Of a stretch of DNA of 46,228 nt, positions 1-46,228 are shown piece after piece. Both the position numbers and the translations under genes were made by a program. The notes beneath the pieces were generated by a model. The model was not told the DNA's origin, ran no database searches, and saw nothing but the letters and a program-made list of their open reading frames with translations. This stretch comes from a virus, in the IMG/VR virus record IMGVR_UViG_3300042914_001987, positions 1 to 46,228 of that record. One strand, written 5' to 3'. Position 1 is the stretch's first letter. Each line of letters begins with the position of its first letter.

Positions 1-127
1 AGGCACGGCGACCTGCACCAGCGACGCCAGGTTGCATCCCTGGAGAACCATGAGCGCGCCGAAGGCGACGATCAGGACAAGGAGGATGAACAAGGCGTGC
101 GGGACTTCCTTGAGGTAGTTCTTGATG
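1..127. repeat. Terminal direct repeat, left copy (join of a circular contig)
   Basis: Bases 1-127 are identical to 46102-46228. The repeat lies inside a coding gene, not at a gene boundary, so it reads best as the overlap left when a circular or terminally redundant genome is assembled. A length of exactly 127 matches the largest k-mer commonly used by short-read assemblers, so the repeat itself need not exist in the virion. The unique genome length is 46,101 bp. Confidence 0.95.
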
Positions 128-138
128 TCTTCAAGCAT
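1..138 (-). CDS. 5' part of the lipobox membrane protein gene that crosses the join
   Basis: These are the first 46 codons of the gene completed at 45745-46228. The ATG at 138-136 overlaps the stop of the scaffold gene in the eight bases ATGCTTGA. The reading begins MLEDIKNYLK and enters a hydrophobic segment ending LMVLQGC. Choosing this ATG adds 15 codons to the TTG-initiated frame visible at the far end alone and gives a 164-aa product. The overlap with the upstream stop matches the coupling used elsewhere in this genome. Confidence 0.85.
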   Translation of the reverse strand, partial: MLEDIKNYLKEVPHALFILLVLIVAFGALMVLQGCNLASLVQVAVP

Positions 139-898
139 TCTTGCTGTATCCGGTGATGCGAACACGTTCCTGAACGTAGTTCTGGTATTCGGAATCGTAC
201 TTGTACCGAGGATCGCGCATGGCAGCGACCATCTCCTTGCTGCTGGCAAACGGCTTGACGCCAGCCGGGACACCGGACGACCCGACGACGCGGGACTTCG
301 GTTCGGTGTTGGTGGCATCACGACGGGCCTTGATGCCAAGAAGGACATTCTGCCAGCCGGGTTGCTTGAGGGCGCTGTTGACGGCCTCACGCTCGACGTC
401 GGGCAGGTTGTCGGTGGCCCACTGGATGACGCTCTTCAGCTCATCTGGACCACCGACAACACCCGCTGCCTCGGTCGCTAGCTGTCGCTGCTTCGCACGG
501 ATGCCGTCGACGTAGGTATCAAGGATCTGGTCGGGGATACCGAACTTCGACTTGATGGTCGCACGGGTCTCCTGCGAGACGTTGCCGGTGCTGCTGATCT
601 CGACTCCCCACTTGTTCCATTCATCCTCGCTGGGCTGAACGGGCTTGTCGGGAATCTTCAGGTCCGGCACAGAAACGTCCGCGTCGGGACGTCGGTCCTG
701 AGTTACTGGCTCAGGAGGGGTAGTCTGCTTGCCTGCCTGCTGAAGACGGGTGATCTCCGCACGCATGTCCTTCCACGACTTGATGAACTTCTCAGGATCA
801 CCGTTGTACTGCGGAGGGAGGTTGCTGGGATTGCTGCGTGCGAACGTCTCGACGTTCTTCAGCTCATTGTCCACTTCTGGGGTTTCGTTTTCGCTCAT
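131..898 (-). CDS. Capsid assembly scaffolding protein (T7 gp9-like)
   Basis: A 255-aa acidic, proline-rich, low-complexity protein directly after the portal gene and ahead of the capsid gene, the place of the T7 scaffold. The last 40 residues (SSKEMVAAMRDPRYKYD and onward) resemble the conserved C-terminus of T7-type scaffolds, which contacts the coat protein. A helical segment near residues 45-60 could self-associate. The role is to direct procapsid assembly and then leave before or during packaging. The start overlaps the portal stop as ATGA. The call rests on position, composition and the C-terminal motif. Confidence 0.85.
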   Translation of the reverse strand: MSENETPEVDNELKNVETFARSNPSNLPPQYNGDPEKFIKSWKDMRAEITRLQQAGKQTTPPEPVTQDRRPDADVSVPDLKIPDKPVQPSEDEWNKWGVEISSTGNVSQETRATIKSKFGIPDQILDTYVDGIRAKQRQLATEAAGVVGGPDELKSVIQWATDNLPDVEREAVNSALKQPGWQNVLLGIKARRDATNTEPKSRVVGSSGVPAGVKPFASSKEMVAAMRDPRYKYDSEYQNYVQERVRITGYSKNA

Positions 899-2448
899 TG
901 TGCGTTACCTTGGATTGCAGCCTCGGCTCCCATCTCTGCCATGGAGCCCATGCTGCTGATCATCTGCTCGGAGGCCATCGCGTTGATGGACTGCTGTGCA
1001 GCTTGCTGCTGCTCCTGCTGGAGCTGCTGCGGGGTCTTGACGAGGCCGACCGGCTCGAGGCCGAACGACGACGTCCACTTGATCGCCCATCCGTACCAGT
1101 CGATGAACGGCTGGACGGCCTGGGTCTGTCCGACGACAGCCGCCCACTGGGACAGCTGGCTGTTGGTTACTTCTCGGTTGAGTGCCTCGAGGCCCGTGCG
1201 GACCTTCAGGTTCAGGGGGCCTGAGCCTTGGATCAGCTTCAGGATCTCCTTGGGCACCAGCTTGTCGCGTCCCATGAGGACGAGGACACGCTTGACGATC
1301 GGGATCTGGATGTCACGGGCGAGGCCGCTGAAGATGCCGCCGAGGGTCTGGTCGAGTTCCTGGGCCACCTCGCGGATCTCGGTCGCAGTGACACGGTCTC
1401 CGGTGCGCTGGACGGACGACTGCAGGAGGAACGTGCGTCCCAGTTGCTGAGTCAGGTCAGCCCTGAGCGAAGCCATAGGACCGAGATCAATCTGCTTGAG
1501 CAGCTGGATCGGAAAGACGTCGACCTGACGGGCAGGAACGAAGTCTCCATTTTCGGTATCCTGGAGGTCAGATGCCTCGGTGATGCCAGTTGGGTCAACC
1601 CCGATGCGGAACTCCGAGTTGGCGACAGCTGCCTCGACGAGGGCCTTGGTGATGGTCTCGAGCGTGCGGATGTCTCCGATGTGCTCCTCGACCAGCGAGC
1701 GACCGTAGTCCTCGCCAGCGATGCGCGACCACACCTGGGGAACATAAGGACACACGTCGTAGGTACCACTGTCGACCATGACGCCGCAGTATTCCTTCTC
1801 GACTTCCCACTTCTTGGTGTCCTCGTCCCACTCGATCTCGGTGTAGAAGGGCTTGTGGTCCTCGGTGGGACCGGTGCCTTCGTACTCCTCCTCAAGGTCC
1901 ACGTTCTTAGGCCAGTCCTCCGGAACGGCGTCGGGATCGACCCATTCGCGGAGGATGATGCGCTTGACGCGGCCATCGGGATAGCGTTGGACGACGTACT
2001 GGTCGATGCGATGCACCCGGAACGAGTACTCGTCGACGATCTCGAACAGCGCGTCACCGCAGATGATCAGGTGCTGGAACAGGACGAACAGCTCCTGACG
2101 GAGGTTCGTCGAGCTCAGCTTGTCCATGATCTTGCGGTCAAGACGACTGAGCTGCGCCATTGTCTCGGTAGGGTCGACGCCCTGAGGGACGAAGGCCTGG
2201 TCGAGCTCGAAGTTGAAGAACGGAGCCTGGTTAAGCGGATAGATGGCGGAGACCATCCGAGATGCCAGCGCCATCACGCCACGGGCGGGAAGGCTGCTGA
2301 AGACATCGGGAAGCTCCATCGTCTCGGTGAAGCCGTCCTCTGGGTAGAGACCAGGCACGGTGAGACGGGCACAGTCCTGCGCCCTCTGCAGCTTGTTGCT
2401 GCGGCGGCTGTCGAGCCGCTCGAACTCTGTCTGAATCTCACCCTTCAT
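895..2448 (-). CDS. Portal protein / head-tail connector (T7 gp8-like)
   Basis: A 517-aa protein of the usual length for podovirus connectors. It forms the 12-fold ring at one capsid vertex through which DNA enters and leaves. The N-terminus (ERLDSRRSNKLQRAQDCARL, then PGLYPEDG, then LPARGVMALASRMVSAIYP) follows the T7-type connector pattern. The C-terminus is rich in Gln (residues about 475-500). It overlaps the gene before it and the scaffold after it by ATGA, so the three are probably translationally coupled. Confidence 0.93.
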   Translation of the reverse strand: MKGEIQTEFERLDSRRSNKLQRAQDCARLTVPGLYPEDGFTETMELPDVFSSLPARGVMALASRMVSAIYPLNQAPFFNFELDQAFVPQGVDPTETMAQLSRLDRKIMDKLSSTNLRQELFVLFQHLIICGDALFEIVDEYSFRVHRIDQYVVQRYPDGRVKRIILREWVDPDAVPEDWPKNVDLEEEYEGTGPTEDHKPFYTEIEWDEDTKKWEVEKEYCGVMVDSGTYDVCPYVPQVWSRIAGEDYGRSLVEEHIGDIRTLETITKALVEAAVANSEFRIGVDPTGITEASDLQDTENGDFVPARQVDVFPIQLLKQIDLGPMASLRADLTQQLGRTFLLQSSVQRTGDRVTATEIREVAQELDQTLGGIFSGLARDIQIPIVKRVLVLMGRDKLVPKEILKLIQGSGPLNLKVRTGLEALNREVTNSQLSQWAAVVGQTQAVQPFIDWYGWAIKWTSSFGLEPVGLVKTPQQLQQEQQQAAQQSINAMASEQMISSMGSMAEMGAEAAIQGNAQ

Positions 2449-2867
2449 TGAAGACCTCTGTACATGTCGATCCAGGACCTATCGGTCTTGGAGCCGTTTG
2501 TGTTGGCTGGAAGCGGATTGAACAGACCCTGTGACGGGTTGTTCACCGAAGGCGTAGAGCCTGGTGCGTTGATGCCGAGGTTCGGCGCGCTGAACCAGCT
2601 CAGGTCCTGATTGGAGTACCTGGTCGGGTCGAACGAGGGATCGAACTTGGCCGGTACGAAGAGACCTGAAGCATCCATGGGAGCCCAGTCTGCAACTTCG
2701 AACGAGCTACGCTCGCCCGAGAGGTTGGCTCGAGTAAGGCTTTCGTACGCTCCGACGCGCTCGACGAACTGTCGGCGCTCGCCCTCGAACTTGACTCTTT
2801 CTCGCTCAAGTTCAGACTCCGTCTTGATCTGGGCCTCACTTGGGCCCCGGGGAACGCTCGGACCCAT
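2445..2867 (-). CDS. Hypothetical virion-associated protein upstream of the portal gene
   Basis: A 140-aa protein I do not recognise. Residues 10-45 are a charged helix likely to form a coiled coil (ELERERVKFEGERRQF). The rest is rich in Pro, Asn, Ser and Gly and ends WIDMYRGLQ. It sits immediately before the portal, where T7 carries gp7.3, a small tail-assembly and host-range protein. No sequence similarity to gp7.3 is visible, so only the position suggests a virion role. It overlaps the preceding 64-aa gene by 32 bases and the portal by ATGA. Confidence 0.75.
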   Translation of the reverse strand: MGPSVPRGPSEAQIKTESELERERVKFEGERRQFVERVGAYESLTRANLSGERSSFEVADWAPMDASGLFVPAKFDPSFDPTRYSNQDLSWFSAPNLGINAPGSTPSVNNPSQGLFNPLPANTNGSKTDRSWIDMYRGLQ

Positions 2868-3030
2868 GCTTGGTCTGCCTTTCTAGAAGAGACTTGATTG
2901 TCGTCACGACGCTGTACTGACCTGATCGGAAGTCGATCTCCCGCAGGTCGACGCCACGCGTGTCGAGTACCGGAGGAAAGGAGGCCTCTAGCCAGAGGAC
3001 CAGTTCCGGTGTGATGTTTGGTTTGTTCAT
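2836..3030 (-). CDS. Small hypothetical protein (64 aa)
   Basis: Begins directly after the stop of the 141-aa gene with no spacing. The sequence (NITPELVLWLEASFPPVLDT, then REIDF and an amphipathic helix KSLLERQTKHG) looks like a small folded protein without membrane segments. The tight packing supports coding. No function can be assigned. Confidence 0.65.
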   Translation of the reverse strand: MNKPNITPELVLWLEASFPPVLDTRGVDLREIDFRSGQYSVVTTIKSLLERQTKHGSERSPGPK

Positions 3031-3456
3031 TTAGAGTTCCTGTAGGAGTCGGTGAAGCTCGACCGGACTGTCGCACCTGAGGGGCAACCCCATGGCGCAC
3101 AGGATGGTCGACACAACGCCGACGCAGGTGGTTCTTTTTGGATGGTATCCAGCGAGGAGCATCAGCTCCGAGACGAACATCCAGGAAGGTGAGCTGACCA
3201 CATGGCCCTCCCCCAGAAGCGACACCAGCTTTGGGTCGTGGGGAGGAGGGTCTATGGTGAAGGATTCTCTGACGTACTTCTGGATGACACGTTCGGCAAG
3301 ATCTGCAGGTCGCCAGGAGGACGTCTCCCCTCGGGGGACGGTCAGGTAATGGTCCCCGTAGCGGATGCCGACGTGGACGGCAGGGAAGCCCCTAAGGGTA
3401 CCCGATAGAACGCTAAGGGTATCCCCTAGGTTCATGAAGTCTACCCTTACTAGCAT
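3031..3456 (-). CDS. Possible permuted NlpC/P60 (papain-like) cysteine hydrolase
   Basis: A 141-aa protein with a His in a beta-strand context (PAVHVGIRYGDHYLTV, about residues 24-40) followed later by a Cys at the start of a helix (KRTTCVGVVSTILCAMG, about 107-123). That His-before-Cys order is typical of circularly permuted NlpC/P60 and LRAT-like papain folds, used by some phages to cut peptidoglycan peptides. The assignment is inference from two motifs. If right, this is a candidate lysis or entry peptidase. The start has a good Shine-Dalgarno (AAAGGAG) and lies downstream of a strong hairpin at 3502-3529. Confidence 0.6.
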   Translation of the reverse strand: MLVRVDFMNLGDTLSVLSGTLRGFPAVHVGIRYGDHYLTVPRGETSSWRPADLAERVIQKYVRESFTIDPPPHDPKLVSLLGEGHVVSSPSWMFVSELMLLAGYHPKRTTCVGVVSTILCAMGLPLRCDSPVELHRLLQEL

Positions 3457-3478
3457 ACCTCTACTCTCCTTTACTCTA
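3445..3478 (-). repeat. 34-nt element with an inverted relative at 18267-18298
   Basis: On the minus strand this reads TAGAGTAAAGGAGAGTAGAG, then GTATGCTAGTAAGG. The plus strand at 18267-18298 reads the same with three substitutions and a two-base gap. The copy here contains the ribosome binding site and start codon of the 141-aa gene. The other copy points the opposite way and precedes no gene. Confidence 0.55.
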
Positions 3479-3501
3479 TCCTCTAGGAGGTAAGAGAATA
3501 A

Positions 3502-3529
3502 GGGCGTATAGGGTAGCCCCTATACGCCC
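3502..3529 (-). terminator. Perfect 12-bp hairpin, probable terminator
   Basis: GGGCGTATAGGG and CCCTATACGCCC pair perfectly around a four-base loop. In the direction of transcription it is followed by TTATTCTCTT. It separates the fibre genes (ending 3571) from the 141-aa gene, so it can divide the replication/fibre transcript from the morphogenesis transcript. The stem itself contains CTATA/TATAG steps, so a promoter overlap is possible. Confidence 0.7.
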
Positions 3530-3570
3530 CTATTGACGTTCTATAGGTCCCACCATAAAGGAGGGGGTAA

Positions 3571-4296
3571 TTACGTCCCTCTCAGGAACACACTTGGCGG
3601 AGCAGCGGTAGACCAATTACCGAAACTAGCCCACAGTGACGTTGAAAGCGTTGGAAATGAACCGCTGGATGAGTACGTGGCAGTGTAGGAAATGCTAATG
3701 TACCTATTATACGAATTAGGTACAATATGCAGAATAGGCAGCGAGCCACTAGAAACGGTAGTCATGTTACTAGCTGCGCCTCCCGCCCATATTGCTAGCC
3801 AGTATTGCGTGTTTGCATTAATGCTGTAAGATACAGTTTGTGTCTTTGCACCAAATGTACCAGAAGACACCTCAGCTGTCTCCACCAATGCAGATGTACT
3901 TGGGCGACCACTTGAGTCAGATCCGTATATTCCAGCTCGAACTAAACCACCAGGGCTGTTAGCGGACACGGTCCACGCCATCTGGTTTATTGAGAAGGAA
4001 TAAGGAAAATTAACAGGATACATCCTAAGTGTATTAGCACTGATGCTTGCTGTGCCGCTAGCGTTATTTACCAACACGCCATTTGTGTAAAAGCCTGTAA
4101 GTGGCTTAAACCATGGAGTGGTCGGTGTTGCAGAGCCACCGCCACCGGCGCCGATCTCCACTACCGTGCCATTGTCCTTCTTTGTGAACACCTTGCCATC
4201 GGCCGTATTCACAGCAAGCTCGCCTGCTGAAAGAGAAACACTAGATGGAACTGCGCCAGTTGTGCTGGATCGCTTGTGTTTGATCGTGTTAGCCAT
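3571..4296 (-). CDS. Fibre-like / receptor-binding protein with beta-sandwich C-terminus
   Basis: A 241-aa protein. The N-terminus (MANTIKHKRSSTTGAVPSS, then LSAGELAVNTADGKVF) is the short module found at the start of many phage fibre and baseplate-associated proteins, and it matches the start of the next gene (MANTVRIKRRA). The rest is a Ser/Thr/Gly/Tyr-rich beta sequence resembling secreted carbohydrate-binding domains. The gene is visibly AT-richer than its neighbours, as expected for an exchangeable receptor-binding tip. It is last of three fibre-like genes and is followed by the 3502-3529 hairpin. The receptor is unknown. Confidence 0.75.
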   Translation of the reverse strand: MANTIKHKRSSTTGAVPSSVSLSAGELAVNTADGKVFTKKDNGTVVEIGAGGGGSATPTTPWFKPLTGFYTNGVLVNNASGTASISANTLRMYPVNFPYSFSINQMAWTVSANSPGGLVRAGIYGSDSSGRPSTSALVETAEVSSGTFGAKTQTVSYSINANTQYWLAIWAGGAASNMTTVSSGSLPILHIVPNSYNRYISISYTATYSSSGSFPTLSTSLWASFGNWSTAAPPSVFLRGT

Positions 4297-4304
4297 TATT
4301 TATC

Positions 4305-5183
4305 TCAGAACGATCCGCCGTCAACGGTCACATTATCGAGGTTCGTGCTCGAAAGAACCAGGGTTCCTCCGATGTAGAAGGACTTGCCGGATGCAAGGTT
4401 GAGGTGCTCGCTGCTGGTCCAGGCGTCGGTTGAGTCAACCCAGTTGAACGTCTTGTCGGTTGCGCCCTTAAGCGTGATGCCGCCGCCATCAGCGGTTGTA
4501 TCGCTCGGGGTGGTCACGTCTCCAAGAACGATGTTCTTGTCTTCGACGACGAGGTTCGTCGAGTTGATGTTCGTCGTCGTGCCGTTGATCGTCAGGTCGC
4601 CAGTGACAGTCAGGTTTCCGCTGACCGTACCACCAGAGGTAGGCACATACGAAAGAGACGGAATGTCGGCAGCAACAAGAGAACGGAACGTAGGCGCGCC
4701 GTTGCTGCCGTTCGGCGCCGCAAACACCTGGTTGGCGGTCTGCGATGCGAGGGACAGCGCAAGCGTACCGCTAGTGGTTACAGGTGAACCAGTGACGGAA
4801 AGAAACGTAGGAGCGGTAAGAGCAACGCTGCTGACCGTACCACCGCCAGCAGACGAAACCGCGTTGGTCACGAATGCAGTCGTGGCCACCTTGGTAGTGT
4901 TGTCTCCAGCAGTAGCCGTTGAGGCTGTAGCGCTGGAGCCAAGGGCAACGGTACCGCTGAAGGTCTTGTTGCCGGTGATGGTCTGGGTACCGCTGAGGGT
5001 ACAGAATGCACCATTTCCACCAATGGCCTCCACCGTGGTGGCGGAACCACCGGCACCGCCGGTTCCCTTGCCGTAGTAGAGAACGTTGTCCACTTCGTTG
5101 AACGCAAGTTCAGCGTTGGACAGGGACGAGGGAGCACCGGGAGAACCTGATGCACGACGCTTGATACGAACTGTATTAGCCAT
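4305..5183 (-). CDS. Fibre-like protein with repeat shaft
   Basis: About 292 aa from the ATG at 5183 (MANTVRIKRR), which has a TAAGGA ribosome site. An earlier in-frame ATG at 5207 would overlap the previous gene and is less likely. The N-terminal module is shared with the following gene. The middle is a Thr/Ser/Gly/Val-rich beta-repeat shaft (GTQTITGNKTFSGTV, later GGTVSGNLTVTGDLTINGTT), typical of trimeric fibres. The C-terminus ends VDGGSF, like the VDGGNF end of the preceding gene, perhaps a junction peptide. It probably assembles with its two neighbours. Confidence 0.8.
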   Translation of the reverse strand: MANTVRIKRRASGSPGAPSSLSNAELAFNEVDNVLYYGKGTGGAGGSATTVEAIGGNGAFCTLSGTQTITGNKTFSGTVALGSSATASTATAGDNTTKVATTAFVTNAVSSAGGGTVSSVALTAPTFLSVTGSPVTTSGTLALSLASQTANQVFAAPNGSNGAPTFRSLVAADIPSLSYVPTSGGTVSGNLTVTGDLTINGTTTNINSTNLVVEDKNIVLGDVTTPSDTTADGGGITLKGATDKTFNWVDSTDAWTSSEHLNLASGKSFYIGGTLVLSSTNLDNVTVDGGSF

Positions 5184-5190
5184 GTTTTCC

Positions 5191-5712
5191 TTAGAAATTA
5201 CCGCCATCGACCAGATCGGTCTGCGGTCTGTTAGTCCACTTGCTTGTTGAAGTTGAGAACTGAATTACATCGTTATCGCTAACAGATGTCAGCTGAACAT
5301 CTGTTATGGCTGAAATCGGATGCGTGTGGGACAACGGAGTTCTGGCATCTGACAGCCTGGAATCATCCGCACGGACGGCTTTGGTTGAGCTACTGACGCC
5401 GCTTGCTGCAAAGTCAACGGCAATCGTTCTGTTTGTAGATAGGTCGCCTCCTCCTGTAAGACCAAGTCCGCTGTTGATCTGGGTAGACGTATCTACTTTT
5501 GTTGCATCCGAGGGAACAGCAATGTTTAGCTGTGGCTTGCTACCGGCGGTTCCCCAGACAAATGCACCTGAAAGCTTAATCTCTTCTGCGGCACCGTTAC
5601 TGCCTGGACTTCGTCCAATGAGCGAAGCCGCTTCCACGGTGCCAATGCCGGAAGCGCTTCGTTTTGCAATCATTTCGATTTCTTTTTGTTCGATTCTGTC
5701 GAACCTGCTCAT
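5191..5712 (-). CDS. Fibre-like protein with phage tail-fibre repeat
   Basis: About 173 aa from the ATG at 5712 (MSRFDRIEQKEIEMIAKRSA), which overlaps the stop of the dNMP kinase gene as ATGA. Residues about 85-150 contain the motif GLGLTGGGDLSTNRTIAVDF and RLSDARTPLSHTHPISAI, common in phage tail-fibre and collar proteins. The His pair (SHTHP) resembles metal-binding His motifs of fibre shafts. The end (VDGGNF) matches the end of the next gene. This is the first of three small fibre-type genes placed between nucleotide metabolism and head genes. Confidence 0.8.
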   Translation of the reverse strand: MSRFDRIEQKEIEMIAKRSASGIGTVEAASLIGRSPGSNGAAEEIKLSGAFVWGTAGSKPQLNIAVPSDATKVDTSTQINSGLGLTGGGDLSTNRTIAVDFAASGVSSSTKAVRADDSRLSDARTPLSHTHPISAITDVQLTSVSDNDVIQFSTSTSKWTNRPQTDLVDGGNF

Positions 5713-6341
5713 GTCATGATCTCCATATCCAACCACGCCGGAGCGAGGTGGTCTACCAGTTGCTTGAGAGTGTCCTCGCTGTAGTTGTTGTTGACGTAGT
5801 AGTCGAAGATGTCAGGGTAGTGCCCGTATGAGTACAGCATTGCGAGTCGTTCTGACTCATGCTTGCGCCACTCTGCGTCCATGTCCTTGATACGGGCCAT
5901 GCCGTCAATGAATACGGTGGTTCCTCCCATTCCCTCGATCATCTCGAGTTCGTTCATGTATCGAACGTCATCGAAGATGGCAACGGTTTCTTTCCAATGG
6001 GAGGTCCACTCAAACCGATCCTTGTGCATGTAGTCAGCCTGCTCGATTGCCGCAAGCTTTAGAAGATTGGCTATTGCGCGTTCTACCCAATAGTCAGGAC
6101 CGGTTACACCTGGCTTGTAGTTCGGATCTCTTCGGCTTTCTCCCCAGCGCTGCAGTACTGCCCTGTACTTCTTTGGGTCCTTGTCCTTGGACAGCCCAAG
6201 ACGCTCAGCGGCGTCCTTCATTGGCTTGGCAAAGGACATCCTAACTGGGTTAAGGTCGTGCTCCTTGCACCAGTCAAACAGATAGTTGGCTGCGGTCGTC
6301 TTACCGCCTCGGGCAAGCCCGGCAAATGCAACGATGATCAA
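5709..6341 (-). CDS. Deoxynucleoside monophosphate kinase (T4 gp1-like)
   Basis: A 210-aa P-loop kinase. The N-terminus MIIVAFAGLARGGKTTAAN carries a Walker A motif (GLARGGKT), and acidic and Trp-rich helices follow as in phage dNMP kinases. The family phosphorylates dNMPs to dNDPs for phage DNA synthesis. The gene follows thyX with an ATGA overlap, which fits: ThyX makes dTMP and this enzyme would pass it on to dTDP. The exact substrate range cannot be read from sequence. Confidence 0.85.
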   Translation of the reverse strand: MIIVAFAGLARGGKTTAANYLFDWCKEHDLNPVRMSFAKPMKDAAERLGLSKDKDPKKYRAVLQRWGESRRDPNYKPGVTGPDYWVERAIANLLKLAAIEQADYMHKDRFEWTSHWKETVAIFDDVRYMNELEMIEGMGGTTVFIDGMARIKDMDAEWRKHESERLAMLYSYGHYPDIFDYYVNNNYSEDTLKQLVDHLAPAWLDMEIMT

Positions 6342-6976
6342 GTCAGGTCTCCGGTAAGTGCGTTCCAGGAAAGCGGGAAGTGCTTGGAGCAGATGCTTCC
6401 GACAAGGTGTGCGTACACCTGAACCTCAGCCTGTGCATGGGAGTCGACGCGAAGGCGGTACATGCGCGACCATGCGTACAGGCTACCTGTCCAGATCCAC
6501 TCCGTCAGCATCGACTGCGGAAGGATCATACGGGCCTGCTCGGGACACACGCCCTTCTCGATCATGTCCTGATAGACCAGGAGGGCTGCATCGTGCAGGT
6601 CCTGGTAGCTGGACATGAACAAGTCGCTGTGGACGTTTGCCGTGTGGCTGGAGCCCTGCTTGACGTTGTCGGCCTTGTCGCGGAAGAACGAAGGATAGTA
6701 GAACTCTGGATCCGAGTTGACGTAGCGCCGGGACACCTCGTTCCAGGCGAAGCCGACCTGGTGTTTGGCCAGCTGACGGGCGACGAAGATAGGCGCCTTG
6801 AACCGCATCTGCACCGACACGTGCGAGAATGGCGACCAGTGGTTGTGACGGGCCAGGTAGTTGATCAGGCGTTCGTTCTGAGACGGCGTAAACAAGTCTG
6901 CCGTCTTGTCCATCGACACCCGGGCTGCATCGCAGATGGTGTCGTCCGATCCCATGTGAGTGATGTACTCTACCAT
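6338..6976 (-). CDS. thyX: Flavin-dependent thymidylate synthase ThyX
   Basis: A 212-aa protein that methylates dUMP to dTMP using methylenetetrahydrofolate, FAD and NADPH. It contains the ThyX signature region (RQLAKHQVGF, then WNEVSRRYV), the preceding helix NHWSPFSHVSVQMRF and a C-terminal ILPQSMLTEW segment. In the canonical RHR-x7-S motif the first Arg-His-Arg reads Lys-His-Gln here, a variant. I chose the ATG at 6976 because it forms TGATG with the polymerase stop. The 18 codons upstream lie inside the polymerase gene and are not ThyX-like. Confidence 0.93.
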   Translation of the reverse strand: MVEYITHMGSDDTICDAARVSMDKTADLFTPSQNERLINYLARHNHWSPFSHVSVQMRFKAPIFVARQLAKHQVGFAWNEVSRRYVNSDPEFYYPSFFRDKADNVKQGSSHTANVHSDLFMSSYQDLHDAALLVYQDMIEKGVCPEQARMILPQSMLTEWIWTGSLYAWSRMYRLRVDSHAQAEVQVYAHLVGSICSKHFPLSWNALTGDLT

Positions 6977-8634
6977 CAGTGGGTCTCCGCCCAGTTGTTG
7001 CCGATCTTGTACTCGCCCTTGAGGGGGCACTTGAGGTTGAGGAACTTGCCAGCTTCCGTGATGGCATTAACGGCCATCTTGCCGACGTCGTCTGCGATCT
7101 CCGGGTCGCACTCGATCTGCCACTCGTCGTGCACGTTTGCCATGAATGCAAAGCGACCCGGGTGTTTGTCACGTAGCTGACCATACAGGATGGACAGCGA
7201 TGCCTTCATTACCACCGCACCGGCTGACTGAAGCAGGAGGTTGAGGGCACTATGGGCCGACCGCACGGGAAGGGGGCGCTTGTCTAGCCCCTTGAGGTAG
7301 CCGCGCTGGGCGACGATAAACTCGAGCTGAGCCAGCAGCTTGGCATACGCAGGAACCTGCTTCTTGAACTGGGACTTGAGTCGATTGCCGTCCTGCACGG
7401 TGCCGCCGACGATCTTGCCGACCTTGGCATCGCCAGCGCCGTACAGGAGACCGTAGATGAACGTCTTGGCCTGATCGCGGGTAGCCAGGCCAGCCATCTT
7501 CTGGTTGTGGGTGTGGACGTCGCCGTCGCACACGACCTTGGCATAGTCACCATTGTCGTAGTCGGCAAGGTAGTGGGCGAACATGCGGAGCTCGAGTCCG
7601 CTGGCGTCGGCACCGACCTGAACCCAACCGGGACGGGTGGGCTTGAACAGACCGCGGCACTGAGTGCCGTACGGTGAGCCGCAGCGCGGTACCTGAGCCA
7701 TGTTAGGCTCGCTGTGGGTCATGCGACCGGAGACAGCGCCGTTGGTGTTGACGGAACCGTGCACCTTGCCGTCGCGTGCCTTCTCGACCCAGCTGGCAAG
7801 CTGACTCATGCGCTTGTCGACCGTCAGGTACTCGTTGAGGAGCTTGGCCTCGGGGTACGGCATGTCCTCGAGGATGGATTCGTCGATCTGCGGCTTGCCG
7901 GTCTCGGTGAACTGCTTGGGCTTCCAACCGTACTTCTTGATCAGGGCAGCGGCGATCATGTCACGGGAGCCTGGGTTGAACGGGACTTCCTTGACCTTGG
8001 TCTTGAGCTGGATCTGCTTGGGAGGGAACGCCTGCTGCAGTTCCTCGGTCACCTGCATGCGACGGGTGCTGAGGTCGGTCATCAGCAACTGTGCGGACAT
8101 GTCGTCGAAGCCGAAGCCATTCAGGTACTGCTTGGCGATGATCTCGGCAGTATTGTGCTCGAGCTGGACGGCGAGCGGACAGGCGTCGGCAAGCGGTCGC
8201 AGCTTCTCGTAGATCATCTTGGTGATGGCGACGTCCTGAATGCAGTAGGCAATCATCTCGGCGCTGAGCTGAGACCAATCGCTGTGATCGCCCTTGGCGA
8301 CACCAAGGTACTTGCCCCAGGCCTCGAGGGACGATCCACCGGCGGGATGCTGGGAGCGGTCAGGCCACAGGAGGCGCGACACCAGGCAAGTGTCAAACGT
8401 CTTCTTGGTCATACGCCACGGATCCTGTGTCTTGCACAGCTTGGCCAGTGCGGGGATGTCGTACGCGACCACGTTGTGGCCGACGACGAGATCGTACGTC
8501 ATCAGGCGCTCAACCAGCAGATCGGGATCGTAGAAGATCTGAGGTCCGGTGGTGTCGGTGATGACACCTACCCACATCTTGGAGCAGGTATCAAGAAGGC
8601 CGTCTGTTTCAATGTCGAAGAATGCTGTTTTCAT
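6976..8634 (-). CDS. Family A DNA polymerase with 3'-5' exonuclease (T7 gp5-like)
   Basis: A 552-aa replicative polymerase. The exonuclease domain shows FFDIETDGL (residues 5-13), GHNVVAYDI (52-60) and YCIQDVAIT (130-138). Polymerase motif A is DASGLELR (343-350), motif B is RDQAKTFIYGLLYG (386-399) and motif C is VHDEW (501-505). T7 gp5 has 704 residues, and much of the difference lies in the thumb. Residues 200-222 here run straight into the VPFNPGSRD segment without the roughly 75-residue insertion that binds thioredoxin in T7. Processivity is therefore probably achieved another way. Confidence 0.97.
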   Translation of the reverse strand: MKTAFFDIETDGLLDTCSKMWVGVITDTTGPQIFYDPDLLVERLMTYDLVVGHNVVAYDIPALAKLCKTQDPWRMTKKTFDTCLVSRLLWPDRSQHPAGGSSLEAWGKYLGVAKGDHSDWSQLSAEMIAYCIQDVAITKMIYEKLRPLADACPLAVQLEHNTAEIIAKQYLNGFGFDDMSAQLLMTDLSTRRMQVTEELQQAFPPKQIQLKTKVKEVPFNPGSRDMIAAALIKKYGWKPKQFTETGKPQIDESILEDMPYPEAKLLNEYLTVDKRMSQLASWVEKARDGKVHGSVNTNGAVSGRMTHSEPNMAQVPRCGSPYGTQCRGLFKPTRPGWVQVGADASGLELRMFAHYLADYDNGDYAKVVCDGDVHTHNQKMAGLATRDQAKTFIYGLLYGAGDAKVGKIVGGTVQDGNRLKSQFKKQVPAYAKLLAQLEFIVAQRGYLKGLDKRPLPVRSAHSALNLLLQSAGAVVMKASLSILYGQLRDKHPGRFAFMANVHDEWQIECDPEIADDVGKMAVNAITEAGKFLNLKCPLKGEYKIGNNWAETH

Positions 8635-8663
8635 GGGTAGCGCTTACTCCTTGTCTTTCAATG

Positions 8664-8993
8664 TCACTTGTTCTTCTTGGAGTTTTCGTACTGCTTCAGA
8701 AGATTGCGGCCCTTGCGGACTGCGCTGGCTTTGTCTCCGCTATGGCCCCACGCCTCGAGACTCAGCTTGAGTCGAGTCTTCTTGCCGTTCTTGTAGAGAG
8801 GACCGGCGGCGGAACCCATGCGAACAAGGAACGATCCCTTGCGACGCTTCTTCTCAGGGGTGTCAGCGGCGCCCTTGACAGGTGCCTTCAGATTACCACC
8901 GGTGGCCTTGTTGTACTTGGCACGACCAGATGCGGTAAGACCGCCCTTGGGATTCTTGTCCTTCTTTCGAAGGCTGACGTTCTTCTTAGCCAT
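8664..8993 (-). CDS. Small very basic protein with DUF6321-like motif
   Basis: A 109-aa Lys/Arg-rich protein. The segment KNPKGGLTASGRAKYNKATG (residues 13-32) followed by NLKAP matches a small conserved domain seen in many marine and freshwater phages, listed as DUF6321. Function is unknown. The charge suggests nucleic-acid binding, and the place between the primase-helicase and DNA polymerase suggests replication or repair. The start overlaps the 58-aa gene by eight bases. Confidence 0.85.
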   Translation of the reverse strand: MAKKNVSLRKKDKNPKGGLTASGRAKYNKATGGNLKAPVKGAADTPEKKRRKGSFLVRMGSAAGPLYKNGKKTRLKLSLEAWGHSGDKASAVRKGRNLLKQYENSKKNK

Positions 8994-9162
8994 TCATGGC
9001 CTCCTTCTTCTTGGTGGCAGGAGCAGCGGGGGCCTGGGCCTCAAGCTTGGAGATCTTCTCCTGAAGTTCGCGAATGGCCGCCTTCAGCTGATCGACGTGC
9101 TGAATGAGTACCTTTGGCGAGTAGGACGTGTACGACGGAAAGTTGGGGGGAATCTCAATCAT
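8986..9162 (-). CDS. Small coiled-coil protein (58 aa)
   Basis: The frame starts at an ATG that forms ATGA with the stop of the primase-helicase gene and ends inside the start of the DUF6321-like gene. The product begins MIEIPPNFPSYTSYSPKVL and continues into a heptad-like helix (HVDQLKAAIRELQEKISKLE, residues 22-41), then a Pro/Ala/Lys tail. The overlaps on both sides and the clean helix support coding. It may be an accessory subunit of the replication complex, but nothing in the sequence proves that. Confidence 0.8.
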   Translation of the reverse strand: MIEIPPNFPSYTSYSPKVLIQHVDQLKAAIRELQEKISKLEAQAPAAPATKKKEAMNG

Positions 9163-10892
9163 GCTAGTGCTTCAAAGACCTTTGTGGGGTCCATTTTACT
9201 TGGAGATGCAGACGGATCAAAGAGAATCTCGCCATCTTCGTTGATGGCAAACGGCACCTCTACAAGGCGCCCCGTCTCATAGTTGTAGTTCAGAGCAGTG
9301 GCGATGCCTGACTGACCGGTGAACCGGTTCTTCAGGACACGCACCACAGTAGTGTTGGCCGTCATCTTGTCGGTATGCTGACGATCGCGCTCGAGTGCGA
9401 TGACGGTGTTGGGAACGGACGACAGGCTACCTGAGCCTCGGAGATCCTGCACGGTGATGCGTGCGCCTTCCTCGTAGCCCTTCCCAGTGCTTGGCTTGCG
9501 GAGCTGGCTGATGACGTCGAGATGGACGCCGGTGCGCTCCACGATGGATCTGAGCTTCTTCATCATGTCGTCGATGATCAGCCGCTCGGATCCGCCGTCT
9601 TCCGAGTCAGAAAGCATGCCAGCGACCGCAGCCGTGATGTGATCGAGGATGACCACTTTGCACCCAAGTCCCACAGCCATATACTCAATCCGCGCGAGGA
9701 GATTGTCGTATCCGCTTGATCCCATGTGATCATAGATGTACAGGGGGAGGGAGTCGACTGTCGTTCGAGCTGATCGGTATTCGTCTTCGGACAGTGTGGC
9801 ATCGAAGTCTGCATTGAGCGGAGCCTTTCCTGTATTCTCCCTAAGTTGGTTCAAAGCCTTGAAGGCAAACGTACGCCTGACAGGCTTGTTGACGAGAAGG
9901 GAGACGATGTCGTCAACGGTCTCTGCGGGGGACTCCTCGAGCATGATCATGCCGACAGGCCTGTCGTTGAACAGGTGGTGCATGGCCAGCTCTCGGATGA
10001 TGGTCGACTTACCTGAGCCAGTACCTGAGGTCCACAGGGTGATCTCGCCGCCGCGCTGACCGATCAGATAGTCGGTAAGCGCTGGCCACGGGAACTCCCA
10101 AACCTCGGTCGATGCGTGCTCGCCCTGCGGGACGTCCTTGACGTGGAGGATGCCGTCAGGACGGTAAGCTTGGGCTTCCCACAGGCAGGTGATTAGCTGA
10201 CGTGCCTCGCCAGCCAGCCACATCTCGTTGGCGTCCTTGCGTGGCAGGGAGGCGATCTTGGCCTTGCCGGGTGGCAGGATCTCAGCCACTTGCTTGGCGG
10301 CTTCGCGTCCTGGTTCGTCGTTGTCGAAGCACAGCACGACCTCGTCGTATGAGGAGACGAAGTCGTAGTTGGTCTTGATCGCTGCGGCGGCACCTGCAGC
10401 ACCGGTGGGCAGACTGACGACAGGCCACTTGCAGTCCTGAGCCTGAGCGATAGTCAGGCAGTCGATCTCACCCTCGGTGATGACGAGCCGCTTGCCGCCG
10501 ACGCGCCAGAGGTGCTGGCCAAACAGCGGAGGAGCGGTCATCTCGCCGAGGCATGAGAACTTCTTGCCGGTGCGTCGGATCTTCTGTCCGATCAACTTGC
10601 CGTCGCGCCAGTACCCCGCGATCTCCGAGCCATCGGAGCCGACTAGGTAGTTGTAGTGACGGCACGTGTCCGCAGACAACTTGCGGTGCGGCAGGTCCTT
10701 GATCTCGCCTGATGACATTGGGCTAGACATCCTGGGTACAGCCTCCCGCACGGTCGAACCGTGCTCGTAGTGGCCACATGCGTGGCAGTACTTGTGTCCG
10801 TCGTCGTAGACACAGAGGTTGTCACCTCTTGTGTCTCGTCCTCTTGCTGCACAGCTTCCGCACCTTTCCCGATGCGATAGTCTTGATGACAG
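9159..10892 (-). CDS. Primase-helicase (T7 gp4-like), probable non-ATG start
   Basis: It contains a TOPRIM domain (LVITEGEIDCL, then VVLCFDNDEPGREAA), a DnaB-type helicase with Walker A (SGTGSGKST), Walker B-like VVILDHITA and a C-terminal ring helicase core. The first ATG/GTG start is a GTG at 10751 (530 aa), which would remove the zinc domain. The open frame upstream encodes CGSC, then CVYDDGHKYCHAC, the two Cys pairs of a primase zinc-binding domain. No ATG, GTG or TTG precedes them, but a CTG at 10892 follows a GGAGGTG ribosome site by the right spacing and gives 577 aa, close to T7 gp4 (566). The first part overlaps rusA by 71 bases. Confidence 0.9.
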   Translation of the reverse strand: MSSRLSHRERCGSCAARGRDTRGDNLCVYDDGHKYCHACGHYEHGSTVREAVPRMSSPMSSGEIKDLPHRKLSADTCRHYNYLVGSDGSEIAGYWRDGKLIGQKIRRTGKKFSCLGEMTAPPLFGQHLWRVGGKRLVITEGEIDCLTIAQAQDCKWPVVSLPTGAAGAAAAIKTNYDFVSSYDEVVLCFDNDEPGREAAKQVAEILPPGKAKIASLPRKDANEMWLAGEARQLITCLWEAQAYRPDGILHVKDVPQGEHASTEVWEFPWPALTDYLIGQRGGEITLWTSGTGSGKSTIIRELAMHHLFNDRPVGMIMLEESPAETVDDIVSLLVNKPVRRTFAFKALNQLRENTGKAPLNADFDATLSEDEYRSARTTVDSLPLYIYDHMGSSGYDNLLARIEYMAVGLGCKVVILDHITAAVAGMLSDSEDGGSERLIIDDMMKKLRSIVERTGVHLDVISQLRKPSTGKGYEEGARITVQDLRGSGSLSSVPNTVIALERDRQHTDKMTANTTVVRVLKNRFTGQSGIATALNYNYETGRLVEVPFAINEDGEILFDPSASPSKMDPTKVFEALA

Positions 10893-11262
10893 GTTCCACC
10901 TCCACGAAGATGCGAGGATCGTTGTCGTCCTCGCAGTATTCCTTGAAGACCGCCAGCTGCATGATCTGATCGTCGTCCTCCCACATCACTCCGTTCAGGC
11001 TGTCAAGGACTGCCTTGGCGTAGTTGTCCACGTCTCCGCGTGGGTAGGGACGTTCAGTAGTCTTCGGCTTTCGTACGAAGCACAGCACGGTGACCATGAG
11101 GGGGCCCTCCATCTTGGTGAAGGACCCCCTGTTCTTGGCCACGATCTCCTGCATCTCGGACTTGAACTTCCGGTAGGTTGGAAGATAGTACGTGCCGTAT
11201 TTAGACACACGGGCACGCGAGGCCGGTACAGGGTCGATGAAGAATGTGAATGACTGTGCCAT
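10822..11262 (-). CDS. RusA-type Holliday junction resolvase
   Basis: A 146-aa homodimeric nuclease that cuts four-way DNA junctions. The family signature is clear at residues about 70-95: RGDVDNYAKAVLDSLNG, then WEDDDQI, which holds the catalytic Asp residues. The N-terminus (FFIDPVPASRARVS, YLPTYRKF) also fits. T7 uses endonuclease I in this role. The gene starts as TGATG on the SSB stop. The 3' end overlaps the zinc-domain coding part of the primase-helicase gene. Confidence 0.93.
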   Translation of the reverse strand: MAQSFTFFIDPVPASRARVSKYGTYYLPTYRKFKSEMQEIVAKNRGSFTKMEGPLMVTVLCFVRKPKTTERPYPRGDVDNYAKAVLDSLNGVMWEDDDQIMQLAVFKEYCEDDNDPRIFVEVEPVIKTIASGKVRKLCSKRTRHKR

Positions 11263-11819
11263 CAGAACGGAATCTCGGTATCTTCGCTGGGGCCATCGAA
11301 CACGTCGACGGCGTTGAAGCCACTGGCGCCCTTAGGACGACGCTCAATGACCTGGACTGCGCTCAGATAGGGCTTGATGCCAGCCCCGAACGGAGAGGTC
11401 CAGCCGCCCAGCTTGAAGGCCACGCGGACCTTGTCGCCGTTCCACGGCTCTCCGGTGGGCTGCTTTGCGGCGTCGACTACGGCCAGCTTGACGGGCTTGC
11501 CGTCATCGCCCATCTTGGCCTTGGCCTTGAAAGTCATGCACGGAGCTCCGGTGTTCTTGTCGGTGCGCCAGACGGACGCGCCGTCGACTGCCTTACCCGA
11601 CTCCTTGGCAAAGTCGACGGCAAACTTGTCGACCGTGGCGACGAGCGCCTTGTACTCGGAGTCGTTGGCGTCAAAGACGACAGTGATCTTCCACGTGGGG
11701 TCACCGCCACGGAAGACATCAGGCTCCTCGAGCTTGGCAAACAAGGCCGAGCCGAGGGGGCTCTTGATGGTAGGCGAGAAGAAGATGGAAGGCTTGCCGT
11801 TGGTGGTCTTGGTGCTCAT
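11262..11819 (-). CDS. Single-stranded DNA-binding protein (T7 gp2.5-like)
   Basis: A 185-aa OB-fold-type protein: beta-rich body, aromatic residues, and an acidic C-terminal tail ending EDTEIPF. That tail resembles the DDDIPF tip of bacterial SSB and the acidic Phe-ended tail of T7 gp2.5, which docks replication proteins. It should coat ssDNA at the fork and coordinate polymerase and primase-helicase. Position before rusA and the primase-helicase supports this. The body resembles DUF2815-type phage SSBs. Confidence 0.85.
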   Translation of the reverse strand: MSTKTTNGKPSIFFSPTIKSPLGSALFAKLEEPDVFRGGDPTWKITVVFDANDSEYKALVATVDKFAVDFAKESGKAVDGASVWRTDKNTGAPCMTFKAKAKMGDDGKPVKLAVVDAAKQPTGEPWNGDKVRVAFKLGGWTSPFGAGIKPYLSAVQVIERRPKGASGFNAVDVFDGPSEDTEIPF

Positions 11820-12151
11820 TGCTTGTTTCGCTCCAGTAGTGCGTTCGTGAGTTGATTGACGACACGTTCGAGTGTCATCTCCTTTTGATCCTGCTTTGCC
11901 TTCTCGACCAGCTCAAGTTCGATGAGAACTAGGTGCACAAGTTCGTGCACCAGTACGTACTCCACCGAGATCTTCGATGGAAGTGTAGATGGTCGATTGA
12001 TCCCGATCTTGGCAATGCGATGCAGCACGTCGAACTCGACGTTGCCGTGCTCGCTATCCAGCTTGGTCCATTGAACTGTGATCTTCCAGGGCTGGAGTCC
12101 TAGACGACCCTGCCACGTCTTTAGCATGGCACGTACTTCGGTGATTGTCAT
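11816..12151 (-). CDS. Small HExxH zinc metallopeptidase-like protein
   Basis: A 111-aa protein with VLVHELVHLV (residues 66-75), where His69, Glu70 and His73 form the zinc-binding HExxH of gluzincins. A Glu in the following helix (TLERVVNQL, about residues 93-101) is placed to be the third ligand. Length and layout match the minimal SprT/minigluzincin-type proteins of phages. Target unknown; such proteins might cut a host protein or only bind metal. It overlaps SSB by ATGA. Confidence 0.8.
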   Translation of the reverse strand: MTITEVRAMLKTWQGRLGLQPWKITVQWTKLDSEHGNVEFDVLHRIAKIGINRPSTLPSKISVEYVLVHELVHLVLIELELVEKAKQDQKEMTLERVVNQLTNALLERNKQ

Positions 12152-12333
12152 TCGATGTTTCCGCTCATCTCGTCCTGCTCAAGGAGGATGGCACCTACGG
12201 TCTCGGTCATTGCAATATACGCAGCCGAGATTCGACTGTCAAGCTCGCTGCGGCTCATGTTTTCGGAGTTCATGATGATGTCCTCGAGTCGTCCGGTGAT
12301 AGCCACCAGCTTGTCTACGTGCGACTTCTTCAC
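12148..12333 (-). CDS. Small helical hypothetical protein (61 aa)
   Basis: A GTG start at 12333 overlaps the stop of the 53-aa gene as GTGA, and the stop overlaps the start of the HExxH gene. The product (KKSHVDKLVAITGRLEDIIM, then SRSELDSRISAAYIAMTETV) is helical and acidic. Longer readings of this frame run through the metallophosphoesterase gene and are not protein-like. No function recognised. Confidence 0.75.
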   Translation of the reverse strand: MKKSHVDKLVAITGRLEDIIMNSENMSRSELDSRISAAYIAMTETVGAILLEQDEMSGNIE

Positions 12334-12491
12334 TGCTTGGTCTCCTTGGCCAGTGCGGCGTTGGTCAGGTTCATGACGATCTTCAGTCCGTGGCGAATGC
12401 GGTCTTCCCACTCTTCCTTGGGGGCTCCGGACTCGATCACAGACTTGGTGATTGCCGTGATCATGATCTCCCAGTCTTTTGGTGTCCTCAT
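12330..12491 (-). CDS. Small helical hypothetical protein (53 aa)
   Basis: Starts at the ATG at 12491, which forms ATGA with the stop of the metallophosphoesterase gene. The product MRTPKDWEIMITAITKSVIE, then GAPKEEWEDRIRHGLKIVMNLT, is mostly helix. It forms a pair with the next 61-aa gene; both may act as small modulators. Unrecognised. Confidence 0.75.
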   Translation of the reverse strand: MRTPKDWEIMITAITKSVIESGAPKEEWEDRIRHGLKIVMNLTNAALAKETKQ

Positions 12492-13147
12492 AGATCCATG
12501 GTCTCCACGAACGGCGTCCCGTCGATGACGACGCCGCATGCAACGATGGGCTTCTTCAGGAATGCAGCACCGTACTGCATTGACCAGTGACTGCGGTCGA
12601 CGCCGCAGCCGACGTTCATGCCCCACACCTTATGCGTGGGTCCTGCCTGATACCACACTCCGCATGCGGAGTGGTAGTGTCCCATGACGGTAGGTTGCAT
12701 TCGCATCTTTGCAGCGGAAAATGCAGGATGCTGACCACCGGCGCCTTCGCCGTGGTAGTAGTGCACACCGTCGATCTCGGTTGATTCCACCCAGCGCCAG
12801 CTTTGCGTTCCGTAGAGATCGTTGAACTCCTTGAGATACAGGGATGGAATCCCGACCTTGGAGTTCAACCGGCGAACACGCGCATCGTGGTTTCCAATGC
12901 AGACAGTGGCGTTGGGACAGAAGTCGTACAGCGCGTTGACCTGCTTGCGCGACAGCTTGTACTCAGCCACGGCGCCTGGATTGTCTGGGTGCTTGTCGTG
13001 AAACGAGATGCAGTGATGGTCGATCACATCACCGATATGCACGGTCTTGTCTGTACTCCACTTCTTCTGCACTAATCGCAGGAAGCGTAGGTAGTTCTTG
13101 TGCATAGCCGGAGCGTGCGTGTCTCCGATTACGAGGACTCTTGCCAT
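12488..13147 (-). CDS. Calcineurin-like metallophosphoesterase
   Basis: A 219-aa enzyme with the family motifs in order: GDTHAP (residues 8-13), GDVID (about 39-43), GNHDARV (about 83-89) and GHYHS (about 156-160). These bind two metal ions. Phages of this type carry such enzymes among replication genes, where they may hydrolyse nucleotides, 2'-3' cyclic phosphates or DNA ends; the substrate is not readable. It starts 19 bases inside the DUF4406-like gene. Confidence 0.9.
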   Translation of the reverse strand: MARVLVIGDTHAPAMHKNYLRFLRLVQKKWSTDKTVHIGDVIDHHCISFHDKHPDNPGAVAEYKLSRKQVNALYDFCPNATVCIGNHDARVRRLNSKVGIPSLYLKEFNDLYGTQSWRWVESTEIDGVHYYHGEGAGGQHPAFSAAKMRMQPTVMGHYHSACGVWYQAGPTHKVWGMNVGCGVDRSHWSMQYGAAFLKKPIVACGVVIDGTPFVETMDL

Positions 13148-13488
13148 TCGAGCTCCTTGAATATGTCTTCGTTCAGCTCACGGACTTCCCTGCCCATGGC
13201 CTTGGCGACAGCCACCATGGCTTCCGCCTCGGGATACTGGCTCCAGCCGGGCAGGAGACACAGCGTGACTCCAGCCTCGCTCAGAGCGATGACGTCCTCG
13301 ACTATGGCGAGGTTCCTAAACGCCTTGGATGGACCCGCTATCCCGGTGGGCCACAGCGTTGCGTTGTCCTGGGAGACCGGATTCACTGGGTCAAGACCCA
13401 TGGCCTTCAGGTTCCGCACTGCTTTAGTGACAGCAGGAAAGGTACCAGAGTGGACTCCACGCTCAAATCCGGCGATAACAATCCGCAT
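13129..13488 (-). CDS. DUF4406-like nucleotide hydrolase/transferase fold
   Basis: A 119-aa Rossmann-like protein. The N-terminal strand MRIVIAGFERG, the segment MGLDPVNPVS, the ED pair in LAIVEDVIAL and the LLPGWSQYPEAEAMVAVAKA motif fit DUF4406, a relative of nucleoside 2-deoxyribosyltransferases. The Glu in YPEAE corresponds to the usual catalytic position. A role in nucleotide salvage is inference. Its first 82 bases lie inside the 3' end of the exonuclease gene in another frame. Confidence 0.85.
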   Translation of the reverse strand: MRIVIAGFERGVHSGTFPAVTKAVRNLKAMGLDPVNPVSQDNATLWPTGIAGPSKAFRNLAIVEDVIALSEAGVTLCLLPGWSQYPEAEAMVAVAKAMGREVRELNEDIFKELEWQESS

Positions 13489-14156
13489 TCGATCTCCTCT
13501 GTGTTCTTGATGATGACCGCACAGTGAAACATGCTCGAGTAGTAGAAGTCGTCGAAGCCCTTGTCCTTGTAGACTGCCTTGACGACTGCTTCCCTGTCCC
13601 CACTAGACACGTCGATCAGCAGCTTCCGTGCTTTCTCCTGGCCCACGCGCGGGATCCCTGGGTAGTTGTCGGTGCTGTCACCGGACAACACCTGCATCCA
13701 CTTGTACATGTCCGCATCGTCTGCGTCCACGGTGTAGCAGGTCTCCTTGTCGGGATTGCAGTGGTTGCCAGGGATCTGATCAAGATCCTTGTCGATCGAC
13801 ACCACCACGATGTCGAACCCATCCACAGCCGTAGTTCCGAGGAAGCCAAGCACATCGTCGGCTTCCCAGTGGTCATGCCACATGCACCGAGGGTTGGCCC
13901 TGATGTGGGCGTACACCGCACCCAGGTGCCTCGGCTTTGGCTTGTCCTTGCGATTGGCCTTGTACTCGGGCCAATGTCCCGTACGGAACGACTTGCCAAC
14001 AGTGAGCACGGGAACGAACAGGTCGGCGTGCGCCGAGTCCTGCCACGTGTCGTGGATCCTGTCAGCAAGCGCGATTGCGTCCGTCTCGTCCTGATCCTCC
14101 GTGAGGATGGCAGCACGGTACGCGACGATGTCGGAGTCAATCAGTGCGATGCGCAT
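13407..14156 (-). CDS. 5'-3' exonuclease (T7 gp6-like, FEN family)
   Basis: A 249-aa nuclease. The start MRIALIDSDIVAYRAA has the first metal-binding Asp, HWEADDVLG the second acidic cluster, VVVSIDKDLDQ the third. The helix-hairpin motif SGDSTDNYPGIPRVGQEKA (about residues 158-176) grips DNA. The family degrades DNA 5' to 3', removing RNA primers and, in T7, recycling host DNA. A strong AAGGAGG lies just before the start. The C-terminal 27 residues are read through the start of the DUF4406-like gene. Confidence 0.92.
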   Translation of the reverse strand: MRIALIDSDIVAYRAAILTEDQDETDAIALADRIHDTWQDSAHADLFVPVLTVGKSFRTGHWPEYKANRKDKPKPRHLGAVYAHIRANPRCMWHDHWEADDVLGFLGTTAVDGFDIVVVSIDKDLDQIPGNHCNPDKETCYTVDADDADMYKWMQVLSGDSTDNYPGIPRVGQEKARKLLIDVSSGDREAVVKAVYKDKGFDDFYYSSMFHCAVIIKNTEEIECGLLSPDLSVESTLVPFLLSLKQCGT

Positions 14157-14164
14157 ATGCCTCC

Positions 14165-16597
14165 TTAGGCAAAGAAGTACTTGGAGTTCAGGACGCTGTT
14201 GATGTCGAGAGAACCAATCGGAGGAGGCTCTGGTATCTCGATACCTGATTCCACCATCCAGTCATGCAAGCCCATGACCAGATTCTCAGTGTGCATCTCC
14301 ACGAACTGCTCTCGGAGACGCTTCTCGACTACATGGATGGCACCGGCATGAGTGCCATACGAATCGTGGATGAACTGGAACGACGTCAGCCCATCCTCCA
14401 TCACTCCGTGGCATGTCAACACCAGATGCGAGGCATCCAGTGAGTGCACGACGTTGGCCACCACGCCACGCATCTGTGCAGCCACGTCGACCACCGGTAG
14501 GTCTGCCTTGATTGTCAGCTTAATTCCGTTTACCTCGATGCGCTTGTCCTCTTGATCAAGGTAGCGCATGCGGCACGGGAATCCGCTTGGAGTGACCCAC
14601 TCCACTGGCTTGCCTTCGCGTCCCAGTGCCTCGGCACAGGCGCGCATCCAGTCCATCAGACGAGCCGCGCTGATGACGACATCACGCACGGCCAGGTCGA
14701 TCTTCTCTGCCAGGTACCACGCGTTCTTGTATTTGGATCCCTGCAGCGAGTCAGTGAAGCCATCGGCAAGCAGACCGTCGCGCATGCCGGGCTTGGTCAC
14801 ACCGTAGGGGTATGCTAGTACCGAACGCTTGACTACCTTTCGTCTCTTCTTAGGATTCTGCATTGTCTCTAGCCAGGCAATCGGAGGAATGTCCTGGTTG
14901 CAGTCGTCGAGAACCTGACCCGATGCAATGGCGGCGTCTGCGTCTGCATCCACCGCATTGTGGACCAAGGCAGCGACGTTGGCGTACAGGTCCTGGGGGA
15001 CGTCGGCATCCACCAGGTTGACCGCCTCGCCGCCCACCTCGTCACGCCCCATGGCGGACAGGTGCTGAAGGCCATTCTGCGATCCGTCCTTGCACACAGA
15101 GAGATGGCTGACATAGGTGGTTGGATCACCCGATGACATGGCACGTGCGATGTCCCTCGCTACCTGAACGAATAGGAACGCATCGTCATACTCCAACCAG
15201 CGCATGTCGTTCTCAACGTCAGGCTTGTCTCCCCACGTGGTGTCCCACCACTTCACGCGGTCGTCGAAGGAGATCTTGTCCTGACCTGCGCAGCCAGCCG
15301 CCCAGATCTTGAGTTCACGAAGGCCGTTGCTCCCTAGAGGCCTTCCCTCTGCATACTGGATCAGCGCCTTGCACATGTCGGATCCCTGCGGATGGACCGC
15401 AGTGGATGCCGGGTAGATGCGTCCCCTCCAGTCAAGGCAATGGACGAAGAAGACTGGCTTGCCCACCAGTGTCTCCGCCTCCTTGATGGCGATGAACGCC
15501 TTGATGCGCTTGCTGACCGCCGTCTGCGCCGCAGACTTGATCGCATCGCGCTTCTGCCTCCACACCTTGATCTCCTCGCGTGACGCGCCCTTCGAGATCG
15601 GAGGGAGTTCCTCGGACGGCACCGATGGAATCAGCCCATCAAACTTTGGGTTGTTTGCGTGGAACACCCGTGTCGCAAGGGCCAGCGTCTCCGTGTCTAT
15701 CTGCCACTCGACGTTCTGAATGGCGTTCACGGCTCGAAGCACGTAGCCGATGTCGTAGTTGCCTAGGTCAGGCCTGTGATGGCCGCTGACCCCGTGGTAC
15801 TTGATCGGCTCCACAAGGTTGAACCTGTATCCGCCCTTGATGTTCTTCCCATCCTGCGTCCACGGCACAGGAGGACATGTCATTGGAGAACATGCGGGAA
15901 GCATCAACTCGCAGAACGACGTCATCTCCTCCAGCTTGTCCTTGACGTCGTCCGTCTTCTCGATGAAGTACACGGTGCGCTTCTTGTCACGCACCAACTT
16001 CAGTTCAAACCCGATGCCTAGGCGACACACCAGCATGATCAGCCGTGTGCCGATCCCCAGGCTCTGAGTAAGCGTCCATCGGATGGACTTGCCGTTCATC
16101 TTCTTGAACAGCTTCCTGATCTTCGACTTGTCCCCGCGGATCTTGTCGATCATGTTGCGGGAAAAGCCACGGTCTTCCTTGCTGCGGAGTCTGTTGATCC
16201 GCTGGATCTCCTCGAGTTCGTGCTCGAGTTTGATCCGTCCTGCAAGGGTGTTGGCGGCGTGGGTCAGCTTGCCTGACTCCGATGTCTCGATCTTGATCAG
16301 CGTGGCCAGGGTCATCAGGGCCAGCTTGTCGGCACCCATGGTCAGGTAGGCGGGGCCCCATGTAGCAGGTCGCCCCGCCGCAGCCATGCCGCCAAGCATG
16401 CGCTGCTGGTCCTCGAGTATGGCGTCGGAGACCATCTGAATCTTCTTGGAGACCATCGACCGGCTGGCCGGTGACAGTTCCATGTTCTCCAGTGCACGGC
16501 GAAAGCGATCGACGCCCTTGTCGATCGACTTCAGTTCCATCTCGTCATTGACCGCCGTCCACTTGGTCTTCTCCTCTTCGCTCAGTTCCTTCCACAT
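14165..16597 (-). CDS. Single-subunit phage RNA polymerase (T7 gp1-like)
   Basis: An 810-aa polymerase from the ATG at 16597 (MWKELSEEEK). Catalytic features are intact, numbered from this start: CKDGSQNGLQH with Asp504, the O-helix KRSVLAYPYGV (about 590-600) with catalytic Lys and Tyr, and IHDSYGTH with Asp745. The C-terminus ends YFFA, like the FAFA foot of T7 RNAP. It is about 70 residues shorter than T7's 883, mostly in the N-terminal promoter-binding and exit domain. It should transcribe the middle and late genes from its own promoters. The first 53 bases overlap the nuclease gene. Confidence 0.98.
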   Translation of the reverse strand: MWKELSEEEKTKWTAVNDEMELKSIDKGVDRFRRALENMELSPASRSMVSKKIQMVSDAILEDQQRMLGGMAAAGRPATWGPAYLTMGADKLALMTLATLIKIETSESGKLTHAANTLAGRIKLEHELEEIQRINRLRSKEDRGFSRNMIDKIRGDKSKIRKLFKKMNGKSIRWTLTQSLGIGTRLIMLVCRLGIGFELKLVRDKKRTVYFIEKTDDVKDKLEEMTSFCELMLPACSPMTCPPVPWTQDGKNIKGGYRFNLVEPIKYHGVSGHHRPDLGNYDIGYVLRAVNAIQNVEWQIDTETLALATRVFHANNPKFDGLIPSVPSEELPPISKGASREEIKVWRQKRDAIKSAAQTAVSKRIKAFIAIKEAETLVGKPVFFVHCLDWRGRIYPASTAVHPQGSDMCKALIQYAEGRPLGSNGLRELKIWAAGCAGQDKISFDDRVKWWDTTWGDKPDVENDMRWLEYDDAFLFVQVARDIARAMSSGDPTTYVSHLSVCKDGSQNGLQHLSAMGRDEVGGEAVNLVDADVPQDLYANVAALVHNAVDADADAAIASGQVLDDCNQDIPPIAWLETMQNPKKRRKVVKRSVLAYPYGVTKPGMRDGLLADGFTDSLQGSKYKNAWYLAEKIDLAVRDVVISAARLMDWMRACAEALGREGKPVEWVTPSGFPCRMRYLDQEDKRIEVNGIKLTIKADLPVVDVAAQMRGVVANVVHSLDASHLVLTCHGVMEDGLTSFQFIHDSYGTHAGAIHVVEKRLREQFVEMHTENLVMGLHDWMVESGIEIPEPPPIGSLDINSVLNSKYFFA

Positions 16598-16913
16598 CGT
16601 CGACCTTCTTTCTGTGACGGTGCACATAGTCGTAGAACGGTGTGTCCTTGAAACGCTCGATGTCGGCGCCCTCCTTGAGGGCTCCGTGCTTGTTGCAGCC
16701 TTGACAGAGCAGTGATCGTGGCTTGCCTGAGTCGTGGTCGTGGTCGAGCGTGAAGCCCGACCTGCCCGACGAGCCTGTGTACAGGACCTCAGCGCATATG
16801 GCGCACAATCCTTTCTGCGCTTCCCACATCCTGAAGAACAACCCTCTGGTCATTCCTCGGATGCCTTGGCTTCGCCACACTGCCAGCCGTCGTTCATCCC
16901 ACGGTGGCTTCAT
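16545..16913 (-). CDS. Endonuclease VII-type (HNH, treble-clef) nuclease
   Basis: A 122-aa protein with CAICAEVLY, then the HNH core TLDHDHDSGKPRSLLC and QGCNKHGALKEG, the T4 endonuclease VII recombination nuclease signature (two Cys pairs for structural zinc, catalytic Asp-His). It could resolve branched DNA or nick host DNA. With RusA it gives this phage two junction-type nucleases of different families. The start forms TAATG with the previous gene. The last 20 residues overlap the RNA polymerase start and are charged. Confidence 0.9.
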   Translation of the reverse strand: MKPPWDERRLAVWRSQGIRGMTRGLFFRMWEAQKGLCAICAEVLYTGSSGRSGFTLDHDHDSGKPRSLLCQGCNKHGALKEGADIERFKDTPFYDYVHRHRKKVDDVEGTERRGEDQVDGGQ

Positions 16914-17254
16914 TACCGTCCCTTCAGCGTCTTGAGGACGTCGGTGTAGCCCTTCTTGACGTTCCGCCAGTAATTGATGGAGGCGTCGGCGTCTTTAATC
17001 GCCTTCTTGGTCGACTCTTCGTCGATGATCGGCTGGAGGATGTTGACCCGGTCTTCGGTATTGTAGGCGATGTCACGGACGCTGGCGATGCTGCGCCAGA
17101 CCTGGTTGAAGCACTCGTCGTGAGCGGCGTGCTTGTCGTTCAGGTCGTCGAGGCGCTTGTTGATCTCCTTCAGGTCCTTGTACTGCTGGTAGCCCAAGTA
17201 GACGCTGGCGGCGAGGAGGAGGGTCGAGGCGAGGATGAGTACGAGGTCAAGCAT
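16913..17254 (-). CDS. Single-span membrane protein with coiled coil
   Basis: A 113-aa protein: residues 3-21 (LVLILASTLLLAASVYLGY) form a transmembrane anchor, followed by a charged helical domain (KDLKEINKRLDDLNDKH and onward) predicted to be a cytoplasmic coiled coil. This early-region topology suits a protein acting on the host envelope, for example superinfection exclusion or membrane tethering, but no family is recognised. Its start codon and first residues MLDL lie in a 31-bp repeat shared with the start of the upstream gene. Confidence 0.8.
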   Translation of the reverse strand: MLDLVLILASTLLLAASVYLGYQQYKDLKEINKRLDDLNDKHAAHDECFNQVWRSIASVRDIAYNTEDRVNILQPIIDEESTKKAIKDADASINYWRNVKKGYTDVLKTLKGR

Positions 17255-17274
17255 GGGTCTTGTTCTTCCTGTTG
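17244..17274. repeat. 31-bp direct repeat, copy 1
   Basis: Identical to 17814-17844. It covers a ribosome site (CAGGAAGAAC), a start codon and the codons for Met-Leu-Asp. Together the two copies bracket the 177-aa gene. Confidence 0.95.
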
Positions 17275-17290
17275 GGTGTCGGTCGGGTGA

Positions 17291-17824
17291 TCAGTTGATG
17301 CTGGCGGCAGCGGGACAGGGAGCAATCTTGCAGACTCCGAGTTGTCCGACAAGGCTGAGTCCTGGAACAGTACCGGCATAGACGGCGGTGTCTACGGTGA
17401 AGTCGGCGGTCAGGCTCTCGAGAACACGAACCTCTGTCGGCCGCTGGGTGTGGACTTCGAACACCAGCGTAGCGATGATGTCGTTGTCGATCATGGTCGG
17501 GTTGGCAGCGCCTGTCAGCGGCCCCAGCCACATGAAGTAGCCGTTGCCGTCGTTAAGCGGCGTGTTGGCCCCGTAGAAGTCCCAGGGCTGCAGCGGCATG
17601 CCTGACAGTCCAGGCACACCTGCGATGGTGTTGCCAACAGTGGCACGATCAAGATCGCATCCGACCAGCGTCATGTGCTTTGCAGACCACGAAAGAGCGA
17701 TGTCCGTTGCGTGGGTCCAAATCGGCGCATCCGACTGAAGAACGATGTCGACAAGACACGTTCGGGTGATGCAGTCGTAGTCGGCTACGAGAACGATGTC
17801 AACGGGCGGTGGTAGGTCAAGCAT
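17291..17824 (-). CDS. Beta-sandwich protein, possibly cohesin-like
   Basis: A 177-aa protein without a signal peptide. Alternating hydrophobic strands (VDIVLVADYD, ATDIALSWSAKHMTLVGCDL, and IIATLVFEVHTQ near the C-terminus) and a Gly/Asn/Asp-rich middle resemble cohesin-type or similar Ig-like modules of surface proteins. This is pattern resemblance only. Such a domain is odd among early genes. The gene is flanked by two copies of a 31-bp repeat and shares its initiation region with the next gene, which suggests insertion or duplication of a cassette. Confidence 0.75.
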   Translation of the reverse strand: MLDLPPPVDIVLVADYDCITRTCLVDIVLQSDAPIWTHATDIALSWSAKHMTLVGCDLDRATVGNTIAGVPGLSGMPLQPWDFYGANTPLNDGNGYFMWLGPLTGAANPTMIDNDIIATLVFEVHTQRPTEVRVLESLTADFTVDTAVYAGTVPGLSLVGQLGVCKIAPCPAAASIN

Positions 17825-17844
17825 GGGTCTTGTTCTTCCTGTTG
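17814..17844. repeat. 31-bp direct repeat, copy 2
   Basis: Second copy of the 17244-17274 sequence. Here it overlaps the last codons of the 57-aa gene (NRKNKTHA and stop) and the start of the 177-aa gene, which overlap as ATGCTTGA. Because it belongs to the end of a gene here, this copy is probably the original. Confidence 0.95.
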
Positions 17845-17990
17845 TCGAGGTCCATGATCAGAACGCGGTGCTCGAGACGATCAAGAGCATTGGCCGCTTG
17901 GTTGAGGGCGACACGGGCAGCGGAGGTGTCCATGAAGGACTGGGAGGCGAGGTCCCTGAGACGACGCTTCAGTTCAGCGTACTCTTCCAT
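17817..17990 (-). CDS. Small helical hypothetical protein (57 aa)
   Basis: Starts as TGATG on the stop of the 83-aa gene and ends by overlapping the 177-aa gene in ATGCTTGA. The product MEEYAELKRRLRDLASQSF, then ARVALNQAANALDRLEHRVL, is one long amphipathic helix with a basic tail, a likely coiled coil. No family recognised. Confidence 0.8.
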   Translation of the reverse strand: MEEYAELKRRLRDLASQSFMDTSAARVALNQAANALDRLEHRVLIMDLDNRKNKTHA

Positions 17991-18241
17991 CAGTACACCC
18001 CCATGTTGGGCTTGGACAGGGTCTGGGTCAGGGTGTACGACCCATCCTCGAGATGGAACAGCAGATGAGCGATGCCCATCCAGAGAGCAGCCGTATCGGT
18101 GTTGCCCTTGCTCGCCTCCTCCTCGTACATGGAGTAGGCCAGCGACGCCTGCTCAAGGCAGGTCGGCCTGTCGATGGGAGCAGACACGTTGAAGCTGTCG
18201 TCGATGCACTTCTTGTTCTTGCCCTTGTTCTTGTCACACAT
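17990..18241 (-). CDS. Hypothetical protein (83 aa)
   Basis: Begins MCDKNKGKNKKCIDDS, with two early Cys, then an acidic helical part (LEQASLAYSMYEEEASKGN, then ALWMGIAHLLFHLED). It is the first gene after a 112-base gap with promoter- and terminator-like sequence, so it may open a new transcription unit that leads to the RNA polymerase gene. Function unknown. Confidence 0.75.
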   Translation of the reverse strand: MCDKNKGKNKKCIDDSFNVSAPIDRPTCLEQASLAYSMYEEEASKGNTDTAALWMGIAHLLFHLEDGSYTLTQTLSKPNMGVY

Positions 18242-18266
18242 GCAGACACTCTCTCTTTCTATGAAG

Positions 18267-18298
18267 TAGAGTAAAGAAGAGTATAAGTACTAGTAAGG
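18267..18298 (+). repeat. 32-nt element, inverted relative of 3445-3478
   Basis: Reads TAGAGTAAAGAAGAGTATAA, then GTACTAGTAAGG on the plus strand. It lies in the gap between the sigma-like gene and the 83-aa gene and matches the minus strand at 3445-3478 with three substitutions and a two-base gap. Confidence 0.55.
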
Positions 18299-18315
18299 TA
18301 TCTACCTATAGTACC
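18297..18315 (-). promoter_or_regulatory. Candidate phage RNA polymerase promoter
   Basis: Minus strand: GGTACTATAGGTAGATACC. The core ACTATAGGTAGA differs from the T7 initiation region ACTATAGGGAGA by one base. A closely similar string, GGTACCATAGGTATACC, occurs at 26426-26442 after the terminase gene. A weak hairpin with loop GAA (18315-18333) stands just upstream. It would drive the operon from the 83-aa gene through the RNA polymerase. The assignment is inference. Confidence 0.45.
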
Positions 18316-18353
18316 TATAGAGTTCCTCTATGGAGGGGCGGGTAATAGGGGGT

Positions 18354-18845
18354 CTAGCCGATTTGGTCAGCCAGCCTCGACAGGGTCTTCACCCCACGGC
18401 TCCGGCCGACGTACACGGCCATCAGGCTCCTGCCCGTCGCCTTGGCAGCAGACTCGGGGGCGATGCCCCAGTACTCCATCAGGACAGCCTCCCGCTGTGA
18501 GTCAGGAAGACTGTCTAGAAGCGGTCGGATCGACTCCATTGCCTCGAGCATCTCGGCTGGGTTAGAGTCGAAATGACTCTTACTCATGGCGTCCGACTCC
18601 CATACGCAGGGGTACGACGACTTGGGCAGGTCGTCCCTGAAGAACTGGAGGGTCGAGTACCGCAGGTAGGCAAAGAAGTTGGTGCCATCCACGCTGCTGC
18701 CTGTCTCGTATGCCCGAAGGGCAGCACGTTGGAAGATGTCGTCTGCGTCATGTACCTGACCGCGGTATCCGTACTTGGCCATGAAGTTGAGGATGAACGT
18801 GTAGTACGGCAGGAGTTCGGTTGGGATGTGCTTCAGCTTGTTCAT
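18354..18845 (-). CDS. ECF-like sigma factor
   Basis: A 163-aa two-domain protein. Residues about 12-75 resemble sigma region 2 (FILNFMAKYGYRGQVHDADDIF, then ALRAYE and a NFFAYLRYSTLQFFRDDL helix). Residues about 110-160 resemble region 4, a helix-turn-helix that reads the -35 element (LLDSLPDSQREAVLMEYWG, SAAKATGRSLMAVYVGRSRG). Size and layout fit ECF sigma factors. In a phage with its own polymerase, it could redirect host RNA polymerase to early genes. It starts as ATGA on the peptidase stop. A diverged, inactive or anti-host variant is also possible. Confidence 0.75.
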   Translation of the reverse strand: MNKLKHIPTELLPYYTFILNFMAKYGYRGQVHDADDIFQRAALRAYETGSSVDGTNFFAYLRYSTLQFFRDDLPKSSYPCVWESDAMSKSHFDSNPAEMLEAMESIRPLLDSLPDSQREAVLMEYWGIAPESAAKATGRSLMAVYVGRSRGVKTLSRLADQIG

Positions 18846-19789
18846 AGTCCGTCCTTCCAGTCACGCCAGTCGTTCTCGGACAGGAAGTCAGGATCGGTGA
18901 TCCCGACATCGGGGTTGGTGTAGTCCCAGCGGTGGGAGCGGTAGTTGCGCACGTACCTGCGCCAGTTGTCATTGTCGTCGTCGGCCCCGTGGATGACGTC
19001 TCGGACGGGAGACGGCACCATGTTCTTGCCAGCCACCCTGATCAGGGAGCAGCACAGCAGGTATGCGAAGGAGACGTTTGTCATCTCCGCATGGGTGTGC
19101 TGGGCGAAGTACCCGACGCTGAGGTTGGTGCACTCGGGCACCATGTCGGTGAACTCGGCGCTGTCGGTGAACAGCCCGGTGGGGTCGCACCTGAGGTCGA
19201 TGACCTCGGATGATTCCTGCCAGATCGCCTTGGCCAACTGCGTGGCCCACACGTCAGAGCAGCACCGTGACCCACGCTGGTGGGTGATGATGCTGTCGTA
19301 GCCCTTGCGGTCGAGCGAGATGCACGCATCGTACTCGAGTATGCCCGTGTCCTTGGCGAACTCACCCGAACCGATGCATCCGACCTCCTCGCCTTGGAAG
19401 AAGGCGTAGGTGCCAGGGCAGCCAGCGCGGATCATCATCGCCATGATGGCGCACCCGACCTTGTCGTCTGCACCCAGGATGGACTTACCGTCCGTCTTGA
19501 GCATGTCGCCGTCCCACTTCATGTTGACGAGGCGCGGCTCATGGTCTGCCGTGTCGCAGTGGGCAGTCCACAGGATGCGCTCGCCGGGTCCTGGGACCTT
19601 GACGACGAAGTTGCCGTGCTTGTCGATCTCAGTGCTTCCGCCGTCGTATGTCGCCTTCCGCCCAGGTGCCCCGCCGTGAGGCGGGGTGGGAAGATGCGGC
19701 CACACGTACGGTTCGAAGCCGTGCGGGGTTGTCATGCGGCACATCGCCATCAGCGTGTGCTTGAACTTGCGGTATGTTGGGGTCCACAT
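18842..19789 (-). CDS. M20/M28/M42-type metallopeptidase-like protein
   Basis: A 315-aa protein with the layout of dinuclear zinc exopeptidases: HCDTAD (His77, Asp79), GADDKVG with a bridging Asp (108), FFQGEEVG with the catalytic Glu pair (134-135), a following Asp near 160 and QHTHAE for the last ligand. Full motif spacing suggests an active aminopeptidase or amidohydrolase. The C-terminus is an extra acidic, Trp-rich tail (NDWRDWKDGL). Such enzymes are unusual among early genes of T7-like phages. Substrates could be host peptides or a small metabolite. Confidence 0.8.
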   Translation of the reverse strand: MWTPTYRKFKHTLMAMCRMTTPHGFEPYVWPHLPTPPHGGAPGRKATYDGGSTEIDKHGNFVVKVPGPGERILWTAHCDTADHEPRLVNMKWDGDMLKTDGKSILGADDKVGCAIMAMMIRAGCPGTYAFFQGEEVGCIGSGEFAKDTGILEYDACISLDRKGYDSIITHQRGSRCCSDVWATQLAKAIWQESSEVIDLRCDPTGLFTDSAEFTDMVPECTNLSVGYFAQHTHAEMTNVSFAYLLCCSLIRVAGKNMVPSPVRDVIHGADDDNDNWRRYVRNYRSHRWDYTNPDVGITDPDFLSENDWRDWKDGL

Positions 19790-22116
19790 TAGACGGTGAC
19801 TCCTCCGAAGTAGGCCTTGACATCAGACCACTGCTTCATGTAGACCGCTTCAGCGACCTCCTTGAGGCGAATGTCGTTGTCGGCCCAGATTGCAGTAATG
19901 ACGGTGAACAACTCGTTGTGATGCTGGCAGTACACGCCAGCGATGAAGGTTCCGTTGAACAGGATCAAATAGTTGCCAGACTGAAGCACGCGGTCGAACT
20001 TGATCGTGTTCGGGCCATTGGCGACGTACGCATAGCTACCGAACATGAAGTTGCTGGCGTACATCGACTTGCAGCGCATGTCGTACGCATGAGCCTTGGT
20101 GCAGAACATCGACTCGATCGCCCTGCATGGGTGGCCGTGCGAAACCATGTACCCTGTCGGATGGTCGCACGACGCGTAGAACGTGCCCATCCCACGCTGC
20201 TCGTACTTTGGGAAGTACATCGTACCGACGACCGAGCCGTTGGACGTGATGTGCATCGACGTTGTCGACAGCGTGACGTACGGCATCTGGGAGATCACAT
20301 GACCCACGGGGTACAGGCTGGACGCGGTTGTCGGCGGCACCACAACGGTCGTCATACACTTGGTCGCGTCGAACTTGACCAGCATGGCGTGTGGGCCGAC
20401 ACGCATGAACCGGTTGATCTCATACTCGCCGTTGCCGAGGGCGCGCTTGACCTTCGGTCCAGCGTAGATCTCCGTATCATAGTGGACGATGTACGTGCCA
20501 GCCTGAGACAGCAGGTTCCGCTCCTCCCAGTTGAACGAACTACATGAGATCTCGGCGGGGTACGCGCTGGACACTTCCGTAGAGTCGAACTTCAGCACAT
20601 GTGCCACCTCCTCACGCGAGACCCACGTCGGCTCACGTGTGTCGACACCCCAGGATCCGCCGTCCCGCATCGACAGCACGTGCGAGACCTCGACGAACGT
20701 GCCGTCCTCGATCAACTTGTTCCAGATGCGACGTCCGCCGACTACCGTCGTCTCGTCCTCAGGGACCATGCCCTGGGAGTCGTCCTTGTCGATGGTCGTC
20801 TCGCGCAGGACGACGGTCCTCGAAAGGGCGGTTGAGTAGCGCTGGTTGACCGGCCAAGCGCGGATGGAGATCCGCTCGCGCCGAGGAGCGTACTCGTAGT
20901 CGAACTGCAGCGTGTCCGACTTGATCTCGTACGCCTCGTCGATGTGTCGGTACGACTCGTCGCAGCACCACGCGAAGTCCCCGTTGTCGACGCAGGAGTC
21001 GCACACGTCGCCGTACCCCTCGACGTAGCGGATGTCGTCCTCGCCACAGCGCTCCTCGCAGCACGCGCAGTAGTGACCGTTGTCGTTGTACTCGTCATCG
21101 TCGAACTGACGGCCCCATGCGTTGCCGTACTGGTTGTTGCTGGTCTCCTTCCAACCCGCGAGACGGTCGATCTTGCTGTACCGAGGCGGCACCCACAGGA
21201 CCTTGCTGCCGATGACCTTGTTCATGTGGTACAGGTAGCCGCGGTCTACGTATGGCGCGTACTCCGTCTGAATGAGCGGAACGACTCCGCTGTCGGCAGC
21301 CTTGTCGACGGTCAGGACGCCCTTCCGCTCGCAGAAGGACTTGACCCGCTCGACCTGATCGTTCAGCATGGCACCAGTGGCACCACGCGCAGACACGTAG
21401 TACACGCGTCCGTAGAACCAGCCGGGACCGAACGCAAGATTGTCGGGGGCCGGGTCGAAGGAGTCAGTCGGGCGGAACACCAGCGCCCTGCCGATGGGCT
21501 TGTCGCCGTCCTTGAAGACAGCGAGTGCGCACTGGTTGGGATTGGTGCCCCACACCTCGGTCTTCGGGCTGTTGTAGCCCGTCATACACGAATGCGTCGT
21601 CCCGTCGTTCTCGCCGTACCACTCGGCGAGTTGCGGTCCAGTCAGCATGTCGACGGTGAGGTCCTCGACAGGACACTTCAGCCGCCGTGTGATCTCCGCT
21701 GACGCGGCCTCGATCTTGGTCGAGTCCTTCGACACATCCGTCTGAAGGGAGGCGACGAAGCGAGAGACCGACAGGCCACTCTTCTTGGATCGGTACAGGA
21801 CCTTGGGGCAGTCCTGAATGACGGGCTCTATCTGAGCCCACGTCCTAAAGTCCTCGTCACGATCCTTCATGACGAGGTCGTAGAACGCCCACCAATCCAG
21901 CACATCAACGAGGACATGGTGGAGCGTGACGGTCACCTTGCCGTCAGCCACCACGAACTCGGGGATCTCGAAGCGAGTCCCCGTCACCTCGTCGCCGCCG
22001 TTGGGACGGCACTTGAAGTCCTTGATCTGCTTGGCGCAGAAGGCCGAGAACATGCACGCAAGACCCTGCTCCTGCAGGATCGCCTGAACCGTACCGAAAG
22101 TCATCTCCGCAGCCAT
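19789..22116 (-). CDS. Large cysteine-rich protein of unknown function (775 aa)
   Basis: Residues 345-391 hold a dense metal-binding cluster: CACCEERC (350-357), CDSC (372-375) and WCCDESYRH (383-391), enough for two zinc knuckles. Residues 170-181 contain NDGTTHSCMTGY, a His-Ser-Cys-Met motif I have seen in other large phage proteins of unknown role. The C-terminal 200 residues contain HPTGYMVSHGHPCRAIES, rich in His and Cys. There are no membrane segments. It opens with a strong GGAGGTG site behind a 3-base-loop hairpin. Position in the early region suggests host takeover; I do not assign one. Confidence 0.85.
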   Translation of the reverse strand: MAAEMTFGTVQAILQEQGLACMFSAFCAKQIKDFKCRPNGGDEVTGTRFEIPEFVVADGKVTVTLHHVLVDVLDWWAFYDLVMKDRDEDFRTWAQIEPVIQDCPKVLYRSKKSGLSVSRFVASLQTDVSKDSTKIEAASAEITRRLKCPVEDLTVDMLTGPQLAEWYGENDGTTHSCMTGYNSPKTEVWGTNPNQCALAVFKDGDKPIGRALVFRPTDSFDPAPDNLAFGPGWFYGRVYYVSARGATGAMLNDQVERVKSFCERKGVLTVDKAADSGVVPLIQTEYAPYVDRGYLYHMNKVIGSKVLWVPPRYSKIDRLAGWKETSNNQYGNAWGRQFDDDEYNDNGHYCACCEERCGEDDIRYVEGYGDVCDSCVDNGDFAWCCDESYRHIDEAYEIKSDTLQFDYEYAPRRERISIRAWPVNQRYSTALSRTVVLRETTIDKDDSQGMVPEDETTVVGGRRIWNKLIEDGTFVEVSHVLSMRDGGSWGVDTREPTWVSREEVAHVLKFDSTEVSSAYPAEISCSSFNWEERNLLSQAGTYIVHYDTEIYAGPKVKRALGNGEYEINRFMRVGPHAMLVKFDATKCMTTVVVPPTTASSLYPVGHVISQMPYVTLSTTSMHITSNGSVVGTMYFPKYEQRGMGTFYASCDHPTGYMVSHGHPCRAIESMFCTKAHAYDMRCKSMYASNFMFGSYAYVANGPNTIKFDRVLQSGNYLILFNGTFIAGVYCQHHNELFTVITAIWADNDIRLKEVAEAVYMKQWSDVKAYFGGVTV

Positions 22117-22127
22117 GTGTCACCTCC

Positions 22128-22142
22128 GAGCGCTAAGCGCTC
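22128..22142 (-). other. Triloop hairpin next to the 775-aa gene ribosome site
   Basis: GAGCGC and GCGCTC pair around a 3-base loop (TTA in the transcript), extendable to seven pairs with a single-base loop. It directly abuts GGAGGTG and overlaps the stop of the 98-aa gene. It is the fifth early hairpin of this kind but has no long partner stem-loop because the upstream sequence is coding. Confidence 0.6.
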
Positions 22143-22437
22143 ATTCGAGTTCTTCGTCCGCTTCTTCGTCTTCGAGGAGCATGATCTCCTCGTCCATGAT
22201 GTAGCACGTCTCGAGGTTGTCGTCTGTAAGACGAAGGAGGGTGACCTCGATCGTCAACGACAGGATTTCGTTTCGGGTTGCCTCGCCCTTGTCCATCTGG
22301 TAGAGCAAGTTGGCGAGGGTATGACCCCACCACTCCTTGCCAGACGGAGAACGGTACACCCAGCACTTACCCAGTTCTCCGGATGGGAGTACAACGTCCC
22401 CCGTGACGAGACCGTGTTCGAGCAATTTCTTAGGCAT
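22141..22437 (-). CDS. Hypothetical acidic protein (98 aa)
   Basis: Starts at the ATG at 22437 (MPKKLLEHGLVTGDVV), which overlaps the end of the 75-aa gene. The middle (GELGKCWVYRSPSGKEWWGH) is compact and Trp-rich, and the end is a very acidic tail (MLLEDEEADEELE). Acidic small early phage proteins sometimes mimic DNA or bind basic host proteins; that is only a possibility here. Confidence 0.8.
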   Translation of the reverse strand: MPKKLLEHGLVTGDVVLPSGELGKCWVYRSPSGKEWWGHTLANLLYQMDKGEATRNEILSLTIEVTLLRLTDDNLETCYIMDEEIMLLEDEEADEELE

Positions 22438-22657
22438 TGTCCGCCTCCTCGTCCCGCACCCTGGCCGCCTCTTCCTCGAGTTCCTTCCTCGCGATGGCAC
22501 GCACTTCAGCCGCCGCCTCCTCTAGTTCCCTCCGCGCGATGTCACGCATCACCCCGAGGATGATGGCGCGTTGTTCGTCGAGCTCCTGCCGCAGTGCGGC
22601 AAGCTTGTCGTGCAGCGGCATGTCCCCGAGAAACCTTCCGATGATCTTGTCACTCAT
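22430..22657 (-). CDS. Small coiled-coil protein (75 aa)
   Basis: Starts at 22657 with AAAGGAC upstream. MSDKIIGRFLGDMPLHDKLA leads into a long Glu/Ala/Arg-rich helix (ELEEAAAEVRAIARKELEEE) with clear heptads. Longer readings through the upstream gap are not protein-like. Unrecognised. Confidence 0.8.
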   Translation of the reverse strand: MSDKIIGRFLGDMPLHDKLAALRQELDEQRAIILGVMRDIARRELEEAAAEVRAIARKELEEEAARVRDEEADNA

Positions 22658-22668
22658 GGCTTGTCCTT

Positions 22669-22875
22669 TCAGCGCAAAAGGTTTCTGATCGTGTTGGATC
22701 GGGCGTGATCCAGCACCCGTGCGGTTGTCGCAGCCGACGCGGCATGCGACACGTTGTTCTGACCCGGGTTGTTGCATATCTCCAGGATAGCAACAGCCCC
22801 CGCCAGCACTGCTGGCAGAACAAACACGGGAACCATCCAGTAGTTGACGAGCATGTCTCGAATGACGCGCTTCAC
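22669..22875 (-). CDS. Small single-span membrane protein (68 aa)
   Basis: GTG start at 22875 with an AAGGAGG site and the two-hairpin leader in front. Residues 12-32 (YWMVPVFVLPAVLAGAVAILE) form a membrane span behind a basic start (KRVIRD), so the N-terminus should stay in the cytoplasm. It follows the membrane-anchored lysozyme-like gene and could be a holin-like partner, an inference from size and neighbour. Confidence 0.7.
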   Translation of the reverse strand: MKRVIRDMLVNYWMVPVFVLPAVLAGAVAILEICNNPGQNNVSHAASAATTARVLDHARSNTIRNLLR

Positions 22876-22887
22876 TTCGCCTCCTTC

Positions 22888-22957
22888 TCGCGCTGAGCGC
22901 GAACGGTTGAAATCGACCGCTCCCCGTCAAGGGAGCAGCCGATGGTGCGGTCGATTT
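22888..22957 (-). promoter_or_regulatory. Two-hairpin leader of the 68-aa membrane protein gene
   Basis: In the transcript, an 11-bp stem (22947-22957 with 22910-22920; AAATCGACCGC / GCGGTCGATTT) encloses a second hairpin (GCTCCC/GGGAGC, 22919-22936). After seven bases comes a 6-bp hairpin with loop UCA (22888-22902), then GAAGGAGG and GTG. The core CCCGTCAAGG plus CAGCCGAT (plus strand) recurs in the leader at 23910-23983. Confidence 0.7.
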
Positions 22958-22959
22958 GG

Positions 22960-23418
22960 TCAGAGGCGCCGCCGCACCTTGACCCAGTACTTGACGGTGG
23001 CATCCTTACGATGTCCCTTGGGGCCTCCGTTGTGGATCCGTGCCAAGACCTCGTCGCTGGCGCCCTTGGGCGCGTATCGCGCCATGTACGCCCGTACAAC
23101 TTTACGGGCGTACTGAGGATCACGGCAGTCGGAGTACGACCCGCCGATAGACGGATCGTGTTCCACTGCGTCTTTCCAATAGACGCGGTGAATTTGCATC
23201 GGGCCGATGGCCTTGCCGTTGTCACCAACAACATTGACCCTGCCACCCGACTCGACCTGCTCGATCGCGTCGAGCAGCCGATCGGATTGTCCTTCTGCCT
23301 GCTGAGTGCCGATGAGAAGCATCAGCAACAAAATGCTGGCCGGAATGAACCACATCTCCCGCAGGTCGGCCAGTGTCCCACGGAGATGACAACGCCAGTG
23401 CTTGAGGAACAACTTCAA
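22960..23418 (-). CDS. Membrane-anchored lysozyme/lytic transglycosylase-like protein
   Basis: A 152-aa protein. Residues 22-38 (MWFIPASILLLMLLIGT) are a single N-terminal membrane segment, so the enzyme domain would face the periplasm. That domain has the GH23 lysozyme-like features: IEQVESGG with catalytic Glu56, AIGPMQIHRVYW, ARKVVRAYMARY and IHNGGPKGH. It should cut peptidoglycan glycan strands. It may be a signal-anchor endolysin or a wall-remodelling protein. The TTG start overlaps the previous stop as TTGA behind GGAGGTG, so it is coupled to the 162-aa gene. An early-region place is unusual for an endolysin. Confidence 0.85.
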   Translation of the reverse strand: MKLFLKHWRCHLRGTLADLREMWFIPASILLLMLLIGTQQAEGQSDRLLDAIEQVESGGRVNVVGDNGKAIGPMQIHRVYWKDAVEHDPSIGGSYSDCRDPQYARKVVRAYMARYAPKGASDEVLARIHNGGPKGHRKDATVKYWVKVRRRL

Positions 23419-23903
23419 AGGGCACCTCCGATCTTACGGATCCCGTCCACCGACAGAGAGAATCCGTGGGCGTAGTAGCCGTTGTGGAGGTTTCTAAGCA
23501 CCACGAACAACTGTGCCTCCTTGCAGCGGGTGTCTGTCAGCCGGAACACCGCCGTGCACCCATCTCGCTTGAAGTATTCCGGATCGATTCGGTAGTTCGG
23601 AAGATCGATCGTTGAGCCTTTCAGCCAGCCTAGGTCCATGACCATGCTGCCCGTCTTGATCGTGTTGAACACCCGACGCACCTCCTTTCCGCTGGTGTGG
23701 AGTTCGAACTCCTCCTCGCTCATGTCGTCCGTGTCAGTGACGACCACCTCTTCCGTCTCCGTATCTACCGAGCCGTAGAGGCAGCAGGAGTGATCTTCGC
23801 AGCAGATCTGCTCCGCACACCACCCGAGGACGCGGTTGTCCTCGTCGACAAAGTTGACCGATCCCGACGCTACTCCAGTCCTGATGAAGATCTTCATTGC
23901 CAT
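23415..23903 (-). CDS. Hypothetical protein with HNGYYxHGF motif (162 aa)
   Basis: Starts MAMKIFIRTGVASGSVNF. A Cys-rich stretch (GWCAEQICCEDHSCC, residues about 27-41) is followed by an acidic linker. The C-terminal region has LRNLHNGYYAHGFSL, a short motif I associate with small phage domains of the DUF7448 kind, with no known function. It is preceded by a two-hairpin leader and coupled to the lysozyme-like gene. Confidence 0.8.
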   Translation of the reverse strand: MAMKIFIRTGVASGSVNFVDEDNRVLGWCAEQICCEDHSCCLYGSVDTETEEVVVTDTDDMSEEEFELHTSGKEVRRVFNTIKTGSMVMDLGWLKGSTIDLPNYRIDPEYFKRDGCTAVFRLTDTRCKEAQLFVVLRNLHNGYYAHGFSLSVDGIRKIGGAL

Positions 23904-23909
23904 GTTTCC

Positions 23910-23983
23910 TTGCCCCTGAGGGGCAACATTGTGGAAGGCCGTTGCAGCCCGTCAAGGCAGCGCCAGCCGATTCAGTCAACGGC
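23910..23983 (-). promoter_or_regulatory. Two-hairpin leader of the 162-aa gene
   Basis: A 7-bp outer stem (GCCGTTG 23938-23944 / CAACGGC 23977-23983) encloses CCCGTCAAGG (23948-23957) and CAGCCGAT (23964-23971), the core also found in the 22888 leader. After 11 bases comes a 7-bp hairpin TTGCCCC/GGGGCAA with loop UCA (23910-23926), leading into AAGGAAAC and ATG. The outer stem overlaps the stop codon of the zinc-finger gene. Confidence 0.7.
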
Positions 23984-24191
23984 AGCGCCGATACTCGCGC
24001 TCCGCAATACGCAGAGCCTCGGTATCGGCGCCGTTGACCGCTACGATCTCACCCGCAGTCTTATGACTGTACATCATGAAGACGCGGTTCTTCGGTGTTG
24101 TGCTGCACGACGCGCAGCATTGCGTGTCTGGAAAGATCTCCAGACGGATCGGCGGAATCTCTCCGCCGCAAGAGTTACATGACATCGGCAT
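23976..24191 (-). CDS. DksA/TraR-type C4 zinc-finger protein
   Basis: A 71-aa protein. CNSCGGEIPPIRLEIFPD, then CCASC, gives C-x2-C-x17-C-x2-C, the spacing of DksA/TraR fingers. TraR-like proteins insert into the secondary channel of host RNA polymerase and change promoter use without ppGpp. The usual DxxDxA tip motif is not evident and the finger sits at the N-terminus with a short helix after it (GADTEALRIAEREYRR), so function may differ. The start overlaps the previous gene by 17 bases. Confidence 0.75.
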   Translation of the reverse strand: MPMSCNSCGGEIPPIRLEIFPDTQCCASCSTTPKNRVFMMYSHKTAGEIVAVNGADTEALRIAEREYRRCR

Positions 24192-24408
24192 CGCGAGTCA
24201 TGTAGTTAGACCACTTGGACTTCCAAGCAGCCTCGGTACGGGCCTGGCCCGAACGATGAGGACGGCACGACCACTCCTTGCCGTCACAGACGGGCTCAGG
24301 GTCGCTGTCGTCCTGAATCTGCTGGCCGACCAGCAGACACAGTTGGACAGCCCGAACTGAGTAGCCGAATTCAGCGGCCAAATCGTACGCCCTGAGGAAA
24401 TCAAACAT
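24175..24408 (-). CDS. Hypothetical protein (77 aa)
   Basis: Chosen start is the ATG at 24408 (MFDFLRAYDLAAEFGYSVRA), with GAAAGG before it and the third two-hairpin leader upstream. The N-terminal half is helical; the second half is hydrophilic with two Cys (DPEPVCDGKEWSCRPH). A longer frame to 24435 would run through the leader hairpin. Unrecognised. Confidence 0.7.
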   Translation of the reverse strand: MFDFLRAYDLAAEFGYSVRAVQLCLLVGQQIQDDSDPEPVCDGKEWSCRPHRSGQARTEAAWKSKWSNYMTRDADVM

Positions 24409-24422
24409 CGCACACACCTTTC

Positions 24423-24479
24423 CCGTGCTGAGCACGGATGGAAATGAAAGGGCCGCTTGAACTTTCGTCCAAGCGGTCC
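24423..24479 (-). promoter_or_regulatory. Two-hairpin leader / terminator-like stem of the 77-aa gene
   Basis: First hairpin (24450-24479): CCGCTTG pairs with CAAGCGG and three further pairs close a GAAA tetraloop, followed by CTTTCATTT. It could act as an intrinsic terminator or attenuator. Twelve bases on stands CCGTGC/GCACGG with loop UCA (24423-24437), then GGGAAAGG and ATG. Confidence 0.7.
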
Positions 24480-24623
24480 GATGGACTGCATTGTCTCGCA
24501 GCCTAACCCGCGCAGTACGCGCGAGAACCGACCATTCGATTGAGGGTTCGTGTTAATATAGCGCAGTCCGCTTGCATATTGTTGCTTAGGGACGCGCACG
24601 CCGTCAGTGGATTACAATACAGC

Positions 24624-24647
24624 TGCCGATTGAGTTGAACACAATCG
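24624..24647 (-). repeat. Early-region hairpin repeat, copy B
   Basis: Minus strand AACTCAATCGGCA. CGATTG (24627-24632) pairs with CAATCG (24642-24647). It belongs to the family aligned with 23964-23977, 24994-25007, 25080-25103 and 25191-25206. Confidence 0.5.
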
Positions 24648-24993
24648 CGGTAATATCTAGTTCCACTGGTTGTTGGTTGTACATTTGTGAGTGCCGCCCT
24701 ACGCAGTCATGCTCGAACCAGAGCATGGCCACAATAGAAACGCCCGTGCTTTACGCGCACGGACTACGACAAACGCGCCAAGTTTAAAGTCGCTTTCCGC
24801 GGTTCGCTGCCGCGCCGACTCTGACCTCCAGACAGTACCTACAATGCACCCTTAGTCCTGCCGTCGTTCGATCATAAGCCTGGACGCCGACGATTAAGCC
24901 AGCCGCTACAATCTCTACTAATCGGTAGGGATGCAAGTATCCTGAGTGGATAGAACCGTAGTGCCGGTTCAAACGCGCGCAGCACAGCACGCC

Positions 24994-25007
24994 AGCCGAC
25001 TGAGTCG
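24994..25007 (-). repeat. Early-region hairpin repeat, copy C
   Basis: Minus strand CGACTCAGTCGGCT. CGAC and GTCG pair around a UCA loop (24997-25007). It shows the same loop and core as the leader hairpins. Confidence 0.55.
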
Positions 25008-25079
25008 AGTGGCTTGCAGCACCCTGCTTGGGTATTCCCGCAGACTGGCTAGTGGGTTCTCACTCTGGCGTAGCGGTGC

Positions 25080-25103
25080 GCGCAGTCGAATGAGTCGACG
25101 CGC
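25080..25103 (-). repeat. Early-region hairpin repeat, copy D
   Basis: GCGC plus GTCGA pair with TCGAC plus GCGC, nine pairs with one bulged base and loop CTCAT in the transcript. Its core GACTCATTCGACTGC is a variant of the repeat family. Confidence 0.55.
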
Positions 25104-25190
25104 GGCGCGCTACGTTAGCGTACCCTGCGGTTATTGCTGACTTTGACATAGTCCACTCCACACGCATTCCCTACGCCGACGACGGGCGGC

Positions 25191-25206
25191 AGCCGATTGA
25201 CTCGGC
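25191..25206 (-). repeat. Early-region hairpin repeat, copy E
   Basis: Minus strand GCCGAGTCAATCGGCT. GCCGA pairs with TCGGC around GTCAA. It is the best match to the consensus GACTCAATCGGCTG. Confidence 0.55.
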
Positions 25207-25373
25207 ACGCCGCGTCCGCCGCTAGCCTCAGGCTTAGCGCGCTACGCTCGCTCTCGCGAACACTTCCCGCATTATCGACAATCGGCGCGCGCGAAACGTC
25301 CAGGGGATACCCTGAACGCCTCGCGCGGTGCGACCGCGAACGGCGTGAAAGCGTGAACTACTATGTAAACAAT

Positions 25374-25397
25374 CCCGCCCCCATTCAAGGAGGCGGG
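25374..25397 (-). terminator. Intrinsic terminator after the first early gene
   Basis: CCCGCCTCC pairs with GGGGGCGGG (nine pairs, one U-G wobble) around TTGAAT and is followed by ATTGTTT in the transcript. It lies about 30 bases past the stop of the 129-aa gene. Confidence 0.75.
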
Positions 25398-25424
25398 ATC
25401 GGAAGGGATCGGACGGGATCGGAC
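25395..25424. repeat. Three tandem 10-bp repeats
   Basis: GGGATCGGAA, GGGATCGGAC and GGGATCGGAC in direct succession, followed by a partial GATC. The period is close to one DNA helical turn, which would put repeated binding sites on one face. Confidence 0.85.
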
Positions 25425-25426
25425 GA

Positions 25427-25816
25427 TCAGACTAGGCGACCGCCACCTTGCACCATACCGCCGAAGGTAATGGCGCGCAGGACGTCGATCACGGGAAGGG
25501 ACACCGTCTGGCGCGTCTTCTCTCCGCGCAGCTTCGACTCCACCTCGACTCCGACGCGCGTGCCGCGCGCAGTCTGCGCGAGACTCGCGCTACGCTCGAC
25601 GTCTGCGAGGATCATTGCAGCGAGGGTACGGGCGTTCGTCTGCGCGCGCATCTTGCGGTCACCCTTCTCAGCGTTCGCGGTCTTGAAGATGCCGACAATG
25701 GCGCGGGTGTCGTCGCTGAGGCGCGCGGCGTTCGTCTGCGCGAAGCCAACGGCGTTCGGTGTCGCGGTCGCATCGGTGGCGGTGTCGGTCACGGTAGGGG
25801 CGGTCTTGGAAGCCAT
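25427..25816 (-). CDS. First early protein, unknown (129 aa)
   Basis: The only supported gene between the terminase end and 24.4 kb, so probably the first to enter the cell, the place where T7 carries anti-restriction gene 0.3. Residues 1-25 are Thr/Ala-rich and disordered; 28-90 are helical (DDTRAIVGIFKTANAEKGDR, then ARTLAAMILADVERS); 95-129 carry VEVESKLRGEKTRQTVSLPV. It is basic overall, unlike acidic DNA mimics. GAAGG precedes the start, behind a two-hairpin leader, and an intrinsic terminator follows. Function unknown. Confidence 0.8.
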   Translation of the reverse strand: MASKTAPTVTDTATDATATPNAVGFAQTNAARLSDDTRAIVGIFKTANAEKGDRKMRAQTNARTLAAMILADVERSASLAQTARGTRVGVEVESKLRGEKTRQTVSLPVIDVLRAITFGGMVQGGGRLV

Positions 25817-25834
25817 GTTGGGCTAACCTTCTCT

Positions 25835-25896
25835 CCGCGCTGCGCGCGGCATGGGCGCGAGTCCGTCGCGGGGCGGGTGTCACTTCGGCGCGCCCA
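25835..25896 (-). promoter_or_regulatory. Two-hairpin leader of the first early gene
   Basis: An 8-bp stem (TGGGCGCG 25852-25859 / CGCGCCCA 25889-25896) is followed after two bases by CCGCGC/GCGCGG with loop GCA (25835-25849), then GAGAGAAGG and ATG. The architecture matches the leaders at 22888, 23910 and 24423, but the shared sequence core is absent. An alternative triloop hairpin, CGCCCA/TGGGCG (25891-25905), overlaps the upper arm. Confidence 0.6.
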
Positions 25897-25925
25897 ACAT
25901 GGGCGGTGCGAAGCGGCACAAAGGT

Positions 25926-25954
25926 AGTATCGGCTAGATTCGGATGGAAGTCAA
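25926..25954 (-). promoter_or_regulatory. Candidate host sigma70 promoter of the first early gene
   Basis: Minus strand TTGACT (25954-25949), a 17-base spacer, then GATACT (25931-25926). The -35 matches consensus at five of six and the -10 at four of six. It is correctly placed and oriented for the 25427-25816 gene. Confidence 0.55.
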
Positions 25955-26131
25955 GTGCTTAGGGCGAGATTCCGAAAGATTGTGTCTCCAAAGACAGTAC
26001 GGTATCCGTTAGGGTATACCCTGGACTCTGTAAACGAAAGGCACTACCGTTTACATTATGGTTGCTGGCATGGTGCGCGTGCTAATGTCAATCTAGGCGG
26101 GAGCGATTAGAGTAGGCGCAAGCGCATTCGC

Positions 26132-26157
26132 TTGACTATTGCGGTCGCAAGTGTCAA
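26132..26157. promoter_or_regulatory. 26-bp palindrome TTGAC-N16-GTCAA, copy 1
   Basis: Arms TTGAC/GTCAA and inner TTGCG/CGCAA make an imperfect palindrome of exactly 26 bp. On the minus strand it begins with a full TTGACA. It looks like an operator for a dimeric protein, possibly overlapping a -35 box. Confidence 0.5.
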
Positions 26158-26188
26158 CGAATGGTGGAGTGGACAAAGAGGGCGCCCC

Positions 26189-26214
26189 TTGACAATCTCC
26201 AAGCGGAGTGTCAA
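26189..26214. promoter_or_regulatory. 26-bp palindrome TTGACA-N14-TGTCAA, copy 2
   Basis: Same arms and the same total length as copy 1, 57 bp away, with inner CTCC/GGAG. The interior sequences differ, so the arms are what is conserved. Confidence 0.5.
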
Positions 26215-26425
26215 TGGAGCGCCCTATGGCTTACAATGGTCCCCAGCGTGAGTCCCAGCGTGTACCCGCAGGCGCAGGCGCGAGGGTACGCCCCCGTGGG
26301 CGCCCGTGTGGGCGTCGAGCGGGGGGTAGAGGGGGGATCGGCGCAGCTGGCGAAGCTCCATACCCCGACTCTAATATCCGACCCCCAGTCGATTTCCGGT
26401 CAGGAAACCCGCATGTGAGCCCTAT

Positions 26426-26442
26426 GGTATACCTATGGTACC
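26426..26442 (-). promoter_or_regulatory. Candidate phage promoter or operator, second copy
   Basis: Minus strand GGTACCATAGGTATACC, like GGTACTATAGGTAGATACC at 18297-18315. It contains KpnI-type GGTACC within CTATGGTACCATAG, a perfect 14-bp palindrome, and is followed by another GTATACC. It lies downstream of the terminase hairpin. Confidence 0.4.
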
Positions 26443-26454
26443 ATAGATACTATA

Positions 26455-26483
26455 TATGAAGGAGAACTGCGTTCTCCTTCATA
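26455..26483 (-). terminator. 13-bp hairpin after the terminase gene
   Basis: TATGAAGGAGAAC pairs perfectly with GTTCTCCTTCATA around loop GCA. No U-tract follows (TATATAGTATC), so it may be a terminator for the phage polymerase or a processing site, closing the late transcription unit. Confidence 0.65.
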
Positions 26484-26502
26484 ATGGGTCGGGTAATACC
26501 CC

Positions 26503-28224
26503 CTACCTCTTTCTACCCAGGCGGGAGATACCCCATCTCTTCGTCGTAGTCGACCTAGCCTGCCACTCCCTGCTGGCTTCCTTTGAGAACATCCCACCAG
26601 AGATGGGCAGGACGAACCTGGACGGAACAGGGTTGTTCCATTCCTTCACGAACTCCTTGGCGACTTTCTCCATCTGGAGCTTCTCCAAGGTATCGACACG
26701 GTCACTTGAATCCAGGGCCATCATGTCCTTGTACCACCCGACAGCACCAGCCAGGGCCTCGACCTGATCGTCGTGCCTCAGCGAGTCCTTGTCCCTGGTG
26801 ATCCTGGAGACCTGGTTTCCCAGGGTAGCGTTCTTGGCTACCTTGGTCGAGACGCAGATCCTGTGCTGGGCCATGGCAGGCTCCAGGGTGTCGATGATCC
26901 GCAGTTCCTTCTGTCCCTTGTTCTTCTTCTCCTCCACCGCCACCGATCCAGCCAGACGGGCCAGATGGGGCTGCAGGAGCTTGCCGTACATTCCGTCGCC
27001 CCAGTTGCTTTCTACAACGACAGTCTTTACGCCGTACTGGGCTGCGATCGTCGCAAGCTTGGCAAGGGTGTCGTCCGAGTGACCTCCCTCTAGTCCGTCG
27101 CACTCCGGAATGTGGATGATGCCGTTCAGGAGACGGGCCACGCAATACCCCGTCTGGTCTTCGCCACGGCCTGCCGGGTCGATGTACATGATGGAGTTTT
27201 CGTACTCCGCCCACCTCTGGTCCATGTAGACGGCGTTGTACCACCTGTCTCCAGCCAGGCCTGCGCACTCGATGTTTGCAGGTGAGGTCGTACCCCACAC
27301 CACATTCATGGGCGCCATGTTGGTAGCCATGTCCCAGACGATGAAGCTGGACAACCTGAGCGGATACCGGTCAGCATCGCTGAGGGTCGTATCCAGCAAC
27401 ATCTGCAGGGCGAACATGGAGGGGCCCATGATGGCCTCTCGTTCGATCAGCAGGTCGTCTGGATAGTACGTCGGATAGGTAGGATCCCCGGGCTTGACCG
27501 TCTCGGCTTCCAGATGGTCCATCAACATGGGAGCCAGGCGAATCATCTGTCGTTCATCCGCAGGGTTGGGATACCGCGCAGGCCACCGGCGGCACTCGTA
27601 ATGCTCCGCAAGGCGGTTGTACACCGAGTCCTCGGTCTGGGGAGTACCTAGGTAGATGATGTCTCCACCCGGGTTGAGGACGTTCTCGAACTCCCGCAGG
27701 CGGTGCATCAGGGTATCCCGTGCCTCCACGGTCCTCGAGTTGTCGACGATCTCGACGTCGTCGTTAATGATTACGTCCACGTGGGTACCTGTGATCATGC
27801 TCTTGATGCCGTAGGCTGCCACCGAGGGATTTTTGCTTGGAGTAGTCCTACAGCCGACGTCGAACCGGTCTGCACCATCACGATCCCATTCCCCGGGTCG
27901 CAGGTGCTCCAGTTCCTCCATGCTGTCCAGCAGACGCCGAACCAGCAGGATGAACTCTCGGGCACGGGTCTGGACAGCCGACACGCACAGGATGGTGGTG
28001 TCGGGGTCGCAGTACAGGCGCCAGGCCGTGTAGGTAGCCGTTAGGTACGACTTACCGGCGCCACGCATGGCTTGGATCATCCGTCGCTTTGGGCCGTTCT
28101 GCAGGAAGTCGCAGATGTCGTACTGGACAGTCGCAGGTTCCGGGAGTCCCAGGACCTGCCATGCCCTGAAGGCAAAGTTCCGGAAGTCGGACTTCAACAT
28201 CAGGGTGTATTCGTTGTCTACCAT
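26503..28224 (-). CDS. Terminase large subunit (T7 gp19-like)
   Basis: A 573-aa packaging motor. Walker A is QAMRGAGKSYL (residues 51-61), Walker B is in HVDVIINDDVEIVD, and the coupling segment is YLGTPQTEDSVY. The RNase H-like nuclease begins at YIDPAGRGEDQTGYC, followed by VVVESNWGDG and HDDQVEALAGA. Length is close to T7 gp19 (586). It translocates DNA into the procapsid through the portal and cuts concatemers. It is the last gene of the late block, as in T7. Confidence 0.96.
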   Translation of the reverse strand: MVDNEYTLMLKSDFRNFAFRAWQVLGLPEPATVQYDICDFLQNGPKRRMIQAMRGAGKSYLTATYTAWRLYCDPDTTILCVSAVQTRAREFILLVRRLLDSMEELEHLRPGEWDRDGADRFDVGCRTTPSKNPSVAAYGIKSMITGTHVDVIINDDVEIVDNSRTVEARDTLMHRLREFENVLNPGGDIIYLGTPQTEDSVYNRLAEHYECRRWPARYPNPADERQMIRLAPMLMDHLEAETVKPGDPTYPTYYPDDLLIEREAIMGPSMFALQMLLDTTLSDADRYPLRLSSFIVWDMATNMAPMNVVWGTTSPANIECAGLAGDRWYNAVYMDQRWAEYENSIMYIDPAGRGEDQTGYCVARLLNGIIHIPECDGLEGGHSDDTLAKLATIAAQYGVKTVVVESNWGDGMYGKLLQPHLARLAGSVAVEEKKNKGQKELRIIDTLEPAMAQHRICVSTKVAKNATLGNQVSRITRDKDSLRHDDQVEALAGAVGWYKDMMALDSSDRVDTLEKLQMEKVAKEFVKEWNNPVPSRFVLPISGGMFSKEASREWQARSTTTKRWGISRLGRKR

Positions 28225-28261
28225 GGGTTATTGCCTTACCGGAAAATCGCATTACAGACCT

Positions 28262-28280
28262 CGGAGGGTCTACCCCTCCG
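28262..28280 (-). other. Hairpin upstream of the terminase gene
   Basis: CGGAGGG and CCCTCCG pair around five bases. It is the closest of three hairpins to the terminase start, about 40 bases away. Confidence 0.6.
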
Positions 28281-28290
28281 GAGATACCCC

Positions 28291-28311
28291 CTGAGGCACA
28301 GAATGCCTCAG
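28291..28311 (-). other. Hairpin in the fibre-terminase gap
   Basis: CTGAGGCA and TGCCTCAG form a perfect 8-bp stem with a 5-base loop. There is no U-tract. Confidence 0.65.
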
Positions 28312-28336
28312 CGGGGCTCCTAGGGGCCTTAGAAAC

Positions 28337-28365
28337 GATCCAGGGGCCTTTCGGCCCCCGGGATC
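28337..28365 (-). terminator. Probable terminator after the structural gene
   Basis: GGGGCC/GGCCCC with loop GAAA in the transcript is extended by GATCC/GGATC, just past the stop at 28368. The following bases are GTTTCT. Confidence 0.65.
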
Positions 28366-28367
28366 TG

Positions 28368-29285
28368 TTAGTCTTGAACAGTAGTAGTAGATCCTGCTAC
28401 TGCGTTCTTTCTGAAAACAGGACGGGTAGCTACGAACCCAGGGCGCCAGGCGTGAACCGACATTCGGCTTACGCGTATGTATCCTGGGGTAGCTGGAACA
28501 GCCGCTGTTTCACGGACCTCGACACCCCAGACAACAGGGCCTTCTCCAGGTCGACTATGAAGTTCGGCCTTGGCGGCGGTGGCAACAATTGGAATCTTGT
28601 TGTTGGTCCAAGGTCCAGTGCTTGCCCTCCAACGTGCGGACTCGCCACCACCTGAGATTTCCATCACAAAGTTGGTGAACGTTCCTGATGTCAGTCCAAG
28701 ACTGGTATCCTTGGTGATTACCGCTGGAGTAATACCATCGCCTGGATTGTTGTTTCGCATCACGATGGCACGCCAACTGGATGTATTGGATGATGCCCAA
28801 ACTCCAAACATTCGCTCGTATCCAACAAGCGAGATATCGGTAGCGTGGCTTCTTGCAAGACCAAGAAAGTAAAGACACTCAGTTGATAAAGAAGCAACGC
28901 GAAGACGACACTCCATCAAGGTTCCATACAACTGAGGTTCCCTGTGCCTGGCGACATTACTGAAAGGAGCAAGGTGGTTTCCGTTGTCTCGAAGCGACGC
29001 ACGACCGTTGGTGTTGTTAGCGCCAAGTCCTGCATAGTCACCACCCCAAACTTCAACGGAATTAAAGCCAGGAAGATATTGGATGCTTCCACCTGGGATG
29101 GCGGTTGCATTTTCATTGGCAAATGTCCAGTCAGACCAAGTTTCCGCCCACCAGCCCTTGTCTGCCCATCCCGGATTGTTCGGAAGACGGATCGCTGCAG
29201 TACAGCGAGCTGCGTCGGTGCCGCCAAACACGGAAGAGTTCGGATTCTTGAACAGCGCGTATTGAATGGCGGCGATGACGCTCAT
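28368..29285 (-). CDS. Virion structural protein, lectin-like (305 aa)
   Basis: Chosen start is the ATG at 29285 (MSVIAAIQYALFKNPNSSVF), which forms ATGA with the previous stop; the longer frame runs into that gene. The body is beta-rich, with Trp, Asn and Gly (GWWAETWSDWTFANENAT, MECRLRVASLSTECLYFLGL, TFTNFVMEIS), a pattern like concanavalin/laminin-G-type sandwiches of phage adhesins. Place between the small and large terminase genes suggests a late virion protein that may bind surface glycans. Confidence 0.75.
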   Translation of the reverse strand: MSVIAAIQYALFKNPNSSVFGGTDAARCTAAIRLPNNPGWADKGWWAETWSDWTFANENATAIPGGSIQYLPGFNSVEVWGGDYAGLGANNTNGRASLRDNGNHLAPFSNVARHREPQLYGTLMECRLRVASLSTECLYFLGLARSHATDISLVGYERMFGVWASSNTSSWRAIVMRNNNPGDGITPAVITKDTSLGLTSGTFTNFVMEISGGGESARWRASTGPWTNNKIPIVATAAKAELHSRPGEGPVVWGVEVRETAAVPATPGYIRVSRMSVHAWRPGFVATRPVFRKNAVAGSTTTVQD

Positions 29286-29590
29286 AGGAGTGCCACCGTT
29301 ACGGTAAGGGTCTCTCCACCTGCAGCGTTTACGTAGCCGACGCGGTAGAAGTGACAGCGGGGAATGAGCTGGATAGTTCCTGAGACAGTCGAGGTCAGGT
29401 CCGACCAAGCCGCAGTTTCCGTCAGCTTGCCCTGAACAGTGACCACAGGAGTAGTGCTGTTGCAGTTGATCTCGACGGGAATCATCACGCTCTGCGGATT
29501 GGTGGCAGGCTTAACGGCAACCGAAGAACCGTAAGTCGGAGTTGCTCCAGCGGTCAGACCGGTGCTTGAAAAGATTGTTTGATTTCGCAT
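29282..29590 (-). CDS. Small beta-rich structural protein (102 aa)
   Basis: Begins MRNQTIFSSTGLTAGATPTY, then strands such as SVMIPVEINC and VVTVQGKLTE, ending AAGGETLTVTVALL. It is rich in Thr, Val and Ala without helices or membrane spans, typical of capsid decoration or fibre-attached proteins. Coupled by ATGA to the 305-aa gene, so the two probably work together. No family recognised. Confidence 0.7.
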   Translation of the reverse strand: MRNQTIFSSTGLTAGATPTYGSSVAVKPATNPQSVMIPVEINCNSTTPVVTVQGKLTETAAWSDLTSTVSGTIQLIPRCHFYRVGYVNAAGGETLTVTVALL

Positions 29591-29806
29591 TTAGGAGACT
29601 TTCTTGAAAGGGAGGATTTCTCGCATCTTCTCCAACTTCCCGTTGGGGATGTCCATTGCCTGGACACCGTTGTCCTTTAGGAAGCGGAGGCCTGCCTGAG
29701 CCCAGCCGGGTGACACCCGGTCTGGGTCCTTCATGGCGTCGATAATGGCATCTGCCGTCAGGTGCCAAATCTCGTTTGACTTGTCATCTTTACTGGATGT
29801 GCTCAT
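29591..29806 (-). CDS. Terminase small subunit (T7 gp18-like)
   Basis: A 71-aa protein from the ATG at 29806 (MSTSSKDDKSNEIW), with AAAGGGG upstream. The segment TADAIIDAMKDPDRVSPGWA, then QAGLRFLKDNG, resembles small terminases of T7-like cyanophages, a helical DNA-recognition protein. It selects concatemer DNA for the large subunit. It lies after the holin-like gene, as in T7, but two structural genes separate it from the large subunit. Confidence 0.75.
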   Translation of the reverse strand: MSTSSKDDKSNEIWHLTADAIIDAMKDPDRVSPGWAQAGLRFLKDNGVQAMDIPNGKLEKMREILPFKKVS

Positions 29807-30053
29807 CGTCAAGCCCCTTTCGTGCTAGGCCGATAGTAAGGGCCTGCAGGGAATTGCGGATGTCTTGGACGTGCTTCTCGAGGCGCACAATGCGCTCCTC
29901 GTTCATGGAGTTCTTGAGCTCCAGCTGCACTTCAATCTTCTTGAGATCGGACTTGATGCTCATCAGCATGGTGATCAGCCATGCAACTCCACCAATGGAC
30001 GGGATGCCAACCATTGCGATCAGCTTGATCAGATCTTCAAGCGTCATGCTCAT
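29790..30053 (-). CDS. Holin-like membrane protein with coiled coil
   Basis: An 87-aa protein from the ATG at 30053 (MSMTLEDLIKLIAM), which forms ATGA with the previous stop behind GGAGGAT. Residues 8-30 (IKLIAMVGIPSIGGVAWLITMLM) form one membrane span; the rest is a charged coiled coil (LKKIEVQLELKNSMNEERIV). It sits in the place of T7 holin 17.5, between fibre and small terminase. A spanin-like role is an alternative, since T7 Rz has similar topology. Confidence 0.7.
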   Translation of the reverse strand: MSMTLEDLIKLIAMVGIPSIGGVAWLITMLMSIKSDLKKIEVQLELKNSMNEERIVRLEKHVQDIRNSLQALTIGLARKGLDDEHIQ

Positions 30054-30499
30054 GACTGGGTATCCTCCCACGCAGTGATGCGGAGGCGTCCTGGATTAGG
30101 CCAGTTTTTTGGATTGATAGAGCCAATACTGGTTCCATCCGAAGCATAGTCACCACCTTCGTCAATACGAGATACTACAAGAACTGTTCCGCTTGTAGTG
30201 CGATCTACCACACAATGGCATTGACCGCTTCCTGACACACCACGTGCAATCCTGTTTGTGACGTTACTGGTCTTTGATCCGGAGAATGAACGCATGTTCA
30301 CCCACAGTGTCGCGTAGACATCCGTGCTATCATTTGATGCTCCTGTAACCTCAATCAACACAGGACCTACGACGAAAGAGAAAGCAGTTGTAGTTTGGTC
30401 GCTGGTACCACCAGAGGTGGTGATGTGTTTTGTTTGTACTTGTCCACCGCCACCAGCGTACCCGGCAATCTGGTTGGTTTGAATCTGTTCAGTAGCCAT
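30050..30499 (-). CDS. Fibre-associated structural protein (149 aa)
   Basis: Starts as TAATG on the fibre stop: MATEQIQTNQIAGYAGGGG. The rest is beta-rich with Ser/Thr/Val (TTTAFSFVVGPVLIEVTGAS, GTVLVVSRID) and no membrane span. It is probably a fibre tip, chaperone or second adhesin. Unrecognised. Confidence 0.75.
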   Translation of the reverse strand: MATEQIQTNQIAGYAGGGGQVQTKHITTSGGTSDQTTTAFSFVVGPVLIEVTGASNDSTDVYATLWVNMRSFSGSKTSNVTNRIARGVSGSGQCHCVVDRTTSGTVLVVSRIDEGGDYASDGTSIGSINPKNWPNPGRLRITAWEDTQS

Positions 30500-31917
30500 T
30501 AGCTAGACCCCCTGGCAAGGAACACCAACGCAGAGCGCGAGGTGTCAAGATTGATGTCGCTAGACGTACCACTTTGCGCTAAACGTGCAACAGTGAATGC
30601 AACCGACGATCCCGATCCAATGGTGGTTCGGGTGTAGGTGATGTCGAAGTATGCACCTACCGATGCGTCGGTATCTGGAACAAACACGCGAATCGGATTG
30701 GACGGAGAGTTAGTCGACACAGATCCGGTGATAACACCGGTAGCTGAGAAGTAATGCGCCGCTGCTCCCTGAAGAATCGGAATCTGAATCGTGAATTGAC
30801 CGGCAATGAATCCACAGGTAGCGCTGAAGTTCACCGAAGTGGTCGTGCCACTGAGGGCCGACCCGGTGTTCATGCAGGTCAGGTTGCGGATGTCATCTAC
30901 ATAGGTCTTGGTTGCCGCATCCGTTCCAGATGACGGGGCCGACAGATTGGTGATCCGCTGGCTGTTCATCGACACAGATGCGGTAGGGGCCGCCATCTGG
31001 TCGAGTCGGTTCGTGCGGACCTGGGTGTTGAAGTCACTAATGAGTGAAGCAGTAGGAGTCGTCCAAGCCGTATTACCGGCAATGGTTGCGATGACCTGAC
31101 CGTTTGCTCCTTCTGCAATCTTGGCAACCGTTACTGCATTGTCTTGCAACGCCGTTGTAGTAACCGTGTTGGTTGTCAGAACAGCAGACACAGCGCCTTC
31201 AGAGTAGGCAACAAGAATTTTGTCTGAAACCGTGGGAGCAGGAGTGATCGTGATGTTGGCACCAACGATCGTGTAGTGCGTACCGGGACGTTGACGGAGT
31301 CCGTTGATGTAGATCTCTACGTCAGACGGATCCGTGATTGCCGAGATGGCTGCGGGAAGCGGAAATGCGGTGGTAGAGCCGTCTCCTGTGTAGACAACTG
31401 TACCGATTCCGCTAAGAGACGCGGGAAGTGCACCAGTGACGGCGGCCTGAAGCTGGTTGACAGTAACAGCGTCGGTGCCGTTGACACCAGACGCAATGTT
31501 GCCAACTCGACGGCTACGTCCGTTCCACTGACCATCGGTGCCCAGGGTCATTGCATCGGTCTGGAGGTCAAATGCCTCCTGCACGATGAAGAACAACTGG
31601 TTGCTGTCAAGATCAAGGAGTTCGGACGTAATGTTGGTACTGTCGACATAGTCGATGTACCGCGTGTCCTTTTTGGTTTCTCGAGCGCATCGAAGAAGAT
31701 CGGTGTCGTACAGATTAGCCGTAAGCGTGATCTCCTCGTTCACCGTGTCGATGGTGTAGTCGGTGGTCACGGTCAGCAGCGTGCCGTTCTTGTAGACCTT
31801 CAGCTGGGTAGAGATGCTTTCGGTATCGGCAGGGAGGAAGTCCACGGGGCCCCCGTATGAAAAGGGCCCCGTGGTTCCACCGACCGTACCGACATGCTCC
31901 GTGTAGGAGTATGCCAT
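30499..31917 (-). CDS. Tail fibre with T7 gp17-type N-terminal domain
   Basis: A 472-aa protein. Residues 1-140 match the tail-attachment domain of T7-like fibres: a beta part (TQLKVYKNGTLLTVTTDY), then RETKKDTRYIDYVDSTN and QLFFIVQEAFDLQTDAM. A collagen-like/beta shaft follows with the repeat motifs GSRRVGNIASGVNGTDAVTV-type and TASVSMNSQRITNLSAPSSG, then a C-terminal tip (residues about 350-472). It attaches to the tail below the tube and contacts the host surface. Confidence 0.9.
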   Translation of the reverse strand: MAYSYTEHVGTVGGTTGPFSYGGPVDFLPADTESISTQLKVYKNGTLLTVTTDYTIDTVNEEITLTANLYDTDLLRCARETKKDTRYIDYVDSTNITSELLDLDSNQLFFIVQEAFDLQTDAMTLGTDGQWNGRSRRVGNIASGVNGTDAVTVNQLQAAVTGALPASLSGIGTVVYTGDGSTTAFPLPAAISAITDPSDVEIYINGLRQRPGTHYTIVGANITITPAPTVSDKILVAYSEGAVSAVLTTNTVTTTALQDNAVTVAKIAEGANGQVIATIAGNTAWTTPTASLISDFNTQVRTNRLDQMAAPTASVSMNSQRITNLSAPSSGTDAATKTYVDDIRNLTCMNTGSALSGTTTSVNFSATCGFIAGQFTIQIPILQGAAAHYFSATGVITGSVSTNSPSNPIRVFVPDTDASVGAYFDITYTRTTIGSGSSVAFTVARLAQSGTSSDINLDTSRSALVFLARGSS

Positions 31918-31920
31918 GTC

Positions 31921-34900
31921 TTAGTTCTCCAGGTCTCCAAGCATGAGCCGGGAGTACCAAGTGTTTAGAAGAGGTGTGTGAGACTGCATGAACTTGAAGT
32001 CACGTTCCCCGGTCTTCTCATCAGAGAACACCATGCGGGAGAACTGCGATCCTGACTGCAGGATTGGACCGAAGATGTTGTTGCCGCGAATCGTCTGTCC
32101 ACCGCCACCGGTCAGCGAGTCGATTAGCGACATCGCTGAGGTGTGGTGGGCTCCGAGCCACGGGGTCTTGACGGCGCGGCTGAGGAAGAATCCCGCCGGG
32201 TTGTCGTTCCACTGCTGCTCGAGCCTGTCGGAATCCGACTTGCCCGTGGCTACCTCACGGATCGACTGATAGATGTTCTCTCCCACCATCAGTGCAGCGT
32301 AGGTCGTCGCAATGGTCGAGAGTCGACCGTTGGCGGCGGTGCGGAACGCCACGTTGGTGGCAAAGGCACGGCTGTACGAAGTCAGGTTGTAGAACATCTT
32401 GTCGATGGCGGACCCGGCTTCAACAGAGGAAGCAAGGCTTGCCGTGGGTACGTGGAAGTTGTGAGCCGACGTCAGGAACTCGAGCATCGCGCCCATGGTC
32501 CTGTCGTCGACACGCTCCCGCAGGGTCCACAGGTTGAAGACCCGATCCTGACCCGCGAGACCATTCCTGAGGTTCCTGACGACATCGGGCGTCAGTAGTC
32601 CTGCGTGGTTCATCTGAATGGCGACGTCCCAGGGAATACCTGCATCCTGTGCAAGCTGCCTGAACCGTGCCCGTGCCGCGTCGGTATTCTCCGCAACGGC
32701 TCCTGCACCCTCGAGTGAACGGGCAAGCCGTTCCATGTTGTCGAGACTGCGGGAGATGAACTTCTTGGCCTGGCGGTCTGCGACGACACGGGCGATGCCC
32801 GAGAAGTACTGCATTCCACCGGAACGCATGCCGGTCTCGCCGAACGCCTCTGCAAATGCAATGGCTGATCCGGTGATTCGACCGTACGCTTCGGCTCCTT
32901 CGGTAACTGCCTCCTGTCCCGTGGCTACGTGCCAGAACCGTTCCCAGGGCGCAATGAAGCGCTCCGAGACCGAGGTACCGACACCTGATCCGAAGGACGA
33001 GTGGGCGTGAGAGATGTACTGGTCGACGCCATGCGAGATGTCCTCGTAAATCCCAAGGTCACCCGAGTTTCGGATAGCGTGAAGTGCGTCGAACATACCG
33101 GACATTCCACCGCCGTACATCTTAGATGCCGTGATGGCACGTGGAAGCTCGACGGCAAGACCTGCCATTCCCCAGAACGCACCTGCGGATCCACGGACAA
33201 TGCCGGTGGAGATTCGCAAGGCAGCGTCGAGGGCTGGCTTGGTGTTGTACTGGGCGCGACCGGTGGCGAACTGCCACTTCCTCTCAAGGGCGTCGATGGC
33301 CGACTCCATCTCCTTGCGGACAACCACGTCGGTGACCGACACCGCCGACTGCTTCAGGGCAGCGAGCACCTCGTCAAAGGTGCACGGAGTCCCCATGGCT
33401 TCGGACAGCTGGGCATCGAACATGATCTGAGGAGCACGGATCTCCATGTAGAGCTTGTGCTCCATCATGGGCGATCCAATGTACCAGCGACGGACCCGCG
33501 GATCGTTGGCGACCGCATCCTCGAGGGTGCGTGCCGCGGTGGACCGGGATCCCTGAGCCGCACGACGGAATCCGATTCCATCCTGGGTCAGGCTGTTGGA
33601 AAGACGGCTGACCGTCTCCGCTGCCATTTCGTTGGCGTGCTGGACAATGCGAGCATCGAACGCCGCCTGATCAGCTGCGCTAAGGACATTGTAGGCAGTC
33701 CCTCGGGGAAGTCCAAGTGCATCCGCCAGTTCATCGGGAAGAGGATCCCCTGACGTCCTGAGACGGTCTGCATAGACATCCCTGAAGCTGTCCTGGGCCG
33801 CTCGCTGGTTGGCGAGGATAGCCCTGGAGTTTCCTTCGCGCGGCCGGTAGTTGGGACGACGGACGCCAGGATGGGTTACATCCAGTCGGTTGCCGACCCG
33901 GTCATAGGCATCGCGGAGGAACGCATGGACCTCGAGTTCACCGGGATTGAGGCCCGTGGTGACTCCGGTATCCAGTGCGGTCTGGACCCGAAGGTCCGAC
34001 TCCGCGGTCCACTGTCCCGCCCTGCGGACACGCTGCTCGATGGACGCGAGACGCGCCACCGACAGCTTGCCCTGGTCACGGAAGTTCTGGAGCGAGCGGA
34101 GGTTTCCATTGTTGAATCCGAGCGCCTTGACAAGCGGCTCGGGGCGATCAAGCATGTTGAACGCCGTAACGATCATGTCGAACTGACGGGAGATGTTGTG
34201 GATCTGCCCGAACTTGGTTCCTGAAGTCTGAAGACGGAACAAGGCACGGCCAAGGTTCCGGAGTGCGGGGATGCGTCCCATCGACATCATGATGTTGTTC
34301 ATGATTAGGAGACGCTCTCCCGACTTGTCCTTCGAGGTCAGCTTCTCCAGGATCTGGGTCCTGACATCAGCTGCCTTCTCGGCCTTGGTCTTCGGAACGT
34401 CCTTCTTTCCAGCAGGAGCCGGTGCCGACGTAGCGGTACCAGATGCCTTGGGATCGGTGACGGCTCCGTTCTCGTACCGCATCTCGCGTCCAACGGACGG
34501 AGCACGGGCTGCCCGAGCTTCGGCATCCGTATCCATTGCGTTCTCCATCAGCTGGGCATCGCGCATCGCCGCGGCTTCCTTGCGGGAAGTTTCGGTCGGA
34601 ACGCTACGTCCCTTTCCGGAGGACATCTCTGGACGGGTCCTGATGCCAGCCGCCGCCTCGTCGAGGCCTTCGGCGATCACAGGATCTGCACGCTGGGCAC
34701 CAAGCACGGAGAAGCGGATGTTGCGTCCATCCATGGTGGCGCTGACGAGATCCTCGGTGGGTTCTCCTGCAAGGACGGCACGCTCGCGCTTCACGAAGAA
34801 GTCCTCGAGCGCAGTCCAGCGCGGAAGTTCGGTCACGTCCCCGTACATGTTGTACAGGCGGCGGTTCAGTTCCTCCGCGAACTCCACGTCTCCGCTCTCC

Positions 34901-37900
34901 ATCGCTACGGCGATACGGGCTCGCATGCGCGAGACCTCGGTCACGTCCTTCACGTTGGGGGTGGTCGACGCAAGTTCATGCGAGCGACGGATCATCGCGG
35001 GTCGCCCCTCGATGCCGTCGATCTCGGCCTTCACCTTGTTGGCACGCTTCTCGAGGGATGCAATCTCCTCGTCGTACTGCTTGATGCGGGGATCCGCATC
35101 GGTGGCTCCAGAGGCCTTCAGCTTCTCTCGAGCCGCCTTGGTGGGCTCGAGTTCGTCATTGATCATCTTGAGTTCTGACTGACGTGCCGTGTACGTCGTT
35201 CCGCCATTGGCTTCGGACGCAGCACGACGCACACGGTTCCTGAGCGTACGTCCACCCTTGGTGTACGCAAAGCCAGGTCCCTTCTCAGCCAGCTTCTTAT
35301 CCAGCGCAGCTGCTTCCTTGGTCCAGGCCGCCTTTCGTTCGGCTGCCCTGGCTGCATTCAGCATGTCAGGGGTGACTGCCGACGCAGGGGTCAGGTCCTT
35401 GTTCAGGTCTGCGACCTGTCCAGTGAGCTGAGCCTCGTACCGGTCAGCCAGGTTGCTGAGACGCTTGGCTGCGCGTTCCTTCTTTGCAATGAGGGCGTCA
35501 AGGGCCTTCAGGGTCTTGGCGCCCTTGATGGCTCCAGACTCCTTGAACCGCTTGGCTTCCTCCACCGACTTCCTGAGACGGGCGACTCCCTCTCGGGCTG
35601 CCGCGATCTTGTCGTCAAGCGACAGGTCCTTGGCACCTTCCTGGATCTTCGCCACCTCGGGGTCGACCTTCGCCATCTCCTCGCGGAGGATGGCTTCCTG
35701 CTCCGCAACCGATGCACGCGGCATGACGGGACGCTCGGTCCTGACAGGCCTGAGGGGATTGGATCCCGACATCAGTGCATTGTCAGTCGAGTTCTCGCCG
35801 AGGAAGCGGTCGACGAACTCGACCTTCCAGCGGTTGGCGGCACGGGTCTGCTTGACGGCCGCCTTGCGGACGGCGTCGATGCCAGCGGCGGAGATCTCGA
35901 CCTTCCACAGCGGGAAGCCAAAGGCCTCCGTCATGGTACGGTCGAGGGCGTCCTTACCGGCACGTGCCACGATCTCTCGACGGGTGCGCTTCACCTCGTC
36001 AAGGGTACCGGTCACTGCTGCCTCTGCCTCGTTGAACTTGGCAAGGGCCTTCTTCAGTTCGTCCATGGCACTCGACACGTCGGTGTGCCACATCGGATCC
36101 TCGTCGACGATCCGCTGCGAGTCCAGGACCACGGCTGCATTGTCTGCATCGGGATCCATGGCCGCATCGAGGCGTCGACGCGTCTCTCCGGCCTTCTTGC
36201 GGTGGGCGACGAACGTGTCGCGCACCTTCTTCAGGCTGATCTGGAGTTCCTTGAAATGGTCAAGCTTCTCGAACGCCTCGTCGTTGAGGCGGGTGAATGC
36301 TTCATTGAGCTGATTGATTGCTCCGTCGATCTCGCCTAGAGTACGCCCGGTGCGCTCCATGACCTCCGTGTGCATCTCGTTGAGGATGTCCACGGCTCCA
36401 CGGAACCGTCCCTGGGTGACGTTGTCGTTCAGGCGGTTGACGGCCTGGGTCATCTCGTCGGCCGCTGAGGCCTCGTTGATGGTCCTGACGCGCTCGACGG
36501 CTGCACTGAGTGCCTTGTCCTCGAGCAGGTTGACGCGCTTGCTGGCAGAGATGGCATTGGCGGCACGGATCACTCGATCCTTGTCACCACGTGCCATCCA
36601 CTGGGCGACAAGACGGGCATCCCCGGAGGCTTCCTCCAGGTAGTCCACGACGAAGCGGAACTTCTCGAACTCGTCGCCCATGTGGGCACGGAGCAGGTCG
36701 ATGGACTTCTTGCGGAAGAAGTGCTTCTCGTCTCCGCCGCCGAGGACATAGTCCGCGACGTCGTCCTGCCACTCGTCGATCTGGGCCTGGGTGCGCTGGG
36801 CTGCCTCGAGGCGGTCGGCGACGTGACGGTTGAGCTCGGCGGCATCGGGCTTGTTCTTCTCGATCCATTCCGACAGTCCGTCCATGTCCTCGGTGGAACC
36901 GAACATGGCTCCTGCACGGGCCTCGTCGTCCATCAGGACGCGGCGAAGCGGATCGTCAGGACCCACGATGGTATCAAGGCTCCGCTCGAGGCGGCTCTTG
37001 GACGTGCGGTAGGCACTCTGGGCAACATAGTCGATGGTGGTACCGAGGGTGCCTTCATCGCTGTTTGCCGCCATGTTCTCAAGCGCTGAACCGGTGTTGT
37101 TGACGTTGTCGGTCTTCCTGAGCCACCGTCCGATCGCATCGCCACCGGCTGAGAAAGACACTCCAAGGAGAGACCCGAACGCGACGTTGTCGGTCCAGTT
37201 CTCGTCCTTTTCGTAGGTCTTTCCGTAGACGCGGTAGCCGTCGTCGTTGAGCTGCTTCCACTCCGAGTAGGAGGAGGACGCACCGTCAAGGCCGTCCCAC
37301 AGGTAGGTGGCTGCCTTCCACGTGCGATTGTACTGGGTCGACAGTGCGGTGATGCGCGCTCCCATCGACAGCGTGGTCGCAGGAGCGGCGGCAACAGCCG
37401 CGGTCGCACCGGCCGCAGGAGCGGCAAGACCTGCGGTGGCGACGATGGAGATCGTCGTCATCGGGTCGACGGTGACGTAGTTGACGATGCCTGAGAAGAC
37501 CTTCTGAGAGGCGTATCCCAGCATGTACGACTCGCGGTCGTACTGCTCGATCTCCATCTGGGCACGGGTTACGACCTCGATCTCGCGCATGCGCTGATCG
37601 AGGTGCTCGGCTGAGACGGAGTTGTTGATGATGTCATCGACCAGCTCCTGACCACCGCGCTGCAGTACTGCAACACGTTGCTCTAGTGGCATAGTCTCGT
37701 ACAGGGTTTTGGCCTGGGTGGGATTGAAGTTGGGATCGGGCTTCGAGCCAACATCGGGATCCCATCCCTGCCACCAGTCGATGATTGCACGCTGGGGCGT
37801 GCGCATGTATCCGAATGCCCATCGACCAGCACCACCGTCAGTCGCGCCATAATAGGCACGGTCGACCTGGGTGGCGATGAAGTCTGGAAGGGCGGAATAC

Positions 37901-37989
37901 CCTACGCCTCCGTCAAGAAGCGTAGGGGCTACTCTGACTCCAGAGTCCTTTGGAAACACGTACGGCTGATCGTAGTTGAAAGTACTCAT
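31921..37989 (-). CDS. Giant internal virion protein (T7 gp16-like position)
   Basis: A 2022-aa protein, far longer than T7 gp16 (1318). The N-terminus is aromatic and Gly-rich (RWAFGYMRTPQRAIIDWWQG); residues about 180-215 are a hydrophobic Ala-rich stretch; about 350-1000 is largely charged coiled coil. The end (EFLTSAHNFHVPTASLASSV, NPAGFFLSRAVKTPWLG, LNTWYSRLMLGDLE) follows the C-terminal pattern of podovirus ejection proteins. I find no lytic transglycosylase signature, which T7 gp16 has at its N-terminus. It is ejected first to span the envelope. Confidence 0.88.
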   Translation of the reverse strand: MSTFNYDQPYVFPKDSGVRVAPTLLDGGVGYSALPDFIATQVDRAYYGATDGGAGRWAFGYMRTPQRAIIDWWQGWDPDVGSKPDPNFNPTQAKTLYETMPLEQRVAVLQRGGQELVDDIINNSVSAEHLDQRMREIEVVTRAQMEIEQYDRESYMLGYASQKVFSGIVNYVTVDPMTTISIVATAGLAAPAAGATAAVAAAPATTLSMGARITALSTQYNRTWKAATYLWDGLDGASSSYSEWKQLNDDGYRVYGKTYEKDENWTDNVAFGSLLGVSFSAGGDAIGRWLRKTDNVNNTGSALENMAANSDEGTLGTTIDYVAQSAYRTSKSRLERSLDTIVGPDDPLRRVLMDDEARAGAMFGSTEDMDGLSEWIEKNKPDAAELNRHVADRLEAAQRTQAQIDEWQDDVADYVLGGGDEKHFFRKKSIDLLRAHMGDEFEKFRFVVDYLEEASGDARLVAQWMARGDKDRVIRAANAISASKRVNLLEDKALSAAVERVRTINEASAADEMTQAVNRLNDNVTQGRFRGAVDILNEMHTEVMERTGRTLGEIDGAINQLNEAFTRLNDEAFEKLDHFKELQISLKKVRDTFVAHRKKAGETRRRLDAAMDPDADNAAVVLDSQRIVDEDPMWHTDVSSAMDELKKALAKFNEAEAAVTGTLDEVKRTRREIVARAGKDALDRTMTEAFGFPLWKVEISAAGIDAVRKAAVKQTRAANRWKVEFVDRFLGENSTDNALMSGSNPLRPVRTERPVMPRASVAEQEAILREEMAKVDPEVAKIQEGAKDLSLDDKIAAAREGVARLRKSVEEAKRFKESGAIKGAKTLKALDALIAKKERAAKRLSNLADRYEAQLTGQVADLNKDLTPASAVTPDMLNAARAAERKAAWTKEAAALDKKLAEKGPGFAYTKGGRTLRNRVRRAASEANGGTTYTARQSELKMINDELEPTKAAREKLKASGATDADPRIKQYDEEIASLEKRANKVKAEIDGIEGRPAMIRRSHELASTTPNVKDVTEVSRMRARIAVAMESGDVEFAEELNRRLYNMYGDVTELPRWTALEDFFVKRERAVLAGEPTEDLVSATMDGRNIRFSVLGAQRADPVIAEGLDEAAAGIRTRPEMSSGKGRSVPTETSRKEAAAMRDAQLMENAMDTDAEARAARAPSVGREMRYENGAVTDPKASGTATSAPAPAGKKDVPKTKAEKAADVRTQILEKLTSKDKSGERLLIMNNIMMSMGRIPALRNLGRALFRLQTSGTKFGQIHNISRQFDMIVTAFNMLDRPEPLVKALGFNNGNLRSLQNFRDQGKLSVARLASIEQRVRRAGQWTAESDLRVQTALDTGVTTGLNPGELEVHAFLRDAYDRVGNRLDVTHPGVRRPNYRPREGNSRAILANQRAAQDSFRDVYADRLRTSGDPLPDELADALGLPRGTAYNVLSAADQAAFDARIVQHANEMAAETVSRLSNSLTQDGIGFRRAAQGSRSTAARTLEDAVANDPRVRRWYIGSPMMEHKLYMEIRAPQIMFDAQLSEAMGTPCTFDEVLAALKQSAVSVTDVVVRKEMESAIDALERKWQFATGRAQYNTKPALDAALRISTGIVRGSAGAFWGMAGLAVELPRAITASKMYGGGMSGMFDALHAIRNSGDLGIYEDISHGVDQYISHAHSSFGSGVGTSVSERFIAPWERFWHVATGQEAVTEGAEAYGRITGSAIAFAEAFGETGMRSGGMQYFSGIARVVADRQAKKFISRSLDNMERLARSLEGAGAVAENTDAARARFRQLAQDAGIPWDVAIQMNHAGLLTPDVVRNLRNGLAGQDRVFNLWTLRERVDDRTMGAMLEFLTSAHNFHVPTASLASSVEAGSAIDKMFYNLTSYSRAFATNVAFRTAANGRLSTIATTYAALMVGENIYQSIREVATGKSDSDRLEQQWNDNPAGFFLSRAVKTPWLGAHHTSAMSLIDSLTGGGGQTIRGNNIFGPILQSGSQFSRMVFSDEKTGERDFKFMQSHTPLLNTWYSRLMLGDLEN

Positions 37990-38002
37990 GGAGTTGAATC
38001 TC

Positions 38003-40726
38003 TTAGTTGAAAAGTGGGGCGAACGTAGGCAGCAACGTTGCGGTCGGTGAATCTATAAGTTGACCTTCTGCCTTGGTCTTGGCGCTGCGCTTAGGTCGAG
38101 TTGCCTCGAAATCATCAGCGGAGACTTTCACAAGACTAGATGGAATGCTGCGCCATTCTCCTGATACCTTGGCCCTAACGGCCACGTATCCCTGCTTCAC
38201 GTCCTGGTCGTACACCGCAATGCGCACATCCTCAATGTGCTCTGGACGGAATACCTCTAGATCCAGACCACCGCCTGGGATTTCCAGTTTTGGCAGGGTG
38301 TTAAGGGCAGCCGCAATGGCCGGAGCCTTGGAAAACAGGTAGTCCTTCCAATCAGCTCCCTCAAGCATATCAGGAGGTGGAAGAGGGGTGGATCCCTGCT
38401 TTCCGCGCACGTTCTGAACAATCTGGAACGATGTGTCCCCGTTGTCCGACTTGACCGGATAGATGGCAAATCCCTGCTGACGCAGCATGTGTGACATGGT
38501 AGCGCCGACGTCCTGACTGCGCGGAGCCGATCCAGCAATGGTTGCCATGTTGAGCAGCATCGCCTGGTCTGCCGGTGGCAGCTTGGCGGTGACATCCTTG
38601 GCCTTGACTCCAGTAAAGTCGAACCAACCAGTGTCAAGACCAGCACCCATGGTCAGGTCCAGCACTGCCTTGGAACGCTGTTCTGCAAGTGCCTTGGCGA
38701 CAGGACCATCCTTATCCGGGGCGGCGTTCTTGGCCTGCAGGTTACGCGCCATCTCTGATCCAAGAGCGGCGGTAGTCTCACCATCAACCTCAGGACCGAG
38801 GGTTTGAAGGTACGACCCCAGACCCCAGGACTGCATGGTGCGTGTATCGCTGATGGCGTTGTTACGGGCAGTGGGGTCCATCGACCGATTCATCACGTTC
38901 CAGTACGCAGTCACCAGCGAGAAGTTGTTGGGATCGTCAAAGGCACCAACGACCTTGGCCTTGAGCTCATCCGGCATCTTGGTATCGGAGTATCCGACCA
39001 TGGCGTCGACGATCATCGGCTCGAGGTCCTCGACCTTGGTCTTGCTGTGGGATCCATCGGCAAGGGCACGTGCAAGCGGGGTGAACTTCCAGTTCTCCTC
39101 GATCTTCATGCTGCGGCGGCGTTCACGGTCGGCTGCGTTTACTTCAATCTCAGCCGCTCTCTGCGCTGCGCTGCTGGCCTTGGTGTCCTCTTCCCACTGG
39201 TTGACAAGTCGGTTGACAGTCGGACCAATCAGGTTGGACACTTCTGGATCCTGAAGCGAGTTCAGGTCGGTTCCGAAGTGGCGTTCAAGGACATCAGTCA
39301 GGAACTCGTCCCTTGTGTTGTACCTGGCTGTCCAGCCCTTGGAGAACTCGTCTCCCTGCTGCTGGGTCAGGTCCACCAGTCCGGTGCGTTCCTGCTGCAC
39401 TCGCGTGCTGATGTTGCCAATGACCTCCTTGGTCATGCGGACTGACTGTGAATCCAGGATTGGATTACCACGTCCGTACAGACCGGCGGCGGCCCTCAGC
39501 TTTCCGAGGTCCGTGCTCTCGGCCGCAACGCGAGCCTTGGCGACCTCGCCATAGGCACGCCTACGGGCGGCATCGGACACGGTGGTGTCGTTGTCGATGG
39601 CCTCGATGGCTGCATCGAAGTTGACAGAGCCCTCAGCCACCCACGCCGAGACCTTGGTCTCCTCGGCCTGTCGGCGGTACTTGTCGTTTCGAGCGGAGAC
39701 CATGTCGCGGACAAGGACCTCAGACTGCTGCTTGATTGCTTCCGAGACCGCCTTTTCTTCCGCTGGAGACATGTACGCCACCAGACCAGCCATGCGCTCG
39801 TCTGAGAGGACCTTCTCCCTGACGGTGTCGAACACGGCCTGTTCAAGGGCACTGTCGGTAGCCGACTCGAACATACCGGCCGCCTTCATCAGGTCGGCCC
39901 GGAGTCCCGTGACGACTGCGGATGCGGCTTCACCAAAGGTCTCCCGCGCCGCGGTGACAAGAGCGGCTTCCTGCCGCTTGTTGTCCAGCTCTGCCTTGCC
40001 CTCCAGGGCTTCCTTCTTGGCGAAGGCATCGGCACGAAGTCCCGTGAAGGTCGCCTTCATACGGGGGTCGGTCTCTTGCTTGGCTCGCAAGGCATAGCTC
40101 AGTGCAATGTCCTCGAGAGCGCCTGGATCGGCTGCCTCGAATGCGTTCTGAATGCGCTCGTCGCCCTCGGCCCTGATGGCAAGGGCGCTGTCGAGGAACG
40201 CCTGGCGCTCCTCCTGCTTGGTCTTGTCGATCTCGGCCTGAAGCTGACGGGCCTCGCTCTCTGCCTGCTCGATGACCTGGGCCCTGGTAGCCTTCATCTC
40301 GGTCGTCTCGCCCTCACGGGCTTCCTTGAGAAGACGTTCCTCGATGGCCTTGGCTTCTTCAGGGTTCTTGGCCTTGGCGATCTCGAGCTTGGCAGCGGCT
40401 GAGAACTCAGCTGCAAGCCGTGCGTTCTCTCGGTCGGTGTCGGCCTCGGCGCGGCGCTTGAGGATGTCCTCGCGCTCCTGCTTGGCCTCGACTGCCTTCT
40501 GATACGTGATCTTGCCCTCGATCTCGGCGGCCTGGTACCGGAAGGCCTGTGTGCCTACCTCGGTAGCCATGCCAAGGATCTTCTGAAGGGCTGCGAACGG
40601 ATCCTCGGGCATTGCCACGGCCGTCTGTGCGACGAACCGTGGCGTCTGGAGATTGATGTCAGCGGAGCCGAATCCGGACGGACTCGGGGCTGCCGGTCCT
40701 CCGGTGGTCCTGTACTCACGTGGCAT
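38003..40726 (-). CDS. Internal virion protein (T7 gp15-like position)
   Basis: A 907-aa protein (T7 gp15 has 747). The N-terminus is short and disordered; residues about 60-330 are Glu/Lys/Ala-rich coiled coil, and 330-907 are mostly helical with many Asp/Glu/Arg. Position between the gp14-like and giant proteins matches the ejection complex that forms the trans-envelope channel. A strong AAGGAGAC precedes the start. Confidence 0.85.
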   Translation of the reverse strand: MPREYRTTGGPAAPSPSGFGSADINLQTPRFVAQTAVAMPEDPFAALQKILGMATEVGTQAFRYQAAEIEGKITYQKAVEAKQEREDILKRRAEADTDRENARLAAEFSAAAKLEIAKAKNPEEAKAIEERLLKEAREGETTEMKATRAQVIEQAESEARQLQAEIDKTKQEERQAFLDSALAIRAEGDERIQNAFEAADPGALEDIALSYALRAKQETDPRMKATFTGLRADAFAKKEALEGKAELDNKRQEAALVTAARETFGEAASAVVTGLRADLMKAAGMFESATDSALEQAVFDTVREKVLSDERMAGLVAYMSPAEEKAVSEAIKQQSEVLVRDMVSARNDKYRRQAEETKVSAWVAEGSVNFDAAIEAIDNDTTVSDAARRRAYGEVAKARVAAESTDLGKLRAAAGLYGRGNPILDSQSVRMTKEVIGNISTRVQQERTGLVDLTQQQGDEFSKGWTARYNTRDEFLTDVLERHFGTDLNSLQDPEVSNLIGPTVNRLVNQWEEDTKASSAAQRAAEIEVNAADRERRRSMKIEENWKFTPLARALADGSHSKTKVEDLEPMIVDAMVGYSDTKMPDELKAKVVGAFDDPNNFSLVTAYWNVMNRSMDPTARNNAISDTRTMQSWGLGSYLQTLGPEVDGETTAALGSEMARNLQAKNAAPDKDGPVAKALAEQRSKAVLDLTMGAGLDTGWFDFTGVKAKDVTAKLPPADQAMLLNMATIAGSAPRSQDVGATMSHMLRQQGFAIYPVKSDNGDTSFQIVQNVRGKQGSTPLPPPDMLEGADWKDYLFSKAPAIAAALNTLPKLEIPGGGLDLEVFRPEHIEDVRIAVYDQDVKQGYVAVRAKVSGEWRSIPSSLVKVSADDFEATRPKRSAKTKAEGQLIDSPTATLLPTFAPLFN

Positions 40727-40735
40727 GTTGTCTCC

Positions 40736-41272
40736 TTAGGTGTTTGGGATACCGTTCAGCGCTGCCTGCTGCTGTGCAAGGTCAAGCGACTGCTGTCCCT
40801 GCATCAGTCCCATGCCCATGCTGAGACCCTGAAGCCCACCCTGGATTCCTGCGAGGAACGGGGAGGACGACTGGGCCACCTGCCACTGAGGCATGGCGCT
40901 GATTGCAAGATTCTGCTGGTTGAGGTTGTTTTCCATGGAGATCTTTGCCGACTCCCGCGCTGCCTGGATGGACAGACTGGAGGCAAGCGCCGAAGTGGAA
41001 CGGCTGGAGGCCGTGCCACGTTCAGCCGCAGATACCGCAAGCGCGCCCTTATAGGCATCGTAGCGGTTCTGGAGCTGTCGTCGCTTCTCGGTCGCAGTGA
41101 TCTCTCCCTGCGCCCTGGATGCAGCCAGGGTCTTCTCGTATGCAAGTTTCTGCTGTGCGTTCTGGTAATCCGCTGCCTTCCTCTGCTGCTTGTTCTGATA
41201 GGCAGAGGAGGCGACGGAAGCTGCCGTGGATACCGCACTGATGGCCACGGCCACTGCCGGTGTGATTGCCAT
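40736..41272 (-). CDS. Internal virion protein (T7 gp14-like)
   Basis: A 178-aa protein with a hydrophobic Ala/Val-rich N-terminal segment (TPAVAVAISAVSTAASVASS), a Gln/Lys-rich helix (YQNKQQRKAADYQNAQQKL) and a Gly/Met/Gln-rich end. This layout is typical of gp14-type proteins, which insert in the outer membrane on ejection. The start forms TAATG with the tube B stop. Confidence 0.85.
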   Translation of the reverse strand: MAITPAVAVAISAVSTAASVASSAYQNKQQRKAADYQNAQQKLAYEKTLAASRAQGEITATEKRRQLQNRYDAYKGALAVSAAERGTASSRSTSALASSLSIQAARESAKISMENNLNQQNLAISAMPQWQVAQSSSPFLAGIQGGLQGLSMGMGLMQGQQSLDLAQQQAALNGIPNT

Positions 41273-43389
41273 TAGGTACTCGCTGCGCTTCTACGCCCGA
41301 CGACGAAGTCCGCCACGAACTCGAGGCCACTGATGTTGACAGGAGCGGGGCTGTCAGATCCGAGATACAGATCGACTCCACCGCTGCTGCCCATGACCTT
41401 GAAGTTCTGGCTGTCCCTGTCCGATAGCGTGTTGAGGTTGGTGATGAATCCGATTGCCCCGAGGCTCTTGCCCGTGTACTTGTAGACGCGGTTGGAGGCG
41501 GGATCGGTACGTGGATCCACGGTGAACGTGAAGTATCCGGTGTTGCGATGGTGCACTGAGCACTGCTTGATCTGCAGGGCACCGACTGCCTGAACGCCGT
41601 TCTGGTCCCTGACGTACTGCTTGGACAGCTGCACGTTCATGTCGAAGCCGTATCCGATGTACACGGCGTGTGCGCTGAGATTGCCGTTCACGACGATGGT
41701 CGTGGTGGCGCCTGGGGTCAGCGAGTAGATGCCATAGCGGACACCTTCCTGATTTCCCCATGCTGGTCCAAGGTATACCTCGTCGGCATCGGGAAGGAAG
41801 TGCGACACGGTGAACGTCGTACGCTTTGTGGTCGAGTTGAACACGCCGCCGGAGGCGACGACAATCGAATCGAAACGGGGACGGTACGACGGGAAGGCAT
41901 CGGAGTGACGGAGCGGAGTGCGTTCAATCCTGAGTCGGTTGGTACCACCGCTGCTGATGCGGCTCAGGGTGTACAGGTAATCGTCGATCACGTGCATGCC
42001 AAGAACGTTGTGGAACTGGGTATGCGTCCAGCGACACCAGGACGACTGCAGCTTTCGGTCGCCTTGCCAGAACATGTAGTTGACGAAGATCTCGGAGGAG
42101 GTCCTCAGGAACAACATGTCATTAGCCGGGGATGCCTTCAGCTCGAGCACGCCGGAGCCGATGTATCCATCGACATGGGCTGCTGCGTCGGTGGCGATCG
42201 ACTGTGCTGCTCCTTCATCCGTGATGTACTCGTAGACCTGCGACCACGGCCCCTTGGGGGCTGCCCAGTAGAGCTGGGATCCAATGATGGCGGGACGAGA
42301 TGACGGAGACGTATAGGCAGTGGAGGGAATAACCGACACGGTGGTCGGACTCATTGCCTCCTGTGCCCTGATCTCGTACTGCTGTCCGCTTTGGGTAAAG
42401 ACCACGATGCTGCGCTGGAACGGAGCCATCCACAGGATCTTAGTCACCTGCGCGGAACTCAGCTTTACGTCGATCGGGTCGGAGTCGACGACTCCAGCGT
42501 ACGAATCGAGCCAGAAGTTGTAGAAGTCTCCGGCGGAGGATCCGACGACATTCTCACCGGCGCTGAACCACAGGCGGTTACGGTGAATGCAGACGTCGGT
42601 GATCTGCTTACCGACGAAGGACGGTCCAGGGTTGGTCTGGCTATCTCCGCTGTAGCGGGGAACCCATGGACAGAACCGTACCTCGAAGGTCGTGGCTCCA
42701 GTCTGTACAAGACGAATTGGAGCTGTTGCGTTGTCGATTGTCGAATCGACCATAGGAGTGATGATACGCCTATACCACGGTTGAACGGTGGTGCTGATCG
42801 ACTCGTACCATCCAGCTGGATGGCCCAGTGCATCGTCTCTAGCGTACCAGTACTGTGAGGTTGCCGAAGGAGGAAGATCAAACTCCTCCCAAGACAACTT
42901 ATTGTGAGCATTACCACTCGAATCAACAGCCGTTCCACCAAACGTATATGAGATCGCTGTGGTGGGGGTCAAGTCAACAGTAACTGACGTGTTGACGATG
43001 ATGGTGGTGTCGTCAACGGTGACGGCTCGGATGTTGGATCCTGCCGTGTTTAGGTATGCCTTCTGGGCTGTCTGTTCGGCTCCCGTGCCCGTATAGGTGA
43101 CGGTGCACGAAGTGCCGTCGATCTTGCGGACATGGATCGGAGTGGTCGCATCCTGATGAAACATAACCACGTACTTTTCCGTGGCACTGCGCTCGATCCA
43201 GTGAACTACGACACCATCGGTAAGGTTGGTGAATGTGGCGACAACCTCTGATCCTGGTCGCTTCTCAATACCTCGACTGAGAAGCAGCGACACATTGTCG
43301 GCTTCCTCAACCTGATTCGGGAAGCGCTGACCATCGGGTTGACGGGAGACTCCGCCGTTGAGATCGGGAATGACAATGCGCTGAAGCAT
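41272..43389 (-). CDS. Tail tubular protein B / nozzle (T7 gp12-like)
   Basis: A 705-aa beta-propeller-type protein. The N-terminus IPDLNGGVSRQPDGQRFPNQ, then EADNVSLLLSRGIEKRPGSE, is the hallmark of podovirus nozzles; FQRSIVVFTQSGQQYEIRAQ and the SSAGDFYNFW segment also fit. Length is near T7 gp12 (794). It forms the hexameric tail tip and follows tube A with a TGATG overlap. Confidence 0.95.
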   Translation of the reverse strand: MLQRIVIPDLNGGVSRQPDGQRFPNQVEEADNVSLLLSRGIEKRPGSEVVATFTNLTDGVVVHWIERSATEKYVVMFHQDATTPIHVRKIDGTSCTVTYTGTGAEQTAQKAYLNTAGSNIRAVTVDDTTIIVNTSVTVDLTPTTAISYTFGGTAVDSSGNAHNKLSWEEFDLPPSATSQYWYARDDALGHPAGWYESISTTVQPWYRRIITPMVDSTIDNATAPIRLVQTGATTFEVRFCPWVPRYSGDSQTNPGPSFVGKQITDVCIHRNRLWFSAGENVVGSSAGDFYNFWLDSYAGVVDSDPIDVKLSSAQVTKILWMAPFQRSIVVFTQSGQQYEIRAQEAMSPTTVSVIPSTAYTSPSSRPAIIGSQLYWAAPKGPWSQVYEYITDEGAAQSIATDAAAHVDGYIGSGVLELKASPANDMLFLRTSSEIFVNYMFWQGDRKLQSSWCRWTHTQFHNVLGMHVIDDYLYTLSRISSGGTNRLRIERTPLRHSDAFPSYRPRFDSIVVASGGVFNSTTKRTTFTVSHFLPDADEVYLGPAWGNQEGVRYGIYSLTPGATTTIVVNGNLSAHAVYIGYGFDMNVQLSKQYVRDQNGVQAVGALQIKQCSVHHRNTGYFTFTVDPRTDPASNRVYKYTGKSLGAIGFITNLNTLSDRDSQNFKVMGSSGGVDLYLGSDSPAPVNISGLEFVADFVVGRRSAAST

Positions 43390-43997
43390 CAGAAGGGTCC
43401 AATGTTCCTACGAGCTCCAATGGTCGGCCAGGAGCTCTTGGTGTTGCTGGTAAACGCCGAGATGTCGCGCGAACGCATGTCTGCGGCGCGGCTCTTGGCA
43501 CGGGACATGAAGGCGATCTCCTGCAGGAGCTTATCCTGCGCGGCCTCGCCTACAGTAGCCATCTGGTACATACGAGCCGCCTGATCGGTGATCTCAAACT
43601 GCTCTGCAGTAGGAAGATCCTCGAAGCCAAGGGCGGTCGTGATTCGAATCTGGATTGGAGTACCTACCGTAAAGATGTCGGTGTTGTTGTCGACGTCGAA
43701 CAGGTAGGTGGGAGTACGGCCGCGCTGGACTAGGTTTCGTCCATAGTCGGTGCTGACCGTGTCGACGACAAGAGTGGTATCAGGAATCCACACCTTTCCA
43801 TCGACATCGGGATACACGGCCTTCTCGACGGTGTTGCAGTTCAGGCCGGTAAGCTGGCACTGGAGTGCGACTTCGTCGAGGGTCTGGACAGCCAGGGTGA
43901 CGTCGTTGGACCCGGTCACCGCGAGGGTGGAGACGGGGTATTCACCGGCTGCACGGAGAATGCGGTTTACTGCATCGAGCTTGCTGAGTGCGCCCAT
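43389..43997 (-). CDS. Tail tubular protein A / adaptor (T7 gp11-like)
   Basis: A 202-aa protein starting KLDAVNRILRAAGEYPVSTL, the typical adaptor opening. The middle (DVTLAVQTLDEVALQCQLTG) and RRAADMRSRDISAF-type end are standard. Twelve copies join the portal to the nozzle. TAAGGAAC precedes the start, and a terminator hairpin lies just before it. Confidence 0.95.
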   Translation of the reverse strand: MGALSKLDAVNRILRAAGEYPVSTLAVTGSNDVTLAVQTLDEVALQCQLTGLNCNTVEKAVYPDVDGKVWIPDTTLVVDTVSTDYGRNLVQRGRTPTYLFDVDNNTDIFTVGTPIQIRITTALGFEDLPTAEQFEITDQAARMYQMATVGEAAQDKLLQEIAFMSRAKSRAADMRSRDISAFTSNTKSSWPTIGARRNIGPF

Positions 43998-44016
43998 GGT
44001 TGTTCCTTATGTAAAA

Positions 44017-44044
44017 GCCCCAAGCACCTTTCGGTGCCTGGGGC
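44017..44044 (-). terminator. Intrinsic terminator before the tail adaptor gene
   Basis: GCCCCAGGCACC pairs with GGTGCTTGGGGC (12 pairs, one wobble) around GAAA, followed by TTTTAC. The tail adaptor start is only about 20 bases on, so partial readthrough is likely and would give more capsid than tail message. Confidence 0.85.
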
Positions 44045-44052
44045 CGGGAGCG

Positions 44053-44070
44053 AAATCCCCGAAGGGACTT
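44053..44070 (-). terminator. UUCG hairpin after the 123-aa gene
   Basis: AAGTCCC pairs with GGGATTT around a UUCG tetraloop and sits just before the stronger hairpin at 44017. The two probably act in series. Confidence 0.6.
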
Positions 44071-44079
44071 ATTTTCGTA

Positions 44080-44451
44080 TTACCCGATGCGCGTGACGGT
44101 GATGTCACGTGCGGTCCACGTTGCGTTGGCCGTAAGCGTCAGGATGCCCGACGCAACAGCCGGAACAAGGACGTTGGCTGCAGCAGTAGCAGAGAGGTTG
44201 GCCGAAGCACCGCTCAGAACCAGGGCGCCAGCCGCGGTCACGTGAACCATGCCAACAGGCTGATTGGCCGTGCCGGTGCCGGAGACGACGAAAGCCGCCG
44301 GATACGTCTCGATCTTTGGAAGCGTGCACACGCCGGATGCGGCAAGCGCCTTGAAGACGTACGTGTTGGCGTCGGCGTAGTCACGGGTCGAGGGACCGTA
44401 GGCCTCGACGGTCGAAGTCGGATTGATGGTTGCGTTGTTGTTGATTGGCAT
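44080..44451 (-). CDS. Capsid-adjacent beta-rich protein, possible decoration protein
   Basis: A 123-aa protein: MPINNNATINPTSTVEAYGP, then Ala/Val/Thr-rich strands (AAFVVSGTGTANQPVGMVHV, LTLTANATWTARDITVTR). There are no helices of note. Placed alone between two terminators right after the capsid gene, it should be strongly expressed, which fits a head decoration protein. No family recognised. Confidence 0.75.
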   Translation of the reverse strand: MPINNNATINPTSTVEAYGPSTRDYADANTYVFKALAASGVCTLPKIETYPAAFVVSGTGTANQPVGMVHVTAAGALVLSGASANLSATAAANVLVPAVASGILTLTANATWTARDITVTRIG

Positions 44452-44474
44452 GTTGTTCTTTTCTTTCTGTCAGA

Positions 44475-44498
44475 GAAGGGGCCCCGAAGGGCCCCTTC
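44475..44498 (-). terminator. Terminator after the major capsid gene
   Basis: GAAGGGGCCC and GGGCCCCTTC form a perfect 10-bp stem with loop UUCG, followed by TCTGACAG. It corresponds in place to the T7 T-phi terminator after gene 10. Confidence 0.85.
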
Positions 44499-44520
44499 AG
44501 TGTTCGTTACTTCTGTTCTA

Positions 44521-45558
44521 TCAGGTGCCGCAGATTTCGTAGGCCGCGTACGGACGGAGAGCGCCTCCACCCATCAGCATCTTCGAGACCATGAAGTCCG
44601 ACTGACGACGAACGTCGCGGAACTTCTCGCTCTGGATGCCCATCATCTGAAGCACGGCGATTGCGCTCTTGTGGAACACGACGCCACCGGTCTTCGAGAA
44701 GTCGCCACGGTACTTGGACGGACCGGTCGTGATGTTGCTGTTCGGGATGTGATTCGAGCAGTACACAGGGACGCCGAGGATGTCGATCGGGAGCTGGTAG
44801 CCCTGGTTGTCCTGGATCTTCGGACCAGCAGCGCCGGTGTCGTTGCGACCCCAGAGGGCGCTACCACCACCGCTGACGTTCTGAATACCGGAGTTCCAGT
44901 ACGGAAGACCGAGCGTGCGGAGACCGTAGTAGAGGTCGACGTTGACGACCGCGCAGCGCTCCGACACGGGAATGTCGTACTTGTCCATCTGACGGCAGAT
45001 GGCGGTGAGGACCTCGATGAACGTACCGGCGGTCTGCTCCGAGCCCCAGTTGGTGTCGTCAAGATCGGCGTTAGCCGCGACCTTGTCCTTACCACCGATG
45101 GGGAAGCTGTTGGTGCCCGAGTCGGCGGTGACGCGCGCTGCGTTGATCAGGAGGGCCGCAATCTTGCGGTCCATCTGGCGTGCAAGCTCGCGGCCCGTCT
45201 CCGAGGCAAGCTCGTTGCGAACGTCGAAGTGCGACATCGCGGTGTCGATGTCATCGACCTCGAAGTGAGCGACCAGCGGACGATCGTCAAGGCTGATCGA
45301 GTACTCCTTGGTCTCGACATCGAGGCCGAGGAGCTCGGTACCGGCCTCATGGTACTCAGAGCCGATCTTCCAGGTTGCGGGGAACTTCATCGTCGTACCG
45401 CTGGAGATCGACTTGTAGTTGACCTTGTCCAGGAACTGGTTGTACTCCTGGAAAGCGGTAAGGACTTCGCCGCCGTAGACGGGAAGCCACATGTCGGACG
45501 GGGTCGGGGTTGCATTGGCCATGTTCTGGCCGAAGCGAATCAGATTGCTATTGGACAT
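44521..45558 (-). CDS. Major capsid protein (T7 gp10-like)
   Basis: A 345-aa HK97-fold coat protein matching T7 gp10A in length (345). The N-terminus is MSNSNLIRFGQNMANATPTP, with GEVLTAFQEYNQFLDKV beginning the arm and spine helix. The segments TMKFPATWKIGSEYHEAGTE and SLDDRPLVAHFEVDDIDTAM are typical. The C-terminus is conserved (AYEICGT). There is no sign of a frameshifted longer form. Terminator and decoration-like gene follow. Confidence 0.95.
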   Translation of the reverse strand: MSNSNLIRFGQNMANATPTPSDMWLPVYGGEVLTAFQEYNQFLDKVNYKSISSGTTMKFPATWKIGSEYHEAGTELLGLDVETKEYSISLDDRPLVAHFEVDDIDTAMSHFDVRNELASETGRELARQMDRKIAALLINAARVTADSGTNSFPIGGKDKVAANADLDDTNWGSEQTAGTFIEVLTAICRQMDKYDIPVSERCAVVNVDLYYGLRTLGLPYWNSGIQNVSGGGSALWGRNDTGAAGPKIQDNQGYQLPIDILGVPVYCSNHIPNSNITTGPSKYRGDFSKTGGVVFHKSAIAVLQMMGIQSEKFRDVRRQSDFMVSKMLMGGGALRPYAAYEICGT

Positions 45559-45614
45559 TGTCTATTTCTCTTGCTAGTTCATTGTGACGGTTACCTCTGC
45601 TTTGATTGTCGTCT

Positions 45615-45731
45615 CTAGGATTGTCCAGCAACACGCTGGGTCCGGACGGTCTCTGCTTTGGAAAGGCCGAGCGGGGGTACGATACCCGCATACTCGTCGA
45701 GCGAGATCTTCGTTAGATCATCGGCCAGCAC
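45615..45731 (-). CDS. Tiny hypothetical protein (38 aa), uncertain
   Basis: A GTG at 45731 gives MLADDLTKISLDEYAGIVPP, then LGLSKAETVRTQRVAGQS. The composition looks protein-like and the frame fills the gap before the capsid gene, but no good ribosome site precedes it. A longer reading overlaps the lipobox gene and is not protein-like. Confidence 0.4.
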   Translation of the reverse strand: MLADDLTKISLDEYAGIVPPLGLSKAETVRTQRVAGQS

Positions 45732-45744
45732 GGCGAACCGTGCG

Positions 45745-46228
45745 TCAGGTCTTGTTGATGGAGGAACCGACTTCGATTCCCTTGTTGTAGCTGTCGCGCT
45801 TCTCCTTGGCGACACGGGCGTCCTCGCCCGGGCGCTTCAGGAAGATACCGCCGATCAGCGACAGGACGGACAGGAGGACGGCGCCTCCAGGGACTCCGCC
45901 CACGTTCTCGGTGGCCACACCGACGCCGATGTCGGTGATCTGCTTGATGACGGCGTACCGCTCGTTGGCGTCCTCGATGGCTCCCTCGAACTTTCGGGTG
46001 TTCGAGTCGACGTAGGCGACCCAGTCCGAGAAGACCATGTCGGCTTCGTCAAGGGTCACCTTCTCGTCAGGAGCAATGCCGACCGCTTCCTTGACTTGCG
46101 AAGGCACGGCGACCTGCACCAGCGACGCCAGGTTGCATCCCTGGAGAACCATGAGCGCGCCGAAGGCGACGATCAGGACAAGGAGGATGAACAAGGCGTG
46201 CGGGACTTCCTTGAGGTAGTTCTTGATG
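45745..46228 (-). CDS. Lipobox membrane protein between scaffold and capsid (3' part)
   Basis: Continues from 138 across the join; full length 164 aa. Residues 14-35 (HALFILLVLIVAFGALMVLQGC) form a hydrophobic segment ending in a lipobox (LQGC), but the start is acidic rather than basic, so processing as a lipoprotein is uncertain. A soluble helical part follows (EKVTLDEADMVFSDWVAYVD), then a second span (GGAVLLSVLSLIGGIFL) and a charged tail (DARVAKEKRDSYNKGIEVGS). A membrane protein between scaffold and capsid genes is unusual. Spanin, exclusion or virion roles are possible. Confidence 0.8.
   Translation of the reverse strand, partial: IKNYLKEVPHALFILLVLIVAFGALMVLQGCNLASLVQVAVPSQVKEAVGIAPDEKVTLDEADMVFSDWVAYVDSNTRKFEGAIEDANERYAVIKQITDIGVGVATENVGGVPGGAVLLSVLSLIGGIFLKRPGEDARVAKEKRDSYNKGIEVGSSINKT
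46102..46228. repeat. Terminal direct repeat, right copy
   Basis: Identical to bases 1-127. Joining the two copies restores the 164-aa reading frame and its ATGCTTGA overlap with the scaffold gene. Confidence 0.95.

Follow-up and report, generated by a model that had tools for sequence, protein, structure and literature searches.

Where translation of the full-length primase-helicase begins is the question raised by a virus genome in which the zinc-binding domain of this protein is encoded ahead of any usual start codon. The stretch of DNA analysed, hereafter the window, is the 46,228-base IMG/VR virus record IMGVR_UViG_3300042914_001987. Its gene set is T7-like and includes a single-subunit RNA polymerase, an exonuclease, a gp2.5-like ssDNA-binding protein and a RusA-type resolvase, as well as a primase-helicase, a family A DNA polymerase, a terminase and head and tail proteins. 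The primase-helicase frame runs on the minus strand from a TGA stop at 10988 to a stop at 9159, and standard start rules yield a 530-aa protein from GTG 10751. An earlier note on this DNA held that a four-Cys zinc motif is encoded ahead of that GTG with no ATG, GTG or TTG before it. Reading of the frame confirmed this: none of these three codons occurs among the 41 codons of the primase frame between the upstream stop and the first cysteine of the motif (Cys1).

The predicted protein carries an N-terminal four-Cys zinc domain and, together in one chain, a Toprim primase and a DnaB-type helicase domain (PF13155, PF21268, PF03796; phrog_239). The closest solved structure is T7 gp4 (6n7i, E 5.2e-99). 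The match to PHROG family 239 (DNA primase/helicase) begins at residue 35 of the stop-to-stop frame, which is three codons past a CTG at position 10892, codon 32 of the frame. The features of the locus are listed in Table 1.

Table 1. Features of the rusA and primase-helicase locus in the window
Feature	Coordinates	Strand	Supporting evidence
Full-length primase-helicase as proposed from CTG, T7 gp4 type, 577 aa	9159..10892	-	phrog_239, E 5.5e-167; T7 gp4 in PDB, E 5.2e-99
Proposed CTG start codon	10890..10892	-	Matches ATG of L005/L006; also present in L002 and L014
Shine-Dalgarno-like GGAGGTG, 4 nt before CTG	10897..10903	-	Duplex with 16S tail, -11.3 kcal/mol
Zinc-binding domain motif CGSC-x21-CHAC	10776..10862	-	Sequence, relatives, pS/pN
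rusA-type Holliday junction resolvase, 146 aa	10822..11262	-	PF05866, E 2.9e-22
Candidate short helicase-only form from ATG 10730, 523 aa	9159..10730	-	GGGAGG 11 nt upstream
GTG used as start by the standard ORF list, without ribosome site	10749..10751	-	

The four conserved cysteines are those of CGSC (10862-10851) and CHAC (10787-10776), which are 21 residues apart and in frame with both GTG 10751 and CTG 10892. The earlier note had correctly named CGSC; the Cys before VYDD in CVYDDGHKYCHAC, which it also counted, is not among the conserved four, as the second pair is CHAC. Loss of the motif from this frame in relatives, an objection that the same note had foreseen, was not borne out, and IMG/VR relatives keep the zinc pattern in frame, for example L003 (MSKVVTRERCGSCAARGRDTSGDNLCVYDDGHKFCHACGHY, 86% identity). 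Over the 37 codons from Cys1, the window and L003 differ in the primase frame by 16 synonymous and 7 non-synonymous changes (pS 0.70, pN 0.08), whereas pS is lower than pN in the other two frames. Comparison with more distant relatives gave pN of 0.13 to 0.37 and pS of 0.47 to 0.93. Since the relatives keep the pattern and synonymous changes dominate in the primase frame only, the motif is evidently not a chance occurrence; judged from these comparisons, the zinc domain is real coding sequence and is under purifying selection in the primase frame. A direct alignment with T7 gp4, also when made with a profile, reached only the second Cys pair because of the longer spacing between the Cys pairs here.

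These comparisons also bear on whether the zinc domain could be a relic, with only a short zinc-less helicase being made. Such a reading would account for the lack of a canonical start and for the existence of an internal ATG with GGGAGG, but purifying selection on the zinc codons extends past the rusA stop, where the comparison with L003 gives pS 0.94 and pN 0.11, and all four cysteines are kept in 9 of the 9 rows of alignment A1. We consider a relic highly improbable.

The full-length, zinc-bearing primase-helicase very likely starts at CTG 10892, inside rusA. Initiation at this codon was one of two routes put forward in the earlier note and is well supported by comparison, namely the ATG alignment, the strong ribosome site, the three contigs that carry it and the recurrent loss of ATG at this position in other lineages. 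The GGAGGTG that the note had described as well spaced does lie four bases ahead of the CTG. In L005 and L006, which are 74-76% identical to the window, an ATG stands exactly at the CTG position, 10 codons ahead of Cys1 (MSSKLVERERC, against LSSRLSHRERC in the window). The second residue is Ser in the 12 rows compared around the start, a hand-chosen set that left out L007, L015 and L016, where the ATG is elsewhere and the second residue is not Ser. A strong Shine-Dalgarno (SD) sequence at the CTG is found in the window, L008 and L012.

Other near-cognate codons, such as ATC and ACG, are present upstream in the frame and one of them might serve as the full-length start instead. However, in the primase frame the window and L005 are identical at 6 of 10 residues after the CTG and at only 2 across the ten codons that precede it, in-frame stops lie just upstream in L005, L008 and L012, and by eye GGAGGTG at a short spacing was seen only for the CTG among these codons. 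A start at another near-cognate codon thus appears improbable. The earlier note had also cautioned that a sequencing or assembly error might hide an ATG, and the window is indeed a single metagenome-derived record. Conservation in relatives weighs against this, as both the CTG and its ribosome site are repeated in L002 (99% identity) and L014 (98%), from other data sets and metagenomes, and an ATC start described below is likewise repeated in L010, L011 and L020. Since L002 and L014 have the CTG too while departing from the window at other positions, an error is extremely unlikely.

The second route proposed in the earlier note was a programmed frameshift from rusA, by which the zinc domain would be made as part of a RusA-primase fusion. 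The two genes do overlap, and the context of the rusA stop, AGG TGA C, is one that we take to resemble a +1 shift site. A +1 shift at this stop, however, would enter the primase frame past CGSC and so lose the first CxxC. The rusA-primase relation is of frame class 2 in the window group and of frame class 1 in the ATC-bearing relatives L010 and L020, where the opposite shift would be needed; as the frame classes differ, one shift cannot serve both, and the constant frame relation expected of programmed frameshift genes is absent among the relatives. Furthermore, rusA ends before Cys1 in L010, L012 and L179 (14 nt before it in L010 and L020), and in seven relatives (L003-L007, L015 and L016) an ordinary ATG lies within the overlap. 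Frameshifting is therefore not retained as the origin of the full-length protein, and we regard it as very unlikely.

The proposed start at the CTG was placed in a wider context by a survey of at least 466 loci from viral contigs, many of which were repeats of one contig. Those without a primase match (26) or without the first zinc pattern (65) were left out; among the latter, 17 were excluded as truncated at the 5' end, and re-reading of the other 48 added 18 distinct rows, besides repeats and the single contig to which both L073 and L192 belong. With loci of identical sequence around the start counted once, the loci listed contained 207 distinct primases, 189 showing the main zinc pattern and 18 a variant of it; L105, which is cut before its start, was included as not lacking one. 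A primase was classed as non-canonical if no ATG, GTG or TTG occurred in the 40 codons ahead of Cys1, and rusA was classed as overlapping or abutting if its stop lay later than 36 nt before Cys1.

Among the loci listed, 7 of the 207 distinct primases were without a canonical start. They form four lineages at 90% identity, comprising the window with L002 and L014 (CTG), L010 with L020 (ATC), L012 (CTG) and L179 (CTG), so that CTG is found in three lineages and ATC in one; L011 is a copy of L010. The ATC start site reads ISKVTHRKPC where L003 has MSKVVTRERC. L012 and L179 are represented by one contig each, and L179 lacks a ribosome site ahead of its CTG. All seven fall within the 30 rows with a rusA that overlaps or abuts the primase start, against none of the 177 others (Fisher 7e-7 by row, among the loci listed). 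Counted by 90% lineage, the figures among the loci listed are 4 of 20 against 0 of 115 (Fisher 4e-4); three of the four lineages share one clade, and when these are collapsed to one the association with rusA becomes weaker (p 0.017).

In a tree built from the helicase portion, the CTG group of the window nests with the ATG-bearing pairs L003/L004 and L005/L006, and the placement of L179 on a long branch is unsure. As the CTG group is nested among ATG-bearing relatives, repeated loss of ATG is the simplest reading; we infer from this a direction of change in which the CTG would have taken the place of an ancestral ATG at a start embedded within rusA. The CTG and its ribosome site are also present in L008; there, however, an ATG follows three codons on, and the CTG may for that reason be unused. 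No relative in a cellular genome was confirmed among 8 stretches matching the pattern, and a DNA pattern search for more contigs with the CTG arrangement returned 4 stretches, all from contigs already known.

The survey yielded further observations on this family. Seven full-length primases (L187, L188, L230, L150, L462, L021 and L132) have a GTG or TTG as the sole nearby start, most of them without rusA overlap. Zinc domains in which the His that usually precedes the third Cys is absent, or the last Cys pair is wider (CFGMGC), occur in L094, L098, L142, L154, L187, L188, L205 and others. The contig of L073 and L192 encodes a related primase-helicase (L073 3120-4790) with six TAG codons in frame that gives a full conserved protein if TAG is read as Gln, and this phage probably reassigns the amber codon.

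The tail of rusA overlaps the primase by 71 nt. The Pfam RusA domain stops at residue 123, just ahead of the codons that contain the CTG. The codons for the last strand of the domain, Val-Glu-Val, are GTG GAG GTG and provide the ribosome site, the CTG spans the following Pro-Val codons (CCT GTC), and the tail past the domain is zinc-domain DNA read in the other frame. In the near-identical L003 and L004, rusA ends 71 and 14 nt past the start of the Cys1 codon, respectively, and these different stops within the overlap suggest that the tail of rusA can vary freely.

In the mechanism that we propose, the full-length, zinc-bearing form would initiate at CTG 10892, the codon being decoded as fMet by the ordinary initiator tRNA, and the strong GGAGGTG would partly compensate for the weak codon. 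Ribosomes translating rusA would pass through this start or end close by, so that translation of rusA and the primase is probably coupled. A helicase-only form would probably arise, as in T7, from a second start at ATG 10730, behind the zinc domain. Two additional elements were considered and rejected. ARAGORN finds no tRNA in the window that could be a phage-encoded special initiator. An mRNA hairpin is predicted over the ribosome site in the window (z -2.06), but in a 26-row comparison, which used mononucleotide shuffles and in which the row for L036 had a wrong start, starts were no better folded than the shuffles.

With regard to the short form, no ribosome site was found for GTG 10751, whereas ATG 10730 has GGGAGG eleven bases upstream, which gives the window a second in-frame start with a ribosome site after the zinc domain. 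Across 94 lineages, an ATG with an SD of at least five bases was present in the 40 codons that follow the zinc motif in 25%, compared to 0-7% in eleven other 40-codon stretches; the contrast is weaker for an SD of four bases (43% against 1-34%). The ribosome site for a short form is weak or lacking in L010/L020, L012 and L016, and L003/L004 have only a GTG in the stretch after the zinc motif. Both forms are annotated in the Desulfovibrio phage record ProddE. On these sequence data, a short helicase-only form is plausible, and it more likely starts at ATG 10730 than at GTG 10751. The T7 gp4B-like short form suggested in the earlier note is accordingly kept as a candidate, with its start moved from the GTG, which has no ribosome site, to the better-placed ATG.

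An essential replisome protein would in this case start at a codon outside standard ORF rules, and since standard ORF finding rejects CTG, the annotated primase in such phages would be missing the zinc domain with which it reads DNA. That ATG has been lost repeatedly within a single gene arrangement provides a natural experiment, in which one can ask how overlap and ribosome-site strength allow near-cognate starts to persist and whether the start codon tunes the ratio of primase to helicase. One possible function, which we put forward tentatively and consider rather doubtful, is control of primase dosage. The buried ATG would have given way on several occasions to CTG or ATC, which are very weak starts, thereby reducing the full-length primase relative to the internally started helicase and tuning the proportion of primase-bearing and primase-free subunits in the ring, with the strong ribosome site and the coupling to rusA setting the level. 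Elsewhere in the window, on the minus strand at 28368-29510, a 346-aa ORF is called from TTG 29408, a codon without a ribosome site; the more probable start seems to be a Met further inside the frame (MSVIAAIQYALF).

The constituent parts of this arrangement are of known kinds, and what is new is that the start of a replicative primase, lying within rusA, is non-canonical in several lineages. No published report of such a primase start was found in the open-licence literature, which is weak evidence of absence. In T7, gene 4 gives gp4A (63 kDa) and gp4B (56 kDa) in equimolar amounts; the short form starts from codon 64, lacks the zinc domain and retains helicase activity (PMC9198812). The window has the same domain order of zinc-binding, Toprim primase and ring helicase, and likely a start after the zinc domain as well. 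It differs from T7 gp4 in its proposed full-length start, a CTG inside rusA, and in the 21 residues between its Cys pairs. The gene upstream is a RusA-type resolvase in the window, while in four annotated T7-like records an endonuclease I or gene 3-type resolvase occupies that place.

Coupling of an upstream gene to a nearby start is known from the M13 gene V-VII pair, and in a V-VII reporter in E. coli the level of IF3 influences both re-initiation and the use of non-canonical codons (PMC2268962). The window resembles that pair in having its downstream start close to the upstream stop. Unlike in the reporter as described there, which used AUG, the stop of rusA lies 71 nt beyond the proposed start of the primase. 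According to a second-hand statement in PMC11983097, CTG works poorly as a start codon in E. coli, at about one-tenth the level of TTG, which counts against the proposed start. CUG initiation complexes have been the subject of a structural study with a variant initiator tRNA (PMC11497404).

The nearest experimental precedent is the rep gene of the FIB group (F-plasmid family), whose CTG start with GGAGG is backed by mutation and N-terminal data; changing the CTG to CTC abolishes function, and databases often show the gene from a downstream GTG (PMC11983097). The FIB gene encodes a plasmid initiator, and the portion of PMC11983097 that we drew on describes no gene overlap. The start in the window, in contrast, overlaps rusA, and whereas the FIB CTG is backed by experiment, the CTG here is proposed from sequence comparison. 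In both cases, a replication gene has a CTG, established in FIB and proposed in the window, behind a GGAGG-type site, and a downstream GTG is taken in its place by the databases or by the standard ORF list.

Follow-up and report, generated by a model that had tools for sequence, protein, structure and literature searches.

An ECF-type sigma factor-like gene paired with a single-subunit RNA polymerase gene in a clade of uncultured T7-like viruses

In one clade of uncultured T7-like viruses, a gene for an ECF-type sigma-like protein occurs together with a gene for the phage's own single-subunit RNA polymerase (RNAP), and comparison of its members supports this combination as a conserved one. Phages are commonly regarded as following one of two routes, bringing an RNA polymerase of their own (T7) or re-aiming that of the host via a sigma factor (phiEco32, SPO1, T4). 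The window, the stretch of DNA analyzed here, comprises 46,228 bases and corresponds to a virus record in IMG/VR. Its sigma-like protein is best read, with a probability of about 0.58, as an early phage alternative sigma of the ECF type that would work with the host core RNAP, either ahead of the phage enzyme or alongside it. ECF sigmas are already known from podophages without an RNAP (phiEco32, CW02); what appears to be new is the pairing with an RNAP, as the openly licensed literature yielded no described phage with both an ECF sigma and its own single-subunit RNAP.

The sigma-like gene and its predicted domains

An earlier note on this DNA had placed an ECF-like sigma factor at 18354-18845, and these limits are exact: the open reading frame is intact, with 163 codons, and runs on the minus strand, the plus strand being interrupted there by stops (Table 1). 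The presence of sigma regions 2 and 4 at ECF size, also claimed there, was borne out, the protein consisting of region 2, a linker, and region 4, with regions 1 and 3 absent. The NCBIfam model TIGR02937 (sigma70-ECF) aligns with residues 14-156 (model positions 10-162 of 165; E 3.5e-8), Pfam Sigma70_r2 with residues 14-71 (E 0.0016; 18.7 bits, cut-off 24), and Sigma70_r4_2 with residues 105-155 (E 0.0037; 17.3 bits, cut-off 25.7), while PHROG 1740, annotated as RNA polymerase sigma factor, matches at E 3.2e-5. The TIGR02937 score of 33.2 bits does not reach the curated cut-off of 42.9, and the NCBIfam families listed for the protein are sigma factors in 25 of 25 cases, all under their curated cut-offs. 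Such a cut-off is a criterion of annotation and not of biology, and scores that stay below it in every curated family mark a diverged protein. The window ORF is confirmed as a real gene, which by homology is predicted to code for an ECF-type sigma-family protein. Searches with the single window protein gave no match, neither by tblastn against 50,697 phage records at E<=1 nor in a scan of IMG/VR, and a scan of genome contigs for a host or prophage relative found none.

Sigma factors, rather than unrelated helix-turn-helix (HTH) proteins, lead both the profile and the fold matches, in line with the earlier note, with region 2 by itself giving weak ones. AlphaFold2 run on an alignment of five clade sigmas produced a model with a mean pLDDT of 78.5 and its helices in two groups, for which sigma factors head the list in a Foldseek search of the PDB. 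The profile of the same five sequences matches CnrH (5.6e-8), E. coli sigmaE (1e-6), and other ECF sigmas, with both domains covered. The model of region 4 superposes on SigR region 4 (5fgm) with a Z of 10.8 and an rmsd of 1.6 A over 63 residues in VIA-align, where middling Z values are easily reached by small helical domains, and region 4 is accordingly modeled as a sigma-4 domain. For region 2 modeled alone (pLDDT 80), the top Z values of 5.2-6.0 are not above background; the top 15 fold matches are mostly sigma region 2 domains, at modest Z, and a profile search with this region matches ECF sigmas exclusively, if weakly. The assignment of region 2 is supported less well than that of region 4. 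Region 2 of the window protein carries the motif DADDIFQ in a predicted 2.2-like, core-binding helix, and the corresponding DxDD(I/V)xQ is kept in four of the six clade sigmas, the other two departing from the core-binding motif. Of the two regions it is the DNA-binding one, region 4, that is better conserved, R148 and R150 being kept among the clade sigmas. With the cellular ECF sigmas CnrH, SigR, RpoE, and SigH the clade proteins share the two-domain layout and the fold of region 4; they differ in being very diverged, in scoring below family cut-offs, and in that no linked anti-sigma was seen.

Table 1. Features of the window that bear on the sigma-like gene and its surroundings.
Feature	Position	Strand	Remarks
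Sigma-like gene	18354..18845	-	163 aa; profile matches and fold
Predicted sigma region 2, residues 8-74	18624..18824	-	Pfam r2 E 0.0016; region-2-only model
Predicted sigma region 4, residues 101-161, LP...G...A...R.R...L	18363..18545	-	Fold compared with SigR region 4
Post-sigma element ATTACCCGCCCCTCCATAGAGGAA, separating sigma gene from RNAP block; predicted promoter of the phage RNAP	18323..18346	-	Five relatives, same position
Second element copy, after terminase gene	26474..26497	-	17/24, at edge of shuffles; synteny
Third element copy, late region, upstream of ORF 3031-3456	3548..3571	-	17/24; synteny
Intergenic stretch after element, folds into hairpin	18242..18329	-	z -1.2 in window; relatives -4.8, -3.1, -3.8, -0.01
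Host-type promoter candidate TTGACT-17-GATACT, before first early ORF (25427-25816)	25926..25954	-	
T7-type single-subunit RNA polymerase gene	14165..16627	-	PF00940 E 5.6e-87; catalytic motifs intact
Endonuclease VII-like gene, directly upstream of RNAP gene	16545..16913	-	Conserved slot marker
M28-type peptidase gene	18842..19789	-	Pfam M28 E 2.1e-5; PHROG 4191 E 5e-57
775-aa ORF upstream of peptidase gene	19789..22116	-	Relatives in G012 and G021
C4 zinc-ribbon protein gene, DksA/TraR type, early region	23976..24191	-	71 aa; PF01258 E 1.4e-5

Relatives, the conserved slot, and neighboring genes

Relatives were reached via the capsid, RNAP, and other neighbor genes and then searched for a sigma and an RNAP. 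An ECF-like sigma gene lies upstream of the RNAP gene in G012, G028, and G022, and in G021 a gene between those for the peptidase and ThyX was spotted by eye and afterwards matched sigma families; a further contig, G038, represents the G012 phage again (99.8% over 5.7 kb). Four same-slot homologues match TIGR02937 independently (E 2e-5 to 2e-7), that of G012 also exceeds the Pfam r4_2 cut-off, and in those of G028 and G022 Pfam detects region 4 or a generic HTH only. The two subgroups of sigmas, window and G012 on one side and G028, G021, and G022 on the other, match each other in profile-profile comparison with a probability of 98 and an E of 5.6e-14. In an out-of-sample test, extra contigs were fetched with two other neighbor genes; the sole new contig with an RNAP that reaches the slot, L165, which is not part of the five-member profile, encodes in that place a sigma that matches at E 6.7e-34 and immediately follows a peptidase fragment. 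In all, a sigma-like gene is found upstream of the single-subunit RNAP in 6/6 distinct clade phages that cover the slot, usually directly after the M28 peptidase gene, which adjoins it in five. Pairwise identity among the six sigmas is 18-44%, and that of the window RNAP to those of G012, G028, G022, and G021 is 46-57%; a reading frame that stays open and keeps its sigma features despite such divergence points to selection to keep the gene.

The earlier note was right in giving the phage its own RNA polymerase (Table 1), and the catalytic motifs of the enzyme (DGSQNGLQH, KRSVLAYPYG, HDSYG) are intact. An RNAP is present in the clade genomes, with the catalytic motifs checked in five, and the closest named relatives of the window enzyme are about 30% identical to it. 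Its listed start at 16627 is probably to be moved to 16597, since several relatives align from residue 11. All recognized phage genes (terminase, capsid, portal, tail, RNAP, DNA polymerase) lie on the minus strand, and with a single-subunit RNAP that retains its catalytic residues and with replication, portal, capsid, and terminase genes on one strand, the window appears T7-like by gene content. The peptidase gene overlaps the start of the sigma gene by 4 bp; peptidases of the M28 type are found too in Corkvirinae, in Klebsiella and Vibrio phages, and in huge phages. Between its sigma and RNAP genes, G021 has a DNA cytosine methyltransferase-like gene (L059:5722-6651, minus strand) and a copy of ThyX, both absent from the corresponding place in the window. 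A 2022-aa protein encoded at 31921-37989 (minus strand) has no PHROG match and shares its C-terminal part alone with G022. A search of the window against a defense-system library gave no matches, and Rfam and tRNA scans found none.

A C4 zinc-finger protein at 23976 had been put forward as a second possible modifier of host polymerase. The ORF with its C4 finger exists, but the argument is a weak one, as the protein amounts to no more than a zinc ribbon whose C-terminal extension is of another kind. Its ribbon begins at residue 4, the TraR model TIGR02419 is matched just at positions 34-61 of 64, and the N-terminal coiled coil with which DksA/TraR enters the RNAP secondary channel is lacking, the sequence upstream of the ORF having been read as well. 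The predicted product thus has the C4 ribbon, yet would not be a full DksA/TraR. Its C-terminal extension (SHKTA..IV.V.G.D.EA.RIA) is conserved in a homologue of G021 (L154), so that the gene is a real one, with a putative link to host RNAP.

Outside the clade, a sigma match was seen in 0 of 48 other RNAP-bearing T7-like contigs, many of them fragments, and because the same family scan missed the G021 sigma, a true case, these absences are no proof. The 50 RNAP-bearing contigs searched included two from the clade, G038 (with sigma) and L069 (which ends upstream of the RNAP). Pectobacterium phage PP16 (Corkvirinae; Autographiviridae/T7-like) likewise has a single-subunit RNAP and the same peptidase preceded by a large ORF; a sigma search of PP16 found none, and its gp12, encoded next after the peptidase, was considered as a possible hidden sigma, which it proved not to be. 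Salinivibrio phage CW02 (gp21) and Citrobacter phage CVT22 (Zobellviridae) encode ECF sigmas of about 160 aa in T7-sized podophage genomes, and both are matched in the fold search of the clade sigma. No PF00940 RNAP was found in these two genomes; their sigma gene, unlike that of the clade, lies between the genes for primase/helicase and DNA polymerase, and their sigmas score above the TIGR02937 cut-off, whereas the clade sigmas score below it.

A repeated element and the predicted transcription map

Comparison of intergenic regions showed that each of the six clade genomes carries, on its coding strand, an element of about 23 bp whose sequence is specific to that genome. It stands directly 3' of the sigma gene in 6/6 and after the RNAP gene in 5/6, the window lacking it at the latter site, and it recurs among the late genes and after the terminase gene, two places that the L165 contig does not cover; the G028 contig shows three sites. 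The window has three copies and the relatives two to four. Most copies in the long-contig relatives score 17-22 of 22-23, where shuffled sequences reach at most 16-18, with a weaker post-terminase copy in G021. The second and third window copies, at 17 of 24, do not exceed the highest-scoring shuffles; their support comes from synteny. In L165 the element reads TAATTACCCGCCCCCTAATAGGAAA after the sigma gene and TAATTACCCACCACCTAATAGGAGA after the RNAP gene, and these copies (AATTACCCACCACCTAATAGGAGA) resemble the T3 promoter. From the contiguous length, the A/T and then G-rich right end, the position, and the copy number, we infer that the element is a promoter of the single-subunit phage RNAP, probably of the T7/T3 type.

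In every clade genome the sigma gene lies ahead of the first element copy, and would therefore close the series of genes in front of the first predicted promoter of the phage RNAP, with the RNAP gene beyond it; this layout suggests an early gene transcribed by host RNAP. The earlier view that the sigma and RNAP genes share an operon stands only in part: they are on the same strand, with the RNAP gene 1.7 kb downstream of the sigma gene, but are separated by an intergenic element that looks like a promoter. In most clade genomes the post-sigma element is followed by a hairpin, which is mostly stronger in the relatives than in the window (Table 1). Strong RNA hairpins just past the predicted RNAP promoter at L058:3718-3800 (z -4.8) and L056:5310-5430 (z -3.8) may be processing or stability sites.

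The search for host-type promoters returned five sites where 3.6 are expected by shuffling, so that the candidate before the early block is weak alone; G022 has a similar TTGACT-16-GACAAT at the same place. For a sigma-dependent promoter class, two-box enrichment in the upstream regions of the window was not above shuffles, and the phiEco32 sigma motif AATGTATA is absent from the window. The early non-coding region also holds two inverted repeats TTGAC-N16-GTCAA (26100-26223, minus strand), a possible operator or iteron, and a cluster of three exact, hairpin-like CGANTCANTCG motifs (24997-25204, minus strand); as an early-region signal the latter motif was rejected, its total count over the window being at chance level.

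Possible roles of the sigma-like protein

The nearest working analogue is gp36 of phiEco32 (Kuravirus), likewise a podophage, whose phage-encoded ECF-type sigma redirects host RNAP to phage promoters (PMC4281155, PMC3594737), the phiEco32-like phages being without an RNAP of their own (PMC4281155). There the sigma serves middle and late genes; the clade phages, by contrast, possess an RNAP and have their sigma gene within the early block. For an early alternative sigma the layout suggests the following course: host RNAP with a host sigma would transcribe the early block from the promoter region at 25954 down to the sigma gene; the sigma protein would bind host core RNAP via region 2, displacing or competing with the host sigma, and might lead the host polymerase to a few phage promoters, away from host genes; the phage RNAP would then take over from the 23-bp promoters, the first of them directly 3' of the sigma gene. 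Within this reading the two-domain homology, the conserved gene and slot, the intact phage RNAP, and the repeated element are established by the analysis, and core binding, timing, promoter recognition, and the identity of the element as an RNAP promoter are what we infer. Besides the precedent of gp36, an ECF sigma that runs phage transcription through host RNAP, the reading draws on the full-length profile matches, the fold, the 2.2-like motif in 4/6 sigmas, the slot in six phages, the profile match between the two sigma subgroups, the RNAP in the same genomes, and the order of sigma gene and first element copy; against it count the lack of a sigma promoter class, the sub-cut-off scores, the weak region 2, and the motif departures in 2/6 sigmas.

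The earlier note had proposed a third layer of control or a capture of host polymerase, and no sigma-specific promoter class was found in the window that would bear this out. The same result makes a host shut-off decoy the main rival, in which the protein replaces the host sigma on core RNAP and silences the host, while the phage RNAP does all middle and late transcription. The predicted phage RNAP promoters look sufficient for these genes, and the sigma diverges very fast in comparison with the RNAP, as host-takeover proteins do; a pure decoy, however, would have no need of a DNA-binding region 4 that is better kept than region 2, with conserved R148 and R150, and we regard this role as unlikely. 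Region 4 also scores much higher than region 2 in the structural comparisons, and the Pfam results for G028 and G022 would suit a sigma-derived HTH regulator of phage DNA that does not bind core RNAP, be it a repressor, a replication factor, or a packaging factor. This is decidedly doubtful, given that TIGR02937 and the clade profile align both domains and the linker in ECF order and spacing, and that the best structural matches of region 2 alone are still mostly sigma factors.

It is very improbable that the 23-bp element is the sigma's own promoter, from which sigma-loaded host RNAP would drive the RNAP block and the late genes. Its first appearance right after the sigma gene in every genome, its variation between genomes in step with the sigma, and a frequent GGAAC resembling the ECF -35 box would fit; yet the element is contiguous over about 23 bp and, at the sites behind the RNAP gene, stops 3-10 nt short of the start codon, which leaves no room for a -10 box downstream, its right half has the A/T and then G-rich composition of T7/T3 promoters, and the L165 copies resemble the T3 promoter. 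Mitochondrial single-subunit polymerases need accessory initiation factors, and on this model the sigma-like protein could be a promoter-recognition or promoter-opening partner of the phage RNAP instead of the host enzyme. All clade members tested have it beside such an RNAP, and its divergence between genomes parallels that of the element; these observations led us to consider this role, to which we give almost no weight.

Here a stable clade keeps both an RNAP and a sigma, with no further gene between the sigma gene and the first predicted phage promoter. The pairing suggests that these phages may direct the host polymerase either earlier than, or in parallel with, the use of their own. The clade offers very diverged small sigmas with matched promoter sets, and a relay in which the host sigma hands over to the phage sigma, and this in turn to the phage RNAP, becomes directly testable in it.
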